From: Emcibacter sp.
GTDB lineage: Bacteria > Pseudomonadota > Alphaproteobacteria > Sphingomonadales > Emcibacteraceae
Reading direction: 5' to 3'
Length of the DNA stretch: 44,815 nucleotides
Assembly (NCBI GenBank): GCA_016764855.1
Contig: JAESRB010000006.1
Coordinates: 1-44,815, forward strand
The notes below the pieces were generated by a model. The model ran no database searches. It saw nothing but the letters and a program-made list of their open reading frames with translations, and was not told the origin of the DNA. A program made the position numbers and the translations under genes. This document shows, one piece after another, positions 1-44,815 of this stretch (within the stretch, counting starts at the first letter, position 1; each line of letters begins with the position of its first letter).

Positions 1-2005
1 CGGTGGCCAGCATATCAATACGTCCCTGTATGGGGAAAACCCAAACATTGATCAGACCGGGGATTTGAACCGCTTGATCCAGTTCCTGTTTGATTTTATC
101 CAAAGTCATCCCCTCCCGCCAGTCGGATTGGGGCTTCAGGCGAACGGTGGTTTCAATCATGGTCAGGGGGGCCGGGTCCGTGGCCGTATTGGCGCGTCCG
201 GCTTTGCCATAAGTGGACAGGACTTCTGGTACGGTCATGATCATGCGGTTGGATTGCTGCAACAACTGACGGGCCTTGCCGATGGAAATCCCGGGGAAGC
301 TGTTGGGCATGTAGAGAAAATCGCCCTCGGCCAGAGGAGGCATGAATTCACTGCCCAGATTGCGCGCCGGATAGAGGGCCGACAGGGCAACGGCCAAGCA
401 TAACAGAATGGCAATTTTGGGAAAATTCAGGGTTAAGCGCAAGAGTGGTTTATAGAGGGCAATCAGGCCACGGTTCAGAGGATTTTTATGCTCTGGCCGG
501 ATATTGCCCCGGATCAGATAACCCATCAAAACCGGAACCAGCGTGATCGACAGCATGGCCGCCGAGGCCATGGCATAGGTCTTGGTAAAAGCAAGGGGTT
601 TGAACAGCCGCCCTTCTTGTGCTTCCAGAGCAAAAACCGGCATGAAGCTGATGGTGATGATCATCAGGGAATAGAACAGAACCGGCCCGACCTCCCGGGT
701 GGCTTCGGCCACGACCTGCCAGCGATTTTCCGGGGTCAGGGGGGTTTTCTCAATCTTCTTATGCAGAGATTCGATCATGACGATAGCAGCATCGACCATG
801 GCACCGATGGCAATGGCAATGCCGCCGAGGGACATGATGTTGGCGTTAATTCCTTGTATTCCCATGATGATATAGGCGCATAAAATTCCCAGTGGCAGAG
901 ATAAGGCAATTACCAGAGAAGAGGACAGATGCAACAAGAACAGCGCACAGACGAGGGAAACCACGAGGAATTCTTCGATCAATTTCGTGCTGAGGCTGTC
1001 AATGGCCCGACCGATCAGGCTGGAGCGATCATAAACCTCGATCACTTCAACGCCTTTGGGCAGGCCGGGTTTCAAGCTTTCAAGCTTGTCCTTTACGGCG
1101 GCGATGACGGTCATGGCATTGCTGCCATCGCGCATGACGATGATACCACCGACGGCCTCACCTTCGCCGTTCAGGTCGGTAACACCCCGGCGCATTTGCG
1201 GCCCGAAAGAGACGGTGGCGATATGATCCACCAATAACGCGGTGCCATTCTCTCCCATGCGCACCGGAATCATACGGATGTCATCAAGGCTTTGGATATA
1301 TCCACTGGCCCGGATCATATATTCTGCCTCGGCCATTTCAATGACGCTGCCACCGACTTCCCGGTTGCCATTTTGGATTGCCTTGCGTACCTCGGCAAAG
1401 GTCAGGTTGAATTGACGCAGTTTCAGGGGATCAATCACCACTTGATATTGTTTGATCATACCGCCGACGGTGGCGACCTCGGCCACGCCCTCAATATTTT
1501 GCAGCTCGAATTTCAGAAACCAATTTTGCAGGCTGGTCAGATCGGCAATATCCTGTTGGCCGGTCCGGTCGATGAGCGCATATTGATACACCCAGCCAAC
1601 ACCAGTGGCATCGGGGCCGAGTACGGTTTTTGCCCCCTCTGGCAGGTCGTCAGAAACCTGATTGAGATATTCCAGAACCCGGGACCGGGCCCAATAGGGA
1701 TCGGTGCCATCCTCAAACAGGATATAGACATAGCTGTCGCCGAAAAAGCTGTATCCCCGGACGGTGGTGGCTTTTGGTACGGCGAGCAGGGCCGAGGTCA
1801 GAGGATAGGTAATCTGATTTTCAATGACTTCTGGCGCTTGTCCGGCATAGGTGGTTTTGACGATGACCTGCACATCCGACAGATCAGGAATGGCGTCAAT
1901 GGGCGTGGTTCTCAGGGACTGGATACCCCATGCGGCAAGGACCAGCGCCAGAATGATCACCATGCCCCGGTGACGAATGGCCGATGTGATGATATAGGCG
2001 ATCAT
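1..2005 (-). CDS. cusA: CusA-type Cu(I)/Ag(I) RND efflux pump, partial (3' end outside window)
   Basis: Inner-membrane proton-driven pump of a tripartite CusCBA heavy-metal exporter. Only the N-terminal ~668 residues are visible; the gene leaves the window at base 1 on the minus strand. The reading frame is open throughout and starts [14 protein letters not shown]. Its ATG (2005-2003) overlaps the cusB stop in an ATGA. The TM4 segment [12 protein letters not shown] is the HME-RND signature. The three methionines that bind Cu/Ag in E. coli CusA (M573, M623, M672) have counterparts in FLYMP (codon 308-310), APLTMIE (158-160) and RIDML (11-13). This favours monovalent Cu/Ag export over Co/Zn/Cd (CzcA type). 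Open frames on the opposite strand here are shadows. Confidence 0.93.
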
Positions 2006-3426
2006 GGCATTTCCTCCCTATGAAGGGACATGGGTTCTTCAGGGGATGTAGGATCTTTATGATCCATAGAGTTATGATCCATCATAGGTTTTTGAGGCTC
2101 CATCAAGGTGTGAGGGGTCATTGATCCTTCATGTGTCATCGGCTCTTTCGGTTGATCTAGAATCCTCAGGCGCGCGCCGCTAAAGCTGCTTTCGCTGTCC
2201 AGCAGAAATTGACCGGAGGTGACGACTTGTTCGCCTTTTTTAAGACCGTGAAGAACCTGAATAGTATCGCCGGATGTTTTGCCGAGCGTAATTTGGGCGG
2301 CCTCAAAATGGCCATTGCCATGGGCGAGCATGACATGATTGCCGCGGCCCAGCCGGATTACAGCCTGTCTCGGGATGATCAGGGACCTTTCCGCCGGGCC
2401 ATGAATATGCACAGTGAAAAATTGACCAGGGCGTAGGTTACCGTCCGGATTGGGCAGATTAAGCCGGACCTGAATGGTGCGGGTCCGTTTGTCCAGATCG
2501 GGATAGATATGATCAATCATGGCTTGACGGTGGCTGTCATCGGACCCGATAATATCAACAGTGGCCCCCTGTTTCAGTCCGGCGGCATCATTCTCAAAAA
2601 CATCAGCAATCAGCCACAGGTTCGTGGGGTCGGTAATTTCAAAGGCCACAGTATTCTTGGCTACAATGCTGCCTTCCCGAATGTCGAGCCGTGTGACAAC
2701 ACCGTCTCGGGGGGCATGGAAGGTGATGACCTGAGTCCCATTCCCGGATTTTAGACCCGTTTTTAAATGAGATTTAAGAGAAGCAGAAATGGTCTGGTCC
2801 GAAAGACCCAAGGCCCGTAACCGTCTTTTGGCCAGTTTTTGCAGGCCCATGGATTTTCTTTTGCGGGCATCGGCATATTCGCCTAATGCGGTGGCGATTT
2901 CCGGGGAATAGAGCGCAAATAAAGCATCGCCCTTTTTAACAATTTCACCAGCGGACCTGACATAAAGCTTTTCAACCCAGCCCTCGGCCCGGACCTGAAC
3001 CCGTGAAATTCTATTATCATCATAGACAAGATGGGCCGGAGCCAGAATGATTGGCGTAAAATCACCAGAGACGACAGGCGCGGTTTTAATGCCCAGATTG
3101 GCCTGTATATTGGCGGCGATATGGATGCCGTTGGCACCACGCGCAGAATCTTTCCTGTCAGAACCAGTAGCTCCCCCATTGCTGGCCGCAGTTTCATAGA
3201 CCGGGACCAGATCCATACCCATAGGCGACCTCCCCGGTTTGTCCCGACGGTAATTGGGGTCCATGGGGGCGACCCAATAGGCTATTTCTTTATCTTTTTG
3301 GGTTTCCTGCTGGAGCTTCGGCGATGGGCTGGCCGCGGCCTCTTCTTGCCGATTAAAATAAATGAGACCTAGGCCCACTGCCACGATCAGTCCAGTAAGT
3401 GACATGAATGCTGTTTGCATATTCAT
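2002..3426 (-). CDS. cusB: CusB-type periplasmic membrane-fusion protein with Met/His-rich tail
   Basis: Periplasmic adaptor (474 aa) linking the CusA-like pump to the outer-membrane channel. The N-terminus has an uncleaved anchor or signal (about residues 5-24). It is followed by the CusB heavy-metal-binding motif, [16 protein letters not shown] continuing into [12 protein letters not shown]. Barrel-sandwich and beta-barrel regions follow. The last ~45 residues are unusual: about eight Met and five His in repeats such as [11 protein letters not shown]. coli CusB lacks such a tail, and I see no separate CusF in the window, so the tail could act as a built-in Cu/Ag chaperone (inference). The ATG is preceded by AAAGGA. 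The gene overlaps cusC upstream and cusA downstream by ATGA each time, implying translational coupling. Confidence 0.92.
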
Positions 3427-4676
3427 TGAATGTTTCCTTTGAAATAGGCGAGATCGGCCAGTGTTTTTGCCTGCATCATTTTGAGTTCTTCTATCTTGAT
3501 CTTGATGTCCAACACGCCAAGAGCAACACGGATCATATGGTCATAACGGGCGTTGTCTCTGGCATAGGATTGGGCCGTGGCCTGTGCGGCGGCCTCTGTC
3601 CGGGAGAGAATCCGGGTTTCATGCAGGACCAATCGTTTTGAGGTGCGTTGCCATTTGCTATAGGCGACTTTTAGATTTCGCCGCATATCTTGCTCTATGG
3701 CCATATGAGTGAATTCAGCGGCCAGCTTTGATTTCCGGGCGGCATAGAGTTTTTTGTCTTGTCGATTGCCGGTAAAAATCGGCAGATCAAAAGTGACCAT
3801 AGCGGTCAGTAAGTCAGACCGTCCTCCGCTGCGAAAACCATAGCCAATATCAATGCCCCAATTGGGTTTGTAATCTTCTTGTGCCAGACCGATGTTTTTG
3901 TTTTTAGCACGTATTTTTGCATTTTGTTGCTGCAGGGCCGGATGGTTGAGCAGGTTATCTTCCAAATTGGATAGTGTCGGGGGCATGGTAAATTGGGCAT
4001 AATTCCCCACGGGTACAGCGGTCATGGCGCGGCCGCCAATATGACGGGCCAGTTTGAGCCGGGTAATATTTTCTTCCTGGGCCATCTGTTCAAGACTATC
4101 CTCCAGCAGGGCCATTTCCGCGTCTAAAAGCAACATATTCTGAGCATTTTCCCGGCCAGAGATATAATTGTCCGCAAGGGATCGGCTCAGGTCCGCCAGT
4201 TTTTCCTGTTTCTCCAATAGAAATCTTGTCGAATGGTGGGTGAATAATAATTGCCCCCATAAATATCGGACTTCCCGAATGATGAGAAGCCGTTCCGCCG
4301 TGGCCTGATGGGTGAATATCTTCGCGGATTCCAGTCCCCGTTCGCGGATTAGCCGCCGTCTTGTGCCGCTTGGGATATCCTGATGCAGGCCCAGTTTTAT
4401 CTGGGTCATGGGGTCTTGATTGAAGCGTAAATCATGATAGGGCAGATTGGCCAGCCCGAGCTTGACCTTGGGGTCTGGCAGGCTGCTTTGGGACAGGCTC
4501 GCTGCGCGGATACTTTCCGCTTGTGCTCTGTGGGCGAGGAGAGATGGTTCATCGTGACTGGTGGATAACGCCACAGCTTGCGATAAGGACAGGGTGTGTT
4601 CCTCTGCCTGTAACGGGGCAGATATATGGACCGATAACAGGGCCACGGCACAGAAATAATGAAAGATGGACATCAT
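3423..4676 (-). CDS. cusC: CusC-like TolC-family outer-membrane channel
   Basis: Outer-membrane channel of the tripartite exporter, 417 aa. It has a cleavable signal peptide of about 24 residues ending in PLQA, without a lipobox, unlike the lipoprotein CusC of E. coli. Long amphipathic helices with Ala/Gln/Leu-rich heptads and two OEP-type halves follow. It belongs to the shorter TolC-family proteins annotated beside czc/cus pumps. Its stop codon overlaps the cusB start (ATGA). A second ATG at codon 2 is an equally possible start. It is the first pump gene of the operon, 90 bp downstream of the CopL-like gene. The gene symbol rests on context rather than on close sequence similarity. Confidence 0.88.
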   Translation of the reverse strand: MMSIFHYFCAVALLSVHISAPLQAEEHTLSLSQAVALSTSHDEPSLLAHRAQAESIRAASLSQSSLPDPKVKLGLANLPYHDLRFNQDPMTQIKLGLHQDIPSGTRRRLIRERGLESAKIFTHQATAERLLIIREVRYLWGQLLFTHHSTRFLLEKQEKLADLSRSLADNYISGRENAQNMLLLDAEMALLEDSLEQMAQEENITRLKLARHIGGRAMTAVPVGNYAQFTMPPTLSNLEDNLLNHPALQQQNAKIRAKNKNIGLAQEDYKPNWGIDIGYGFRSGGRSDLLTAMVTFDLPIFTGNRQDKKLYAARKSKLAAEFTHMAIEQDMRRNLKVAYSKWQRTSKRLVLHETRILSRTEAAAQATAQSYARDNARYDHMIRVALGVLDIKIKIEELKMMQAKTLADLAYFKGNIQ

Positions 4677-4717
4677 AAAATCCCAAAAATAAACAGCAAA
4701 ATTTATAGCTAAATCAT

Positions 4718-4744
4718 CCGGCTCAAAAGATAAAAAAGAGCCGG
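4718..4744 (-). other. Hairpin between the CopL-like gene and cusC
   Basis: A perfect 7-bp inverted repeat, CCGGCTC (4718-4724) and GAGCCGG (4738-4744), encloses a 13-nt A-rich loop (T-rich on the transcribed strand). It lies in the 90-bp gap of the copper operon. No strong U-run follows on the minus strand, so it could be an attenuator or an RNA-processing site rather than a full terminator. Confidence 0.4.
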
Positions 4745-4766
4745 GGTCTCACGTTAAATTAGGAGA

Positions 4767-5186
4767 TTAGGCTTGGGGAGGGGGTTGTTCACCGGAAAGG
4801 CTAATGGCGGTCAGATGGTGTGTGAAAGGATCATAGGGAACCGCAGATAATATTCTTAAGGAGGAGAGCGGCGCCGGTGTGATCGCAACGGAAACGCCCA
4901 TGCAGGAATGGTCGCAACTTCCTGAATCACAACAGGAAGGGTCGGTAGAAGGGCTCTCACCTTGATCCTTCATATCATGATGCATGGTTATGGTATTCGG
5001 GGCCATGGTCTTTGGGGACATGGGTTCAGGGGACATCATATCTGGGCAATGCTGGTCAACGGACAGCGGGGCCGACATCATAGAGGGGGCGGCCATTGTC
5101 GTCATAGGCAGACCATAGGCCATGATCGCAATACACAGAATGAGATTGCGGCAGCGGGATATGATTATGGTCCTGTATTTTGTCAT
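4767..5186 (-). CDS. CopL-like Met/His/Cys-rich periplasmic protein
   Basis: Secreted 139-aa protein. It has an N-terminal signal peptide (basic MTKYRTIIISRCR, then a hydrophobic stretch to about residue 33). The mature part is rich in Met and His, for example HCPDMMSPEPMSPKTMAP and TMHHDM. A Cys cluster CCDSGSCDHSC follows, and the C-terminus ends GEQPPPQA. The composition and Pro-rich end resemble CopL/DUF2946-type proteins that precede copper-resistance operons. A role in periplasmic copper binding or sensing is inferred. It is the first gene of the minus-strand copper operon. Precise family assignment is uncertain because such proteins are low-complexity. Confidence 0.75.
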   Translation of the reverse strand: MTKYRTIIISRCRNLILCIAIMAYGLPMTTMAAPSMMSAPLSVDQHCPDMMSPEPMSPKTMAPNTITMHHDMKDQGESPSTDPSCCDSGSCDHSCMGVSVAITPAPLSSLRILSAVPYDPFTHHLTAISLSGEQPPPQA

Positions 5187-5196
5187 TATGGCTCAA

Positions 5197-5225
5197 ATTG
5201 TCCTTAAAAGCCGAGGAAAAGTCAA
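5197..5225 (-). promoter_or_regulatory. Possible sigma70 promoter of the copper operon
   Basis: On the minus strand, TTGACT (5225-5220) is separated by 17 bp from GACAAT (5202-5197). The -10 lies only about 10 bp before the CopL-like ATG at 5186. The message would be almost leaderless, which weakens the call. The flanks CCTT and AAGG loosely resemble a MerR-type (CueR) dyad, but I see no clear operator. Confidence 0.3.
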
Positions 5226-5429
5226 GGGTATTATGTAGCATAAACGGATTGAAGGTTGAATATAAGCGTAACAGATAAATATTAAGTCATGATTTATGGG
5301 GGCATTTTTTATTATATGTGATCGTTGAAAAGGCCTGAAAATTGAACAATAGGCTGGATTATGGTACTATATGTGCCAAAGGGCGGAAATATATGTGACA
5401 TCACTCGATGAATTTAGAGGTGACAATAT

Positions 5430-6584
5430 ATGCCTGTTTTGCAAAAAATACACTGTTTCATTATTATTTTTATGGGATTTTTCCTAGGATTTTCCTTGAG
5501 CGGCTGTAGTAGCTTTCAAACGCAGGAGCCTTTTTATTCTGCGGCTGTGGTGACGCGGGCAGATTTATTGTCCGGCGAAGGTCTTTTGGGTGACGCGGCA
5601 AAGCAGATGACATTACCCGAAGATCATGTCATGAAAATCAGTGATGAAATGCGCCGTTATCTGCAACGATATGTCCCAAAAAAAACCGGCCAGAAAAAGT
5701 CTGGTGATGTGACGCGGGTCAGGCTTTTGGCCAAAATGATTTTTGAAAAAGGCATGTTAGGCATGCATTATGATGTTGCAAAAACCCATACGGCACAGGA
5801 CGCTTTTCGCTTTGCTGAGGGGAATTGCCTTGCCTTCAGCTATTTATTTTTGACATTGGCGCGGGAACGGGGGCTGAAGGTGCGGTTTCAGGAAGTAGAT
5901 ATTCCGCCGGAATGGAACCCTGCCAGCAAAGACCTCTATTATTTCAGCCGTCATGTGAATGTGCGAATTTACCTGAAGCAAAACCGTGATTATGTCATTG
6001 ATATCGACAGGGTAAATTTTAAATCACATTACCGGGTCTGGGAACTTTCCGATGATCAGGCCGTTGCACAATATTACAATAATAAAGCAACGGATTATCT
6101 GCAGGAAGGGGATGTTGCAAAGACATTTGTTTATTTGGTCAAGGCGTTGCAACTGGCCCCCAAAGATGCGGCAATCTGGTCTAACCTTGGGGTGATGTAC
6201 CGGATGCAGGAGATGTATCATTATGCGGAGAAGGCATATTTTATTGCCTTGAAATATGATAAAAGACAACGGTCCGTCTTAAATAATTTAAGCGTTCTTT
6301 ATGACCAAATGGGCGAGACGGAGAAATCTGAATATTATGCGCGTTTGACCAGAGAGCATCAACTCAAAAACCCTTATTACAGATACTACCGGGCTTTGAA
6401 GGCCTTTGAGGGCGGAGATTACGCCCTGTCGCTTTCTCATTTAAAGGCGGCGGTGAAGCGGCGGGATGACGAAAAGAAATTTCACGATTTGCTGGGCGCT
6501 ACCTATGCCCAATTAGGCAATGAGACCAAGGCCAATAAAGCGTGGAATAAAGCAAAGAAAATACTGTCTTCCCAGAAATATTAG
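5430..6584 (+). CDS. Lipoprotein with transglutaminase-like domain and TPR repeats
   Basis: 384 aa. The signal peptide ends in the lipobox LSGC (Cys26), so the mature protein should be lipid-anchored. Residues about 100-200 carry a transglutaminase/SirB1-like domain. GNCLAFSYLF supplies a candidate nucleophile Cys133, SRHVNV gives His175 and YVIDID gives Asp191 or Asp193, so a Cys-His-Asp triad is plausible. The C-terminal half (about 215-380) contains tandem TPR helices, recognisable from the NLGVMYRMQEMYHYAEKAY type spacing. The combination suggests a cell-envelope cysteine peptidase or transglutaminase-fold protein with a TPR docking surface; the substrate is unknown. The start is supported by AGAGGTGA just upstream. 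It is divergent from the copper operon. Confidence 0.8.
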   Translation: MPVLQKIHCFIIIFMGFFLGFSLSGCSSFQTQEPFYSAAVVTRADLLSGEGLLGDAAKQMTLPEDHVMKISDEMRRYLQRYVPKKTGQKKSGDVTRVRLLAKMIFEKGMLGMHYDVAKTHTAQDAFRFAEGNCLAFSYLFLTLARERGLKVRFQEVDIPPEWNPASKDLYYFSRHVNVRIYLKQNRDYVIDIDRVNFKSHYRVWELSDDQAVAQYYNNKATDYLQEGDVAKTFVYLVKALQLAPKDAAIWSNLGVMYRMQEMYHYAEKAYFIALKYDKRQRSVLNNLSVLYDQMGETEKSEYYARLTREHQLKNPYYRYYRALKAFEGGDYALSLSHLKAAVKRRDDEKKFHDLLGATYAQLGNETKANKAWNKAKKILSSQKY

Positions 6585-6672
6585 CCGTAATATCTCCTGT
6601 AAATCTTATATCGCGTCAATCATAGATATATTTTTCTATGATGATGTCACACAATCAGAGAAATTTTCGTAT

Positions 6673-7182
6673 ATGCCAGACAAGATAAAAGACGAACCTG
6701 ACTTGCCTCAGGATGCCCGGGGGAAGATGCCGGAACCGCCGCTGGACCTTTATAACCATTTGCCGTTCCAGATTGGGATGTTGACCAATTTGATCCGTCA
6801 GGTAACGTCAGATTTTTATGTGCAGAAAAGTGGCCTGTCGGCGCGAGAATGGCGTGTCCTTGCCATGCTGGGCTGTCAGGGACCGATGATCCCGGCGCAG
6901 ATTGCCACAGCAACAGGCATGGACCGGGCGACCATCACACGGGCCGTCAGTAGGTTGGAGGCGCTTGGCTATGTCTTTACCGGAGGGGATAAGGCGGACA
7001 GGCGGCGTAAAGTGTTGTATTTGACCGAAAAAGCCGTAGAAATATGTGATGAAATTCGACCGATTATGGAGGTGCAGGGGCAAGAGCTTCAGAATGTTTT
7101 GAATAAAACAGAGTTGAAATATTATTATCAGATCATGGACAAGCTGCAGGTAAAGGCTAAGCAGATGTTGGTGGAACTCTGA
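6673..7182 (+). CDS. MarR-family transcriptional regulator
   Basis: 169 aa winged-helix repressor or activator. The core (about residues 45-130) has the MarR order: helix with LSAREWRVLAML, recognition helix GMDRATITRAVSRLEALGY, and wing DKADRRRKVLYLT. An N-terminal extension of about 35 residues is Pro/Asp-rich and probably disordered. The frame is open back to 6520, but that would overlap the TPR gene, so I chose the ATG at 6673. It lacks a strong Shine-Dalgarno sequence. The ligand is unknown. Its neighbours, a small membrane protein downstream and the TPR lipoprotein upstream, are candidate targets. Confidence 0.85.
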   Translation: MPDKIKDEPDLPQDARGKMPEPPLDLYNHLPFQIGMLTNLIRQVTSDFYVQKSGLSAREWRVLAMLGCQGPMIPAQIATATGMDRATITRAVSRLEALGYVFTGGDKADRRRKVLYLTEKAVEICDEIRPIMEVQGQELQNVLNKTELKYYYQIMDKLQVKAKQMLVEL

Positions 7183-7251
7183 GGGTATTTTACAAATAAA
7201 GCGATTTACGGTAACATTCAGGCGACATCAATCATTAAAAAGGTGGGTTTC

Positions 7252-7656
7252 ATGAATATTAAACGGTTATCTTTGGCAATTGTGATTGCCTATATTGTCA
7301 TGTCTATTCTGGGTATTACGACGGATATTCTATTGGCGGAGCATATGCCACAAATGAAGGCCCTAGGGCGCATGGGTGCTGATCTTGAGGCCCATATCAT
7401 GTGGATGTATCTGGGCTATTTTGTGATCACCATTATCTTTTGTTATATCTATGTCCAGAAATACGCGGGTAAGGGATGGCAAGAAGGGGCAAAATACGGT
7501 TTTCTGATCGGCCTGATGATGGCGGGAGTTACCATGGTATTATACGGCACCATGCCCATGGACGGTAAGGAATGCGCCCTGTCGGCGGTGGCGACAATCA
7601 TTATTTACATGGCAGGCGGCATATCGGTGGATCTGGTCTATAAAAAAGACGCTTAA
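7252..7656 (+). CDS. Small four-helix membrane protein of unknown function
   Basis: 134 aa, very hydrophobic, with four predicted transmembrane segments (about residues 5-25, 48-67, 78-98 and 105-128). The loops contain conserved-looking acidic and His residues (MGADLEAHIMWMYLGY). I do not recognise a named family. An in-frame GTG lies 9 bp upstream, but the ATG at 7252 sits five bases after AGGTGG and is the better start. The gene follows the MarR gene by about 70 bp and may be its target. Its stop overlaps the stop of the convergent YHS gene. Confidence 0.7.
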   Translation: MNIKRLSLAIVIAYIVMSILGITTDILLAEHMPQMKALGRMGADLEAHIMWMYLGYFVITIIFCYIYVQKYAGKGWQEGAKYGFLIGLMMAGVTMVLYGTMPMDGKECALSAVATIIIYMAGGISVDLVYKKDA

Positions 7657-8165
7657 GGTTTTGCCATCTCTTGTTTATAGAAAATTTGCTGTTTCAGCTT
7701 AGCCCATTTAATATTGGCTTCTTTCCGGTTTTCCACGGTGTTTTCCTGCCATATTTTTCGGGTTTCGCCGGAATAGAACAGATATAGCTTGCCCTCTTCA
7801 ATAGTCCAAAGCTCTGGCGTGGCCGGTTGGGCTGCGCCGCCCGTGGCCATGCCAAGGGGATCGTATCCACCGTATTGAGGGGCATATTTCTCTGGATCAG
7901 CAGAAAAGGCCTGTCGATTTTCAAGACTGGTGAAATACCATATGGACCCGGCCCATGTGACCTGAAAATTGGCAACGCCTTTTTGAGCTGCGCCAGCCGT
8001 GTGGTAGGCAACCGGGTCAAAGCTTTCAATGGCGACGCCCCGTGCATCGGCATGGGTCAGCGCGACTGTCTGGTTGGCCTGAAAGGTGAGGTATAGGGAA
8101 AACCCGCCGCCGATAACCAACACCAATGTGGATATCAGCATTATTGATTTGGTAAAACCATTCAT
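7653..8165 (-). CDS. YHS domain-containing membrane-anchored protein
   Basis: 170 aa. A single N-terminal hydrophobic segment (about residues 7-28) is followed by a YHS-type domain: VAIESFDPVAYHTAG, then WYFTSLENRQAFSADPEKYA and PQYGGYDPLGMATGG. The C-terminal helix region matches secreted YHS proteins. In many family members the segment after YGGY begins with Cys (YGGYCA); here it is Asp, so a metal-ligand role for that position is lost. It follows 11 bp after hbd on the same strand but is probably functionally unrelated. Its stop overlaps that of the convergent membrane-protein gene (7653-7656). Confidence 0.8.
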   Translation of the reverse strand: MNGFTKSIMLISTLVLVIGGGFSLYLTFQANQTVALTHADARGVAIESFDPVAYHTAGAAQKGVANFQVTWAGSIWYFTSLENRQAFSADPEKYAPQYGGYDPLGMATGGAAQPATPELWTIEEGKLYLFYSGETRKIWQENTVENRKEANIKWAKLKQQIFYKQEMAKP

Positions 8166-8176
8166 GGGGAAAGATC

Positions 8177-9049
8177 CTATCGGGTGGGAACGGGCGTGTC
8201 GCCCCGGTAATCATAAAAACCTCGGCCGACTTTTCGTCCAATCCATCCGGCTTCTACGTATTTGACCAGCAGAGGACAGGGCCGGTATTTGGTATCCGCC
8301 AGCCCTTCATAAAGCACTTGCATGATCGACAGACAGGTATCCAGTCCAATAAAATCCGCAAGCTGTAACGGCCCCATGGGGTGGTTGGCCCCAAGCCGCA
8401 TGGCTTTATCAATAGATTCGACGGAACCGACGCCTTCGTACAAAATATAGACTGCCTCGTTAATCATAGGCAGCAAAAGCCGATTCACGATAAAGGCCGG
8501 GAAATCTTCTGAATTGGCAGATGTTTTACCAAGCCGTTTGATGAATTTTTCGGCGATCTGATAGGTTTCTTCGCTGGTGGCGATCCCCCTGATCAATTCA
8601 ACCAACTTCATCACCGGCACCGGATTCATGAAATGAAGGCCGATGAATTTTTCCGGGCGGTCCGTAGTGGATGCCAGACGGGTGATGGAGATGGAAGAGG
8701 TATTGGTTGCCAGAATGGCGTCGGGTTTAAGGATCGGGCAAAGGTCTTTGAAAATGGCAATCTTAACTTGTTCATTTTCCGTTGCGGCCTCAATGGCAAG
8801 ATCAACTTCAGAAAATCCCTGTAACGAGGTATCGGTTTTTACCCGGCCAAGGGCCGCTTTTGCCTCTTCCTCTGTGATCGTGCCTTTGACGACTTGACGG
8901 TGAAGATTTTGCTCCACTTTCGTCAAGGCCGCTTTCAAGGCATCTTCATTAATATCGCTGAGCAGGACGTCGTATCCTGCCATTGCAAATACATGGGCAA
9001 TGCCGTTGCCCATTTGACCCGCACCAATAATCCCGACATGTTGTACCAT
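8177..9049 (-). CDS. hbd: 3-hydroxybutyryl-CoA dehydrogenase
   Basis: 290-aa NAD(P)-dependent dehydrogenase that interconverts 3-hydroxyacyl-CoA (C4) and acetoacetyl-CoA in beta-oxidation or butyrate/PHB metabolism. The N-terminal Rossmann motif is GAGQMGNGIAHVFAMAGY. The catalytic region FIGLHFMNPVPVMKLVELI contains the conserved His and downstream Asn/Pro. The C-terminal domain has NHPMGPLQLADFIGLD. Length and motifs match the short monofunctional HbdA/PaaH class. It lies 38 bp downstream of etfA on the same strand, which fits supply of electrons from acyl-CoA oxidation to the ETF. Confidence 0.95.
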   Translation of the reverse strand: MVQHVGIIGAGQMGNGIAHVFAMAGYDVLLSDINEDALKAALTKVEQNLHRQVVKGTITEEEAKAALGRVKTDTSLQGFSEVDLAIEAATENEQVKIAIFKDLCPILKPDAILATNTSSISITRLASTTDRPEKFIGLHFMNPVPVMKLVELIRGIATSEETYQIAEKFIKRLGKTSANSEDFPAFIVNRLLLPMINEAVYILYEGVGSVESIDKAMRLGANHPMGPLQLADFIGLDTCLSIMQVLYEGLADTKYRPCPLLVKYVEAGWIGRKVGRGFYDYRGDTPVPTR

Positions 9050-9087
9050 TATGGCTATCTTTCTTTATACTTAAAACGCTTCGATGG

Positions 9088-10017
9088 CTAAGATAGCTCT
9101 TTTTCCAGCTCAGGCAAAGCCTGAAATAAATCGGCGACAAGTCCATAGTCTGCCACTTGGAAAATAGGGGCTTCTTCGTCTTTGTTTATGGCGACAATGA
9201 CCTTACTGTCTTTCATGCCGGCCAGATGCTGAATCGCGCCGGAAATACCGACGGCAATATACAGATCAGGGGCCACGATTTTACCTGTTTGTCCAACCTG
9301 ATAGTCATTGGGAACAAAACCGGCATCAACCGCCGCACGAGACGCACCAACAGCGGCACCAAGCTTGTCAGCAACCGCTTCGATCAGCGCGAAATTCTCG
9401 CCACTGCCCATGCCACGACCACCGGAAATGATGATTTTAGCACTGGTCAGCTCAGGCCGTTCTGATTTGGACAGTTCAGCCCCAACAAAACTTGAAATAC
9501 CTGGGTTGGCTAACGCATCAACATTCTCAATTGTCGCAGAGCCACCTTCCGTCGCCGCAGCGGGGAAAGCTGTTGTCCGCACAGTGATCAGTTTTTTAGC
9601 ATCGCTGGACTGTACAGTAGCAATGGCGTTCCCGGCATAAATAGGCCGTTTGAACGTATCAGAGCTCTCAATGGAGATGATGTCTGAAATCTGTGCCATA
9701 TCCAAAAGCGCCGCAACGCGGGGCATAAAGTTTTTACCCGTTGTGGTCGCGGCCACAAGAATGGCATCATAACCGTCCGCCAGTTTAACAACCAGTGGCG
9801 CAATGATTTCTGCCAGAGGATGGGCATAGTCCGCATGATCAACCACCAGAACTTTGGCAACACCAGCGACTTTGGCAGCAGCTTCGGCAGCAGCGGCACA
9901 GTTGGAACCGGCAACAAGAACGTCAACGTCACCCAACTTGGCGGCAGCGGTAATAGCGTTTAAAGTGCTGTCTTTTAGACTGTCATTATCATGATCAGCA
10001 ATTACGAGTGATGTCAT
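9088..10017 (-). CDS. etfA: Electron transfer flavoprotein alpha subunit
   Basis: 309 aa FAD-carrying subunit that passes electrons from acyl-CoA dehydrogenases to ETF:quinone oxidoreductase. The C-terminal FAD-binding region is intact: [44 protein letters not shown] and [19 protein letters not shown]. The N-terminus is Ala/Val-rich, as is normal for the family. The start is one base after the etfB stop, so the pair is translationally coupled. It belongs to the minus-strand etfB-etfA-hbd operon. Confidence 0.97.
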
Positions 10018-10018
10018 G

Positions 10019-10768
10019 TTATATTACTCCTGCTTCGTCACGCAATTTGGCGACCAATTCTGCTACATTTTCCACCATAACACCGGCTTCCCGTTTGGAC
10101 GGCTCTTCCACTTTCAATGTGGTGACACGTCTTGCGGTATCCACGCCGTAGTCGGACGGTTCTTTGGTGTCCAGCGTCTTGCGTTTGGCCTTCATGATGT
10201 TGGGCAATGATGCATAACGTGGTTCATTCAGACGAAGGTCGGCGGTAACAATGGCCGGCAGGGTAAGCTTGACTGTTTCCAGTCCGCCATCAATCTCGCG
10301 GGTCACATTAACCGTGCCGTCAGCCAGAACAACTTCGGAAGCGAAGGTGCCTTGTGGCCATTCCAGAAGTGCTGCGAGCATTTGACCGGTTTGATTACAG
10401 TCATTGTCAATGGCCTGTTTGCCTAGAATGACAAGACCAGGATTTTCTTCTGCGACAATGGCTTTCAGAATTTTTGCGATGGCCAGAGGCTCAACCGCGT
10501 CCTCGGTTTTAACCAGAATAGCCCGGTCTGCGCCCATGGCCAAAGCCGTGCGGAGCGTTTCCTGTGCCTGTGCCGGGCCGACAGAAACCACGATGACTTC
10601 TTCGGCGTTGCCTGCTTCTTTGATACGAAGGGCTTCTTCGACAGCGATCTCGTCAAAAGGGTTCATGGACATCTTGACATTCGCCAATTCCACGCCTGTA
10701 TTATCCGACTTTACCCGGACTTTCACATTATAATCAATTACCCGTTTAACCGGGACCAGAATTTTCAT
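10019..10768 (-). CDS. etfB: Electron transfer flavoprotein beta subunit
   Basis: 249 aa AMP-binding ETF subunit. It begins [20 protein letters not shown], with the family features [27 protein letters not shown], and the ETF-beta signature near [31 protein letters not shown]. The C-terminal recognition-loop region ([10 protein letters not shown]) that contacts partner dehydrogenases is present. It is the first gene of etfB-etfA-hbd. The upstream region is shared with the divergent methylmalonyl-CoA mutase gene. Confidence 0.97.
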
Positions 10769-10989
10769 TGGGGTCGTTCTCCCATGGGTTACGCAATGAT
10801 ATGTTAAAAGTCAAAAGACGGTGCTTAGAAGATATCATTACAGTTTGTTGCAGCGCAATAAAGTTAACAATTACCTCATGTAAGTGCCGCTGTCAAATAA
10901 TACAAAGAGGCATGATACATGAGTAGAAACAGAAATAAATGCCTGTTATCCAATTTCTTAATTTATTTTTTGACGGCGATCTTTTCAGG

Positions 10990-11002
10990 GGTCATTGTGA
11001 CC
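10990..11002. promoter_or_regulatory. Dyad GGTCA-N3-TGACC, candidate operator
   Basis: Perfect 5-bp arms around TTG, centrally placed between etfBA-hbd and the mutase gene. Short arms make chance occurrence quite possible. A TetR- or GntR-type regulator of acyl-CoA catabolism would be a natural reader (inference). Confidence 0.25.
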
Positions 11003-11068
11003 GTAAGATAGAAAGCATGCCAAGAAGTAGAGATATAGCTGTATAAAATCGCAAAGCCAATAAAAAAC

Positions 11069-11098
11069 TTTACTCATGGGTAACATATTGCCTATACT
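11069..11098 (+). promoter_or_regulatory. Possible sigma70 promoter of methylmalonyl-CoA mutase
   Basis: TTTACT (11069-11074), 18-bp spacer, TATACT (11093-11098), ending 27 bp before the first ATG. The -10 is good and the -35 is weak. Confidence 0.35.
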
Positions 11099-11124
11099 GC
11101 GCTGCAAAATATATAGCATTAAAC

Positions 11125-13281
11125 ATGAATACGGATATCTCTATGACGGACCATAAGCGGAAAACGATTACGGATTGGCAGACACTTGTTTCAAAAGAAC
11201 TGCGGGGAAAGAAACTAGAAGACCTGACGTGGAATACGCCAGAAGGTATTGATGTTAAACCGCTCTATACAGCAGAAGATGTGATGGATATCCCTCATAT
11301 TGAAAATCTGCCGGGCTTCTTTCCGTTCACCCGTGGGGTTAAAGGCAGCATGTATGCCGGCCGCCCTTGGACCATCCGTCAATATGCGGGTTTCTCCACG
11401 GCGGAGGAATCAAACGCCTTTTACCGTCGTAACCTTGCCGCTGGGCAAAAGGGATTGAGCGTGGCCTTCGATCTGGCTACTCATCGGGGCTATGACAGCG
11501 ACCATCCGCGCGTGGTGGGTGATGTGGGTAAGGCTGGCGTGGCCATCGACAGTGTAGAAGATATGAAAATCCTGTTCGACCAAATTCCGCTGGATAAAAT
11601 GTCCGTTTCCATGACCATGAACGGGGCGGTGATTCCCTGTCTCGCCTTTTATATTGTTGCGGCTGAGGAACAAGGTGTCAGCAAGGATCAACTTTCCGGC
11701 ACGATTCAGAATGATATCCTGAAAGAATTTATGGTGCGGAACACTTATATCTATCCTCCGGAGCCGAGCATGCGGATCATTGGGGATATCATTGAGTATA
11801 CCTCTCAGGAGATGCCGAAATATAACAGTATTTCCATTTCCGGCTATCATATGCAAGAAGCCGGCGCGACTCAGCTACAGGAATTGGCCTTTACTTTGGC
11901 CGATGGTATGGAATATGTCCGGGCGGCGCTGGCCAAGGGACTGGACATTGATGTTTTTGCCCCACGGTTGAGCTTTTTCTTTGCCATTGGCATGAATTTC
12001 TTCATGGAGGTGGCCAAATTGCGGGCTGCGAGAACGATCTGGGCACAGATCATGGAGAATTTCGGCGCTAAAACCCAAAAGAGCATGATGCTGCGGACCC
12101 ATTGTCAGACGTCCGGTGTATCACTGACGGAAAAAGATCCCTATAATAACGTGGTACGGACCACGGTAGAGGCCATGGCGGCCATGATGGGCGGGACTCA
12201 ATCGCTCCATACCAATGCACTGGATGAGGCCATCGCCCTGCCCACTGACTTTTCCGCGCGTATTGCGCGTAATACTCAGATCGTTCTGCAGGAAGAAACC
12301 GGCATGTGTAATGTGGTTGATCCTCTGGGCGGGTCTTATTATGTGGAGCATTTGACCAATGAGTTGGTACAGGAAGCCTGGAAAATAATCACCGAAGTTG
12401 AAGAGATGGGTGGCATGACCAAGGCCGTTGGAACTGGCATGCCCAAAATGAAGATCGAGGAAGCCGCCGCTCTGAAACAGGCCCGTATCGACCGGGGCGA
12501 AGAAGTGGTTGTCGGGGTGAATAAATATCGTTTGGAAAAAGAGGATGACATTGATATCCTTGATGTGGATAACGACGCGGTACGTGAGTTACAGATTGCC
12601 CGGCTTACCAAAATGAAGGCCGACCGTGACGAGGACAAATGTCAGGCCACATTGACCGCCCTCACCGAAGGCGCAAAAGGTGATGGCAATGTATTGGCCT
12701 TGGCCGTGGAGGCTGCACGGGCACGGGCCTCATTAGGAGAAATCTCAGACGCCATGGAAAAAATATTCAACCGTCACCGGGCAGAAGTTAAATCCATTTC
12801 CGGTGTCTATGGTGCGGCTTATAAGGGCGATGCCGGATTTGAGAAAATTCAAAAAGACATCGAAGATTTTGCCGAAAAAGAAGGCCGTCGCCCCCGTATT
12901 CTGGTGGTGAAAATGGGCCAGGACGGTCATGACCGGGGCGCGAAAGTGATCGCCACCGCCTTTGCTGATATTGGCTTTGATGTAGATGTGGGGCCGCTGT
13001 TCCAGACACCGGCCGAAGCCGCGCGGGAAGCGATCGAGAATGATGTGCATATCATTGGCGTATCTTCCTTGGCAGCGGGACATAAAACATTGATCCCTCA
13101 ACTGATCGCAGCCCTTAAAGAAGAAGGTGCCAGCGAAATCATGGTGGTCTGCGGTGGCGTCATCCCGGCACAGGACTACGAATTCCTCTATGACGCCGGT
13201 GTCGCCGCCATCTTTGGCCCCGGCACCAACATCCCCGAGGCCGCGGCCCGTGTGATAGAGGTCCTGAGCGAGAGAAGCTAG
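11125..13281 (+). CDS. scpA: Methylmalonyl-CoA mutase, B12-dependent, single-chain type
   Basis: 718 aa. It isomerises (R)-methylmalonyl-CoA to succinyl-CoA, the last step of propionyl-CoA catabolism. The N-terminal TIM-barrel part has [32 protein letters not shown] and [19 protein letters not shown]. The C-terminal cobalamin domain carries the DxHxxG motif in [11 protein letters not shown] (His near residue 602), followed by [16 protein letters not shown]. Length matches the homodimeric Sbm/ScpA class, so no separate small subunit is needed. A second in-frame ATG at 11143 (MTDHKRKT) is a reasonable alternative start; neither has a strong Shine-Dalgarno sequence. Divergent etfBA-hbd supplies related acyl-CoA chemistry. 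Confidence 0.96.
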
Positions 13282-13301
13282 TCCGCAGGCATAATCGCTT
13301 C

Positions 13302-13324
13302 CGTCATTCCTGCGAAGGCTGGAA
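13302..13324 (+). repeat. REP-like repeat copy A (degenerate)
   Basis: CGTCATTCCTGCGAAGGC followed by TGGAA: the same unit as the copies at 14256, 14589 (inverted) and 21438. The right arm is degenerate, so the hairpin is imperfect. It lies just after the mutase stop, in the same orientation as copy B, so the AT-rich gene 13440-14231 is flanked by direct repeats. Confidence 0.7.
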
Positions 13325-13439
13325 GTCATTTTTATAAATCGAACAGGATACCTGCTTCTCGGGCGTGGCAGGTCATTTTGTCGTATATAAATAAACCTAT
13401 TTTCATGTTATATTTGAGAAGTATGAACATTAAATAAGA

Positions 13440-14231
13440 ATGGAAATAGATTTGTATGTCTTTGAAGTGATAGTGCCTGGAACGTGGTTGGATTATAAAG
13501 ACCCTGATTGGTGTTGGAAAATCGAAGGAATAGTTGGAAATTTACAGTCACATTTCTTTGAGGCTAACATTTCATTGAATTTGTTTGTGGGAGAAAGACA
13601 TAATAAGTCTAGAACAGATGTAGGGGAACAATGGGATAGGGATTCTAAACGAAGAAATGAAATTAGAGAAAAAATTGAGGAAAAATATAAAGGCAGTTTT
13701 AGCAGAGATAACTGGGAATTGGTTCATTTTGAAACAGAGGTAGAATTAAAAAAAGAAAAATGGAGAACGGGTGTTCAACCAAGAGAATTTGAACATAATA
13801 CAGTGTTTATTTTTGCAAGATCTTTTTTATATGCGTTAGATGCGTTTAATAAAATGCTTAAGGTCTTATCTGAAGAAGAAAATGTCCCAGAAAAATTAAA
13901 ACAACTTTTTCAGCAATTTACTGAAACTTTTCCAGATTTGAGTTATTTACGAAATAGTGCTCAGCACATAGAAGATAGAGTAAGAGGATTAGGCCCTCAT
14001 GGAAAAGTGTTAGATTTGAAACCAATAGAAAATTCATTTATTAATGCACCTAATGGTGGGGTTTTAGTCATAAATAATTTGAATGGTACTAAATACGGAT
14101 CAACTATGTCTAATGGTCATTATGGGGAGGTTGATGTCTCTGTAAAATCAATGGAATTATTACAAGTAATATTCCAAGAAGTTTTAAAGTCTTTTGAATG
14201 GAAAGGTCCCATTCAACACGAACCAAAATAG
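13440..14231 (+). CDS. AT-rich orphan protein with candidate HEPN-like Rx4H motif
   Basis: 263 aa, not recognised as a named family. The N-terminal ~115 residues mix beta strands and charged helices. Residues about 120-185 look like a helical hairpin (TVFIFARSFLYALDAFNKML, then LRNSAQHIEDRVRGLG) ending in R171-N-S-A-Q-H176. This fits the Rx4-6H active-site pattern of HEPN ribonucleases, with the usual polar residue after Arg. The C-terminus is beta-rich. Codon use (AAA, GAA, TTT, ATA) is visibly more AT-rich than in the neighbours, and the gene sits between two direct REP-like repeats. All this suggests acquisition by transfer. A toxin or defence role is a hypothesis from the motif only. There is no partner antitoxin-like gene beside it. 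Confidence 0.7.
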   Translation: MEIDLYVFEVIVPGTWLDYKDPDWCWKIEGIVGNLQSHFFEANISLNLFVGERHNKSRTDVGEQWDRDSKRRNEIREKIEEKYKGSFSRDNWELVHFETEVELKKEKWRTGVQPREFEHNTVFIFARSFLYALDAFNKMLKVLSEEENVPEKLKQLFQQFTETFPDLSYLRNSAQHIEDRVRGLGPHGKVLDLKPIENSFINAPNGGVLVINNLNGTKYGSTMSNGHYGEVDVSVKSMELLQVIFQEVLKSFEWKGPIQHEPK

Positions 14232-14255
14232 TATAAATAATTACACTACAATAAT

Positions 14256-14282
14256 CGTCATTCCTGCGAAGGCAGGAATCCA
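14256..14282 (+). repeat. REP-like repeat copy B, left end of GIY-YIG cassette
   Basis: A 27-bp unit beginning CGTCATTCCTGCGAAGGC with an internal hairpin (ATTCCTGC / GCAGGAAT). It matches the reverse complement of copy C (14589-14615) at 24 of 27 positions, so B and C form inverted ends around the GIY-YIG pseudogene. Confidence 0.85.
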
Positions 14283-14294
14283 GTGAGATAGACA

Positions 14295-14583
14295 ATGAAA
14301 AACGGCGGATATGTCTATATTCTGGCAAGCAAGCGCAATGGCACGACCTATATTGGTGTGACGCGCAATCTAGTCCGGCGGGTATATGAACATAAAAATA
14401 ATCTTGTTGATGGCTTTAGCCAAAATACGCCGTACGTGATTTGTTTTTTATGAATGACATGACCGTATAGAAGGTGCCAGTGTTCGTGAAAAGCAGTTGA
14501 AAAAATGGAAAAGAGAGTGGAAACTCAGGATTATTGAGAATTTTAATCCTGAGTGGGATGATTTATACGGGGATATTTTGTGA
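14295..14583 (+). pseudogene. Decayed GIY-YIG endonuclease (UPF0213/YhbQ-like)
   Basis: The remnant starts at ATG 14295 and reads GGYVYILASKRNGTTYIGVT, an intact GIY-YIG signature, followed by RRVYEH. Homology then continues across frames. One base is missing in the A-run at 14422-14425 and another near 14443. The re-established frame has a nonsense TGA at 14455-14457 (YE*HD, where Trp would be expected). It then runs through REKQLKKWKREWKLRIIEN and NPEWDDLY to the TGA at 14581. The ancestral protein would be about 95 aa, the size of stand-alone GIY-YIG nucleases common in alphaproteobacteria. Three independent lesions mean it is dead. It is enclosed by inverted REP-like repeats 12 bp before its start and 5 bp after its end. 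Confidence 0.88.
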
Positions 14584-14588
14584 TGGTC

Positions 14589-14615
14589 TGGGTTCCTGCC
14601 AGCGCAGGAATGACG
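14589..14615 (-). repeat. REP-like repeat copy C, right end of GIY-YIG cassette
   Basis: Inverted copy of the unit at 14256-14282 (24/27 identical). It contains TTCCTGC / GCAGGAA hairpin arms around CAGC-type loop bases. It completes a 360-bp unit, 14256-14615. Confidence 0.85.
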
Positions 14616-14696
14616 GCTACGCCAGAACAATGATTTTGTAATAGCTCCGTGATATAGCTCTATCGTCAGATACCAACGAACGGGAGGACATTGCCT

Positions 14697-15080
14697 ATGC
14701 ACCTCAACCAAATCACATTACCGGTCAAAGATATGGATGCCGCGACGGCATTTTATCGGCGGTTAGGTTTTTTGCAAATTGTGGATACGCCTCATTATGC
14801 TCGGTTTGAATGCGAAGAGGGCGGATCGAGTTTTTCGTTATCACTAGAACAGAGTGACTTTAACAATGGGGCTGTACTCTATTTCGAAGAAGAAAAGCTT
14901 GATGACTGGGTGGCGCAATTGTTGAAAAAGGGCATTGAGTTTGCCCAAATGCCCACCGATATGAGCTATTTATGGCGGGAAGCGGTTCTATATGACCCGT
15001 CCGGCAACAAGATTAAGCTATATTGGGCTGGTGAAAATCGTTTAAACCCCCCGTGGCGGGTGGAGCAGCGAGACCCCTAA
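14697..15080 (+). CDS. VOC-family (glyoxalase/bleomycin-resistance fold) protein
   Basis: 127 aa, one VOC module pair: N-terminal HLNQITLPVKDMDAATAFYRRLGF and C-terminal REAVLYDPSGNKIKLYWAGEN. The first module has a His at the metal-ligand position and the last strand ends in a KLY motif. It could be a dioxygenase, a lyase or a binding protein; the substrate cannot be inferred. The ATG at 14697 is 9 bases after GGGAGG (14682-14687), which makes it a better start than the TTG two codons upstream. Confidence 0.85.
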   Translation: MHLNQITLPVKDMDAATAFYRRLGFLQIVDTPHYARFECEEGGSSFSLSLEQSDFNNGAVLYFEEEKLDDWVAQLLKKGIEFAQMPTDMSYLWREAVLYDPSGNKIKLYWAGENRLNPPWRVEQRDP

Positions 15081-15165
15081 TCAGGTAGGCTGCCACTTCC
15101 CTTATGACCTAGGGGATTATCACCTTGCATAAAATATTTCCATGCTATATCAGCAAAGATAAATT

Positions 15166-15197
15166 AGGACTTATTTCTTAATAACAAAATAGGTCCT
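15166..15197 (+). promoter_or_regulatory. 11-bp inverted repeat in the sulP upstream region
   Basis: AGGACTTATTT (15166-15176) and AAATAGGTCCT (15187-15197) pair over 11 bp, with one G-U, around a 10-nt loop. It is 84 bp before the transporter start. It could be an operator or, if transcribed, a leader hairpin. Confidence 0.4.
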
Positions 15198-15280
15198 TAA
15201 TATATCTGTGCCTATAAAGACTTATTATGTAAATATTTAAGGCATAAAAACGCAGTATAATTTTTTTCAGGGTAAGTAAC

Positions 15281-16885
15281 ATGAATGATCAGGCAAAAGC
15301 TGTGGCGGCAAAGAAAACGTCAAATTGGCGGCAAGAATTCGGCTTAGATTCCCTCAACCGCATCAGGATTGAGAGCTTTTCCGGCCTGACAGTTGCTTTG
15401 GCGTTGGTGCCAGAGGCGGTGGCCTTTGCTTTTGTGGCTCAGGTAAACCCTCTGGTAGGGCTTTATGCGGCGTTTATTGTTGGCTTGATTACCGCGTTCT
15501 TTGGTGGGCGTCCGGGCATGATCTCCGGTGCGACCGGGGCGTTGGCCGTGGTGATGGTCTCGCTTGTGGCTAATCACGGCGTGGAATATTTGTTTGCTAC
15601 CGTGGTGCTGATGGGGATCATTCAGATTGTTGCCGGGATTACCCATTTGGGCAAGTTCATCCGCATGGTGCCTCACCCGGTGATGCTGGGTTTTGTCAAT
15701 GGCTTGGCTATCGTGATTTTCCTGGCCCAGTTGGGTCAGTTTAAGGACAGTTCCGGGACGTGGCTTGACGGTATACCGCTTTATCTGATGCTGGGGCTGG
15801 TGTTATTGACCATGGTGATTATCGTTGTGATGCCCAAAGTGACCAAATTGGTGCCGGGGCCGTTGGCTGCCATCATTGTGGTGACATCGATTGTGGTTAT
15901 TTTCGGTCTGGACAGCCCGCGGGTTGGTGATCTGGCCTCTATCGCGGGGGGCTTGCCGGAGTTTCATGTGCCGGATATGCCGCTGACATGGGACAGTTTG
16001 ATGATCATTTTGCCCTATGCGGTTATTTTGGCCTCTGTTGGTTTGATTGAATCCCTGCTGACCCTTAACCTGGTCAGCGAGATGACCGACACCCACGGTG
16101 GTACAAGTCGGGAATGTGCGGCACAGGGTGTTGCCAATGTTGTTACGGGCTTCTTTGGTGGCATGGGCGGTTGCGCCATGATCGGACAGAGCATGATCAA
16201 TGTGAAATCTGGCGGTCGTGCGCGCTTGAGCGGGATTGTCGCAGCCTTGAGTCTCTTGGGCTTTATCCTGTTTGCCTCCGGTCTGATTGAGCAGATTCCT
16301 TTGGCCGCGTTGATTGGTGTGATGTTTATGGTGGTGATCGGGACGTTTGCCTGGAACAGCCTGAAACTGATTGGTAAAATTCCCCGTCATGATGTCTTTG
16401 TCATCATATTTGTGACGGCTATTACCGTGGCTTTTGACCTTGCAGTGGCGGTTGTCGCCGGGGTTATTATCGCGGCCTTGGTTTTCGCATGGGAAACCGC
16501 CAAGCATACTCATGTGACACGTAGCATTGATGAGAATGGCTCAAAGATATACAAATTGTCCGGGCCGCTGTTTTTCGGATCCGTAGCGAGCTTTATGGAA
16601 TTGTTTGATCCTAAAAATGATCCCGATGATGTGATCGTTGATTTTCTGGACTCTCGTGTGCTGGATCACTCCGGCCTGCAAGCCATTGATGCCTTGGCGG
16701 TCAAATATGAGGCCGCGGGCAAGAAGCTGCATCTTCGTCATTTGAGCGCGGATTGTCGGCAGCTTTTGGACAAGGCGCGTCAAATTGTCGAGGTTTCCGT
16801 TATCGAAGACCCGGCTTATGGCGTCGCGGTAGATTATACCGGTAACTATGTCGCGCAAAAACCGGCAGAAGAATCCCAGAAATAG
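15281..16885 (+). CDS. SulP-family inorganic anion transporter with STAS domain
   Basis: 534 aa inner-membrane transporter of the SLC26/SulP family (sulfate, bicarbonate or other anions). The membrane domain opens with the family motif [31 protein letters not shown] and shows about 12-14 hydrophobic spans to residue ~410. The C-terminal STAS domain (about 430-520) has [22 protein letters not shown], the usual anti-sigma-antagonist-like core. The subclass with the STAS sequence [15 protein letters not shown] is common in marine proteobacteria and often annotated as sulfate permease; the true ion is not determined here. The gene stands alone, convergent with the AI-2E permease. Confidence 0.93.
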
Positions 16886-16980
16886 GCTCCAAAAATAGGG
16901 ATCAGAAATAGGATTCGGAACTAAGGCAAAGAACGAGGATCGAGAAATAGAGTTTTCTGTTCTAATCCTTCAGCTCGATC

Positions 16981-18036
16981 TTATTCCGTCATTCGCGTAT
17001 CTCGCGGCCTGATATTGCCATCCTGAGACAGAAGAATAGCCACGGCCTTGGTTTTCGGGAATTGGGAAAAGATGATCATCAGAATCACGGTGAAAGGCAC
17101 GCTGAGGAACATGCCGGCAATGCCCCATATGCTGCCCCAAAGCGACAAGGACAACATAACCACTAGTGGGCTCAGATTAAGGCTGTTGCCCATGAGTTTT
17201 GGCTCGAGAATGTTGCCGACGGCCACCTGAATGGCTACCAGAGAGATGATGACTATGAAAAACGGGGTAAAGCTGTCAAATTGCACCAGGCTTAGCAAAG
17301 ATGGAAACAAAACCGCGAGCATGGAGCCGACCGTGGGGATGAAGTTCAGCAGGAAGATAAAGAACGCCCAGAAACTGGCATTATTCACCCCTACCGTGAC
17401 CAACACGATATAACAGGCCCCGCCGGTCAGTGCGCTAACGAAAGTTTTAACGCCGATATAGGTTTTGACGTCCGTGGAAATATGCTCCAGAATATTAAAT
17501 ACGGTTTCTCTATGGGCTGAGCCTTCCATGAGACGGGATAACTTGGCTGAGAAATATTTCTGTTCCAGCATTAAGAACAATACATAAATCATAATCAGGC
17601 TGGCACTCCCCGCGAGGGAGGCTAGTGTCGTGGCGAGATTGGTAATGAAGGGGGTTAGATTAACCTGATTGATGACCTGAGCCAGATTTGGTTCTTTGTC
17701 GATGCCGAGCAGCGTGAACATTTTTGACGTCAGCTTGATGAAATTCTCTTGATAAAGCGGGGCGGCTTCCCGAACCTCTGTGATATTATTGCTGATCATA
17801 CCAAACAGAAAATTCATCACGAGTATGATGGTAAAAAGTGACGCGATATAGCTTAAGGTCCGGGGAATTTGCCATTTTCCAAGGGTGATCTTGTGATAAT
17901 AATCGGACAGAATGCTGATTAGATACCAAATGACAACACTGATCATAAAGGGGACGAGCAAATCCCGGCCAATTACCATAATATAAACCGTTAGGGAAAT
18001 TAGCCCCAATCCACCCGCATAGGATAAAACACCCAT
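16981..18036 (-). CDS. AI-2E family transporter (PerM/TqsA superfamily)
   Basis: 351 aa, about eight membrane segments. Family signatures are visible: LLNFIPTVGSMLAVLFPSLL, QVAVGNILEPKLMG and the LSPLVVMLSLSLWGSIWGIAGMFLSVP segment. A hydrophilic region (about residues 85-150) sits between TM3 and TM4, as usual for these permeases. Members export AI-2 or act as Na+/H+ antiporters or unknown exporters, so the name does not prove quorum signalling. The ATG is preceded by GGAG at good spacing. It is transcribed toward the sulP gene and shares only a 95-bp convergent gap with it. Confidence 0.9.
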   Translation of the reverse strand: MGVLSYAGGLGLISLTVYIMVIGRDLLVPFMISVVIWYLISILSDYYHKITLGKWQIPRTLSYIASLFTIILVMNFLFGMISNNITEVREAAPLYQENFIKLTSKMFTLLGIDKEPNLAQVINQVNLTPFITNLATTLASLAGSASLIMIYVLFLMLEQKYFSAKLSRLMEGSAHRETVFNILEHISTDVKTYIGVKTFVSALTGGACYIVLVTVGVNNASFWAFFIFLLNFIPTVGSMLAVLFPSLLSLVQFDSFTPFFIVIISLVAIQVAVGNILEPKLMGNSLNLSPLVVMLSLSLWGSIWGIAGMFLSVPFTVILMIIFSQFPKTKAVAILLSQDGNIRPRDTRMTE

Positions 18037-18194
18037 TTTTTTGACTCCAGCCTATCTTTTTCTCATATGAAATTCTTAAATTTAAGTCCGATTGTCCCGT
18101 TTTGTTATGGAAAGGTCAAGTTGTGTTTTTCACGAGCTACTTATAAAAATACAACTATAGGGAGAATGAAAGGTATATTTTTCTATAATTACTC

Positions 18195-18222
18195 TTGATT
18201 ACTACTTATTTATGCCTATTAT
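18195..18222 (+). promoter_or_regulatory. Promoter of the lysis cassette
   Basis: TTGATT (18195-18200), 16-bp spacer, TATTAT (18217-18222), a 5/6 match to the -10 consensus. It ends 46 bp before the start of the first cassette gene. The -10 is embedded in a perfect palindrome (18213-18227). Confidence 0.5.
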
Positions 18223-18227
18223 AGGCA
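18213..18227. promoter_or_regulatory. Perfect 15-bp palindrome over the -10 (candidate operator)
   Basis: TGCCTATTATAGGCA: 7-bp arms around a single central T, covering the putative -10 of the lysis-cassette promoter. This position is typical of a repressor site that blocks RNA polymerase. No regulator gene lies next to it. Confidence 0.5.
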
Positions 18228-18268
18228 CTCAGATTCGACACTATAGTATCATTTTAGGGAGTATAAAT

Positions 18269-18892
18269 ATGTTTGATCAGCCAAATGAGATATGCGTACC
18301 GGAAGTTAGTAACGATGGTGAAAAACGGGTTCCAGGGCGAGGGAGTTCTTTTAAAAAGATCCGTAAATTGCGAAAAAAGATTCGTCTTGAACGGCAGCTT
18401 GGGGAAAGAAAAGGATTAGGCCATAAAAAACTGACTCTTTCCGGAATGGAAAAAGATTCTAGCGGCCCAACAAAGCAAACCGTCGCCAAATTAACCCCGG
18501 ACCCCCTCATATTGTTCAGAAAGAAAAATATCCTGAATGACGAGCAAATATGGGCATTTGAGCAGATTAAACGGGCCGTGCAAATTATTACCGATGGCAC
18601 ACAGATCCGGACGTCCCGCTTTAATGCTGTGGTGGTGCAGAGCAGCAGATCAGCGCCACAATATGAGAGTGAGTATGAGGTCAGGGTTAAAGAGCACTAT
18701 ACAAATTGGATAGACCGTATGACTTATGAGCGTCAGAAGGCCGGACCGGTGCTGGATATCATCATTGATGAAATGTCTTTAACGGCTGTTGACCGTAAAT
18801 GGGGTAAGCGAAAAGGTTGGGCTCGTGATCTTCTACGGACCTCATTAGACCTTTATGGTGTTTTTTCTTCAGCAAACGATAGGTATAAATAG
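18269..18892 (+). CDS. Unknown protein, first gene of the lysis cassette
   Basis: 207 aa. The N-terminal third is strongly basic and probably disordered (FKKIRKLRKKIRLERQLGER). The C-terminal two thirds are helical, with YTNWIDRMTYERQKAGPVLD, IIDEMSLTAVDRKWGKRKGW and ARDLLRTSLDLYG. That last part reminds me of the DUF6456-type domain of alphaproteobacterial phage/GTA-associated regulators, a resemblance from memory only. A nucleic-acid-binding or antiterminator-like role is possible. The start at 18269 is supported by TAGGGAG seven bases upstream; an in-frame ATG at 18212 would fall inside the operator-like palindrome and is rejected. The stop lies 4 bp before the endolysin start, so they are co-transcribed. 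Confidence 0.75.
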   Translation: MFDQPNEICVPEVSNDGEKRVPGRGSSFKKIRKLRKKIRLERQLGERKGLGHKKLTLSGMEKDSSGPTKQTVAKLTPDPLILFRKKNILNDEQIWAFEQIKRAVQIITDGTQIRTSRFNAVVVQSSRSAPQYESEYEVRVKEHYTNWIDRMTYERQKAGPVLDIIIDEMSLTAVDRKWGKRKGWARDLLRTSLDLYGVFSSANDRYK

Positions 18893-18896
18893 GAAT

Positions 18897-19349
18897 ATGG
18901 AACATCCGCTATTAACAGCACATTTTAAATTAACGGAATTGACCCGCAGCAGCATTGCTCTGCGTCACGGTATAGGCAATGACCCAGGCCCGGAAGAGGT
19001 TGTGAATCTGACCCGGCTAGCACAGCATATATTGGAACCGGTCCGACAGAATTTCGCGCTCGCCTTCAGTCCGTCCAGTGGTTTCCGGTCCCATCAGGTG
19101 AATAAGCTGGCCGGATCGAATGGTAACTCACAGCATGTTACCGGCCATGCGGTGGATTTTGAAATCCCGACGATTCCTAATCGGATCTTAGCCCATTGGA
19201 TCAAGGATAATCTTGTTTTCGATCAGCTGATTCTGGAATTTCACCAGGAAGAGGACTCCAGCAGCGGCTGGATACATTGTTCCTATAATCAAAATAAGAA
19301 TAGAAAGGCGTGTTTGATCTTTAACGGCACGGAATACAGGGTATTTTAA
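18897..19349 (+). CDS. M15-family peptidase, phage/GTA-type endolysin
   Basis: 150 aa D-Ala-D-Ala carboxypeptidase-like zinc peptidase (M15_3 type) that would cut peptidoglycan cross-links. The zinc motif SQHVTGHAVDFE supplies His and Asp ligands. The second His is in the GWIHCSY segment, and the FDQLILEFH segment precedes it, as in phage enzymes. There is no signal peptide, so export would depend on the holin encoded next. The frame is open upstream to 18855 inside the preceding gene, but MEHPLLTAHFKLTELTRS is the normal N-terminus for the family. The stop is one base before the holin start. Confidence 0.9.
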   Translation: MEHPLLTAHFKLTELTRSSIALRHGIGNDPGPEEVVNLTRLAQHILEPVRQNFALAFSPSSGFRSHQVNKLAGSNGNSQHVTGHAVDFEIPTIPNRILAHWIKDNLVFDQLILEFHQEEDSSSGWIHCSYNQNKNRKACLIFNGTEYRVF

Positions 19350-19350
19350 C

Positions 19351-19761
19351 ATGGGATTTTTATCAAAAATATTCGGCGGGCCAGCCATTGACGCGGTATC
19401 TGCGGTGGGCAATGTGGTTGATCAGCTTTTTACCAGTGACGAAGAACGGGCACAGGCCGCCCTTCTGATGGCAAAGCTTCGGCAGAAGCCACAACTTTTA
19501 CAGGCGGAAATTAATCGGGTGGAGGCCGCGCACCGTTCTTTGTTTGTGGCGGGTTGGCGGCCTTTCATTGGGTGGGTTTGTGGCGTAGGTTTTCTGTGGG
19601 CGTTCTTGCTACACCCTTTGTTTGAATGGGTTGTGGTTTTGCAGGGGTTGGATATTGTAGCCCCCAAAATCGTCACGGATAATATGATGGAGCTGGTTTT
19701 GGCCTTGTTGGGGCTTGGTACCTTGCGCAGCGTTGAAAAAATATCCGGCCGCAGCAAATAA
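19351..19761 (+). CDS. GTA-type 3TM holin
   Basis: 136 aa. An N-terminal amphipathic helix (SDEERAQAALLMAKLRQKPQ) leads to EINRVEAAHRSLFVAGWRPF and then IGWVCGVGFLWAFLLHPLFEW. This is the signature of the three-transmembrane holin family seen in alphaproteobacterial gene-transfer agents and phages (Pfam GTA_holin_3TM). Hydrophobic segments lie at about residues 68-92, 95-105 (weak) and 112-128. It would form the membrane lesion that releases the preceding M15 endolysin. The start follows the endolysin stop by one base, which indicates coupling. No capsid, tail or terminase genes are nearby. Confidence 0.88.
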   Translation: MGFLSKIFGGPAIDAVSAVGNVVDQLFTSDEERAQAALLMAKLRQKPQLLQAEINRVEAAHRSLFVAGWRPFIGWVCGVGFLWAFLLHPLFEWVVVLQGLDIVAPKIVTDNMMELVLALLGLGTLRSVEKISGRSK

Positions 19762-19874
19762 AACCCATAAAACAATTAAAACGGGAGGGAGTGAAACGTA
19801 ACTTTAGTGTTGCAATGGCTCCCTTAATGGGGGAAACTCTGCCTTAATGCTTATTTATATAAGGGGCGTAAGTC

Positions 19875-20576
19875 ATGAAGAAATTTTTTATTGCGGTTAC
19901 GGTTTTTCTTGTCATCCTTGTGGGGGTGATTATTTACGGTGCGTCACAATCCGGTAAAATTATTCGTGATGCGGTTCTGCATTATGCGCCGTCTGCGACG
20001 GGAACGGCTGTCTCTCTTGATACGGTTAAGGTCGCCTTTTTGGGCGGGGACGCGGGATTACGCAATCTTATAGTTGGCAATCCGAAAGGCTTTAAATCAG
20101 ACTATGCGTTTAAGATTGGTAATATCGCGGTAAAGATTGATATGAATTCCCTGCTGGGGGATGTCATTCATATTGAGGAAGTACGTATTGAGGGTGCGGA
20201 CCTGATCTATGAAATTGGCACCAAGGGCAATAACATCAGCAAGATCCAGAAAAATATTGAAGCCTATACAAAAAAAATCGGGCTGGATACTTCTGAGTCT
20301 GATACCGAAGCGCGGTTTATCATCGATAACATTTATATCACCGGAACCAAAGTAAAGCTGTCGTCTGATCTGTTGGGCGGTAAGGGCGCAGGACTGACGC
20401 TGCCGGATATTCACCTGAAAAACATCGGGACAGAAGATAAAGCCGCCACAGCAGGTGAAGTGGGTGCCACAATCTTTGGCGCTGTGAATAGGGGTTTAAG
20501 TAAAGTGGTCAGCAAAGATATGATGAATAAGGCCGTGAAGGGCGTGACAGACAAAATCGGTAATATCTTTAAATAA
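19875..20576 (+). CDS. AsmA-like / DUF748-like membrane-anchored protein
   Basis: 233 aa. One N-terminal membrane anchor (about residues 4-24) is followed by a periplasmic beta-rich part. GTAVSLDTVKVAFLGGDAGLRNLIVGNPKGF and IHIEEVRIEGADLIYE are the pattern of AsmA-family N-terminal repeats, where strands alternate with N-P-x-G-F turns. It is much shorter than true AsmA/TamB proteins and lacks a C-terminal domain. A role in envelope lipid homeostasis is inferred from the fold. GGGG shortly before the ATG may serve as Shine-Dalgarno. It lies 113 bp after the holin and may or may not share its promoter. Confidence 0.7.
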   Translation: MKKFFIAVTVFLVILVGVIIYGASQSGKIIRDAVLHYAPSATGTAVSLDTVKVAFLGGDAGLRNLIVGNPKGFKSDYAFKIGNIAVKIDMNSLLGDVIHIEEVRIEGADLIYEIGTKGNNISKIQKNIEAYTKKIGLDTSESDTEARFIIDNIYITGTKVKLSSDLLGGKGAGLTLPDIHLKNIGTEDKAATAGEVGATIFGAVNRGLSKVVSKDMMNKAVKGVTDKIGNIFK

Positions 20577-20590
20577 CCGGACCCTAAGAA

Positions 20591-20633
20591 GAGGTCGTAT
20601 CTTTTCCGACCTCATCGACCTCATCGACCTCAC
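20591..20633 (+). repeat. Hairpin merging into a 9-bp tandem repeat
   Basis: GAGGTCG (20591-20597) pairs with CGACCTC (20607-20613). The second arm begins three tandem copies of CGACCTCAT (20607-20615, 20616-20624, and 20625-20633 with a final C). Any of the three copies could pair with the first arm. It lies 14 bp after the AsmA-like gene and could act in 3'-end formation, though no T-run follows. Confidence 0.6.
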
Positions 20634-20722
20634 CCTCATCGAAAAACCATGCAGGAACAGACGTTGATCTATGACGTGGTGGATAAGTTAAGGTTGGATA
20701 TTTAAATCCGGGTTTGAGGGGT

Positions 20723-21328
20723 TTATTGCTTCCAATGAGTTTCTAAGAATGAATATGCTTCATAGGATCCTGCTGCAAAAAATAAGTAACAAACTATAAT
20801 AAGGGTTATGGAAATACCTTGGAATATGGCACCTAATTTTTTAGGGTCTTCATCCGAAAAAAATAGTTGGCTTGAAAATGTTGTGCCTGTTGCTATTGCA
20901 GTAAAAAGAATTCCAAGACAAAATAGTAGCATTGAATTTGACAGGCTGGTTGCAATAGATTTGGATATGGAAGCGTCCCAGATTTTCCCCATAAAAGCAA
21001 GCAAAGCGATAGCTGCGCCGCCGTTAATTATCATGCTGGATTTTAATGCCGATTGGCTAGCGATTACACCTGCTTTAAATGAAGCAAGGTTAGCAGACAT
21101 TTGGTTATTTGTATGGGCAATATTTCTATCATTTTCTGCTATAAATTTGGCTAGTGAAATTTCATGATCTCTGGTTTGATAATGAAGGTCGGTATCTACA
21201 TCTTTATCAAACAAAGAGAGGTAATTTTTCAGTGCATTAATTGAAACAGTTGAGCTTCCTTGATCTTTTGCTTGCTTAAGAGCTTCTTGGATATCTTTTA
21301 TTACATCTTTTGCGGTTGTCAAAAACAC
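20723..21328 (-). CDS. Uncharacterised membrane protein, soluble N-terminus plus three TM helices
   Basis: 201 aa. The N-terminal ~90 residues are helical and charged (DIQEALKQAKDQGSS, RDHEISLAKFIAENDRNIAHT). Hydrophobic spans follow at about 100-116 (IINGGAAIALLAFMG), 131-152 (LLFCLGILFTAIATGT) and 172-192 (ISITLIIVCYLFFAAGS). The N-G-G-A-x-x-A-L-L-A-F-x-G motif recurs in a widespread family of hypothetical membrane proteins often found in accessory regions; no function is known to me. Codon use is AT-rich compared with the metabolic genes here, consistent with transfer. The gene stands alone on the minus strand. Confidence 0.75.
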   Translation of the reverse strand: MFLTTAKDVIKDIQEALKQAKDQGSSTVSINALKNYLSLFDKDVDTDLHYQTRDHEISLAKFIAENDRNIAHTNNQMSANLASFKAGVIASQSALKSSMIINGGAAIALLAFMGKIWDASISKSIATSLSNSMLLFCLGILFTAIATGTTFSSQLFFSDEDPKKLGAIFQGISITLIIVCYLFFAAGSYEAYSFLETHWKQ

Positions 21329-21437
21329 TTCCTTTAAGAAAATTAATGAGTTTACTTGAACGATAGTTATTCAACTAAAAATATCAAATCAAGGTGTATT
21401 TACAAGTGAAATATAAGAATTATGTGCCATCCCTCAT

Positions 21438-21465
21438 CGTCATTCCCGCCTACGCGGGAATGACG
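21438..21465. repeat. REP-like repeat copy D, perfect palindrome
   Basis: Twelve-base arms CGTCATTCCCGC and GCGGGAATGACG surround CTAC. It shares the CGTCATTCC / GGAATGACG ends with copies A-C near 13.3-14.6 kb and is the only perfect stem. It lies in the gap between two minus-strand genes. Confidence 0.9.
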
Positions 21466-21524
21466 GTTCTGGGGACGTCGGGTAAGGTAAGGGCCATCAG
21501 AGATGATCGGTCGTGAGCAACGTT

Positions 21525-21585
21525 GGCAAAGCAGAAAAATAGGTGGTGATCCTGCTTTTCGCCCAGCTTTGCCTGCTATTTTTCT
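21525..21585 (-). other. Interleaved inverted repeats (pseudoknot-like)
   Basis: GGCAAAGC (21525-21532) is complementary to GCTTTGCC (21566-21573), and AGAAAAATAG (21533-21542) to CTATTTTTCT (21576-21585). The two pairs are interleaved rather than nested, the arrangement of an H-type pseudoknot. It starts 10 bp past the stop of the minus-strand gene at 21596, so it would be at the 3' end of that transcript. Confidence 0.5.
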
Positions 21586-21595
21586 ACGGTGTTCC

Positions 21596-21994
21596 TTAGT
21601 CTGATTTAGGCAATTGTTGGGCTTGGATTTTCTTGATTTGTTTGCTCCAATTTCTTGAATGCATAACGCCCCAAATCACTATTTTTTCAGAACTTTTTGT
21701 GCATTCATGGGCTTCTGCGGTTTGTTTGGCGGCTTTTTGGATCATGAAGAGTATTTTTGGGGGTTTGACTTCTTTCGCCATGGCAATATTGACCACGGCG
21801 ACATTCTGCATGAATTCGACCGCCAGCGGGGTGGCGAGAAACCCGCATTTTTTGTTTAAATACCATGCACCGGCGACTTTTCCATAATCCTCAAGCGCCG
21901 CCCCCATGAGCTTTTCCGGGCTGGGTGTTTGTGCGGAAACCGATAGGGGTGATAAGAAGAGCATCACGATAGCAAGGATGTTTTTCATATTCAA
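21596..21994 (-). CDS. Small secreted protein of unknown function
   Basis: 132 aa (130 if the second Met is used). A clear signal peptide (MKNILAIVMLFLSPLSVSAQ) predicts a mature periplasmic protein of about 110 residues. It is helical and contains two Cys (KKCGF and HECTK) that could form a disulfide. I do not recognise the family. It is divergent from the SUV3-like helicase across a 174-bp AT-rich gap and has the interleaved repeat structure directly downstream. Confidence 0.65.
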   Translation of the reverse strand: MNMKNILAIVMLFLSPLSVSAQTPSPEKLMGAALEDYGKVAGAWYLNKKCGFLATPLAVEFMQNVAVVNIAMAKEVKPPKILFMIQKAAKQTAEAHECTKSSEKIVIWGVMHSRNWSKQIKKIQAQQLPKSD

Positions 21995-22168
21995 AGTCCG
22001 TCTTTATTTCCGGTTAAAGGTAATATATTCAAGTCTATAGCTTATATTTAATTATCCAAATTAAATAGGGGAATTTTTCATTTTTCGGGAAGGTTAATTT
22101 CCCGCGATTTTGGCTTATGACCGTATTTCTCCCATGACCTTTTGGCTCATATATGCTAATGCCTTGCC

Positions 22169-25100
22169 ATGAGTAATCGTGGATTAAAAAATATATCCAA
22201 TCGAGCAGTACAAAGCTCCAGCCGGGTTAGGGCGATTTTGGGGCCGACCAATACGGGCAAAACCCATTTGGCGGTGGAGCGTATGCTCGGCCATGCAACG
22301 GGGATGATCGGCTTGCCGCTGCGCCTGTTGGCACGGGAAGTCTATGACCGGATCGTGGCATCACCGCAAAATCCGGGGGGCAAGAATAGTGTCGCCTTGA
22401 TCACGGGGGAGGAAAAAATCATTCCCCGAAATCCCCGCTGGTGGGTCTGTACTGTGGAAAGCATGCCGATTGAGAAAACCGTGGCGTTTTTGGCCGTGGA
22501 TGAAATCCAGTTGGCGGCGGATGAGACACGGGGGCATGTCTTTACCGATCGGCTGATGCGCGCACGGGGAACAGAGGAAACCATGTTTCTCGGGTCAGAG
22601 ATCATCGGGCCGCTCATTCGCCGTTTCATACCGGACGTGGAATTTGTCACCCGTCCGCGCTTTTCAGAATTGATCTATACCGATCCGAAAAAACTCAGCC
22701 GTCTGCACCGCCGTACCGCCTTGGTGACTTTCTCGGCCAATAATGTTTACGGCTATGCGGAAATGTTGCGCCGGGCCAAGGGTGGGGCCGCGGTGGTGAT
22801 GGGTAGTCTAAGCCCTCGGACACGTAATAAGCAGGTCGAGCTGTATCAAAATGGTGATGTGGATTTTCTGGTGGCGACGGACGCCATCGGCATGGGCTTG
22901 AATATGGATATCGACCATGTGTGTTTCGCCGCGACCGCCAAATTTGACGGTCGGCGCATGCGGTCATTAATGCCGTCAGAGGTGGCGCAGATCGCTGGTC
23001 GGGCCGGACGCTATATGAATAATGGTACTTTTGGCTGCTTATTGGATGGTAACGATATGCAGTCGGGTCTGAGCGATGAAATGATTTATGCGGTGGAAAA
23101 TCATGAATTTGCACCACTCGTGGTTTTGCAATGGCGTAACAGCGCGTTGGATTACGGTCATCCGAGCGCACTGATTCGGTCCTTGGAGGTCGCTTCGGAC
23201 CGAAAAGGACTCACCCGCTGTCAAGAAAACATAGATTTGACGTCATTGCGTCAATTGATAAATATGGCCGATATTCGACCGCTTTTGGGCGGGCCAGCGG
23301 GCCTGAAAAGCCTGTGGGAAGTCTGTCAGATTCCCGATTTTCCAAAGGTATCTGACGAAGAACATATTCGGCTTATATCGCAGATTTATCGGCAGACTTC
23401 TGCGGGTAACGGCGTGTTGGACCCGGACTGGTTAAGGGCACAAATTACCCCACTTGACAAGGTGAAGGGAGAGGTGGATACATTGTCCGCCCGCATTGCG
23501 AATATTCGGACCTGGACCTATATTTCTCATCGGTCATTATGGTTCGATGATGCAAAATATTGGCAGGAATTGACAAGAGATATTGAAGATCGCCTGTCAG
23601 ATGCGCTACATGAACGGTTGACACATCGCTTTGTGGACCGGAGAATATCGGTTTTGATGAGAGAATTACGCCAAAAGGGAAGTTTAATGGCCAATATTGA
23701 TGACGATGGCAGTATATATGTAGAAGGCCATTTTATCGGCAGTCTTGAAGGATTCCAGTTTAAAGAGGATCCTGCTGCTTATGGTGAGGACAGTAAAATA
23801 CTCCGGGCAGCCGCAGATAAGGTTCTGGGTGAAGAGATAAAAAACAAAGCCACTGAATTGGCGCAGGCAGAAGATGGCGAATTGAGTTTGATCCTGGGCG
23901 ACCCCATGGTGCGCTCTACCATCAACTGGCGCGGCATCGTCATTGCCCGCGTGGAAAAAGGCAGTACGGCCCTGACACCGAAAGTGGTCGTGATACCGAC
24001 CCCGGTGTTGCAGGGTGATGTTCTGGCGACTGTTCAGGTGCGTGTGGATCGCTGGCTGGCCAATCATCTGGGTGAAATTCTGGCCCCGCTCTTTGCCTTG
24101 CAAGAGGCTGTGAACGGTGCCAAGGATGCCGGGGGCAAGGATATCATCGATGGCATGGCCCGTGGTATTGCTTTTCAGATGTTAGAGAAGCTGGGCACCA
24201 TTCCCCGTCGTATGATCGCCCGTGATTTTCGCGGCGTAGAACGGGAAGGCCGTTTCCAGATGAAGCAGCTGGGCATTTGGCTCGGTTCTGCCAGTCTTTA
24301 TATTCCAAGTCTTTTGAAACCAGCTCCGGCCGGATTGCGGTTGTTCCTCTGGGCGTTATTTAATGACATGGAACGTCTGCCGGAAGTTCCGGTGGCGGGT
24401 CTATGTACCATTGCCATTGATCAAAATGCGCCGCGTATATTTTACGAAGTATCCGGTTACCGGGTGGTGGGTAAGAATGCTGTACGGCTTGATATGCTGG
24501 AACGGTTGGCCAATGCGGCTCGTGAAACATCTTTGAAAGGCCCGTTTCCTACGGACCCTGATCTGATGAGCCTTGTGGGAACCAGTGGCGATGATTTTGT
24601 AGAGATCATGGCGTATCTTGGTTATGTACAAAAAGAATATAGCCCGGAAGATGCGGCGAAAATCGCTGAGACCCGCGCAGAGAAAGTTGCTGCCGCCGAA
24701 GCTGCTAAACCAGTAGATACCGCTGAAACGAAAGTGGAAGATGGGTCTGAGGTAAAATCTGAGGAGAAATCCGAGCCAAAACCTCTAGAAACGCCTGAAG
24801 CACAGCCTGAAACCAAACCTGAAGCACAGGTTGCAGTACAGGCAGAAGTACAGGTTGAAGACAAGGCAGAAGTGCCGTCTGAAGATAAGGCTGAGGTTGA
24901 AGAAAAGTCTGAAGTGAAACCTGTCGAAACTGCGGATGTAAAAGCCGAAGAAAAGCCTGCAGAAACAGAGATAGAAAAATCGGCTGAAGCGGTTGATCCT
25001 GTGGTGCCTGAAAAGATATTATTATTCAGCCATCAGCCTTACCAGAAACCAACACAGCGAGGTCCTAAAAAACCTTACGGGGCCGAGGCAAAAGGACAAG

Positions 25101-25255
25101 CTAAATTCTCTCAGAATAAAAAGACATTTTCCAAAGGTTCCAAAGGCGGCGGTAATAAAGGTAAAAGACCGGGCCGCAAGGCCCCTGTGGCAGATCCTCA
25201 TAGTCCTTTTGCCGCATTGGCCGGTTTGAAGGAACAGTTGACCTCAAAGAAATAA
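22169..25255 (+). CDS. SUV3-type DExH RNA helicase with acidic and basic C-terminal tails
   Basis: 1028 aa, related to mitochondrial SUV3 (an RNA helicase of the degradosome). Walker A GPTNTGKTH is near residues 25-33 and motif II is DEIQ (about 111-114). The helicase C-terminal lobe includes ATDAIGMGLNMDIDHVCF and QIAGRAGRY. The middle carries the alphaproteobacteria-type extension, including IDGMARGIAFQMLEKLG. From about residue 830 an imperfectly repetitive tail rich in Glu, Lys, Ala, Val and Pro (units such as EVKSEEKSEPKP) runs for about 120 residues. A basic Gly/Lys-rich segment and the terminal motif DPHSPFAALAGLKEQL follow. A role in RNA turnover is inferred from the family. The S4-domain gene starts 8 bp later. 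Confidence 0.9.
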   Translation: MSNRGLKNISNRAVQSSSRVRAILGPTNTGKTHLAVERMLGHATGMIGLPLRLLAREVYDRIVASPQNPGGKNSVALITGEEKIIPRNPRWWVCTVESMPIEKTVAFLAVDEIQLAADETRGHVFTDRLMRARGTEETMFLGSEIIGPLIRRFIPDVEFVTRPRFSELIYTDPKKLSRLHRRTALVTFSANNVYGYAEMLRRAKGGAAVVMGSLSPRTRNKQVELYQNGDVDFLVATDAIGMGLNMDIDHVCFAATAKFDGRRMRSLMPSEVAQIAGRAGRYMNNGTFGCLLDGNDMQSGLSDEMIYAVENHEFAPLVVLQWRNSALDYGHPSALIRSLEVASDRKGLTRCQENIDLTSLRQLINMADIRPLLGGPAGLKSLWEVCQIPDFPKVSDEEHIRLISQIYRQTSAGNGVLDPDWLRAQITPLDKVKGEVDTLSARIANIRTWTYISHRSLWFDDAKYWQELTRDIEDRLSDALHERLTHRFVDRRISVLMRELRQKGSLMANIDDDGSIYVEGHFIGSLEGFQFKEDPAAYGEDSKILRAAADKVLGEEIKNKATELAQAEDGELSLILGDPMVRSTINWRGIVIARVEKGSTALTPKVVVIPTPVLQGDVLATVQVRVDRWLANHLGEILAPLFALQEAVNGAKDAGGKDIIDGMARGIAFQMLEKLGTIPRRMIARDFRGVEREGRFQMKQLGIWLGSASLYIPSLLKPAPAGLRLFLWALFNDMERLPEVPVAGLCTIAIDQNAPRIFYEVSGYRVVGKNAVRLDMLERLANAARETSLKGPFPTDPDLMSLVGTSGDDFVEIMAYLGYVQKEYSPEDAAKIAETRAEKVAAAEAAKPVDTAETKVEDGSEVKSEEKSEPKPLETPEAQPETKPEAQVAVQAEVQVEDKAEVPSEDKAEVEEKSEVKPVETADVKAEEKPAETEIEKSAEAVDPVVPEKILLFSHQPYQKPTQRGPKKPYGAEAKGQAKFSQNKKTFSKGSKGGGNKGKRPGRKAPVADPHSPFAALAGLKEQLTSKK

Positions 25256-25263
25256 TTTTTTAA

Positions 25264-25704
25264 ATGGTGCATCAGATGGCAAATAGTGGGAAATCTGAGG
25301 ATCAAAGGCCAGAAAGTCAAAGGCCAGAGAATCAAAGAATAGATATTTGGCTCTGGCATGCCCGCTTTTTTAAAACCCGCTCTTTGTCGACAAAGCTTTG
25401 TCGGGCGGGGAAGGTGCGGTTGAATGGTCAGAAAATTACCAAGGCAAAGACTCCGGTCGTTGCCGGGGATGTACTGACCTTTCCGCAGGCGAATAGAGTT
25501 CGTATAGCCAAAATTCTCGGGTTTAATATCCGTCGTGGCCCGGCATCGGAAGCAGAGGCACTTTACGAGGATTTGACGCCGCCTGCTGAAGAAGTGGAAA
25601 AAATTGAGAAATCAAAAGTTGCCCGCCGGGACCGGGGCGCAGGTCGGCCGACAAAAACGGAACGGCGGGCCACGGATAGGTTGAGAAATCTCTTCCCGGA
25701 TTAA
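25264..25704 (+). CDS. hslR: S4-domain RNA-binding protein (Hsp15-like)
   Basis: 146 aa. The S4 domain occupies about residues 25-85: RIDIWLWHARFFKTRSLSTK, LCRAGKVRLNGQKITKAKTP and VVAGDVLTF. E. coli Hsp15 rescues stalled 50S subunits carrying peptidyl-tRNA; the same role is plausible. The C-terminus is basic (RRDRGAGRPTKTERRATDR), typical of the alphaproteobacterial form. An alternative ATG at 25276 (MANSGKSE) exists; neither has a strong Shine-Dalgarno. It sits 8 bp behind the helicase gene, so the two form an RNA-handling operon. Confidence 0.9.
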   Translation: MVHQMANSGKSEDQRPESQRPENQRIDIWLWHARFFKTRSLSTKLCRAGKVRLNGQKITKAKTPVVAGDVLTFPQANRVRIAKILGFNIRRGPASEAEALYEDLTPPAEEVEKIEKSKVARRDRGAGRPTKTERRATDRLRNLFPD

Positions 25705-25802
25705 TTCTTGTGCTTAAACTCTATTTTCGAAGTCTGTATTTAAACTTTAAGGTTTTACGAGGGGCTTGTGTCAGAGACGCAGGTGAGGAGCTGTTAATCT
25801 CC

Positions 25803-25840
25803 TAAAAGAGATAATTTTATCTATTGTTCAATCTCTTTTA
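25803..25840. other. 10-bp inverted repeat downstream of the S4 gene
   Basis: TAAAAGAGAT (25803-25812) and ATCTCTTTTA (25831-25840) match perfectly around an 18-nt loop. It lies about 100 bp after the S4 gene and 63 bp before the protease. It may be a weak terminator or an operator; no long T-run follows. Confidence 0.4.
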
Positions 25841-25902
25841 AAGTCCTTATTCTATGCTGGGATTCCAATGGTTATAGGACGGATTAATTCACGGGATACA
25901 GG

Positions 25903-26436
25903 ATGATCAGCCCAATAAAAATTCTTTTATATGCCTTATGCGTGGCGGGTGGTGTTGCCTATTATGGTGATAGACTTGTTGAAATTGCGGGGACAGCCGG
26001 TGTCAGTCAGAGACAGGCCGCATCTGAGTATAGGGACGAAGAGAGCTATAGGGATGATGATTATGGTGGCGACATTCATGTGGCCATGAACCGGGATGGT
26101 CATTATTGGGTGACGCTTGAGGTGAATGGTACGCCGACTCGTTTTGTGGTGGATACAGGGGCTAGTCATATTTCGTTGAGTTTTGAGGCCGCCGAAGCCG
26201 CCGGGCTGGATCCGGCGGGGCTGACCTATGACCGGGCGTTCAGGACGGCGAACGGGATAAGCTATAAAGCGATGGTTAAACTTGATCAGATATCACTGGA
26301 CAGCATTGAGATATCTGATATTTCTGCTTCTGTATCTCAGCAGGGTCACATGGGGGTTTCATTATTGGGGATGAATTTTTTGAATAAATTGGCCTCTTTT
26401 AAGATGGAAGATAGAAATTTGATTCTGACGCCCTGA
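25903..26436 (+). CDS. Retropepsin-like aspartic protease, membrane-anchored
   Basis: 177 aa. One N-terminal hydrophobic segment (about 5-22) and a short acidic/Tyr-rich linker precede a single-domain aspartic protease (clan AA, TIGR02281-type). The catalytic motif is FVVDTGASHISLS. The Psi-loop partner region is GHMGVSLLGMNFLNKLASF near the C-terminus. Retropepsin-type enzymes act as homodimers with one Asp per subunit. The active site should face the periplasm; substrates are unknown. Rickettsial and Caulobacter relatives are the known reference group. The ATG follows GGATACAGG. Confidence 0.88.
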   Translation: MISPIKILLYALCVAGGVAYYGDRLVEIAGTAGVSQRQAASEYRDEESYRDDDYGGDIHVAMNRDGHYWVTLEVNGTPTRFVVDTGASHISLSFEAAEAAGLDPAGLTYDRAFRTANGISYKAMVKLDQISLDSIEISDISASVSQQGHMGVSLLGMNFLNKLASFKMEDRNLILTP

Positions 26437-26608
26437 GACTTTCTGGCGAAATCATCTGTGTATATCCTCAAAAAATTTCCACTGAGAATTCCAATGAAAA
26501 TTATTGGGGATAGCCCTCTGGAGATTTTAATATTGACAGCGTAAACATTAAAAGGGATAATTACGGGTTTTCAGGTGATTAACCTGTTGTGTAGTTTAGG
26601 AGTTTCGG

Positions 26609-27250
26609 GTGAATAAATGGTGTTGTCCAAAGGGCAGAAAATCATACCATCATGGGAATCTTCGGCAGACTCTTGTGGAGTCCGCATTGGATATACTGAA
26701 AGAGGGGACATTGGCTGACCTTAGTCTTCGGGCTTTGGCGCGCAAGGCTGGCGTTTCCCAGACGGCACCTTACCGGCATTTCAAGGATAAAGAAGCTTTG
26801 ATTGCCGCGCTGAAAGAAGAAGGTATGCGAAAATTGGGCGAAGGCATGCAGAAGCTGATGGAAGAAGAGAAAGATCCTTTGCAGCGTCTTCAAAAACTGG
26901 GAATGAGATACGTCCAATTTGCGGAGAAATATCCGGCTCATTTCAAGATTATGTTTGAATATGAATTAGGTGACTATGATAAATATACAGAACTCCATAA
27001 TGTTTCCGACAATGGTTTTTCTTGTCTACAGCGCACGGTCAATGAGTGTTTAGCCTTGCCGGGCGCGCGGAAGGTTGCACCTGCGGTGGCTCAGTTCAGC
27101 GCATGGTCCATGGTGCATGGGCTATCGGTGTTGTTGATGAATCAGTCTTTGATCAAGCATATGAAAGAAGATCATTTTGTTGATTTGGGAGACCGTAATC
27201 AAATCGCAGAGATGGTGACAAGGTCTTTTAGCGAATCTCTGGTTAAATAG
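26609..27250 (+). CDS. TetR/AcrR-family regulator (WHG-type C-terminal domain)
   Basis: 213 aa. The N-terminal TetR helix-turn-helix reads SYHHGNLRQTLVESALDIL, LSLRALARKAGVSQTAPYRH and FKDKEALIAAL. The ligand domain contains AQFSAWSMVHGLSVLL, the WHG-type signature. The start is GTG at 26609, six bases after TAGGAG; no ATG gives a full HTH. It stands alone, so its target is not obvious. Autoregulation or control of a distant operon is possible. The RND efflux operon 3.3 kb downstream is a tempting but unsupported target. Confidence 0.9.
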   Translation: MNKWCCPKGRKSYHHGNLRQTLVESALDILKEGTLADLSLRALARKAGVSQTAPYRHFKDKEALIAALKEEGMRKLGEGMQKLMEEEKDPLQRLQKLGMRYVQFAEKYPAHFKIMFEYELGDYDKYTELHNVSDNGFSCLQRTVNECLALPGARKVAPAVAQFSAWSMVHGLSVLLMNQSLIKHMKEDHFVDLGDRNQIAEMVTRSFSESLVK

Positions 27251-27405
27251 CCCTAATTATACCGGTTGACTGTCGCTCACCAATAAAATATTGCCGAACG
27301 AGATGCTCTGAATTGGCAGAAAATAAGCTAAGTGAGGCGGTGCTGGTTTTTCAACTCTTGTTCTTCGCTTCGGTTTATGCCTATTTATGGGTTACGGGCG
27401 CGGCA

Positions 27406-27452
27406 AATTTTTATGCCTGTTTGTGCACAAGCGACAAGCAAACATAAAAATT
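27406..27452. other. Imperfect stem-loop between tetR-like and terB-like genes
   Basis: AATTTTTAT (27406-27414) pairs with ATAAAAATT (27444-27452) and GTTTG (27419-27423) with CAAAC (27439-27443), with a 4-nt bulge on one side. It could be the terminator of the TetR gene or a regulatory hairpin before the TerB gene. Confidence 0.35.
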
Positions 27453-27495
27453 ATGCACGTGCGGGATGCTAATGATATTTATGAGTTTATGACAG

Positions 27496-27954
27496 ATGTC
27501 TATATTGAAAAAAATACATAATATGCTGAACGGAAGTCCTGCGGCGGATGTTCAGGAACAGAATGATGAAATACTTGCGGCTGCCGTCCTGATGGTAGAG
27601 GTCGCGGCCCATGACGGGCAGGTTTCTCGTATTGAACGGGAGCATATCCTGCATCTCTTGGAACATAAACTGGGGTTGTCTGCCGCCGAAGCTCTGGAGC
27701 TTTTTGTGGAAGCCATAGCCACGCAGAATGATTCTCATCACATCTTGAATTTTACCCGAAAAATAAAGGACCATTTTGACGAGGCAGGTCGGGAACATAT
27801 CATTGAATTGATGTGGGAAGTTGTCTATGCGGATGGGGAAGAGGATTCCTATGAAAGCAATCTGCTGCGTCGTATGGGCGGGCTGCTTTATATTTCTGAC
27901 AAGAGAAATGGTCAGATAAAGAATAAAGTTCGGGAAAAAGCGGTAAAAAAGTAG
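27496..27954 (+). CDS. TerB-family (tellurite-resistance-like) protein
   Basis: 152 aa, all-helical, cytoplasmic. TerB-type motifs are AAAVLMVEVAAHDGQVSRIEREHILHLL and LMWEVVYADGEEDSYESNLLRRM: two repeats with D-G-x-x-x-x-E acidic loops, which in characterised TerB coordinate metal ions. The family name comes from tellurite operons, but stand-alone copies like this one are widespread and of unknown role. No other ter genes are in the window. The start at 27496 has only a weak Shine-Dalgarno. Confidence 0.88.
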   Translation: MSILKKIHNMLNGSPAADVQEQNDEILAAAVLMVEVAAHDGQVSRIEREHILHLLEHKLGLSAAEALELFVEAIATQNDSHHILNFTRKIKDHFDEAGREHIIELMWEVVYADGEEDSYESNLLRRMGGLLYISDKRNGQIKNKVREKAVKK

Positions 27955-28102
27955 AATAAAACTGTTTTTGGGAGAATTTTTCTTGAAAAACGGGAGTTTT
28001 AAGCGTTTTTTGGGTTGTATCATTTTTTATAAATGATATATGCAAGAATATGAACATGATATAGTTCTGTTCAGGGTGGAAAGTATAATAAAGGAGAACT
28101 CT

Positions 28103-28438
28103 ATGACCTATTTAGTCACAGAGGCGTGTATCAAGTGTAAATATACAGATTGTGTCGAGGTATGTCCGGTAGATTGTTTTTACGAAGGTGAAAATATGCT
28201 GGTCATTAATCCGGATGAATGTATTGATTGCGGCGTTTGCGAACCGGAATGTCCAGCGGAGGCCATCGTGCCAGATACGGAAGATGGTTTGGAAAAATGG
28301 TTTGAGATCAATGAAAAATATGCTGCGGTCTGGCCAAATATTACAGAAAAAATTGATGCGCTGCCGGGTGCTGACGATGTGCAGAGTGAAGAAAATAAAC
28401 TCGCTGCGTTAAGTGAAAAACCTGGTGCTGGTACCTAG
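28103..28438 (+). CDS. fdxA: 7Fe (3Fe-4S/4Fe-4S) ferredoxin FdxA
   Basis: 111 aa, very close to Azotobacter-type FdI. The N-terminal cluster region is [20 protein letters not shown] and the second is [16 protein letters not shown]. The spacing gives one 3Fe-4S and one 4Fe-4S cluster. The tail [16 protein letters not shown] is the usual conserved extension. The protein is a small soluble electron carrier. The start at 28103 is six bases after AAGGAG (28091-28096); a longer reading from 28040 adds residues not seen in the family. A strong hairpin (28471-28512) follows. Confidence 0.96.
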
Positions 28439-28470
28439 TCTACTGGTATTAACAATTCAGAATTTTTTGA

Positions 28471-28512
28471 AATAATGCGGTCTGTTTTCCTTGGGAAGCA
28501 GGCCGCATTATT
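28471..28512 (+). terminator. Hairpin terminator after fdxA
   Basis: AATAATGCGGTCTG (28471-28484) pairs with CAGGCCGCATTATT (28499-28512) over 14 bp with one G-U and a 14-nt loop. There is no long T-run, so termination efficiency is uncertain; the symmetric ends could work in both directions. Confidence 0.65.
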
Positions 28513-28592
28513 CATTACTAACCCGATATGATGCATGAAAAGCGGCCTTTTGGGCGGGGGCAGTATTTTTTGTGGGTGTATTTTATCATAAA

Positions 28593-28622
28593 ATATGTTA
28601 CAATGTTCGGATTATAACATAT
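28593..28622. promoter_or_regulatory. 30-bp imperfect palindrome upstream of carD
   Basis: ATATGTTACAAT (28593-28604) and ATTATAACATAT (28611-28622) are inverted repeats matching at 11 of 12 positions around GTTCGG. Both arms contain -10-like elements (TACAAT on plus, TATAAT-like on minus), so it could be an operator or a bidirectional promoter core. Confidence 0.4.
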
Positions 28623-28681
28623 TTGAACATGTTTCTTTAAAACTTTGTTTCAAATGAATAGTCCCGGCTGAGGGGATATTA

Positions 28682-28717
28682 ATGCCAGATCTTCAGGGGT
28701 CTGGCATGTAGTTTTTT
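28682..28717 (+). terminator. Rho-independent terminator in the carD upstream region
   Basis: ATGCCAGA (28682-28689) pairs with TCTGGCAT (28700-28707) around a 10-nt loop, followed closely by a T6 run (28712-28717). It lies 183 bp before the carD start and about 240 bp after the fdxA stop. Confidence 0.75.
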
Positions 28718-28899
28718 GCGAGGTTTACACCTCTCTTAAGAGTAGATTAACCATAATTTTAACGTAATTTAAGTTAAAGATGGTTTGAAGTTCTAGAGTT
28801 AAAGACTGCGTATTTGTAAATTATCTCTCAGGTGTGTATCGCATAAAAATTCTTGCGGAATGTCATATTTCGCAGGCAGGTTGGAGTTGTAATTTTAAG

Positions 28900-29403
28900 A
28901 TGGTTAAAGAAAAAAAACTGGCCTTTTCTGAGGGTGAATATGTTGTTTACCCCAAGCATGGTGTTGGCGTCATCACAGAAATCAGCGAACAGGAAATTTC
29001 CGGTATGAAGCTGGAACTTTATGTGGTTCGTTTTGAAAGTGAGAAAATGACGCTCCGGGTGCCAATCAATAAAGCAGAGCCTTCCGGTATGCGGAATCTG
29101 TCTAGCCCGGTGATCATGGATAAGGCCTATTCTACGTTAAAAGGTCGCGCTCGTGTTAAGCGCACCATGTGGAGTCGCCGTGCTCAGGAATATGAAGCAA
29201 AAATCAACTCTGGAAATCTGGTTCACCTGGCTGAAGTGGTCCGGGATTTGCACCGGGGCGGTGACCAGACAGAACAATCCTATAGTGAGCGCCAGATATA
29301 TGAATCAGCTATAAAACGGTTGGCTCGTGAGGTTGCTGCGGTTGAGGAAATTGAAGAAAAAGATGCCATGATAAAATTGGCAGAAGTTCTGACAGCCGCT
29401 TGA
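28900..29403 (+). CDS. carD: CarD-family transcription regulator
   Basis: 167 aa RNA-polymerase-binding protein that stabilises open complexes at many promoters. The N-terminal RNAP-interaction domain reads FSEGEYVVYPKHGVGVITEI, EISGMKLELYVVRFESEKMT and LRVPINKA. The C-terminal DNA-binding domain is helical, with KRTMWSRRAQEYEAKINSGN and AEVVRDLHRGGDQTEQSYSE. I chose the ATG at 28900 because MVKEKKLAFSEGEYVV is the normal family start; an in-frame GTG at 28834 would add 22 residues unlike the family. GGAG lies 13 bases upstream. A strong terminator follows at 29441. Confidence 0.95.
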   Translation: MVKEKKLAFSEGEYVVYPKHGVGVITEISEQEISGMKLELYVVRFESEKMTLRVPINKAEPSGMRNLSSPVIMDKAYSTLKGRARVKRTMWSRRAQEYEAKINSGNLVHLAEVVRDLHRGGDQTEQSYSERQIYESAIKRLAREVAAVEEIEEKDAMIKLAEVLTAA

Positions 29404-29440
29404 CGCATAGTTGAGCCATAAATTTATAATTAAATAAGTG

Positions 29441-29473
29441 AAAAAAGCCTGATAATTATGCGGGCTTTTTTTT
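29441..29473 (+). terminator. Rho-independent terminator after carD
   Basis: AAAAAAGCC and GGCTTTTTT arms around a short AT-rich loop, ending in a T8 run, 38 bp after the carD stop. A textbook intrinsic terminator. Confidence 0.88.
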
Positions 29474-29525
29474 CTTGTGATATGCTGATAGTGAACGATT
29501 AAACAGTGGGGCGATATGACTGTCT

Positions 29526-30362
29526 ATGGAAGCAACTGACCTGTCAAATATGGATCTGGAAAAATTCGGCTGCCTCGATCAGGCCAGACGAATTTGGGCT
29601 GTGGGCGCAATTCATGGGGAAGTAAATGCTTTGGCTGCGCTGCATGCGGAGCTTATTCCCCGCTTCCAACCCGGCGACAGGCTGGTTTATCTGGGTAATT
29701 ATTTCGGCAAGCGACTGACTGCTATAGAAACCGTGAATGAATTGCTCTTGACGCGACGAAAATTGATGTCGCTCGGGCAAAGTTCAAAGCCAAATGCCTT
29801 TGTCTATTTGCGTGGTGCCCGTGAGGAAATGCTGACCAAGCTCCTACAATTGCAATTTGCGCCCAACCCGGCAGAGGTTATGGACTGGCTTTTGGGCCAT
29901 CATTTGGGTGCTGTGTTGGAATGTTATGGGACACGGGAACATGTGGCGCGTGCTATTGCCCGTGAAGGGACGCTGTCTATTTCCAAATGGACCAGCAGCC
30001 TGCGTCGGATCATTAATGACCATCCGGGTCATGGAAATTTTTTCAGCAATTTACGTCGGGCCGCTTTTACCAGAGAGGGTAAGATATTATTTGTACATGC
30101 CTCTTTGGATGTGTCGCGACCAGTGAATATGCAAAAGGATAATTTCTGGTGGGATAATGGTCGGTTCGATGAGATTGACAGCGCTTATTATGGCTTCTCG
30201 CGCATTGTCAGAGGCTATGATCATGCCAATAAGGGGCTTCTGTTGAATCATCCTTTTGTGGCGACGCTGGATGGGGGAAGTGGCCGGGGGGGCGCGTTAA
30301 ATGCGGTATGCTTTTCCGCGGACGGGGATGTGAGGGATCACCTGTCTATTGAGCCGACCTGA
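29526..30362 (+). CDS. Degenerate PPP-type metallophosphoesterase (predicted catalytically dead)
   Basis: 278 aa with the fold order of bacterial PPP-type Ser/Thr phosphatases, but the metal ligands are replaced. GDxHG is GAIHG (Asp to Ala). GDxVDRG is GNYFGKR (Asp to Asn, Asp to Gly). GNHE appears as RGAREE (Asn to Ala, catalytic His to Arg). The later ligand FVHAS is kept, and the usual GHT region reads RGYDHAN. With three of the key positions lost, dinuclear metal binding is unlikely. It may instead bind a ligand or partner protein. It follows carD beyond a strong terminator, so it needs its own promoter. The start is uncertain: GGGG lies about 14 bases upstream of ATG 29526. Confidence 0.82.
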   Translation: MEATDLSNMDLEKFGCLDQARRIWAVGAIHGEVNALAALHAELIPRFQPGDRLVYLGNYFGKRLTAIETVNELLLTRRKLMSLGQSSKPNAFVYLRGAREEMLTKLLQLQFAPNPAEVMDWLLGHHLGAVLECYGTREHVARAIAREGTLSISKWTSSLRRIINDHPGHGNFFSNLRRAAFTREGKILFVHASLDVSRPVNMQKDNFWWDNGRFDEIDSAYYGFSRIVRGYDHANKGLLLNHPFVATLDGGSGRGGALNAVCFSADGDVRDHLSIEPT

Positions 30363-30547
30363 CGGAAATTTATCCGTTCTGTCTTAATTCTGCGATAAAA
30401 GGTCATTAATTTGAGACCAGATTAAGTTTGGTATATCGCTTTTTCTAATTTTTTTGTTATATTGATAGTCGGAAGATATCACATATATAATTGTGAACTA
30501 TGGTGCCCATAGAGCTAAAAATAGACTGTGGGCTAAAGGATACTAAA

Positions 30548-32002
30548 ATGAAAAGTGCCAAATATTTGGTCCTTTCCGTTTCTGTGATGGCTTTGGCCTC
30601 ATGTGCAGCTTTGCCTGTAACGGATGAAAATCTTCCAATTTCTGACATTTCTGAAAATTGGAGCACTATGGTGCCGTCATCTACATCCGCATCCCAGGCG
30701 GTGCAGGATGGATGGTTAAGCGATCTTGAGATGGCGACTTTATCAAGTTTCGTTGATGAAGTGCTGAGCCATAACCTGAATTATCAGGCAACGGCGCATC
30801 GTTTGGCTGCTGCGGGGTTCAATGCTGACATCTCTCGGGGAAATCTCTACCCTACGTTGAATGCTTCTTTTGGCGCCCGTCGTCAGCATACGAGCAATCC
30901 GGGAGTGACCGGAAATAACTTATCATTGGGTTTTGATGCTCGGTGGGAGGCAGATGTCTGGGGCAGGTTATCCGCAAAAACCAAGGCCGCAGAGTCAGAT
31001 TATCAGGCGGCGCGATCAGATCAGGAAGCTGCAAGGTTGTCTTTGGCCGCACAGGTGACGCAGACATGGTTCGACGTTGTGGAAGCACAGGCTCAGGTAA
31101 CTTTGGCAGAGCGTACCGTGGAAAGCTATACTCGCGCGGTTCGGATCGTGGAAAAACGTTTTGCCCGAGGGTTGAGTACGGGGTTGGATCTGCGGTTGAT
31201 CAAAAGTAATATGGCCGCCTCCCGCGCCAGTCTTAGCAGCCGGGAAGATCAGTTGAGCCGTCAGAAACGCCGGTTAGAGATCTTTGCCGGCCGTTATCCC
31301 GCCGCAGAGATAATGGCAATGGGTGAAATTCCGGACTTGAAAGGGGATGTCCCTACTGGCTTGCCCATATCCTTGCTGGAACGTCGGCCGGATTTACGGG
31401 CAGCCAAGGCCCGGTTATTATCGGTGGGATACAGCAGTCAGGCCGCGGACAAGGCTTTGTTGCCAGAATTCTCTATCACGGCCAGCGGTAATAACAGTAG
31501 TTCAAACTTCACCGACTTACTGAAATTTGACAATATCTTCTGGAATTTGCTGGGCAATATTTCTCAACCTATTTTTCAGGGCGGTAAATTGCGTTATGCG
31601 GCCAAGGCATCCCAGGAATTATTTGAAGCTGAAAAGCAGGTCTTTGCCCAAACATTACTCATCGCTTTCCGGGAAGTGGAAGATGCGTTGTCCAGTGAAA
31701 GATGGCTGAAAGAACAAGTGATGTATACGGGCCGAGCCGCGATGAATGCCATTGCCGCAGAAAAAGTGGCGATTGACCAATATGGCCGGGGTTTGATTAA
31801 AATTTCGACATTGTTGGAATCTCAACGGCAAAGTCTGTCTCAGCAAAGTCAGCTTCTTTCTGTCAGGAAACAGCTTATTAATAACAGAATTGCATTACAT
31901 CTGGCCTTGGGCGGTGATTTCGAAACGGTCAAAGATGTCCAAAAAATAATAATGAATAACAGCTCCATTGAAGCTGATAAGAATGAAGGAACTATCTTGT
32001 GA
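30548..32002 (+). CDS. RND efflux outer-membrane lipoprotein (NodT/OprM family)
   Basis: 484 aa channel of the tripartite multidrug exporter encoded here. The signal peptide ends in the lipobox LASC (MKSAKYLVLSVSVMALASCA), so the protein is lipid-anchored. Two OEP domains follow. Signatures include VDEVLSHNLNYQATAHRLAA, SLGFDARWEADVWGRL, GLPISLLERRPDLRAAKARL and ISQPIFQGGKLRYA. The ATG at 30548 is seven bases after AAAGGA; an in-frame start at 30500 would put residues before the signal peptide. The stop overlaps the start of the adaptor gene (GTGA), so the operon is tightly coupled. Confidence 0.93.
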   Translation: MKSAKYLVLSVSVMALASCAALPVTDENLPISDISENWSTMVPSSTSASQAVQDGWLSDLEMATLSSFVDEVLSHNLNYQATAHRLAAAGFNADISRGNLYPTLNASFGARRQHTSNPGVTGNNLSLGFDARWEADVWGRLSAKTKAAESDYQAARSDQEAARLSLAAQVTQTWFDVVEAQAQVTLAERTVESYTRAVRIVEKRFARGLSTGLDLRLIKSNMAASRASLSSREDQLSRQKRRLEIFAGRYPAAEIMAMGEIPDLKGDVPTGLPISLLERRPDLRAAKARLLSVGYSSQAADKALLPEFSITASGNNSSSNFTDLLKFDNIFWNLLGNISQPIFQGGKLRYAAKASQELFEAEKQVFAQTLLIAFREVEDALSSERWLKEQVMYTGRAAMNAIAAEKVAIDQYGRGLIKISTLLESQRQSLSQQSQLLSVRKQLINNRIALHLALGGDFETVKDVQKIIMNNSSIEADKNEGTIL

Positions 32003-33171
32003 TTACGGCAAAAAAACTTTTCTCCCTGTTGTTGCCTACTATAATTGTCGTGGGCGCTATTGTTGTAAGTGTTATTCTGGTCATGGCGAAGCCAGAGCCA
32101 GAGAAGAAACAAGTGGCTGAAATTGCGCGGCATATTCGGGTGGTGTCCGCTCAAGCAGGGCGGGTGGCGTTGTCAGTGAAAACACAGGGAACCGTTGAAG
32201 CAAAACAAACTATTGATTTGGTACCTCAGGTTGGCGGTCAGGTGGTTTATGTTTCCGAAAAGTTTGTCGCAGGGGGCATATTCAAAAAGGGTGAAGTCAT
32301 TCTTCGTCTGGACCCGCGGGATTATCAATATGCGGTAACGTCTACGGAGGCCCGGGTGACGGAAAGCCAACAGCTTCTGGTCCGGGAACGGGCCGAAGCG
32401 GCCCTTGCCCAAACGGAATGGGCACTGTTGGGACAGGGCGAAGCCTCTGACCTGACTTTACGCAAACCTCAGCTCGCTGATGCGGAAGCACGCGTGGAGG
32501 CAGCAGAAGCGGATCTCAGGGTTGCAGAGCTTAGGCTGGAGCGTACGGAAATACGGGCGCCTTTTAATGGTCTTTTGACCATGAAAAATGTTGATTTTGG
32601 TCAATTTGTCGGCGTTGGTACCAATGTGGGAAAACTTTATTCCACGGATGTGGTGGAAATCCGGCTGCCCATGTCTAATAAGGATTTGTCCCAGTTCGAT
32701 ATTGAGGGTTTGCAATCCGGTGCTCTTCAGCTTGATGTTGTTTTGACGGGCCGTTTTGCTGATCAGGAAAATCACTGGAGAGGCAAAGTTGTTCGTACGG
32801 AAGGGCTGGTTAACACCAAAACACGCGTCATGTATGTGGTGGCACAGCTGCGGGGAGACCAATTGCTATCTGTGGATGGGAAGCATCCGATCAGTATTGG
32901 ACAGTTTGTAGCGGCAGAGGTGGAGGGCTGGGTTTATGAAGCCGTTTTCCAATTGCCCCGTGCGGTGTTGCGTCAGGGGGGGCAGGTTCTTGTGGTGGAT
33001 AAGGAACATAAACTTTTGACCCGAAAGGTGAAAATTGTTGAATCCAACCGGGATTATGTCGTGATTTCTGAGGGACTTGAGGAAGGCGACATCGTGTGTA
33101 ACACTCAATTAGGAGTCAATGTTGATGGTCTTCTTGTTCAGTATGAACTGGATTCAGGAGAGCCGTCATGA
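31999..33171 (+). CDS. RND efflux periplasmic adaptor (HlyD/MFP family)
   Basis: 390 aa. One N-terminal anchor (about residues 7-30), then a lipoyl/coiled-coil region (VEAKQTIDLVPQVGGQVVYVSEKF, GEVILRLDPRDYQYAV) and the return strand ERTEIRAPFNGLLTMKNVDFG. Beta-barrel and membrane-proximal domains end in LEEGDIVCNTQLG. It bridges the inner-membrane pump and the NodT channel. It starts with GTG at 31999 within the previous stop, AAGGA eight bases upstream. Its stop overlaps the pump ATG (33168-33171). Confidence 0.93.
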   Translation: MITAKKLFSLLLPTIIVVGAIVVSVILVMAKPEPEKKQVAEIARHIRVVSAQAGRVALSVKTQGTVEAKQTIDLVPQVGGQVVYVSEKFVAGGIFKKGEVILRLDPRDYQYAVTSTEARVTESQQLLVRERAEAALAQTEWALLGQGEASDLTLRKPQLADAEARVEAAEADLRVAELRLERTEIRAPFNGLLTMKNVDFGQFVGVGTNVGKLYSTDVVEIRLPMSNKDLSQFDIEGLQSGALQLDVVLTGRFADQENHWRGKVVRTEGLVNTKTRVMYVVAQLRGDQLLSVDGKHPISIGQFVAAEVEGWVYEAVFQLPRAVLRQGGQVLVVDKEHKLLTRKVKIVESNRDYVVISEGLEEGDIVCNTQLGVNVDGLLVQYELDSGEPS

Positions 33172-36100
33172 GCGGTATTATGAAATGGTTTGTGCATAAT
33201 TCTGTCGCGGCCAATTTATTGATGGTTATGTTGATTTTTGGGGGGCTGTTCGGTCTTCAGAAGGTGGGTAAAGAGAGCTTTCCCAGTGTGCGTCCGCAGG
33301 AGATCGAGATCTCTATGGTTTATCTGGGGGCAGGCCCAGAAGAAGTGGAAGAGCGGATTATTATCCGTATCGAAGAAGCGGTATATGACCTTGAAGGTGT
33401 GAAGCGGATACGGTCCACCGCGCGGGAAGGTATTGGGTTCGTGACCATCGAAGGGATAGATGATTATGACATGCAAAAGCTTCTTAATGACGTGAAGTCG
33501 CGCGTGGATTCAATAAATACATTCCCCAAGCTTTCCGAACGCCCTCTGGTTTTCCAGCCTGTTTTTAATAATTCGGTGATTGAGTTGGCAATCTCAGCAG
33601 ATATCCCGGAAGCTGCTCTTAAAGAACTGGGCCGTAAAGTACGTAATGAGATTGCAGCCCTCAAAGGCGTGAGCCATGTGAGGCTTGATGCCACACGTCC
33701 TTATGAGATTTCCATTGAAATTGATGAATTTACGTTGCAAAAATATGGTTTGAGTATTGACGATGTGGCGCAGGCCATTTCCCGAACATCGGTGAATATG
33801 CCAGCGGGTAAAGTTGATAATGACGCGGGTAATATTCAGATCATGACCCGTGGCCAAGGTTATAAAGGCGAAGATTTTGAAAATATAGTCGTGTTGCGTG
33901 ATGAGGATGGAACACGGGTCTTGATCAAAGATGTGGCCAAGGTAATCGACGGCTTTGCCGAAGATAAGTTTATGGCGCATATTAACCGTAAGAATGCCGT
34001 TATGTTGACCGTAAATTCAGGTGAGAATCCCAACGTCGTTGCCATCAGTGAAGTGGTAACGGATTATGTGGAAAATACTCTGAAACCAAGTTTGCCCAAA
34101 GAGGTAGAAGCCATCATTTGGCTTGATAATTCAAAAGGCTTTAAAAGTCGGGCTAATACGTTGCTCAGTAATGGTCTTAGCGGTCTTGTTCTGGTATTTC
34201 TTGGGCTGATGTTGTTTTTGACACCGCGTCTGGCAGGCTGGGTTGTGGTGGGCATTGGCGTATCTTTCATGGGAACATTCTTGTTCTTGCCCATGACAGG
34301 TGAAACCATGAATATGATTTCCATGTTTGCCTTTATTTTGATCTTGGGCATCGTGGTGGATGACGCGATCATTATCGGAGAGAATATTCACCGGGAAAAT
34401 CAACGTGGTATCACAGGCGAGAAGGGAGCCGTTCTTGGGGGCTCTAAAGTCGCGAAACCAGTTATATTCTCGGCCCTGACCACGATGATTTTCTTTGCGC
34501 CACTTGCCTTTGTGCCGGGAGATACGCGGCAATTTACCACGGTTATTGCTGTTGTTGTTATTCTGACGTTAATCTTTTCTCTTATTGAAAGCCTGTTGAT
34601 CTTACCGTCTCACTTACGTCATGGGGGAGAGATCAAGCCGGGCGTTGTTGCCAAATTATTTACCCGCATCGGTCTGACAAAATATGTTAATATTGCCAGA
34701 GGCTATGCGGAGAGGTTTCTTTCAACTCTCGTGACCAAATATTATCGGCCCTTTCTGGATAAATGTTTACGTCATAAGGCGGTGACCATGAGCGTGTTTA
34801 TCGGCATGCTGGTGACGGTCATTGTCGGTATTCAGATGGGCGGCCATGTTGGGTTTTCTTTTCAGCCGGCGATTCCGCAGGATTTCATCAGGGCAGAATA
34901 TACTTTTCCAAGTGGTGTACCGTTCAATACGGTGAAAAAGGCCACGAAAGAATTGGAGAATTCCGCTTATAAAGTGGTGGCAGAACTGGAATCCAGATAT
35001 CCAGACGACAAGATTTTTAAAGCGACCATGGCGTTTGCCAGCAGCGGCGGCGCGCGTGCTTTCTTTGTGTTGGAGCCGGGAGAAGATCGTCCTATCACCA
35101 CAGAGGAAATTACAAAGATGTGGCGGGAAGCCACACCGTTTTTCCCCGATGCCAAGGAAGTTAAATTTGATAATACTTTCAATAATGGCAGCCGGGGTAT
35201 GCGCATACGCTTATCATCGTCCGATGGTGACGCCATGACAGCGGCTTTAGTAAAGCTTAAAGCCAAATTGGCCACCTATGATGCGATTTATTATGTGACA
35301 GATACGGCAGATTCGGCACAAGCCGAGGCGGTCTTGTCTCTTATCCCCAGTGCAGAAAATGTAGGGGTTTCCCTTAGAAATCTTGGGAGTCAGGTACGTC
35401 AGGCTTTTTACGGCGAAGAAGTGCAGCGTGTCCCCCGCGGTATTGATGATGTAAAAGTCATGGTGCGTTACCCGGAAGCAGACAGGAAGTCTTTCGATAC
35501 GTTGAATAAATTGCGGGTGCGTGTGGGGGATGGTTCAGAAGTGCCCTTTGGCGCGGTGGCCAATGTGAATTATCGTCCGGCCTATACCACAATTCGCCGG
35601 ACGGACCGGGAACGGACTCTGACCGTCATCGCGTCCTTTAAGGAAGGAAAAGAGGTCGAGGTCGACAAGATCAAGACCGATCTGAAAGAGAATTTCTTCC
35701 CGGATTGGCAAGCAAAATATAAGAATGTGTCACATACATTTGGTGGCGGCGATGAGGGAGAGCAGGAGTTCATGCAATCTATCATCACTAATTTCGCCTT
35801 TGGTCTGTTCATTGTATATGTCTTATTTGCCATTGCCTTTAAGTCATATTTCAAACCCTTCATTATCTTCACGGCCTTGCCCTTTGGATATATGGGGGCC
35901 ATTTTGGGTCATTTGTTCCTGGGGATGGATATCAGCATTTTCTCAATATTGGGGATCGCGGCGGCCATGGGGGTTGTGATTAATGATAATCTGGTGTTGG
36001 TTGATTATATCTGTAAGCTGCGGGATAAGGGATATAGCGTGATACAGGCGATTGAAATTTCCGCCGAGGAACGTTTTCGTCCTATTTTTCTGACATCATT

Positions 36101-36323
36101 CACCACCTTTATTGGGTTGCTTCCCTTAATGTTGGAAACCAGTGTCCAGGCTCAGTTCTTGATCCCGGCGGTGGTATCATTGGCCTTTGGGGTATTATTT
36201 GCCACGGCGGTGACGCTGATTTTGGTGCCGGTGCTTTATATCCTGATGTCACGGGTCAGAGACCGGATCTATGATCTGTTTGGCTGGGAATTGGAGCAAG
36301 CATTACCGGTGCCTGCGGAATAG
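33168..36323 (+). CDS. RND-family efflux pump, inner-membrane permease
   Basis: 1051 aa, the normal length for 12-TM RND pumps. The N-terminus is KWFVHNSVAANLLMVMLIFGG. TM4 carries the proton-relay pair in GIVVDDAIIIGENIHRE. The TM10 region is GVVINDNLVLVDYI; the Lys of AcrB-type GLSAKNAILI is absent and Asn/Asp occupy the site, as in several non-AcrB groups. The two large periplasmic loops and the C-terminal repeat are complete. The substrate could be drugs, lipids or siderophores; nothing in the operon defines it. There is no repressor gene next to the operon. Confidence 0.94.
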   Translation: MSGIMKWFVHNSVAANLLMVMLIFGGLFGLQKVGKESFPSVRPQEIEISMVYLGAGPEEVEERIIIRIEEAVYDLEGVKRIRSTAREGIGFVTIEGIDDYDMQKLLNDVKSRVDSINTFPKLSERPLVFQPVFNNSVIELAISADIPEAALKELGRKVRNEIAALKGVSHVRLDATRPYEISIEIDEFTLQKYGLSIDDVAQAISRTSVNMPAGKVDNDAGNIQIMTRGQGYKGEDFENIVVLRDEDGTRVLIKDVAKVIDGFAEDKFMAHINRKNAVMLTVNSGENPNVVAISEVVTDYVENTLKPSLPKEVEAIIWLDNSKGFKSRANTLLSNGLSGLVLVFLGLMLFLTPRLAGWVVVGIGVSFMGTFLFLPMTGETMNMISMFAFILILGIVVDDAIIIGENIHRENQRGITGEKGAVLGGSKVAKPVIFSALTTMIFFAPLAFVPGDTRQFTTVIAVVVILTLIFSLIESLLILPSHLRHGGEIKPGVVAKLFTRIGLTKYVNIARGYAERFLSTLVTKYYRPFLDKCLRHKAVTMSVFIGMLVTVIVGIQMGGHVGFSFQPAIPQDFIRAEYTFPSGVPFNTVKKATKELENSAYKVVAELESRYPDDKIFKATMAFASSGGARAFFVLEPGEDRPITTEEITKMWREATPFFPDAKEVKFDNTFNNGSRGMRIRLSSSDGDAMTAALVKLKAKLATYDAIYYVTDTADSAQAEAVLSLIPSAENVGVSLRNLGSQVRQAFYGEEVQRVPRGIDDVKVMVRYPEADRKSFDTLNKLRVRVGDGSEVPFGAVANVNYRPAYTTIRRTDRERTLTVIASFKEGKEVEVDKIKTDLKENFFPDWQAKYKNVSHTFGGGDEGEQEFMQSIITNFAFGLFIVYVLFAIAFKSYFKPFIIFTALPFGYMGAILGHLFLGMDISIFSILGIAAAMGVVINDNLVLVDYICKLRDKGYSVIQAIEISAEERFRPIFLTSFTTFIGLLPLMLETSVQAQFLIPAVVSLAFGVLFATAVTLILVPVLYILMSRVRDRIYDLFGWELEQALPVPAE

Positions 36324-36374
36324 CGGGATCAGATTGCTCATTGTCATTGGCTTCAGGCTTATTTGTTATAGGTT

Positions 36375-37898
36375 TTATTTGTCATAGACAATGAGCTTTA
36401 CTCGTTGGCCCGCTCTCAGGCTGTTGTTGTTCTGAAGACCATTCAGCACCAGAAAACGCTTCAGTCTGTTTTTGGGGAAGGCCATCTTTTGGGCTAGATG
36501 GCTGGCGGTATCACCGGGTTGTACGGTGACGATGCGGATGATTTTACCTTTTATCTTGTTGGCCTGCCGAGGGGAGAGCTTCTGGAAGCTAGAGGTCATG
36601 CGCGTTAATCCGTCATTCAGGCTGTAAGTTTTGCTCATCGGGGTGATGGTCAGGAAAAAATAGGCCATATTGTCTGAATGGCGAATGGCGGTGATCCGAA
36701 CTTGTGACGGGACATTGGCCACTTTGATATTATTCCACCCAGTGATGGCGGTCATGCCATTGATGGTCATGTCCTCCAGCCCCCGGAGCGCAGCCTCCTT
36801 GGCGAAGGTTTTCCAGATATCGGATGTGAATTCAATCATATTGCGGCTCTTCAGCCGATCATTGGAGAATATGACGATAGCACCGTCGGCCGGACCAACC
36901 CCCTTGGCATAGACCATATCACTGCTATTAACCAGGCGGAAATTTGGTGGCACGGTAAATTTGAACCGCATGGCGCCGTGAGAAAATGTCCGTCCCTTGA
37001 TCAGTCCCTGTGCCGGATCATCCCCGTAAATCATGCCATCGATAGCATTTAAATAACGGTCCCGTCCGGGATCGCGGCTATTTTGCACAACGCCGGTTTT
37101 TTGGGCAGCGGCGAAGGCACGGCTGACCCGGTCCTGTGTATTGGGATGGGTGGAGAAGAATTCCGGGGGCCGTTGCTGACCCGTACGATTGGCGATGGCA
37201 TCCTGTAAATTACTCTCCGCATCTAGAGAACGCAGCATATCCGCCGCCGCATAGGGGTCAAATCCGGCGCGGGTGGAATAGCGTACGCCAAGCTGATCAG
37301 ATTCATATTCATTGCTTCTGGAATAGCTTTTCAGATAAAGCTGGGAGCCATAGCCTAGAACGTCATTCAGTTGCTTGCTCTTGACGGCGGCTCCGAGAAG
37401 GGCGACGCCAAGGCCGGTGAATAATTGTTGGTTATATCTCTTGGCGGAATGTCGGCCGGTGACATGGCCGATTTCATGACCAAGGACAGAGGCCATCTCT
37501 GATTCACTGTTGAATAGGGCCAAGATACCTCTGGTGACATAAATATATCCGCCCGGCAGGGCAAAGGCGTTGACGATTGGGGAATTGAGGACGGTAAAGG
37601 TAAAGGGACTGTGGTTCAATTCGGACACGGCGGCCAGTCTTCCGCCAACCACGGCCACATATCCCGCGATTTTTGGCACATCCAATACGCCGCCATGCTG
37701 TTTAAGGATCAGGGGATGTTGTTCTTTGCCGAGGGCCGTTTCTTTGGCCGGGCTCATGAAGGGGGTAAAGTCCGACCGGCCTGTTGCCGGATTGGTGGTC
37801 ACACAGCCCTGAAGCAACATTGTGGCGGCAATCATTCCGGTTACAAAGATGTTTTTGCTGAATATTTTACCGGATTTCTGCGTGGGGCTATATGGCAT
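36375..37898 (-). CDS. M48-family metalloprotease lipoprotein with C-terminal LysM domain
   Basis: 507 aa envelope protease. The signal ends in the lipobox LLQGC (Cys32). The zinc site is HEIGH (residues 141-145), with the third ligand in EYESD (Glu199). Downstream is a beta-rich M48C region. It lacks the TPR domain of BepA; instead the last ~50 residues form a LysM-like peptidoglycan-binding module (VQPGDTASHLAQKM to LRAGQRVKLIV). It probably takes part in outer-membrane protein quality control near the cell wall (inference from BepA/LoiP relatives). It lies 12 bp downstream of the SNase-like gene on the same strand. Confidence 0.92.
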   Translation of the reverse strand: MPYSPTQKSGKIFSKNIFVTGMIAATMLLQGCVTTNPATGRSDFTPFMSPAKETALGKEQHPLILKQHGGVLDVPKIAGYVAVVGGRLAAVSELNHSPFTFTVLNSPIVNAFALPGGYIYVTRGILALFNSESEMASVLGHEIGHVTGRHSAKRYNQQLFTGLGVALLGAAVKSKQLNDVLGYGSQLYLKSYSRSNEYESDQLGVRYSTRAGFDPYAAADMLRSLDAESNLQDAIANRTGQQRPPEFFSTHPNTQDRVSRAFAAAQKTGVVQNSRDPGRDRYLNAIDGMIYGDDPAQGLIKGRTFSHGAMRFKFTVPPNFRLVNSSDMVYAKGVGPADGAIVIFSNDRLKSRNMIEFTSDIWKTFAKEAALRGLEDMTINGMTAITGWNNIKVANVPSQVRITAIRHSDNMAYFFLTITPMSKTYSLNDGLTRMTSSFQKLSPRQANKIKGKIIRIVTVQPGDTASHLAQKMAFPKNRLKRFLVLNGLQNNNSLRAGQRVKLIVYDK

Positions 37899-37910
37899 AT
37901 ACTAAGTCCT

Positions 37911-38699
37911 TCATGGGATAATCGTGATCTGTTCAGGATGGGTGGCTTCAATCATAGGGCCATTGTATGATTTCAACCAGCCCCTGACTTCTATTTTTTT
38001 GCCCTTGTAATTTTCGGGCTGAATATTGACTTTGCGGAATTTTCTGGCGGCGCGTGACTTGATGACAATGGTGAAATCTTCCCGCCAGTCCTTGCCAAAA
38101 TTTAGATAATAGGTACCGCGAATATGGGCGACAGCCCGAACCGTGCCGGTAATAATCTGGAAACTATTCTGGTATTTTTCGGATGTTTCCTGAGCTTTGG
38201 GTTGGTAATAGTCCACGGCCCAAATGCCCAGATTACGTTGCCGGGCCATCTGTTCGTACCGCATCATTTCCGGGACGATGGCCCGGTTATCGGGAAAGGT
38301 ATAGACCCGCGCCATACCGTTTTTTATTATCTCGCCCTGCACCCAAAGGCCGTCATTCAGAAACAGATGGGCCAGCGCGCGGCCATATCTGTCCCGCCGC
38401 TGACCGCCGTAATAGAGCGTGACGAATTTATCCAAAACAAGATCGGACAGCAGGCTCTTTGAGGCCTGTCCCAGGGGCCATCCTTTGAAGCCCTTTCGGC
38501 CAAGGGGCAGCATGGGGGCCTGAATGCCCACCAGTCGGACGCGGGTTTGATCTTTCAGAATAACAGTATCGCCATCAATGACTTTTATGACCTGCTGGCG
38601 AGTTGATTTTTTGAGTTGTTTGCGCAGGTCTGCCAGCGCGGATGTTCCGGTCGAGGCGATCACAATCAGGGTGAGAAATAATGTAAATATCTTGCGCAT
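37911..38699 (-). CDS. Secreted SNase-like (thermonuclease fold) protein, catalytic residues altered
   Basis: 262 aa with a signal peptide (about residues 1-23). The SNase-like core reads VIKVIDGDTVILKDQTRVRLVGIQAP, then YYGGQRRDRYGRALAHLFL. Relative to staphylococcal nuclease, Arg35 and Arg87 equivalents (R55, R107) and the calcium-site IDGD are present. The D40 position is Gln (GIQAP) and the catalytic Glu43 position is Met (APM). From memory, other alphaproteobacterial members also read GIQAP, so this may be a subfamily trait and not decay. A C-terminal ~90 residues form an extra beta domain. Nuclease activity is doubtful; nucleic-acid or envelope binding is possible. It is upstream of, and probably co-transcribed with, the M48 gene. 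Confidence 0.85.
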   Translation of the reverse strand: MRKIFTLFLTLIVIASTGTSALADLRKQLKKSTRQQVIKVIDGDTVILKDQTRVRLVGIQAPMLPLGRKGFKGWPLGQASKSLLSDLVLDKFVTLYYGGQRRDRYGRALAHLFLNDGLWVQGEIIKNGMARVYTFPDNRAIVPEMMRYEQMARQRNLGIWAVDYYQPKAQETSEKYQNSFQIITGTVRAVAHIRGTYYLNFGKDWREDFTIVIKSRAARKFRKVNIQPENYKGKKIEVRGWLKSYNGPMIEATHPEQITIIP

Positions 38700-38776
38700 G
38701 GGGGGAGCATACCTATTATGGAAAGGTATTTACAGGATGAATTTCATCCTTTGTCCCTCAAGGAAAAGGAAATATC

Positions 38777-39385
38777 ATGCGGATTATTCACGGAACCCCC
38801 TATGCTAGAACGAATTATGTGATCTGGGCCATGAAGGAATTGGGGCTGGATTTTGAGATTAAACCGGTAAATCCTATGACGGGAGAGACAAAAAGCCCTG
38901 AATATCTGGCGCTTAATCCCAATGGTTTGATCCCTACTTTGGAAGAAGATGGATTTCTGCTGTGGGAAACGACAGCCATCAATTCGTATCTGGCGAAAAA
39001 ATATGGGGATGGCCTGTTATGGTCCTCAGACCCTCAGGAAGAAGCACAGATCATGCAATGGTGTGTTTTCGGGGCAATTTATGTGGATCATCAGGCGGTG
39101 AACCACATCCTGCACAAGCAAGCCCTGCCAGAGGATATGAGGGACGAGAAGATATTGGCGTTGGCCAAAGAAGAATTACGCCCGCACTTGGAAGTTCTGA
39201 ATGGTCATTTATCGGACAAGGATTATCTGGTGGCGGGGCGGTTCACGATTGCGGACCTTAACTTGGCGGCGATGTTGGATTATGCGGTGAAATCCGGATA
39301 TGATTTTTCAGGTTTAGGGCATGTTCAGCGTTGGCTGACCGATTGTTTGGGGCGGCCTGTGCGGGTTGAGATGAACAAGAGATAG
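38777..39385 (+). CDS. Glutathione S-transferase family protein
   Basis: 202 aa. The thioredoxin-like N-terminal domain has HGTPYARTNYVIWAMKELGL, LNPNGLIPTLEEDGFLLWET and the cis-Pro IP motif that binds glutathione. The catalytic position after strand 1 is probably the Ser/Tyr/Arg region PYARTN, not a clear Cys. The all-helical C-terminal domain has VAGRFTIADLNLAAMLDYA, the N-capping box/hydrophobic staple motif. Cytosolic; substrate unknown. AAGGAAA precedes the ATG. Divergent from the SNase-like gene. Confidence 0.92.
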   Translation: MRIIHGTPYARTNYVIWAMKELGLDFEIKPVNPMTGETKSPEYLALNPNGLIPTLEEDGFLLWETTAINSYLAKKYGDGLLWSSDPQEEAQIMQWCVFGAIYVDHQAVNHILHKQALPEDMRDEKILALAKEELRPHLEVLNGHLSDKDYLVAGRFTIADLNLAAMLDYAVKSGYDFSGLGHVQRWLTDCLGRPVRVEMNKR

Positions 39386-39449
39386 GCGACCCGATAAAAA
39401 GGCACGGCCAAAGACGGCATAAAAGACAGGCTATAAATCAAGGCAGGAT

Positions 39450-40142
39450 TTAACGTTTCTTTTTTCCGGGATTAAGCAGCCGGTATTCGCCCGTGACTTT
39501 GGTAAAACGTATTGCCAGCGCAAAGGCCAGCATGACAGGGGCAATGATGACCATAATCATCTGCAATGTTGTCCGTTCCCGCTCTTTTAGGTTATCTAAA
39601 TGCAGCGTCCGTTTGTCATTATATTGCGCGATACGGCGGGTGAGGATCTTCTGTTCTATGCGGGGGATGAGGGGGCCATATTGTTGCAGGTCTTCGGCAC
39701 CGGTGGGGGATAATTCGGAAAATGTAGTATTGCCATTTTGCATCAGGTTTAAATCATTGATACGCCCTTCCAGCCAATTGCACAATTTATGATATTGGGT
39801 GTCTTTCAGGTTTTTATCTTTTAGGGCCTTGGCCTCGCTACAGATGAAGATCTGATAATGGCTATACCAGTTCCGAACCCCGCTCAGGCTTTGGGTTGCT
39901 TGCCATTCACTTTCATAATGGGATGTTTCTGCCTGATATTGTCTTGCTTCGCCGACCAGCCCTAGCGTGGACAGAAAGGCCAACGTCAGCCATAGGTAAT
40001 CCGCCAGTTTCCATGCGCGGAGGCTTAAGGGAAACCAAACAACAAATAAGAAATGCAGCAACAGGGTAAAAAAGATAAATATGCCCACGACCCAATAGAT
40101 GTTTGATGCCAGACTTAAGATGCCGTTGCCCCAGCCATTCAT
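39450..40142 (-). CDS. Uncharacterised membrane protein with central soluble helical domain
   Basis: 230 aa. Three hydrophobic segments: about 17-37 (VVGIFIFFTLLLHFLF), 47-66 (LWLTLAFLSTLGLVG) and 197-217 (MIMVIIAPVMLAFALAI). Between them about 130 residues form a charged helical region with three Cys-containing stretches (FICSEAKALKD, HKLCNWLEGR). The C-terminus is basic (NPGKKKR). I do not recognise a family. The architecture, with two N-terminal TMs, a long linker and one C-terminal TM, recalls sensor-like proteins but without any output domain. Alone on its strand between GST and the amidohydrolase. Confidence 0.7.
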   Translation of the reverse strand: MNGWGNGILSLASNIYWVVGIFIFFTLLLHFLFVVWFPLSLRAWKLADYLWLTLAFLSTLGLVGEARQYQAETSHYESEWQATQSLSGVRNWYSHYQIFICSEAKALKDKNLKDTQYHKLCNWLEGRINDLNLMQNGNTTFSELSPTGAEDLQQYGPLIPRIEQKILTRRIAQYNDKRTLHLDNLKERERTTLQMIMVIIAPVMLAFALAIRFTKVTGEYRLLNPGKKKR

Positions 40143-40310
40143 GTATTTTTCCCTCGCCGCTGATTTTTCATAGGGTCAGATTAGCATATTAAAGTACCGT
40201 AGGTTTAAAAAATACAGGGCTTACTCGGAATAATAGGGGTTAATTTCTATTGCACGGGCGGTTGGTTCTGTTAGGCTATTTTTTATAGAGGATAATGGAG
40301 AGGGAAAATC

Positions 40311-41633
40311 ATGAGAAAAACACTCGTCGCGGCCTTGAGCTTTACCATGATGATGAGTTCGGCCTATGGCCTTGAGCCGATTCAAACGGCTGTGGACAAG
40401 GATTATGAGAGCCACTTGTCGGACCTGTTTGTGTATTTTCATCAAAACCCCGAACTGAGCTTGCAGGAGCATAATACGGCGGCGCGTCTGGCGCAGGAAT
40501 TAAAAGCCGAAGGCTTTGAGGTCACCACAGGGGTTGGGGGCACTGGCGTTGTGGCGCTGCTCAAAAATGGCGAGGGACCATTGGTGATGATGCGGGCCGA
40601 TATGGATGGGTTGCCGGTGAAGGAAAAATCCGGATTGGCCATCGCGTCAACGGCAACTCAGAAAGATCCGATTACGGGCAATATGGTGCCGGTAATGCAT
40701 GCTTGCGGCCATGATGTACATATGACCAGCCTTGTGGGGACGGCCCGACGCATGGCGGCCATGAAAGATAAATGGTCCGGGACCTTGATGTTGATTGGCC
40801 AACCAGCCGAAGAGCGGGTGATGGGGGCCAGAGACATGATGAAAGATAACCTGTGGCAGCGATTCGGCAAACCGGATTATGCCATGGCCTTTCATGTGTC
40901 ATCTGGTAATGAGGCCGGGGTGATCAATGTCTCGGAAGGCGCCCCCTTTGCCGGGGCGGATTCTGTGGATATTATCATTCACGGCGTTGGGGCGCACGGT
41001 GCGTCTCCCCATGCGGGTAAGGACCCGGTCTTGTTGGGCAGTCAGATTGTGGTGGCCTTGCAAACATTGGTGTCCCGTGAATTATCGCCCCGTCAGCCCG
41101 GGGTGGTTACAGTGGGGTCGTTCCATTCCGGCACCAAACATAACATCATTTCCGACCGGGCGCATTTGCAGCTGACGGTGCGCAATACCAATTTGGAAAC
41201 CCGTAAAATCCTTTTGGATGGCATCAAACGTATTGCGGAAAACCTTGGTCGTGCCGCCGGTTTGCCCGAAGACATGCTGCCGGAAGTGATTGTTTCCGAG
41301 GAAAGTACACCGCCAACGGTCAATAATGATGAGCTTGTCCGGCGGTTAAGGAAGGTCTGGAAAACCAATATGGGCGATGACAAGGTGGTGACGATTGCGC
41401 CCACGGGCATGGGAGCGGAGGATTTTCCGTTTTTCACAACGGACCCGGCAATCCCCAGTGTGTATTTTGTGGTCGGTGGCACCCCGAAAGAGGATTTTGA
41501 GCGGGCCAAAGCAGGCGGTCCGGCAATCCCCAGTCATCACTCTCCCTTGTTTAAAATTACGCCAGCGCCAGCCATTAAAAGCGGCGTTGCGGCAACGGTA
41601 TATGCTTTGCTAGAGTTGATGCCCCGTAAATAG
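40311..41633 (+). CDS. Secreted M20-family amidohydrolase (N-acyl amino acid / hippurate hydrolase-like)
   Basis: 440 aa dinuclear-zinc hydrolase. A signal peptide (MRKTLVAALSFTMMMSSAYG) predicts periplasmic location, unlike most cytosolic homologues. Metal-site motifs include MMRADMDGLPVKEKSG, HACGHDVHMTSLVG, the catalytic GQPAEER and the dimerisation-domain HGASPHAGKDPVLLG. The late ligand region is IPSHHSPLF. It would release free amino acids from N-acylated or amide-linked compounds. The frame matches the full family length. It is near L-asparaginase II, so both may serve amide or amino-acid salvage (inference). Confidence 0.93.
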   Translation: MRKTLVAALSFTMMMSSAYGLEPIQTAVDKDYESHLSDLFVYFHQNPELSLQEHNTAARLAQELKAEGFEVTTGVGGTGVVALLKNGEGPLVMMRADMDGLPVKEKSGLAIASTATQKDPITGNMVPVMHACGHDVHMTSLVGTARRMAAMKDKWSGTLMLIGQPAEERVMGARDMMKDNLWQRFGKPDYAMAFHVSSGNEAGVINVSEGAPFAGADSVDIIIHGVGAHGASPHAGKDPVLLGSQIVVALQTLVSRELSPRQPGVVTVGSFHSGTKHNIISDRAHLQLTVRNTNLETRKILLDGIKRIAENLGRAAGLPEDMLPEVIVSEESTPPTVNNDELVRRLRKVWKTNMGDDKVVTIAPTGMGAEDFPFFTTDPAIPSVYFVVGGTPKEDFERAKAGGPAIPSHHSPLFKITPAPAIKSGVAATVYALLELMPRK

Positions 41634-41659
41634 ACTTTAGGGGGGGGGGCTATATTCTG

Positions 41660-42253
41660 TCAGCGGCCTGTTTTGGACAGGCTGACACTTAGAATAATGG
41701 CGTCGTTGTCTCCGGCATTAACATAGAGATGTCCCATGGGGCTATCCAGATACAGGCTGTCGCCCTGCTCCAGATAAACGGGTTCATAATGTTCCATGAC
41801 GATCTTGACCCGGCCTTCGAGGATATAGGTAAATTCCTCTCCGGGATGGCGGATAAGCTCGATATCGTTATCGTCTCCATCGATCAATTTTAAATGGGAA
41901 ATAACGGGGATCATGACTTTCTTGGAAATGCTGGAACAAAGAAAGTTACTGATATAAGAATCCGTTGTGATGAGTGTCTTTTCATCTTGTCTGGTAATGG
42001 CGAGTCTTGCTACGGGCCGGGTGTCGCTATTGGAGGTGCCATCATTACCCTTTATCAGCTGGGAAATGTCGATGTCAAGAGCGTGACATATCTGCATAAC
42101 CTTATCAAATCCGGGCGATATTATATCATTCTCGATTTTGGACAGCGTGGATTGAGCAATGGAACTCAGTTCAGCCATTTTTTTAAGATTCATATGGCGA
42201 GCTTGGCGTATTTGGCGTATTTTTAATCCAAGTTTGATTTTTTCATGCGGCAT
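41660..42253 (-). CDS. XRE-family regulator with C-terminal cupin domain
   Basis: 197 aa. N-terminal helix-turn-helix (LGLKIRQIRQARHMNLKKMAEL, SSIAQSTLSKIENDIISPG). The C-terminal cupin (about 115-195) contains IRHPGEEFTYILEGRVKIVM, YLEQGDSLYLDSPMGHLYVN, a small-molecule-binding barrel. This PuuR-like architecture usually controls amino-acid, polyamine or osmolyte genes. It is divergent from L-asparaginase II across 194 bp that contain a 21-bp palindrome (42298-42318), so direct control of that gene and itself is likely (inference). Confidence 0.93.
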   Translation of the reverse strand: MPHEKIKLGLKIRQIRQARHMNLKKMAELSSIAQSTLSKIENDIISPGFDKVMQICHALDIDISQLIKGNDGTSNSDTRPVARLAITRQDEKTLITTDSYISNFLCSSISKKVMIPVISHLKLIDGDDNDIELIRHPGEEFTYILEGRVKIVMEHYEPVYLEQGDSLYLDSPMGHLYVNAGDNDAIILSVSLSKTGR

Positions 42254-42297
42254 AACACCTGTTTCTCATCGTCTTATTTTTTAATTTCGTTACCTTA

Positions 42298-42318
42298 TAT
42301 TATACATTGCTTATAATA
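42298..42318. promoter_or_regulatory. 21-bp palindrome, candidate XRE-cupin operator
   Basis: TATTATA-CATTGCT-TATAATA: perfect 7-bp arms. The right arm contains TATAAT, so the site could overlap a plus-strand -10 for the asparaginase gene. It is 45 bp upstream of the regulator start. Confidence 0.45.
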
Positions 42319-42447
42319 CAATATTCAATATTTTTGATTGTCAGGACGGATTTTTCCCGTTCTGGGGTGATTTTCGGATGTAAATTTTTCATATTATAAA
42401 ATAAATTTCTTATCGTAATGTATGGTTTGAAAATAGGAGGTGTTGTA

Positions 42448-43482
42448 ATGTCAATGAGTCAGACAAATCATAATCCAATTCTTGTGGAAGTTACCCGTGG
42501 TCCGTTGGTTGAGAGTCAGCATCGGGGAGCCGTGGCCGTGGTTAATGACCGGGGTGAAGTGGTGGTAAGCGCCGGGGATATCGGGCGTTTGATATATCCA
42601 CGTTCTGCGGTTAAGCCCTTTCAGGCGATGGTGGCGGTTGAAACCGGCGCGTTTGCCGCATTTGATTTGGGTGATGCGGAATTGTCTTTGCACTGTGCGT
42701 CCCACAATGGGGAAGAGCGACACGGGATTCAGGTGGAAGACTGGCTGGAAAAGATTGGTCTGGGTATAGGGGATCTTGAATGTGGGGTCCATATGCCGTT
42801 CTGGATCAGCAAAAATCCCGGTTACAGCGGGGCCTTTGCTGGGGCATGTGCCTTACATAATAATTGTTCTGGTAAACATGCGGGGTTTTTGACCACGGCG
42901 CGGCATATGGGCGGGGCGACGGCCGATTATATTGACCCCGCGCATCCCGTACAACAGGCGACAATCAAATTAATTGCGCATATGACCGGTTATGCGGCAG
43001 AGGATATGCCGGTGTCCATGGATGCCTGCCGGGCGCCCGTGTTTGGCATGCCGTTGGAACGGTTTGCTTATGGTTTGGCCCGTTTGGGCACGCAAAAAGG
43101 ATTGGAGGACAGACGGGCAGAGGCGGCCATGCGGGTATGTCGGGCCATGCGGGCCTTTCCGTGGAATGTGGCGGGAACAGGTCGACCGGAGACGATATTA
43201 ATGTCGGATAAAGCCTTTTCCGGTATCGCAAAATGCGGCGCGGAAGGGATCTATGCCCTGACATTACCAGACCAAGGGTTAGGCATTGCGGTGAAGGTGG
43301 ATGATGGGGGCGACCGTGCCGCCCATATGGTGGCTATGTCGGTGTTGGACTATCTGGGTGTGCTTAACGCAGACGCCGTCGTGAGGTTGGCAGGCCTGAC
43401 TAAAACGCCCATAGAAAATTGGGCGGGTCAAGAGGTTGGTGAGGTCCGACCCGTGGAAGGGGTCTTTCTTTCCAGCGCGTAA
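42448..43482 (+). CDS. L-asparaginase II family protein (Pfam Asparaginase_II type)
   Basis: 344 aa, of the family typified by Rhizobium/thermolabile asparaginases and unrelated to E. coli AnsA/AnsB. Motifs: LVEVTRGPLVESQHRGA, IYPRSAVKPFQAMVAVETGA, LHCASHNGEERH and HNNCSGKHAGFL. The catalytic Ser and Lys of this serine-dependent group lie in the SAVKP and SGKH elements. It hydrolyses asparagine to aspartate and ammonia in the cytoplasm (family knowledge). The ATG at 42448 is five to six bases after TAGGAGGT (42435-42442), which decides it over the ATG at 42418. Probably controlled by the divergent XRE-cupin gene. Confidence 0.93.
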   Translation: MSMSQTNHNPILVEVTRGPLVESQHRGAVAVVNDRGEVVVSAGDIGRLIYPRSAVKPFQAMVAVETGAFAAFDLGDAELSLHCASHNGEERHGIQVEDWLEKIGLGIGDLECGVHMPFWISKNPGYSGAFAGACALHNNCSGKHAGFLTTARHMGGATADYIDPAHPVQQATIKLIAHMTGYAAEDMPVSMDACRAPVFGMPLERFAYGLARLGTQKGLEDRRAEAAMRVCRAMRAFPWNVAGTGRPETILMSDKAFSGIAKCGAEGIYALTLPDQGLGIAVKVDDGGDRAAHMVAMSVLDYLGVLNADAVVRLAGLTKTPIENWAGQEVGEVRPVEGVFLSSA

Positions 43483-43605
43483 TCTCATATCCTTATGAAG
43501 ATAAAGATCCTAGGCGAAATCAATGGCATTACAGTCTTTATGGGTTCTCATGGCGCGGAGAATTTGAAATATATATCCTGATAGCACGTAGAATATTTTC
43601 AGGTT

Positions 43606-43674
43606 TGACGGAATAGAGGTAAAAGCATATTGGCCGTTCAGCGACACATTTCTGCTTGAAACCTCTATTCGTCA
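43606..43674. other. Long imperfect palindrome between convergent genes
   Basis: TGACG-g-AATAGAGGT (43606-43620) pairs with ACCTCTATTCGTCA (43661-43674) with one bulged G, and AAGCA (43623-43627) with TGCTT (43653-43657) inside. The whole is a 69-nt stem-loop 124 bp past the asparaginase stop and 28 bp past the chemoreceptor stop. It could be a bidirectional terminator, though there is no T-run, or a dispersed repeat element. Confidence 0.55.
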
Positions 43675-43701
43675 TTATGGAATATCACACATCTGGCGCT
43701 C

Positions 43702-44815
43702 TTACTTTTGAAGGCTGCGATATAGTATGGTGCCTTCTTCTGCAAACTGATTAGCTTGGTTTACCGCGTCTGAGATAGAGGTGAGATTTTGATTGATATC
43801 CTCTACAGCAACGGTGGCCTTTTGCATGTTAGACGTAATTTCTTGTGATGTAACGGCCTGCTCTTCTACGGCACTAGCAACGGTCGTAACGCTTGATTCA
43901 ACAGTCTCAACGGCGTCTTTAATACCCGCAAGCCTGCCGACAACATCTTCGGAAATGGTCTGCATATTGGTAATTTCCGTGTTGATTTGTGATATTGCAT
44001 CACCTACCTGATTCGCCAATGCTTTGACCTCAGAGGCCACAACAGCAAAACCTTTTCCGGCATCGCCAGCGCGTGCCGCCTCAATTGTTGCATTCAAAGC
44101 CAGTAAGTTAATCTGGTTCGCTATTTCCTGAATAACCACCACGATCCGATTCATTTCCTGTGCGGCATTGGAGAGTTTCTGTGTTGAATGATCGGCATTC
44201 GTTGTTTCATCAATGGCCCGGGTGACTTCTAATCGTGACGTTTCCATACTTCTGGCTATTTCACTAGAGGCACTTTGAAACTCTTCTGTGGCAGCGGTCA
44301 CAGCCTGTACCGTCGCCAAAGTTTCGTTTGATGCCGTTGCTGCGGTGACGGATTGTTCATTGGCTGAACTTACCGCTTTAAGAATCTTATCAAGATTTTC
44401 ATCAACCAATCTTCCGACGCGTTCGGCTTCCTTTCTGGCCAGGATTTGTTCTGTGATGTCTGTCGCAAACTTTATAATTTTCAGGACATTTCCGTTTGGA
44501 TCTATGATTGGATTGTAGGAGGCCTGTATCCAGACTTCTTTTCCGTTCTTGCCAATACGTTTATATTCTCCCGCCTGATAGGTGCCTTGACGTAAGGTGT
44601 CCCAGAATCTTTTATAATCGGAAGACGTCTCATAGCTTGGTTCAACAAAGATGGCGTGATGTTTGCCCTTTATTTCACTCAAACTATAGCCCAGTGTATT
44701 GAGGAAATTCGTATTGGCATCCAGAATTTTGCCATCAAGGTCAAAAGAAATGACCCCCTGTGCTTTTGAAATGGCATCGACTTGGCCTTTATAATCGGCG
44801 TTTTGTAAAACTTGC
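43702..44815 (-). CDS. PAS-domain methyl-accepting chemotaxis protein, partial (5' end outside window)
   Basis: The gene reads from the right edge on the minus strand; 370 codons are visible, with no stop up to base 44815, so the ATG at 44682 is internal. From the edge: a PAS core ([22 protein letters not shown]), a PAS/PAC region ([20 protein letters not shown]), then a coiled-coil MCP signalling domain. The hairpin tip contains [20 protein letters not shown] and [13 protein letters not shown]. No transmembrane helix or HAMP is visible, so it may be a soluble energy- or redox-type receptor (BdlA-like, PAS-MCP). It would act through CheA/CheW arrays; no che genes are nearby. An upstream membrane segment beyond the window cannot be excluded. 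Confidence 0.92.

Follow-up and report, generated by a model that had tools for sequence, protein, structure and literature searches.

Why should a marine Emcibacter-type bacterium keep a phage-like lysis operon with no structural genes of a gene transfer agent (GTA) near it? The question is raised by the window, that is, the whole stretch of 44,815 nucleotides analysed here, which is one contig (C19) of a fragmented assembly of 3.1 Mb in 289 contigs, 78% complete. A first-pass annotation had offered two answers, the lysis module of a GTA or a lone domesticated prophage remnant. Our comparisons, made with other Emcibacter and Emcibacteraceae metagenome-assembled genomes, favour the first answer and make the second much less likely.

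Organization of the cassette

The cassette comprises three genes on the forward strand. The first, P0001 (18269..18892), encodes a basic protein of 207 aa that is a putative GTA/lysis regulator, remotely similar to DUF6456 (GafZ). It is followed by an M15 endolysin without apparent signal peptide (18897..19349; PF08291, Peptidase_M15_3, 6e-13; PHROG endolysin, 2e-30) and by a GTA-type holin (19351..19761; PF11351, GTA_holin_3TM, 5e-19; PHROG holin, 1e-32). The intergenic gaps are 4 bp between P0001 and the endolysin and 1 bp between the endolysin and the holin, and the flanking genes encode an AI-2E transporter and an AsmA/DUF748-like protein. The start of P0001 is the ATG after AGGGAG; an alternative ATG at 18212 is unlikely, since it is located at the -10. 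Upstream lies a sigma-70-like promoter, TTGATT-N16-TATTAT (18195-18222), with a predicted -35 at 18195-18200 and a predicted -10 at 18217-18222, contained in the forward-strand element CTTGATTACTACTTATTTATGCCTATTATAGG (18194..18225). An inverted repeat without strand, CCTAT-T-ATAGG (18215..18225), is the putative operator shared with the promoter of GTA gp1.

The tight coupling, the identities of endolysin and holin, the flanks and the separate promoter were all described correctly in the first-pass annotation. Its "unknown basic protein" stands in so far as P0001 has no family match in Pfam, PHROGs or NCBIfam, and has to be amended in that P0001 is a conserved member of a wider family, which is also represented in prophage-like contigs and in further families of this order.

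Conservation of the cassette

Of the 15 other genomes of the genus, 14 contain P0001, which also occurs in three further genera of the family. The three cassette genes remain together in relatives, and the AI-2E and AsmA-like neighbours are kept in the genus and in G018; in G016 and G017 the neighbourhood is partly altered, and the endolysin and holin are both present by tblastn. The reading frames are open in 19 loci, apart from a single stop in G004 P0001 and from contigs that end inside the operon. The G004 stop (L038:5744-6370) is a premature TAG near residue 27, for which a sequencing error or a later start is possible. Regarding the endolysin, the motifs SxHxxGxAxD and WxH are kept in all relatives wherever covered, and the holin is 76-91% identical in all relatives except G018 (64%). 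In comparisons with close relatives, in which synonymous sites approach saturation, the holin has a pN/pS of about 0.1, the endolysin of about 0.27 and P0001 of about 0.4. A holin accompanied by an endolysin with intact motifs is what a GTA lysis module requires, and both are present.

These data bear on the reading that the cassette has no selected role, being a passenger or a recently inserted phage fragment. The phage-type gene content and the premature stop in G004 would suit it; it is contradicted by the same gene order and open frames across the genus and three further genera, by the invariant catalytic residues and by the low pN/pS of holin and endolysin, and we consider it very improbable. 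Because the cassette is intact over this whole range, it is neither a variable insertion confined to one strain nor a set of genes whose frames are broken in relatives. Judged from its sequence conservation, it is an old operon under selection and no recent prophage scrap.

A GTA cluster in the host genome

The capsid of the G011 cluster, used as query, found contig C67 of the host genome at 73% identity. This contig carries gp1 to gp12 in RcGTA order, with products that include terminase, portal, protease, HK97 capsid, connector and tail tube, and C28 carries gp12 to gp15; the matches are clear for terminase, portal, HK97 capsid, connector, tail tube and baseplate hub. Host gp1-gp12 are 48-77% identical to the G011 cluster, the contig break falls inside gp12 and gp15 is incomplete. 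C67 and C28 thus make up the collinear gp1-gp15 head-tail cluster by which an RcGTA-type agent is recognized. The earlier statement that GTA structural genes are missing holds for the vicinity of the cassette and is amended for the genome, where head-tail genes lie on other contigs.

The GTA_TIM domain (PF13547), expected in gp15, gave no match in the host genome or in 100 relatives, and a Caulobacter control was positive; members of this order may lack the domain or have a diverged form of it, and the host gp15 is incomplete. DUF2460, which is single-copy in nearly all members of the genus, and the capsid were therefore taken as GTA markers. Among 32 genomes of the family, cassette and GTA occur together in 17, both are missing in 13 and there is one genome with each alone, counts that are uncorrected for phylogeny. 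Genus g5 has neither the capsid nor the cassette-type P0001 in any of its 13 genomes examined. G018 has the cassette and the operator and no RcGTA-like capsid; its P0001 has a long N-terminal extension (L032:4340-7050), and a distant prophage-type capsid lies at C4:525216.

Several other genes were observed in these loci or elsewhere. A LamG-domain gene lies between gp5 and gp6 of the host GTA cluster (L154:7111-8667), with a similar open reading frame (ORF) in G003, and LamG-domain genes also occur in prophage-like contigs with P0001 paralogues (L024:3221-5053, L025:2274-3986). Inside the GTA cluster, between gp13 and gp14, a conserved ORF of 230-252 aa with no known family is encoded on the opposite strand (minus; L077:2473-3231, L078:16237-16929, L081:16159-16884). 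The host genome also has a prophage-type contig (C272, L026:494-4723) with a large terminase, a GH108 endolysin and a second GTA_holin_3TM holin, the latter two forming a separate phage lysis pair.

A promoter element common to the cassette and the GTA

When the cassette promoters were aligned, one block, CTTGnTTTnTTCTTATTTATnCCTATnATAGG, was kept between genera though the surrounding DNA was not. All 18 relatives examined, which include three other genera, keep it upstream of P0001. In the window it corresponds to 18194-18225, which is the strongest match to its position weight matrix (PWM) by a wide margin, and no chance match of such quality is expected. The second-ranked match in the window, ATAGGTATAAATAGG (18879..18893, forward strand), is a tentative partial copy over the P0001 stop codon and the endolysin ribosome-binding site (RBS); it is variably kept within the genus and missing in other genera, and could be explained by coding and RBS constraints.

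The PWM was built from cassette promoters only and used to scan six GTA loci of relatives, 19.5 kb each. In all six the best match fell within 320 bp upstream of gp1, and the summed score was reached by none of 2000 column-permuted PWMs, with the same result when G004 was left out. In G004 the reverse complement of the block is found upstream of gp1 with zero mismatches; the GTA site of G011 has a low score (5.2) and is not countable as a site alone. At the host gp1 promoter the arms of the cassette repeat recur 9 nt before TTGACA, separated by 2 nt (CCTATTGATAGG), and it is because of this spacer that the PWM ranks the site only second (score 6.7). The half-site arrangement ATAGG-N9-TTGACA is found in six of seven GTA promoters; that of G016 is without a clear inverted repeat and that of G014 has only half. 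The position of the repeat CCTAT-N1/2-ATAGG differs between the two promoters, since it lies over the -10 in the cassette and just upstream of the -35 at gp1.

In 267 kb from 15 loci there are 11 perfect copies of CCTAT-N1/2-ATAGG, all within the two promoters. The whole 3.1-Mb host genome has only three, namely the cassette, the GTA promoter (C67:1341) and C120:8604. The chance that three random sites would cover both promoters is about 6e-8, an after-the-fact figure: the motif was found by inspecting these promoters, so that single-site probabilities are post hoc and the permutation and whole-genome counts are fairer. The third host copy (C120:8604, L182:3605) stands at the start of a short HTH-like ORF and is probably due to chance, because none of the relatives' extra sites shares its neighbourhood. 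Other perfect copies, read in five genomes, have no common gene neighbourhood and look like background.

The rare element common to both promoters suggests that the cassette serves GTA release under a control that it has in common with particle production, and strongly supports, at the level of sequence, co-regulation of the two loci. The alternative of a domesticated prophage remnant, serving a regulated lysis unrelated to the GTA (for example programmed lysis or vesicle release), could draw on the retention of the cassette in G018 despite its lack of an RcGTA-like capsid, and on the prophage-like contigs of the host, where distant P0001 members (about 30% identical) adjoin replication genes of DnaB or DnaD type. 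The operator that cassette and GTA promoter have in common and the joint occurrence of cassette and GTA speak against this alternative, which is unlikely. Together with the RcGTA-type cluster present in the genome, the shared element argues for the GTA option of the first-pass annotation. We therefore regard the cassette as most probably the release (lysis) module of the host's own RcGTA-type GTA, encoded at a separate locus and switched together with the particle genes, and give this reading a probability of roughly 85%.

The nature of P0001

DUF6456 is the domain of GafA and GafZ, GTA regulators of the R. capsulatus and Caulobacter systems compared below. P0001 does not match PF20057 (DUF6456), nothing exceeds the cut-off in family f1, and the domain is missing from all 31 other family genomes examined; a weak match on host contig C192 proved to be an ECF-type sigma factor. 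DUF6456 is present in most sister families, often just upstream of gp1, and its loci there show no clear CCTAT clusters. Aligned by hhalign with DUF6456 as a single template, P0001 gave P=2e-4 and a probability of 45%, collinear helices being the criterion, and a score of 30.6 vs a maximum of 20.5 among 100 column shuffles; an earlier, smaller profile comparison had given P=0.003. The AlphaFold model from 13 sequences has a pLDDT of 48 and is unusable for fold search. Viral contigs and phage records yielded no member of the P0001 family.

A P0001-like gene and a gene for an HTH-S24 (cI/RogA-like) repressor are arranged divergently in four other families of the order (L139:1450-2733, L040:5241-7140, L142:628-2374, L143:2136-3567), and in three of these four loci a stand-alone gp8-type tail completion gene follows. 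The divergent regions are rich in CCTAT half-sites, with 11 in 935 bp vs 1.8 expected.

Overall, P0001 looks like a DNA-binding regulator of a previously undescribed kind. That it regulates the GTA is favoured by a small balance, the genomic context making this likely and the homology pointing the same way weakly. Alternatively, the shared operator could be the site of an S24 (cI/RogA-like) repressor that keeps the GTA cluster and the cassette off, with P0001 as a downstream factor and not the binder. The divergent S24 genes with their half-sites, the overlap of the cassette repeat with the -10 and the repression of gafYZ by RogA in Caulobacter (PMC9632790) all fit such a repressor, whereas the repeat at the GTA promoter is upstream of the -35, a usual position for an activator, and no relative of the S24 subfamily was found in about 40% (about 1.25 Mb) of the complete G017 genome. 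We give the repressor somewhat less than an even chance.

A model of coordinated release

In the release-module reading, one regulator would act at both promoters, so that in the few producing cells the structural genes and the lysis operon would be switched on together. The holin would then permeabilise the inner membrane, the cytoplasmic M15 endolysin would reach the peptidoglycan and the particles would be released. With odds slightly on its side, this regulator may be P0001 itself, acting as a GafA/GafZ-type activator or anti-terminator whose operon would tie lysis to autoregulation; the main alternative, or an extra layer, would be an S24 (RogA/cI-like) repressor that binds the same element. 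A bolder and distinctly tentative proposal is that P0001 founds a family of GTA master regulators, distinct at family level from DUF6456/GafA, which took the place of GafA in Emcibacteraceae or diverged from it there. As the first gene of the lysis operon, it would link its own synthesis, particle production and host death in one autoregulated switch through the common CCTAT-N-ATAGG operator.

Comparison with known systems

In lambda-type phages, the late regulator gene Q lies directly upstream of the lysis genes. The cassette resembles this arrangement, with a putative regulator before the lysis genes, and differs in that it is stand-alone, with the structural genes at another locus. Our literature search found no paper on such a system in Emcibacteraceae, and both the joining of a regulator with lysis genes and the regulator family appear to be new.

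Coordination of particle assembly with lysis of the producing cell differs between the two studied GTA models. Caulobacter lacks a holin and an endolysin and relies on LypABC for lysis (PMC13236601); its GTA promoter is the target of GafY and of GafZ, the latter acting via a palindrome located between -10 and -35 (PMC11150451). Caulobacter crescentus GafY/GafZ/RogA is comparable to the arrangement proposed for Emcibacter in having a sigma-like HTH anti-terminator at a promoter palindrome and an S24-type repressor upstream (PMC11150451, PMC9632790), whereas the sequence and position of the palindrome differ and a holin and an endolysin are present here.

The closer parallel is R. capsulatus, where, as the first-pass annotation had stated, the endolysin and holin genes lie apart from the GTA cluster (PMC8601537), and where GafA binds the promoters of the GTA and of the lysis genes as well as that of its own gene (PMC6363796). 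The pair rcc00555 (endolysin) and rcc00556 (holin), under GafA, is alike in its location off the head-tail cluster and probably in a promoter control common with the GTA (PMC3423380, PMC8601537, PMC6363796), a likeness drawn from the literature. Unlike R. capsulatus, the operon described here begins with a putative regulator gene, and DUF6456 (GafA) is undetectable in Emcibacteraceae. A candidate regulator can be named where the usual one is missing, and the motif is directly testable. Sequence alone ties a distant lysis operon to the GTA cluster through a common operator, and GTA accessory loci might also be predicted from promoters instead of homology. By analogy, the Emcibacter system would work like the R. 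capsulatus design, with the regulator and the lysis genes brought together in one operon.
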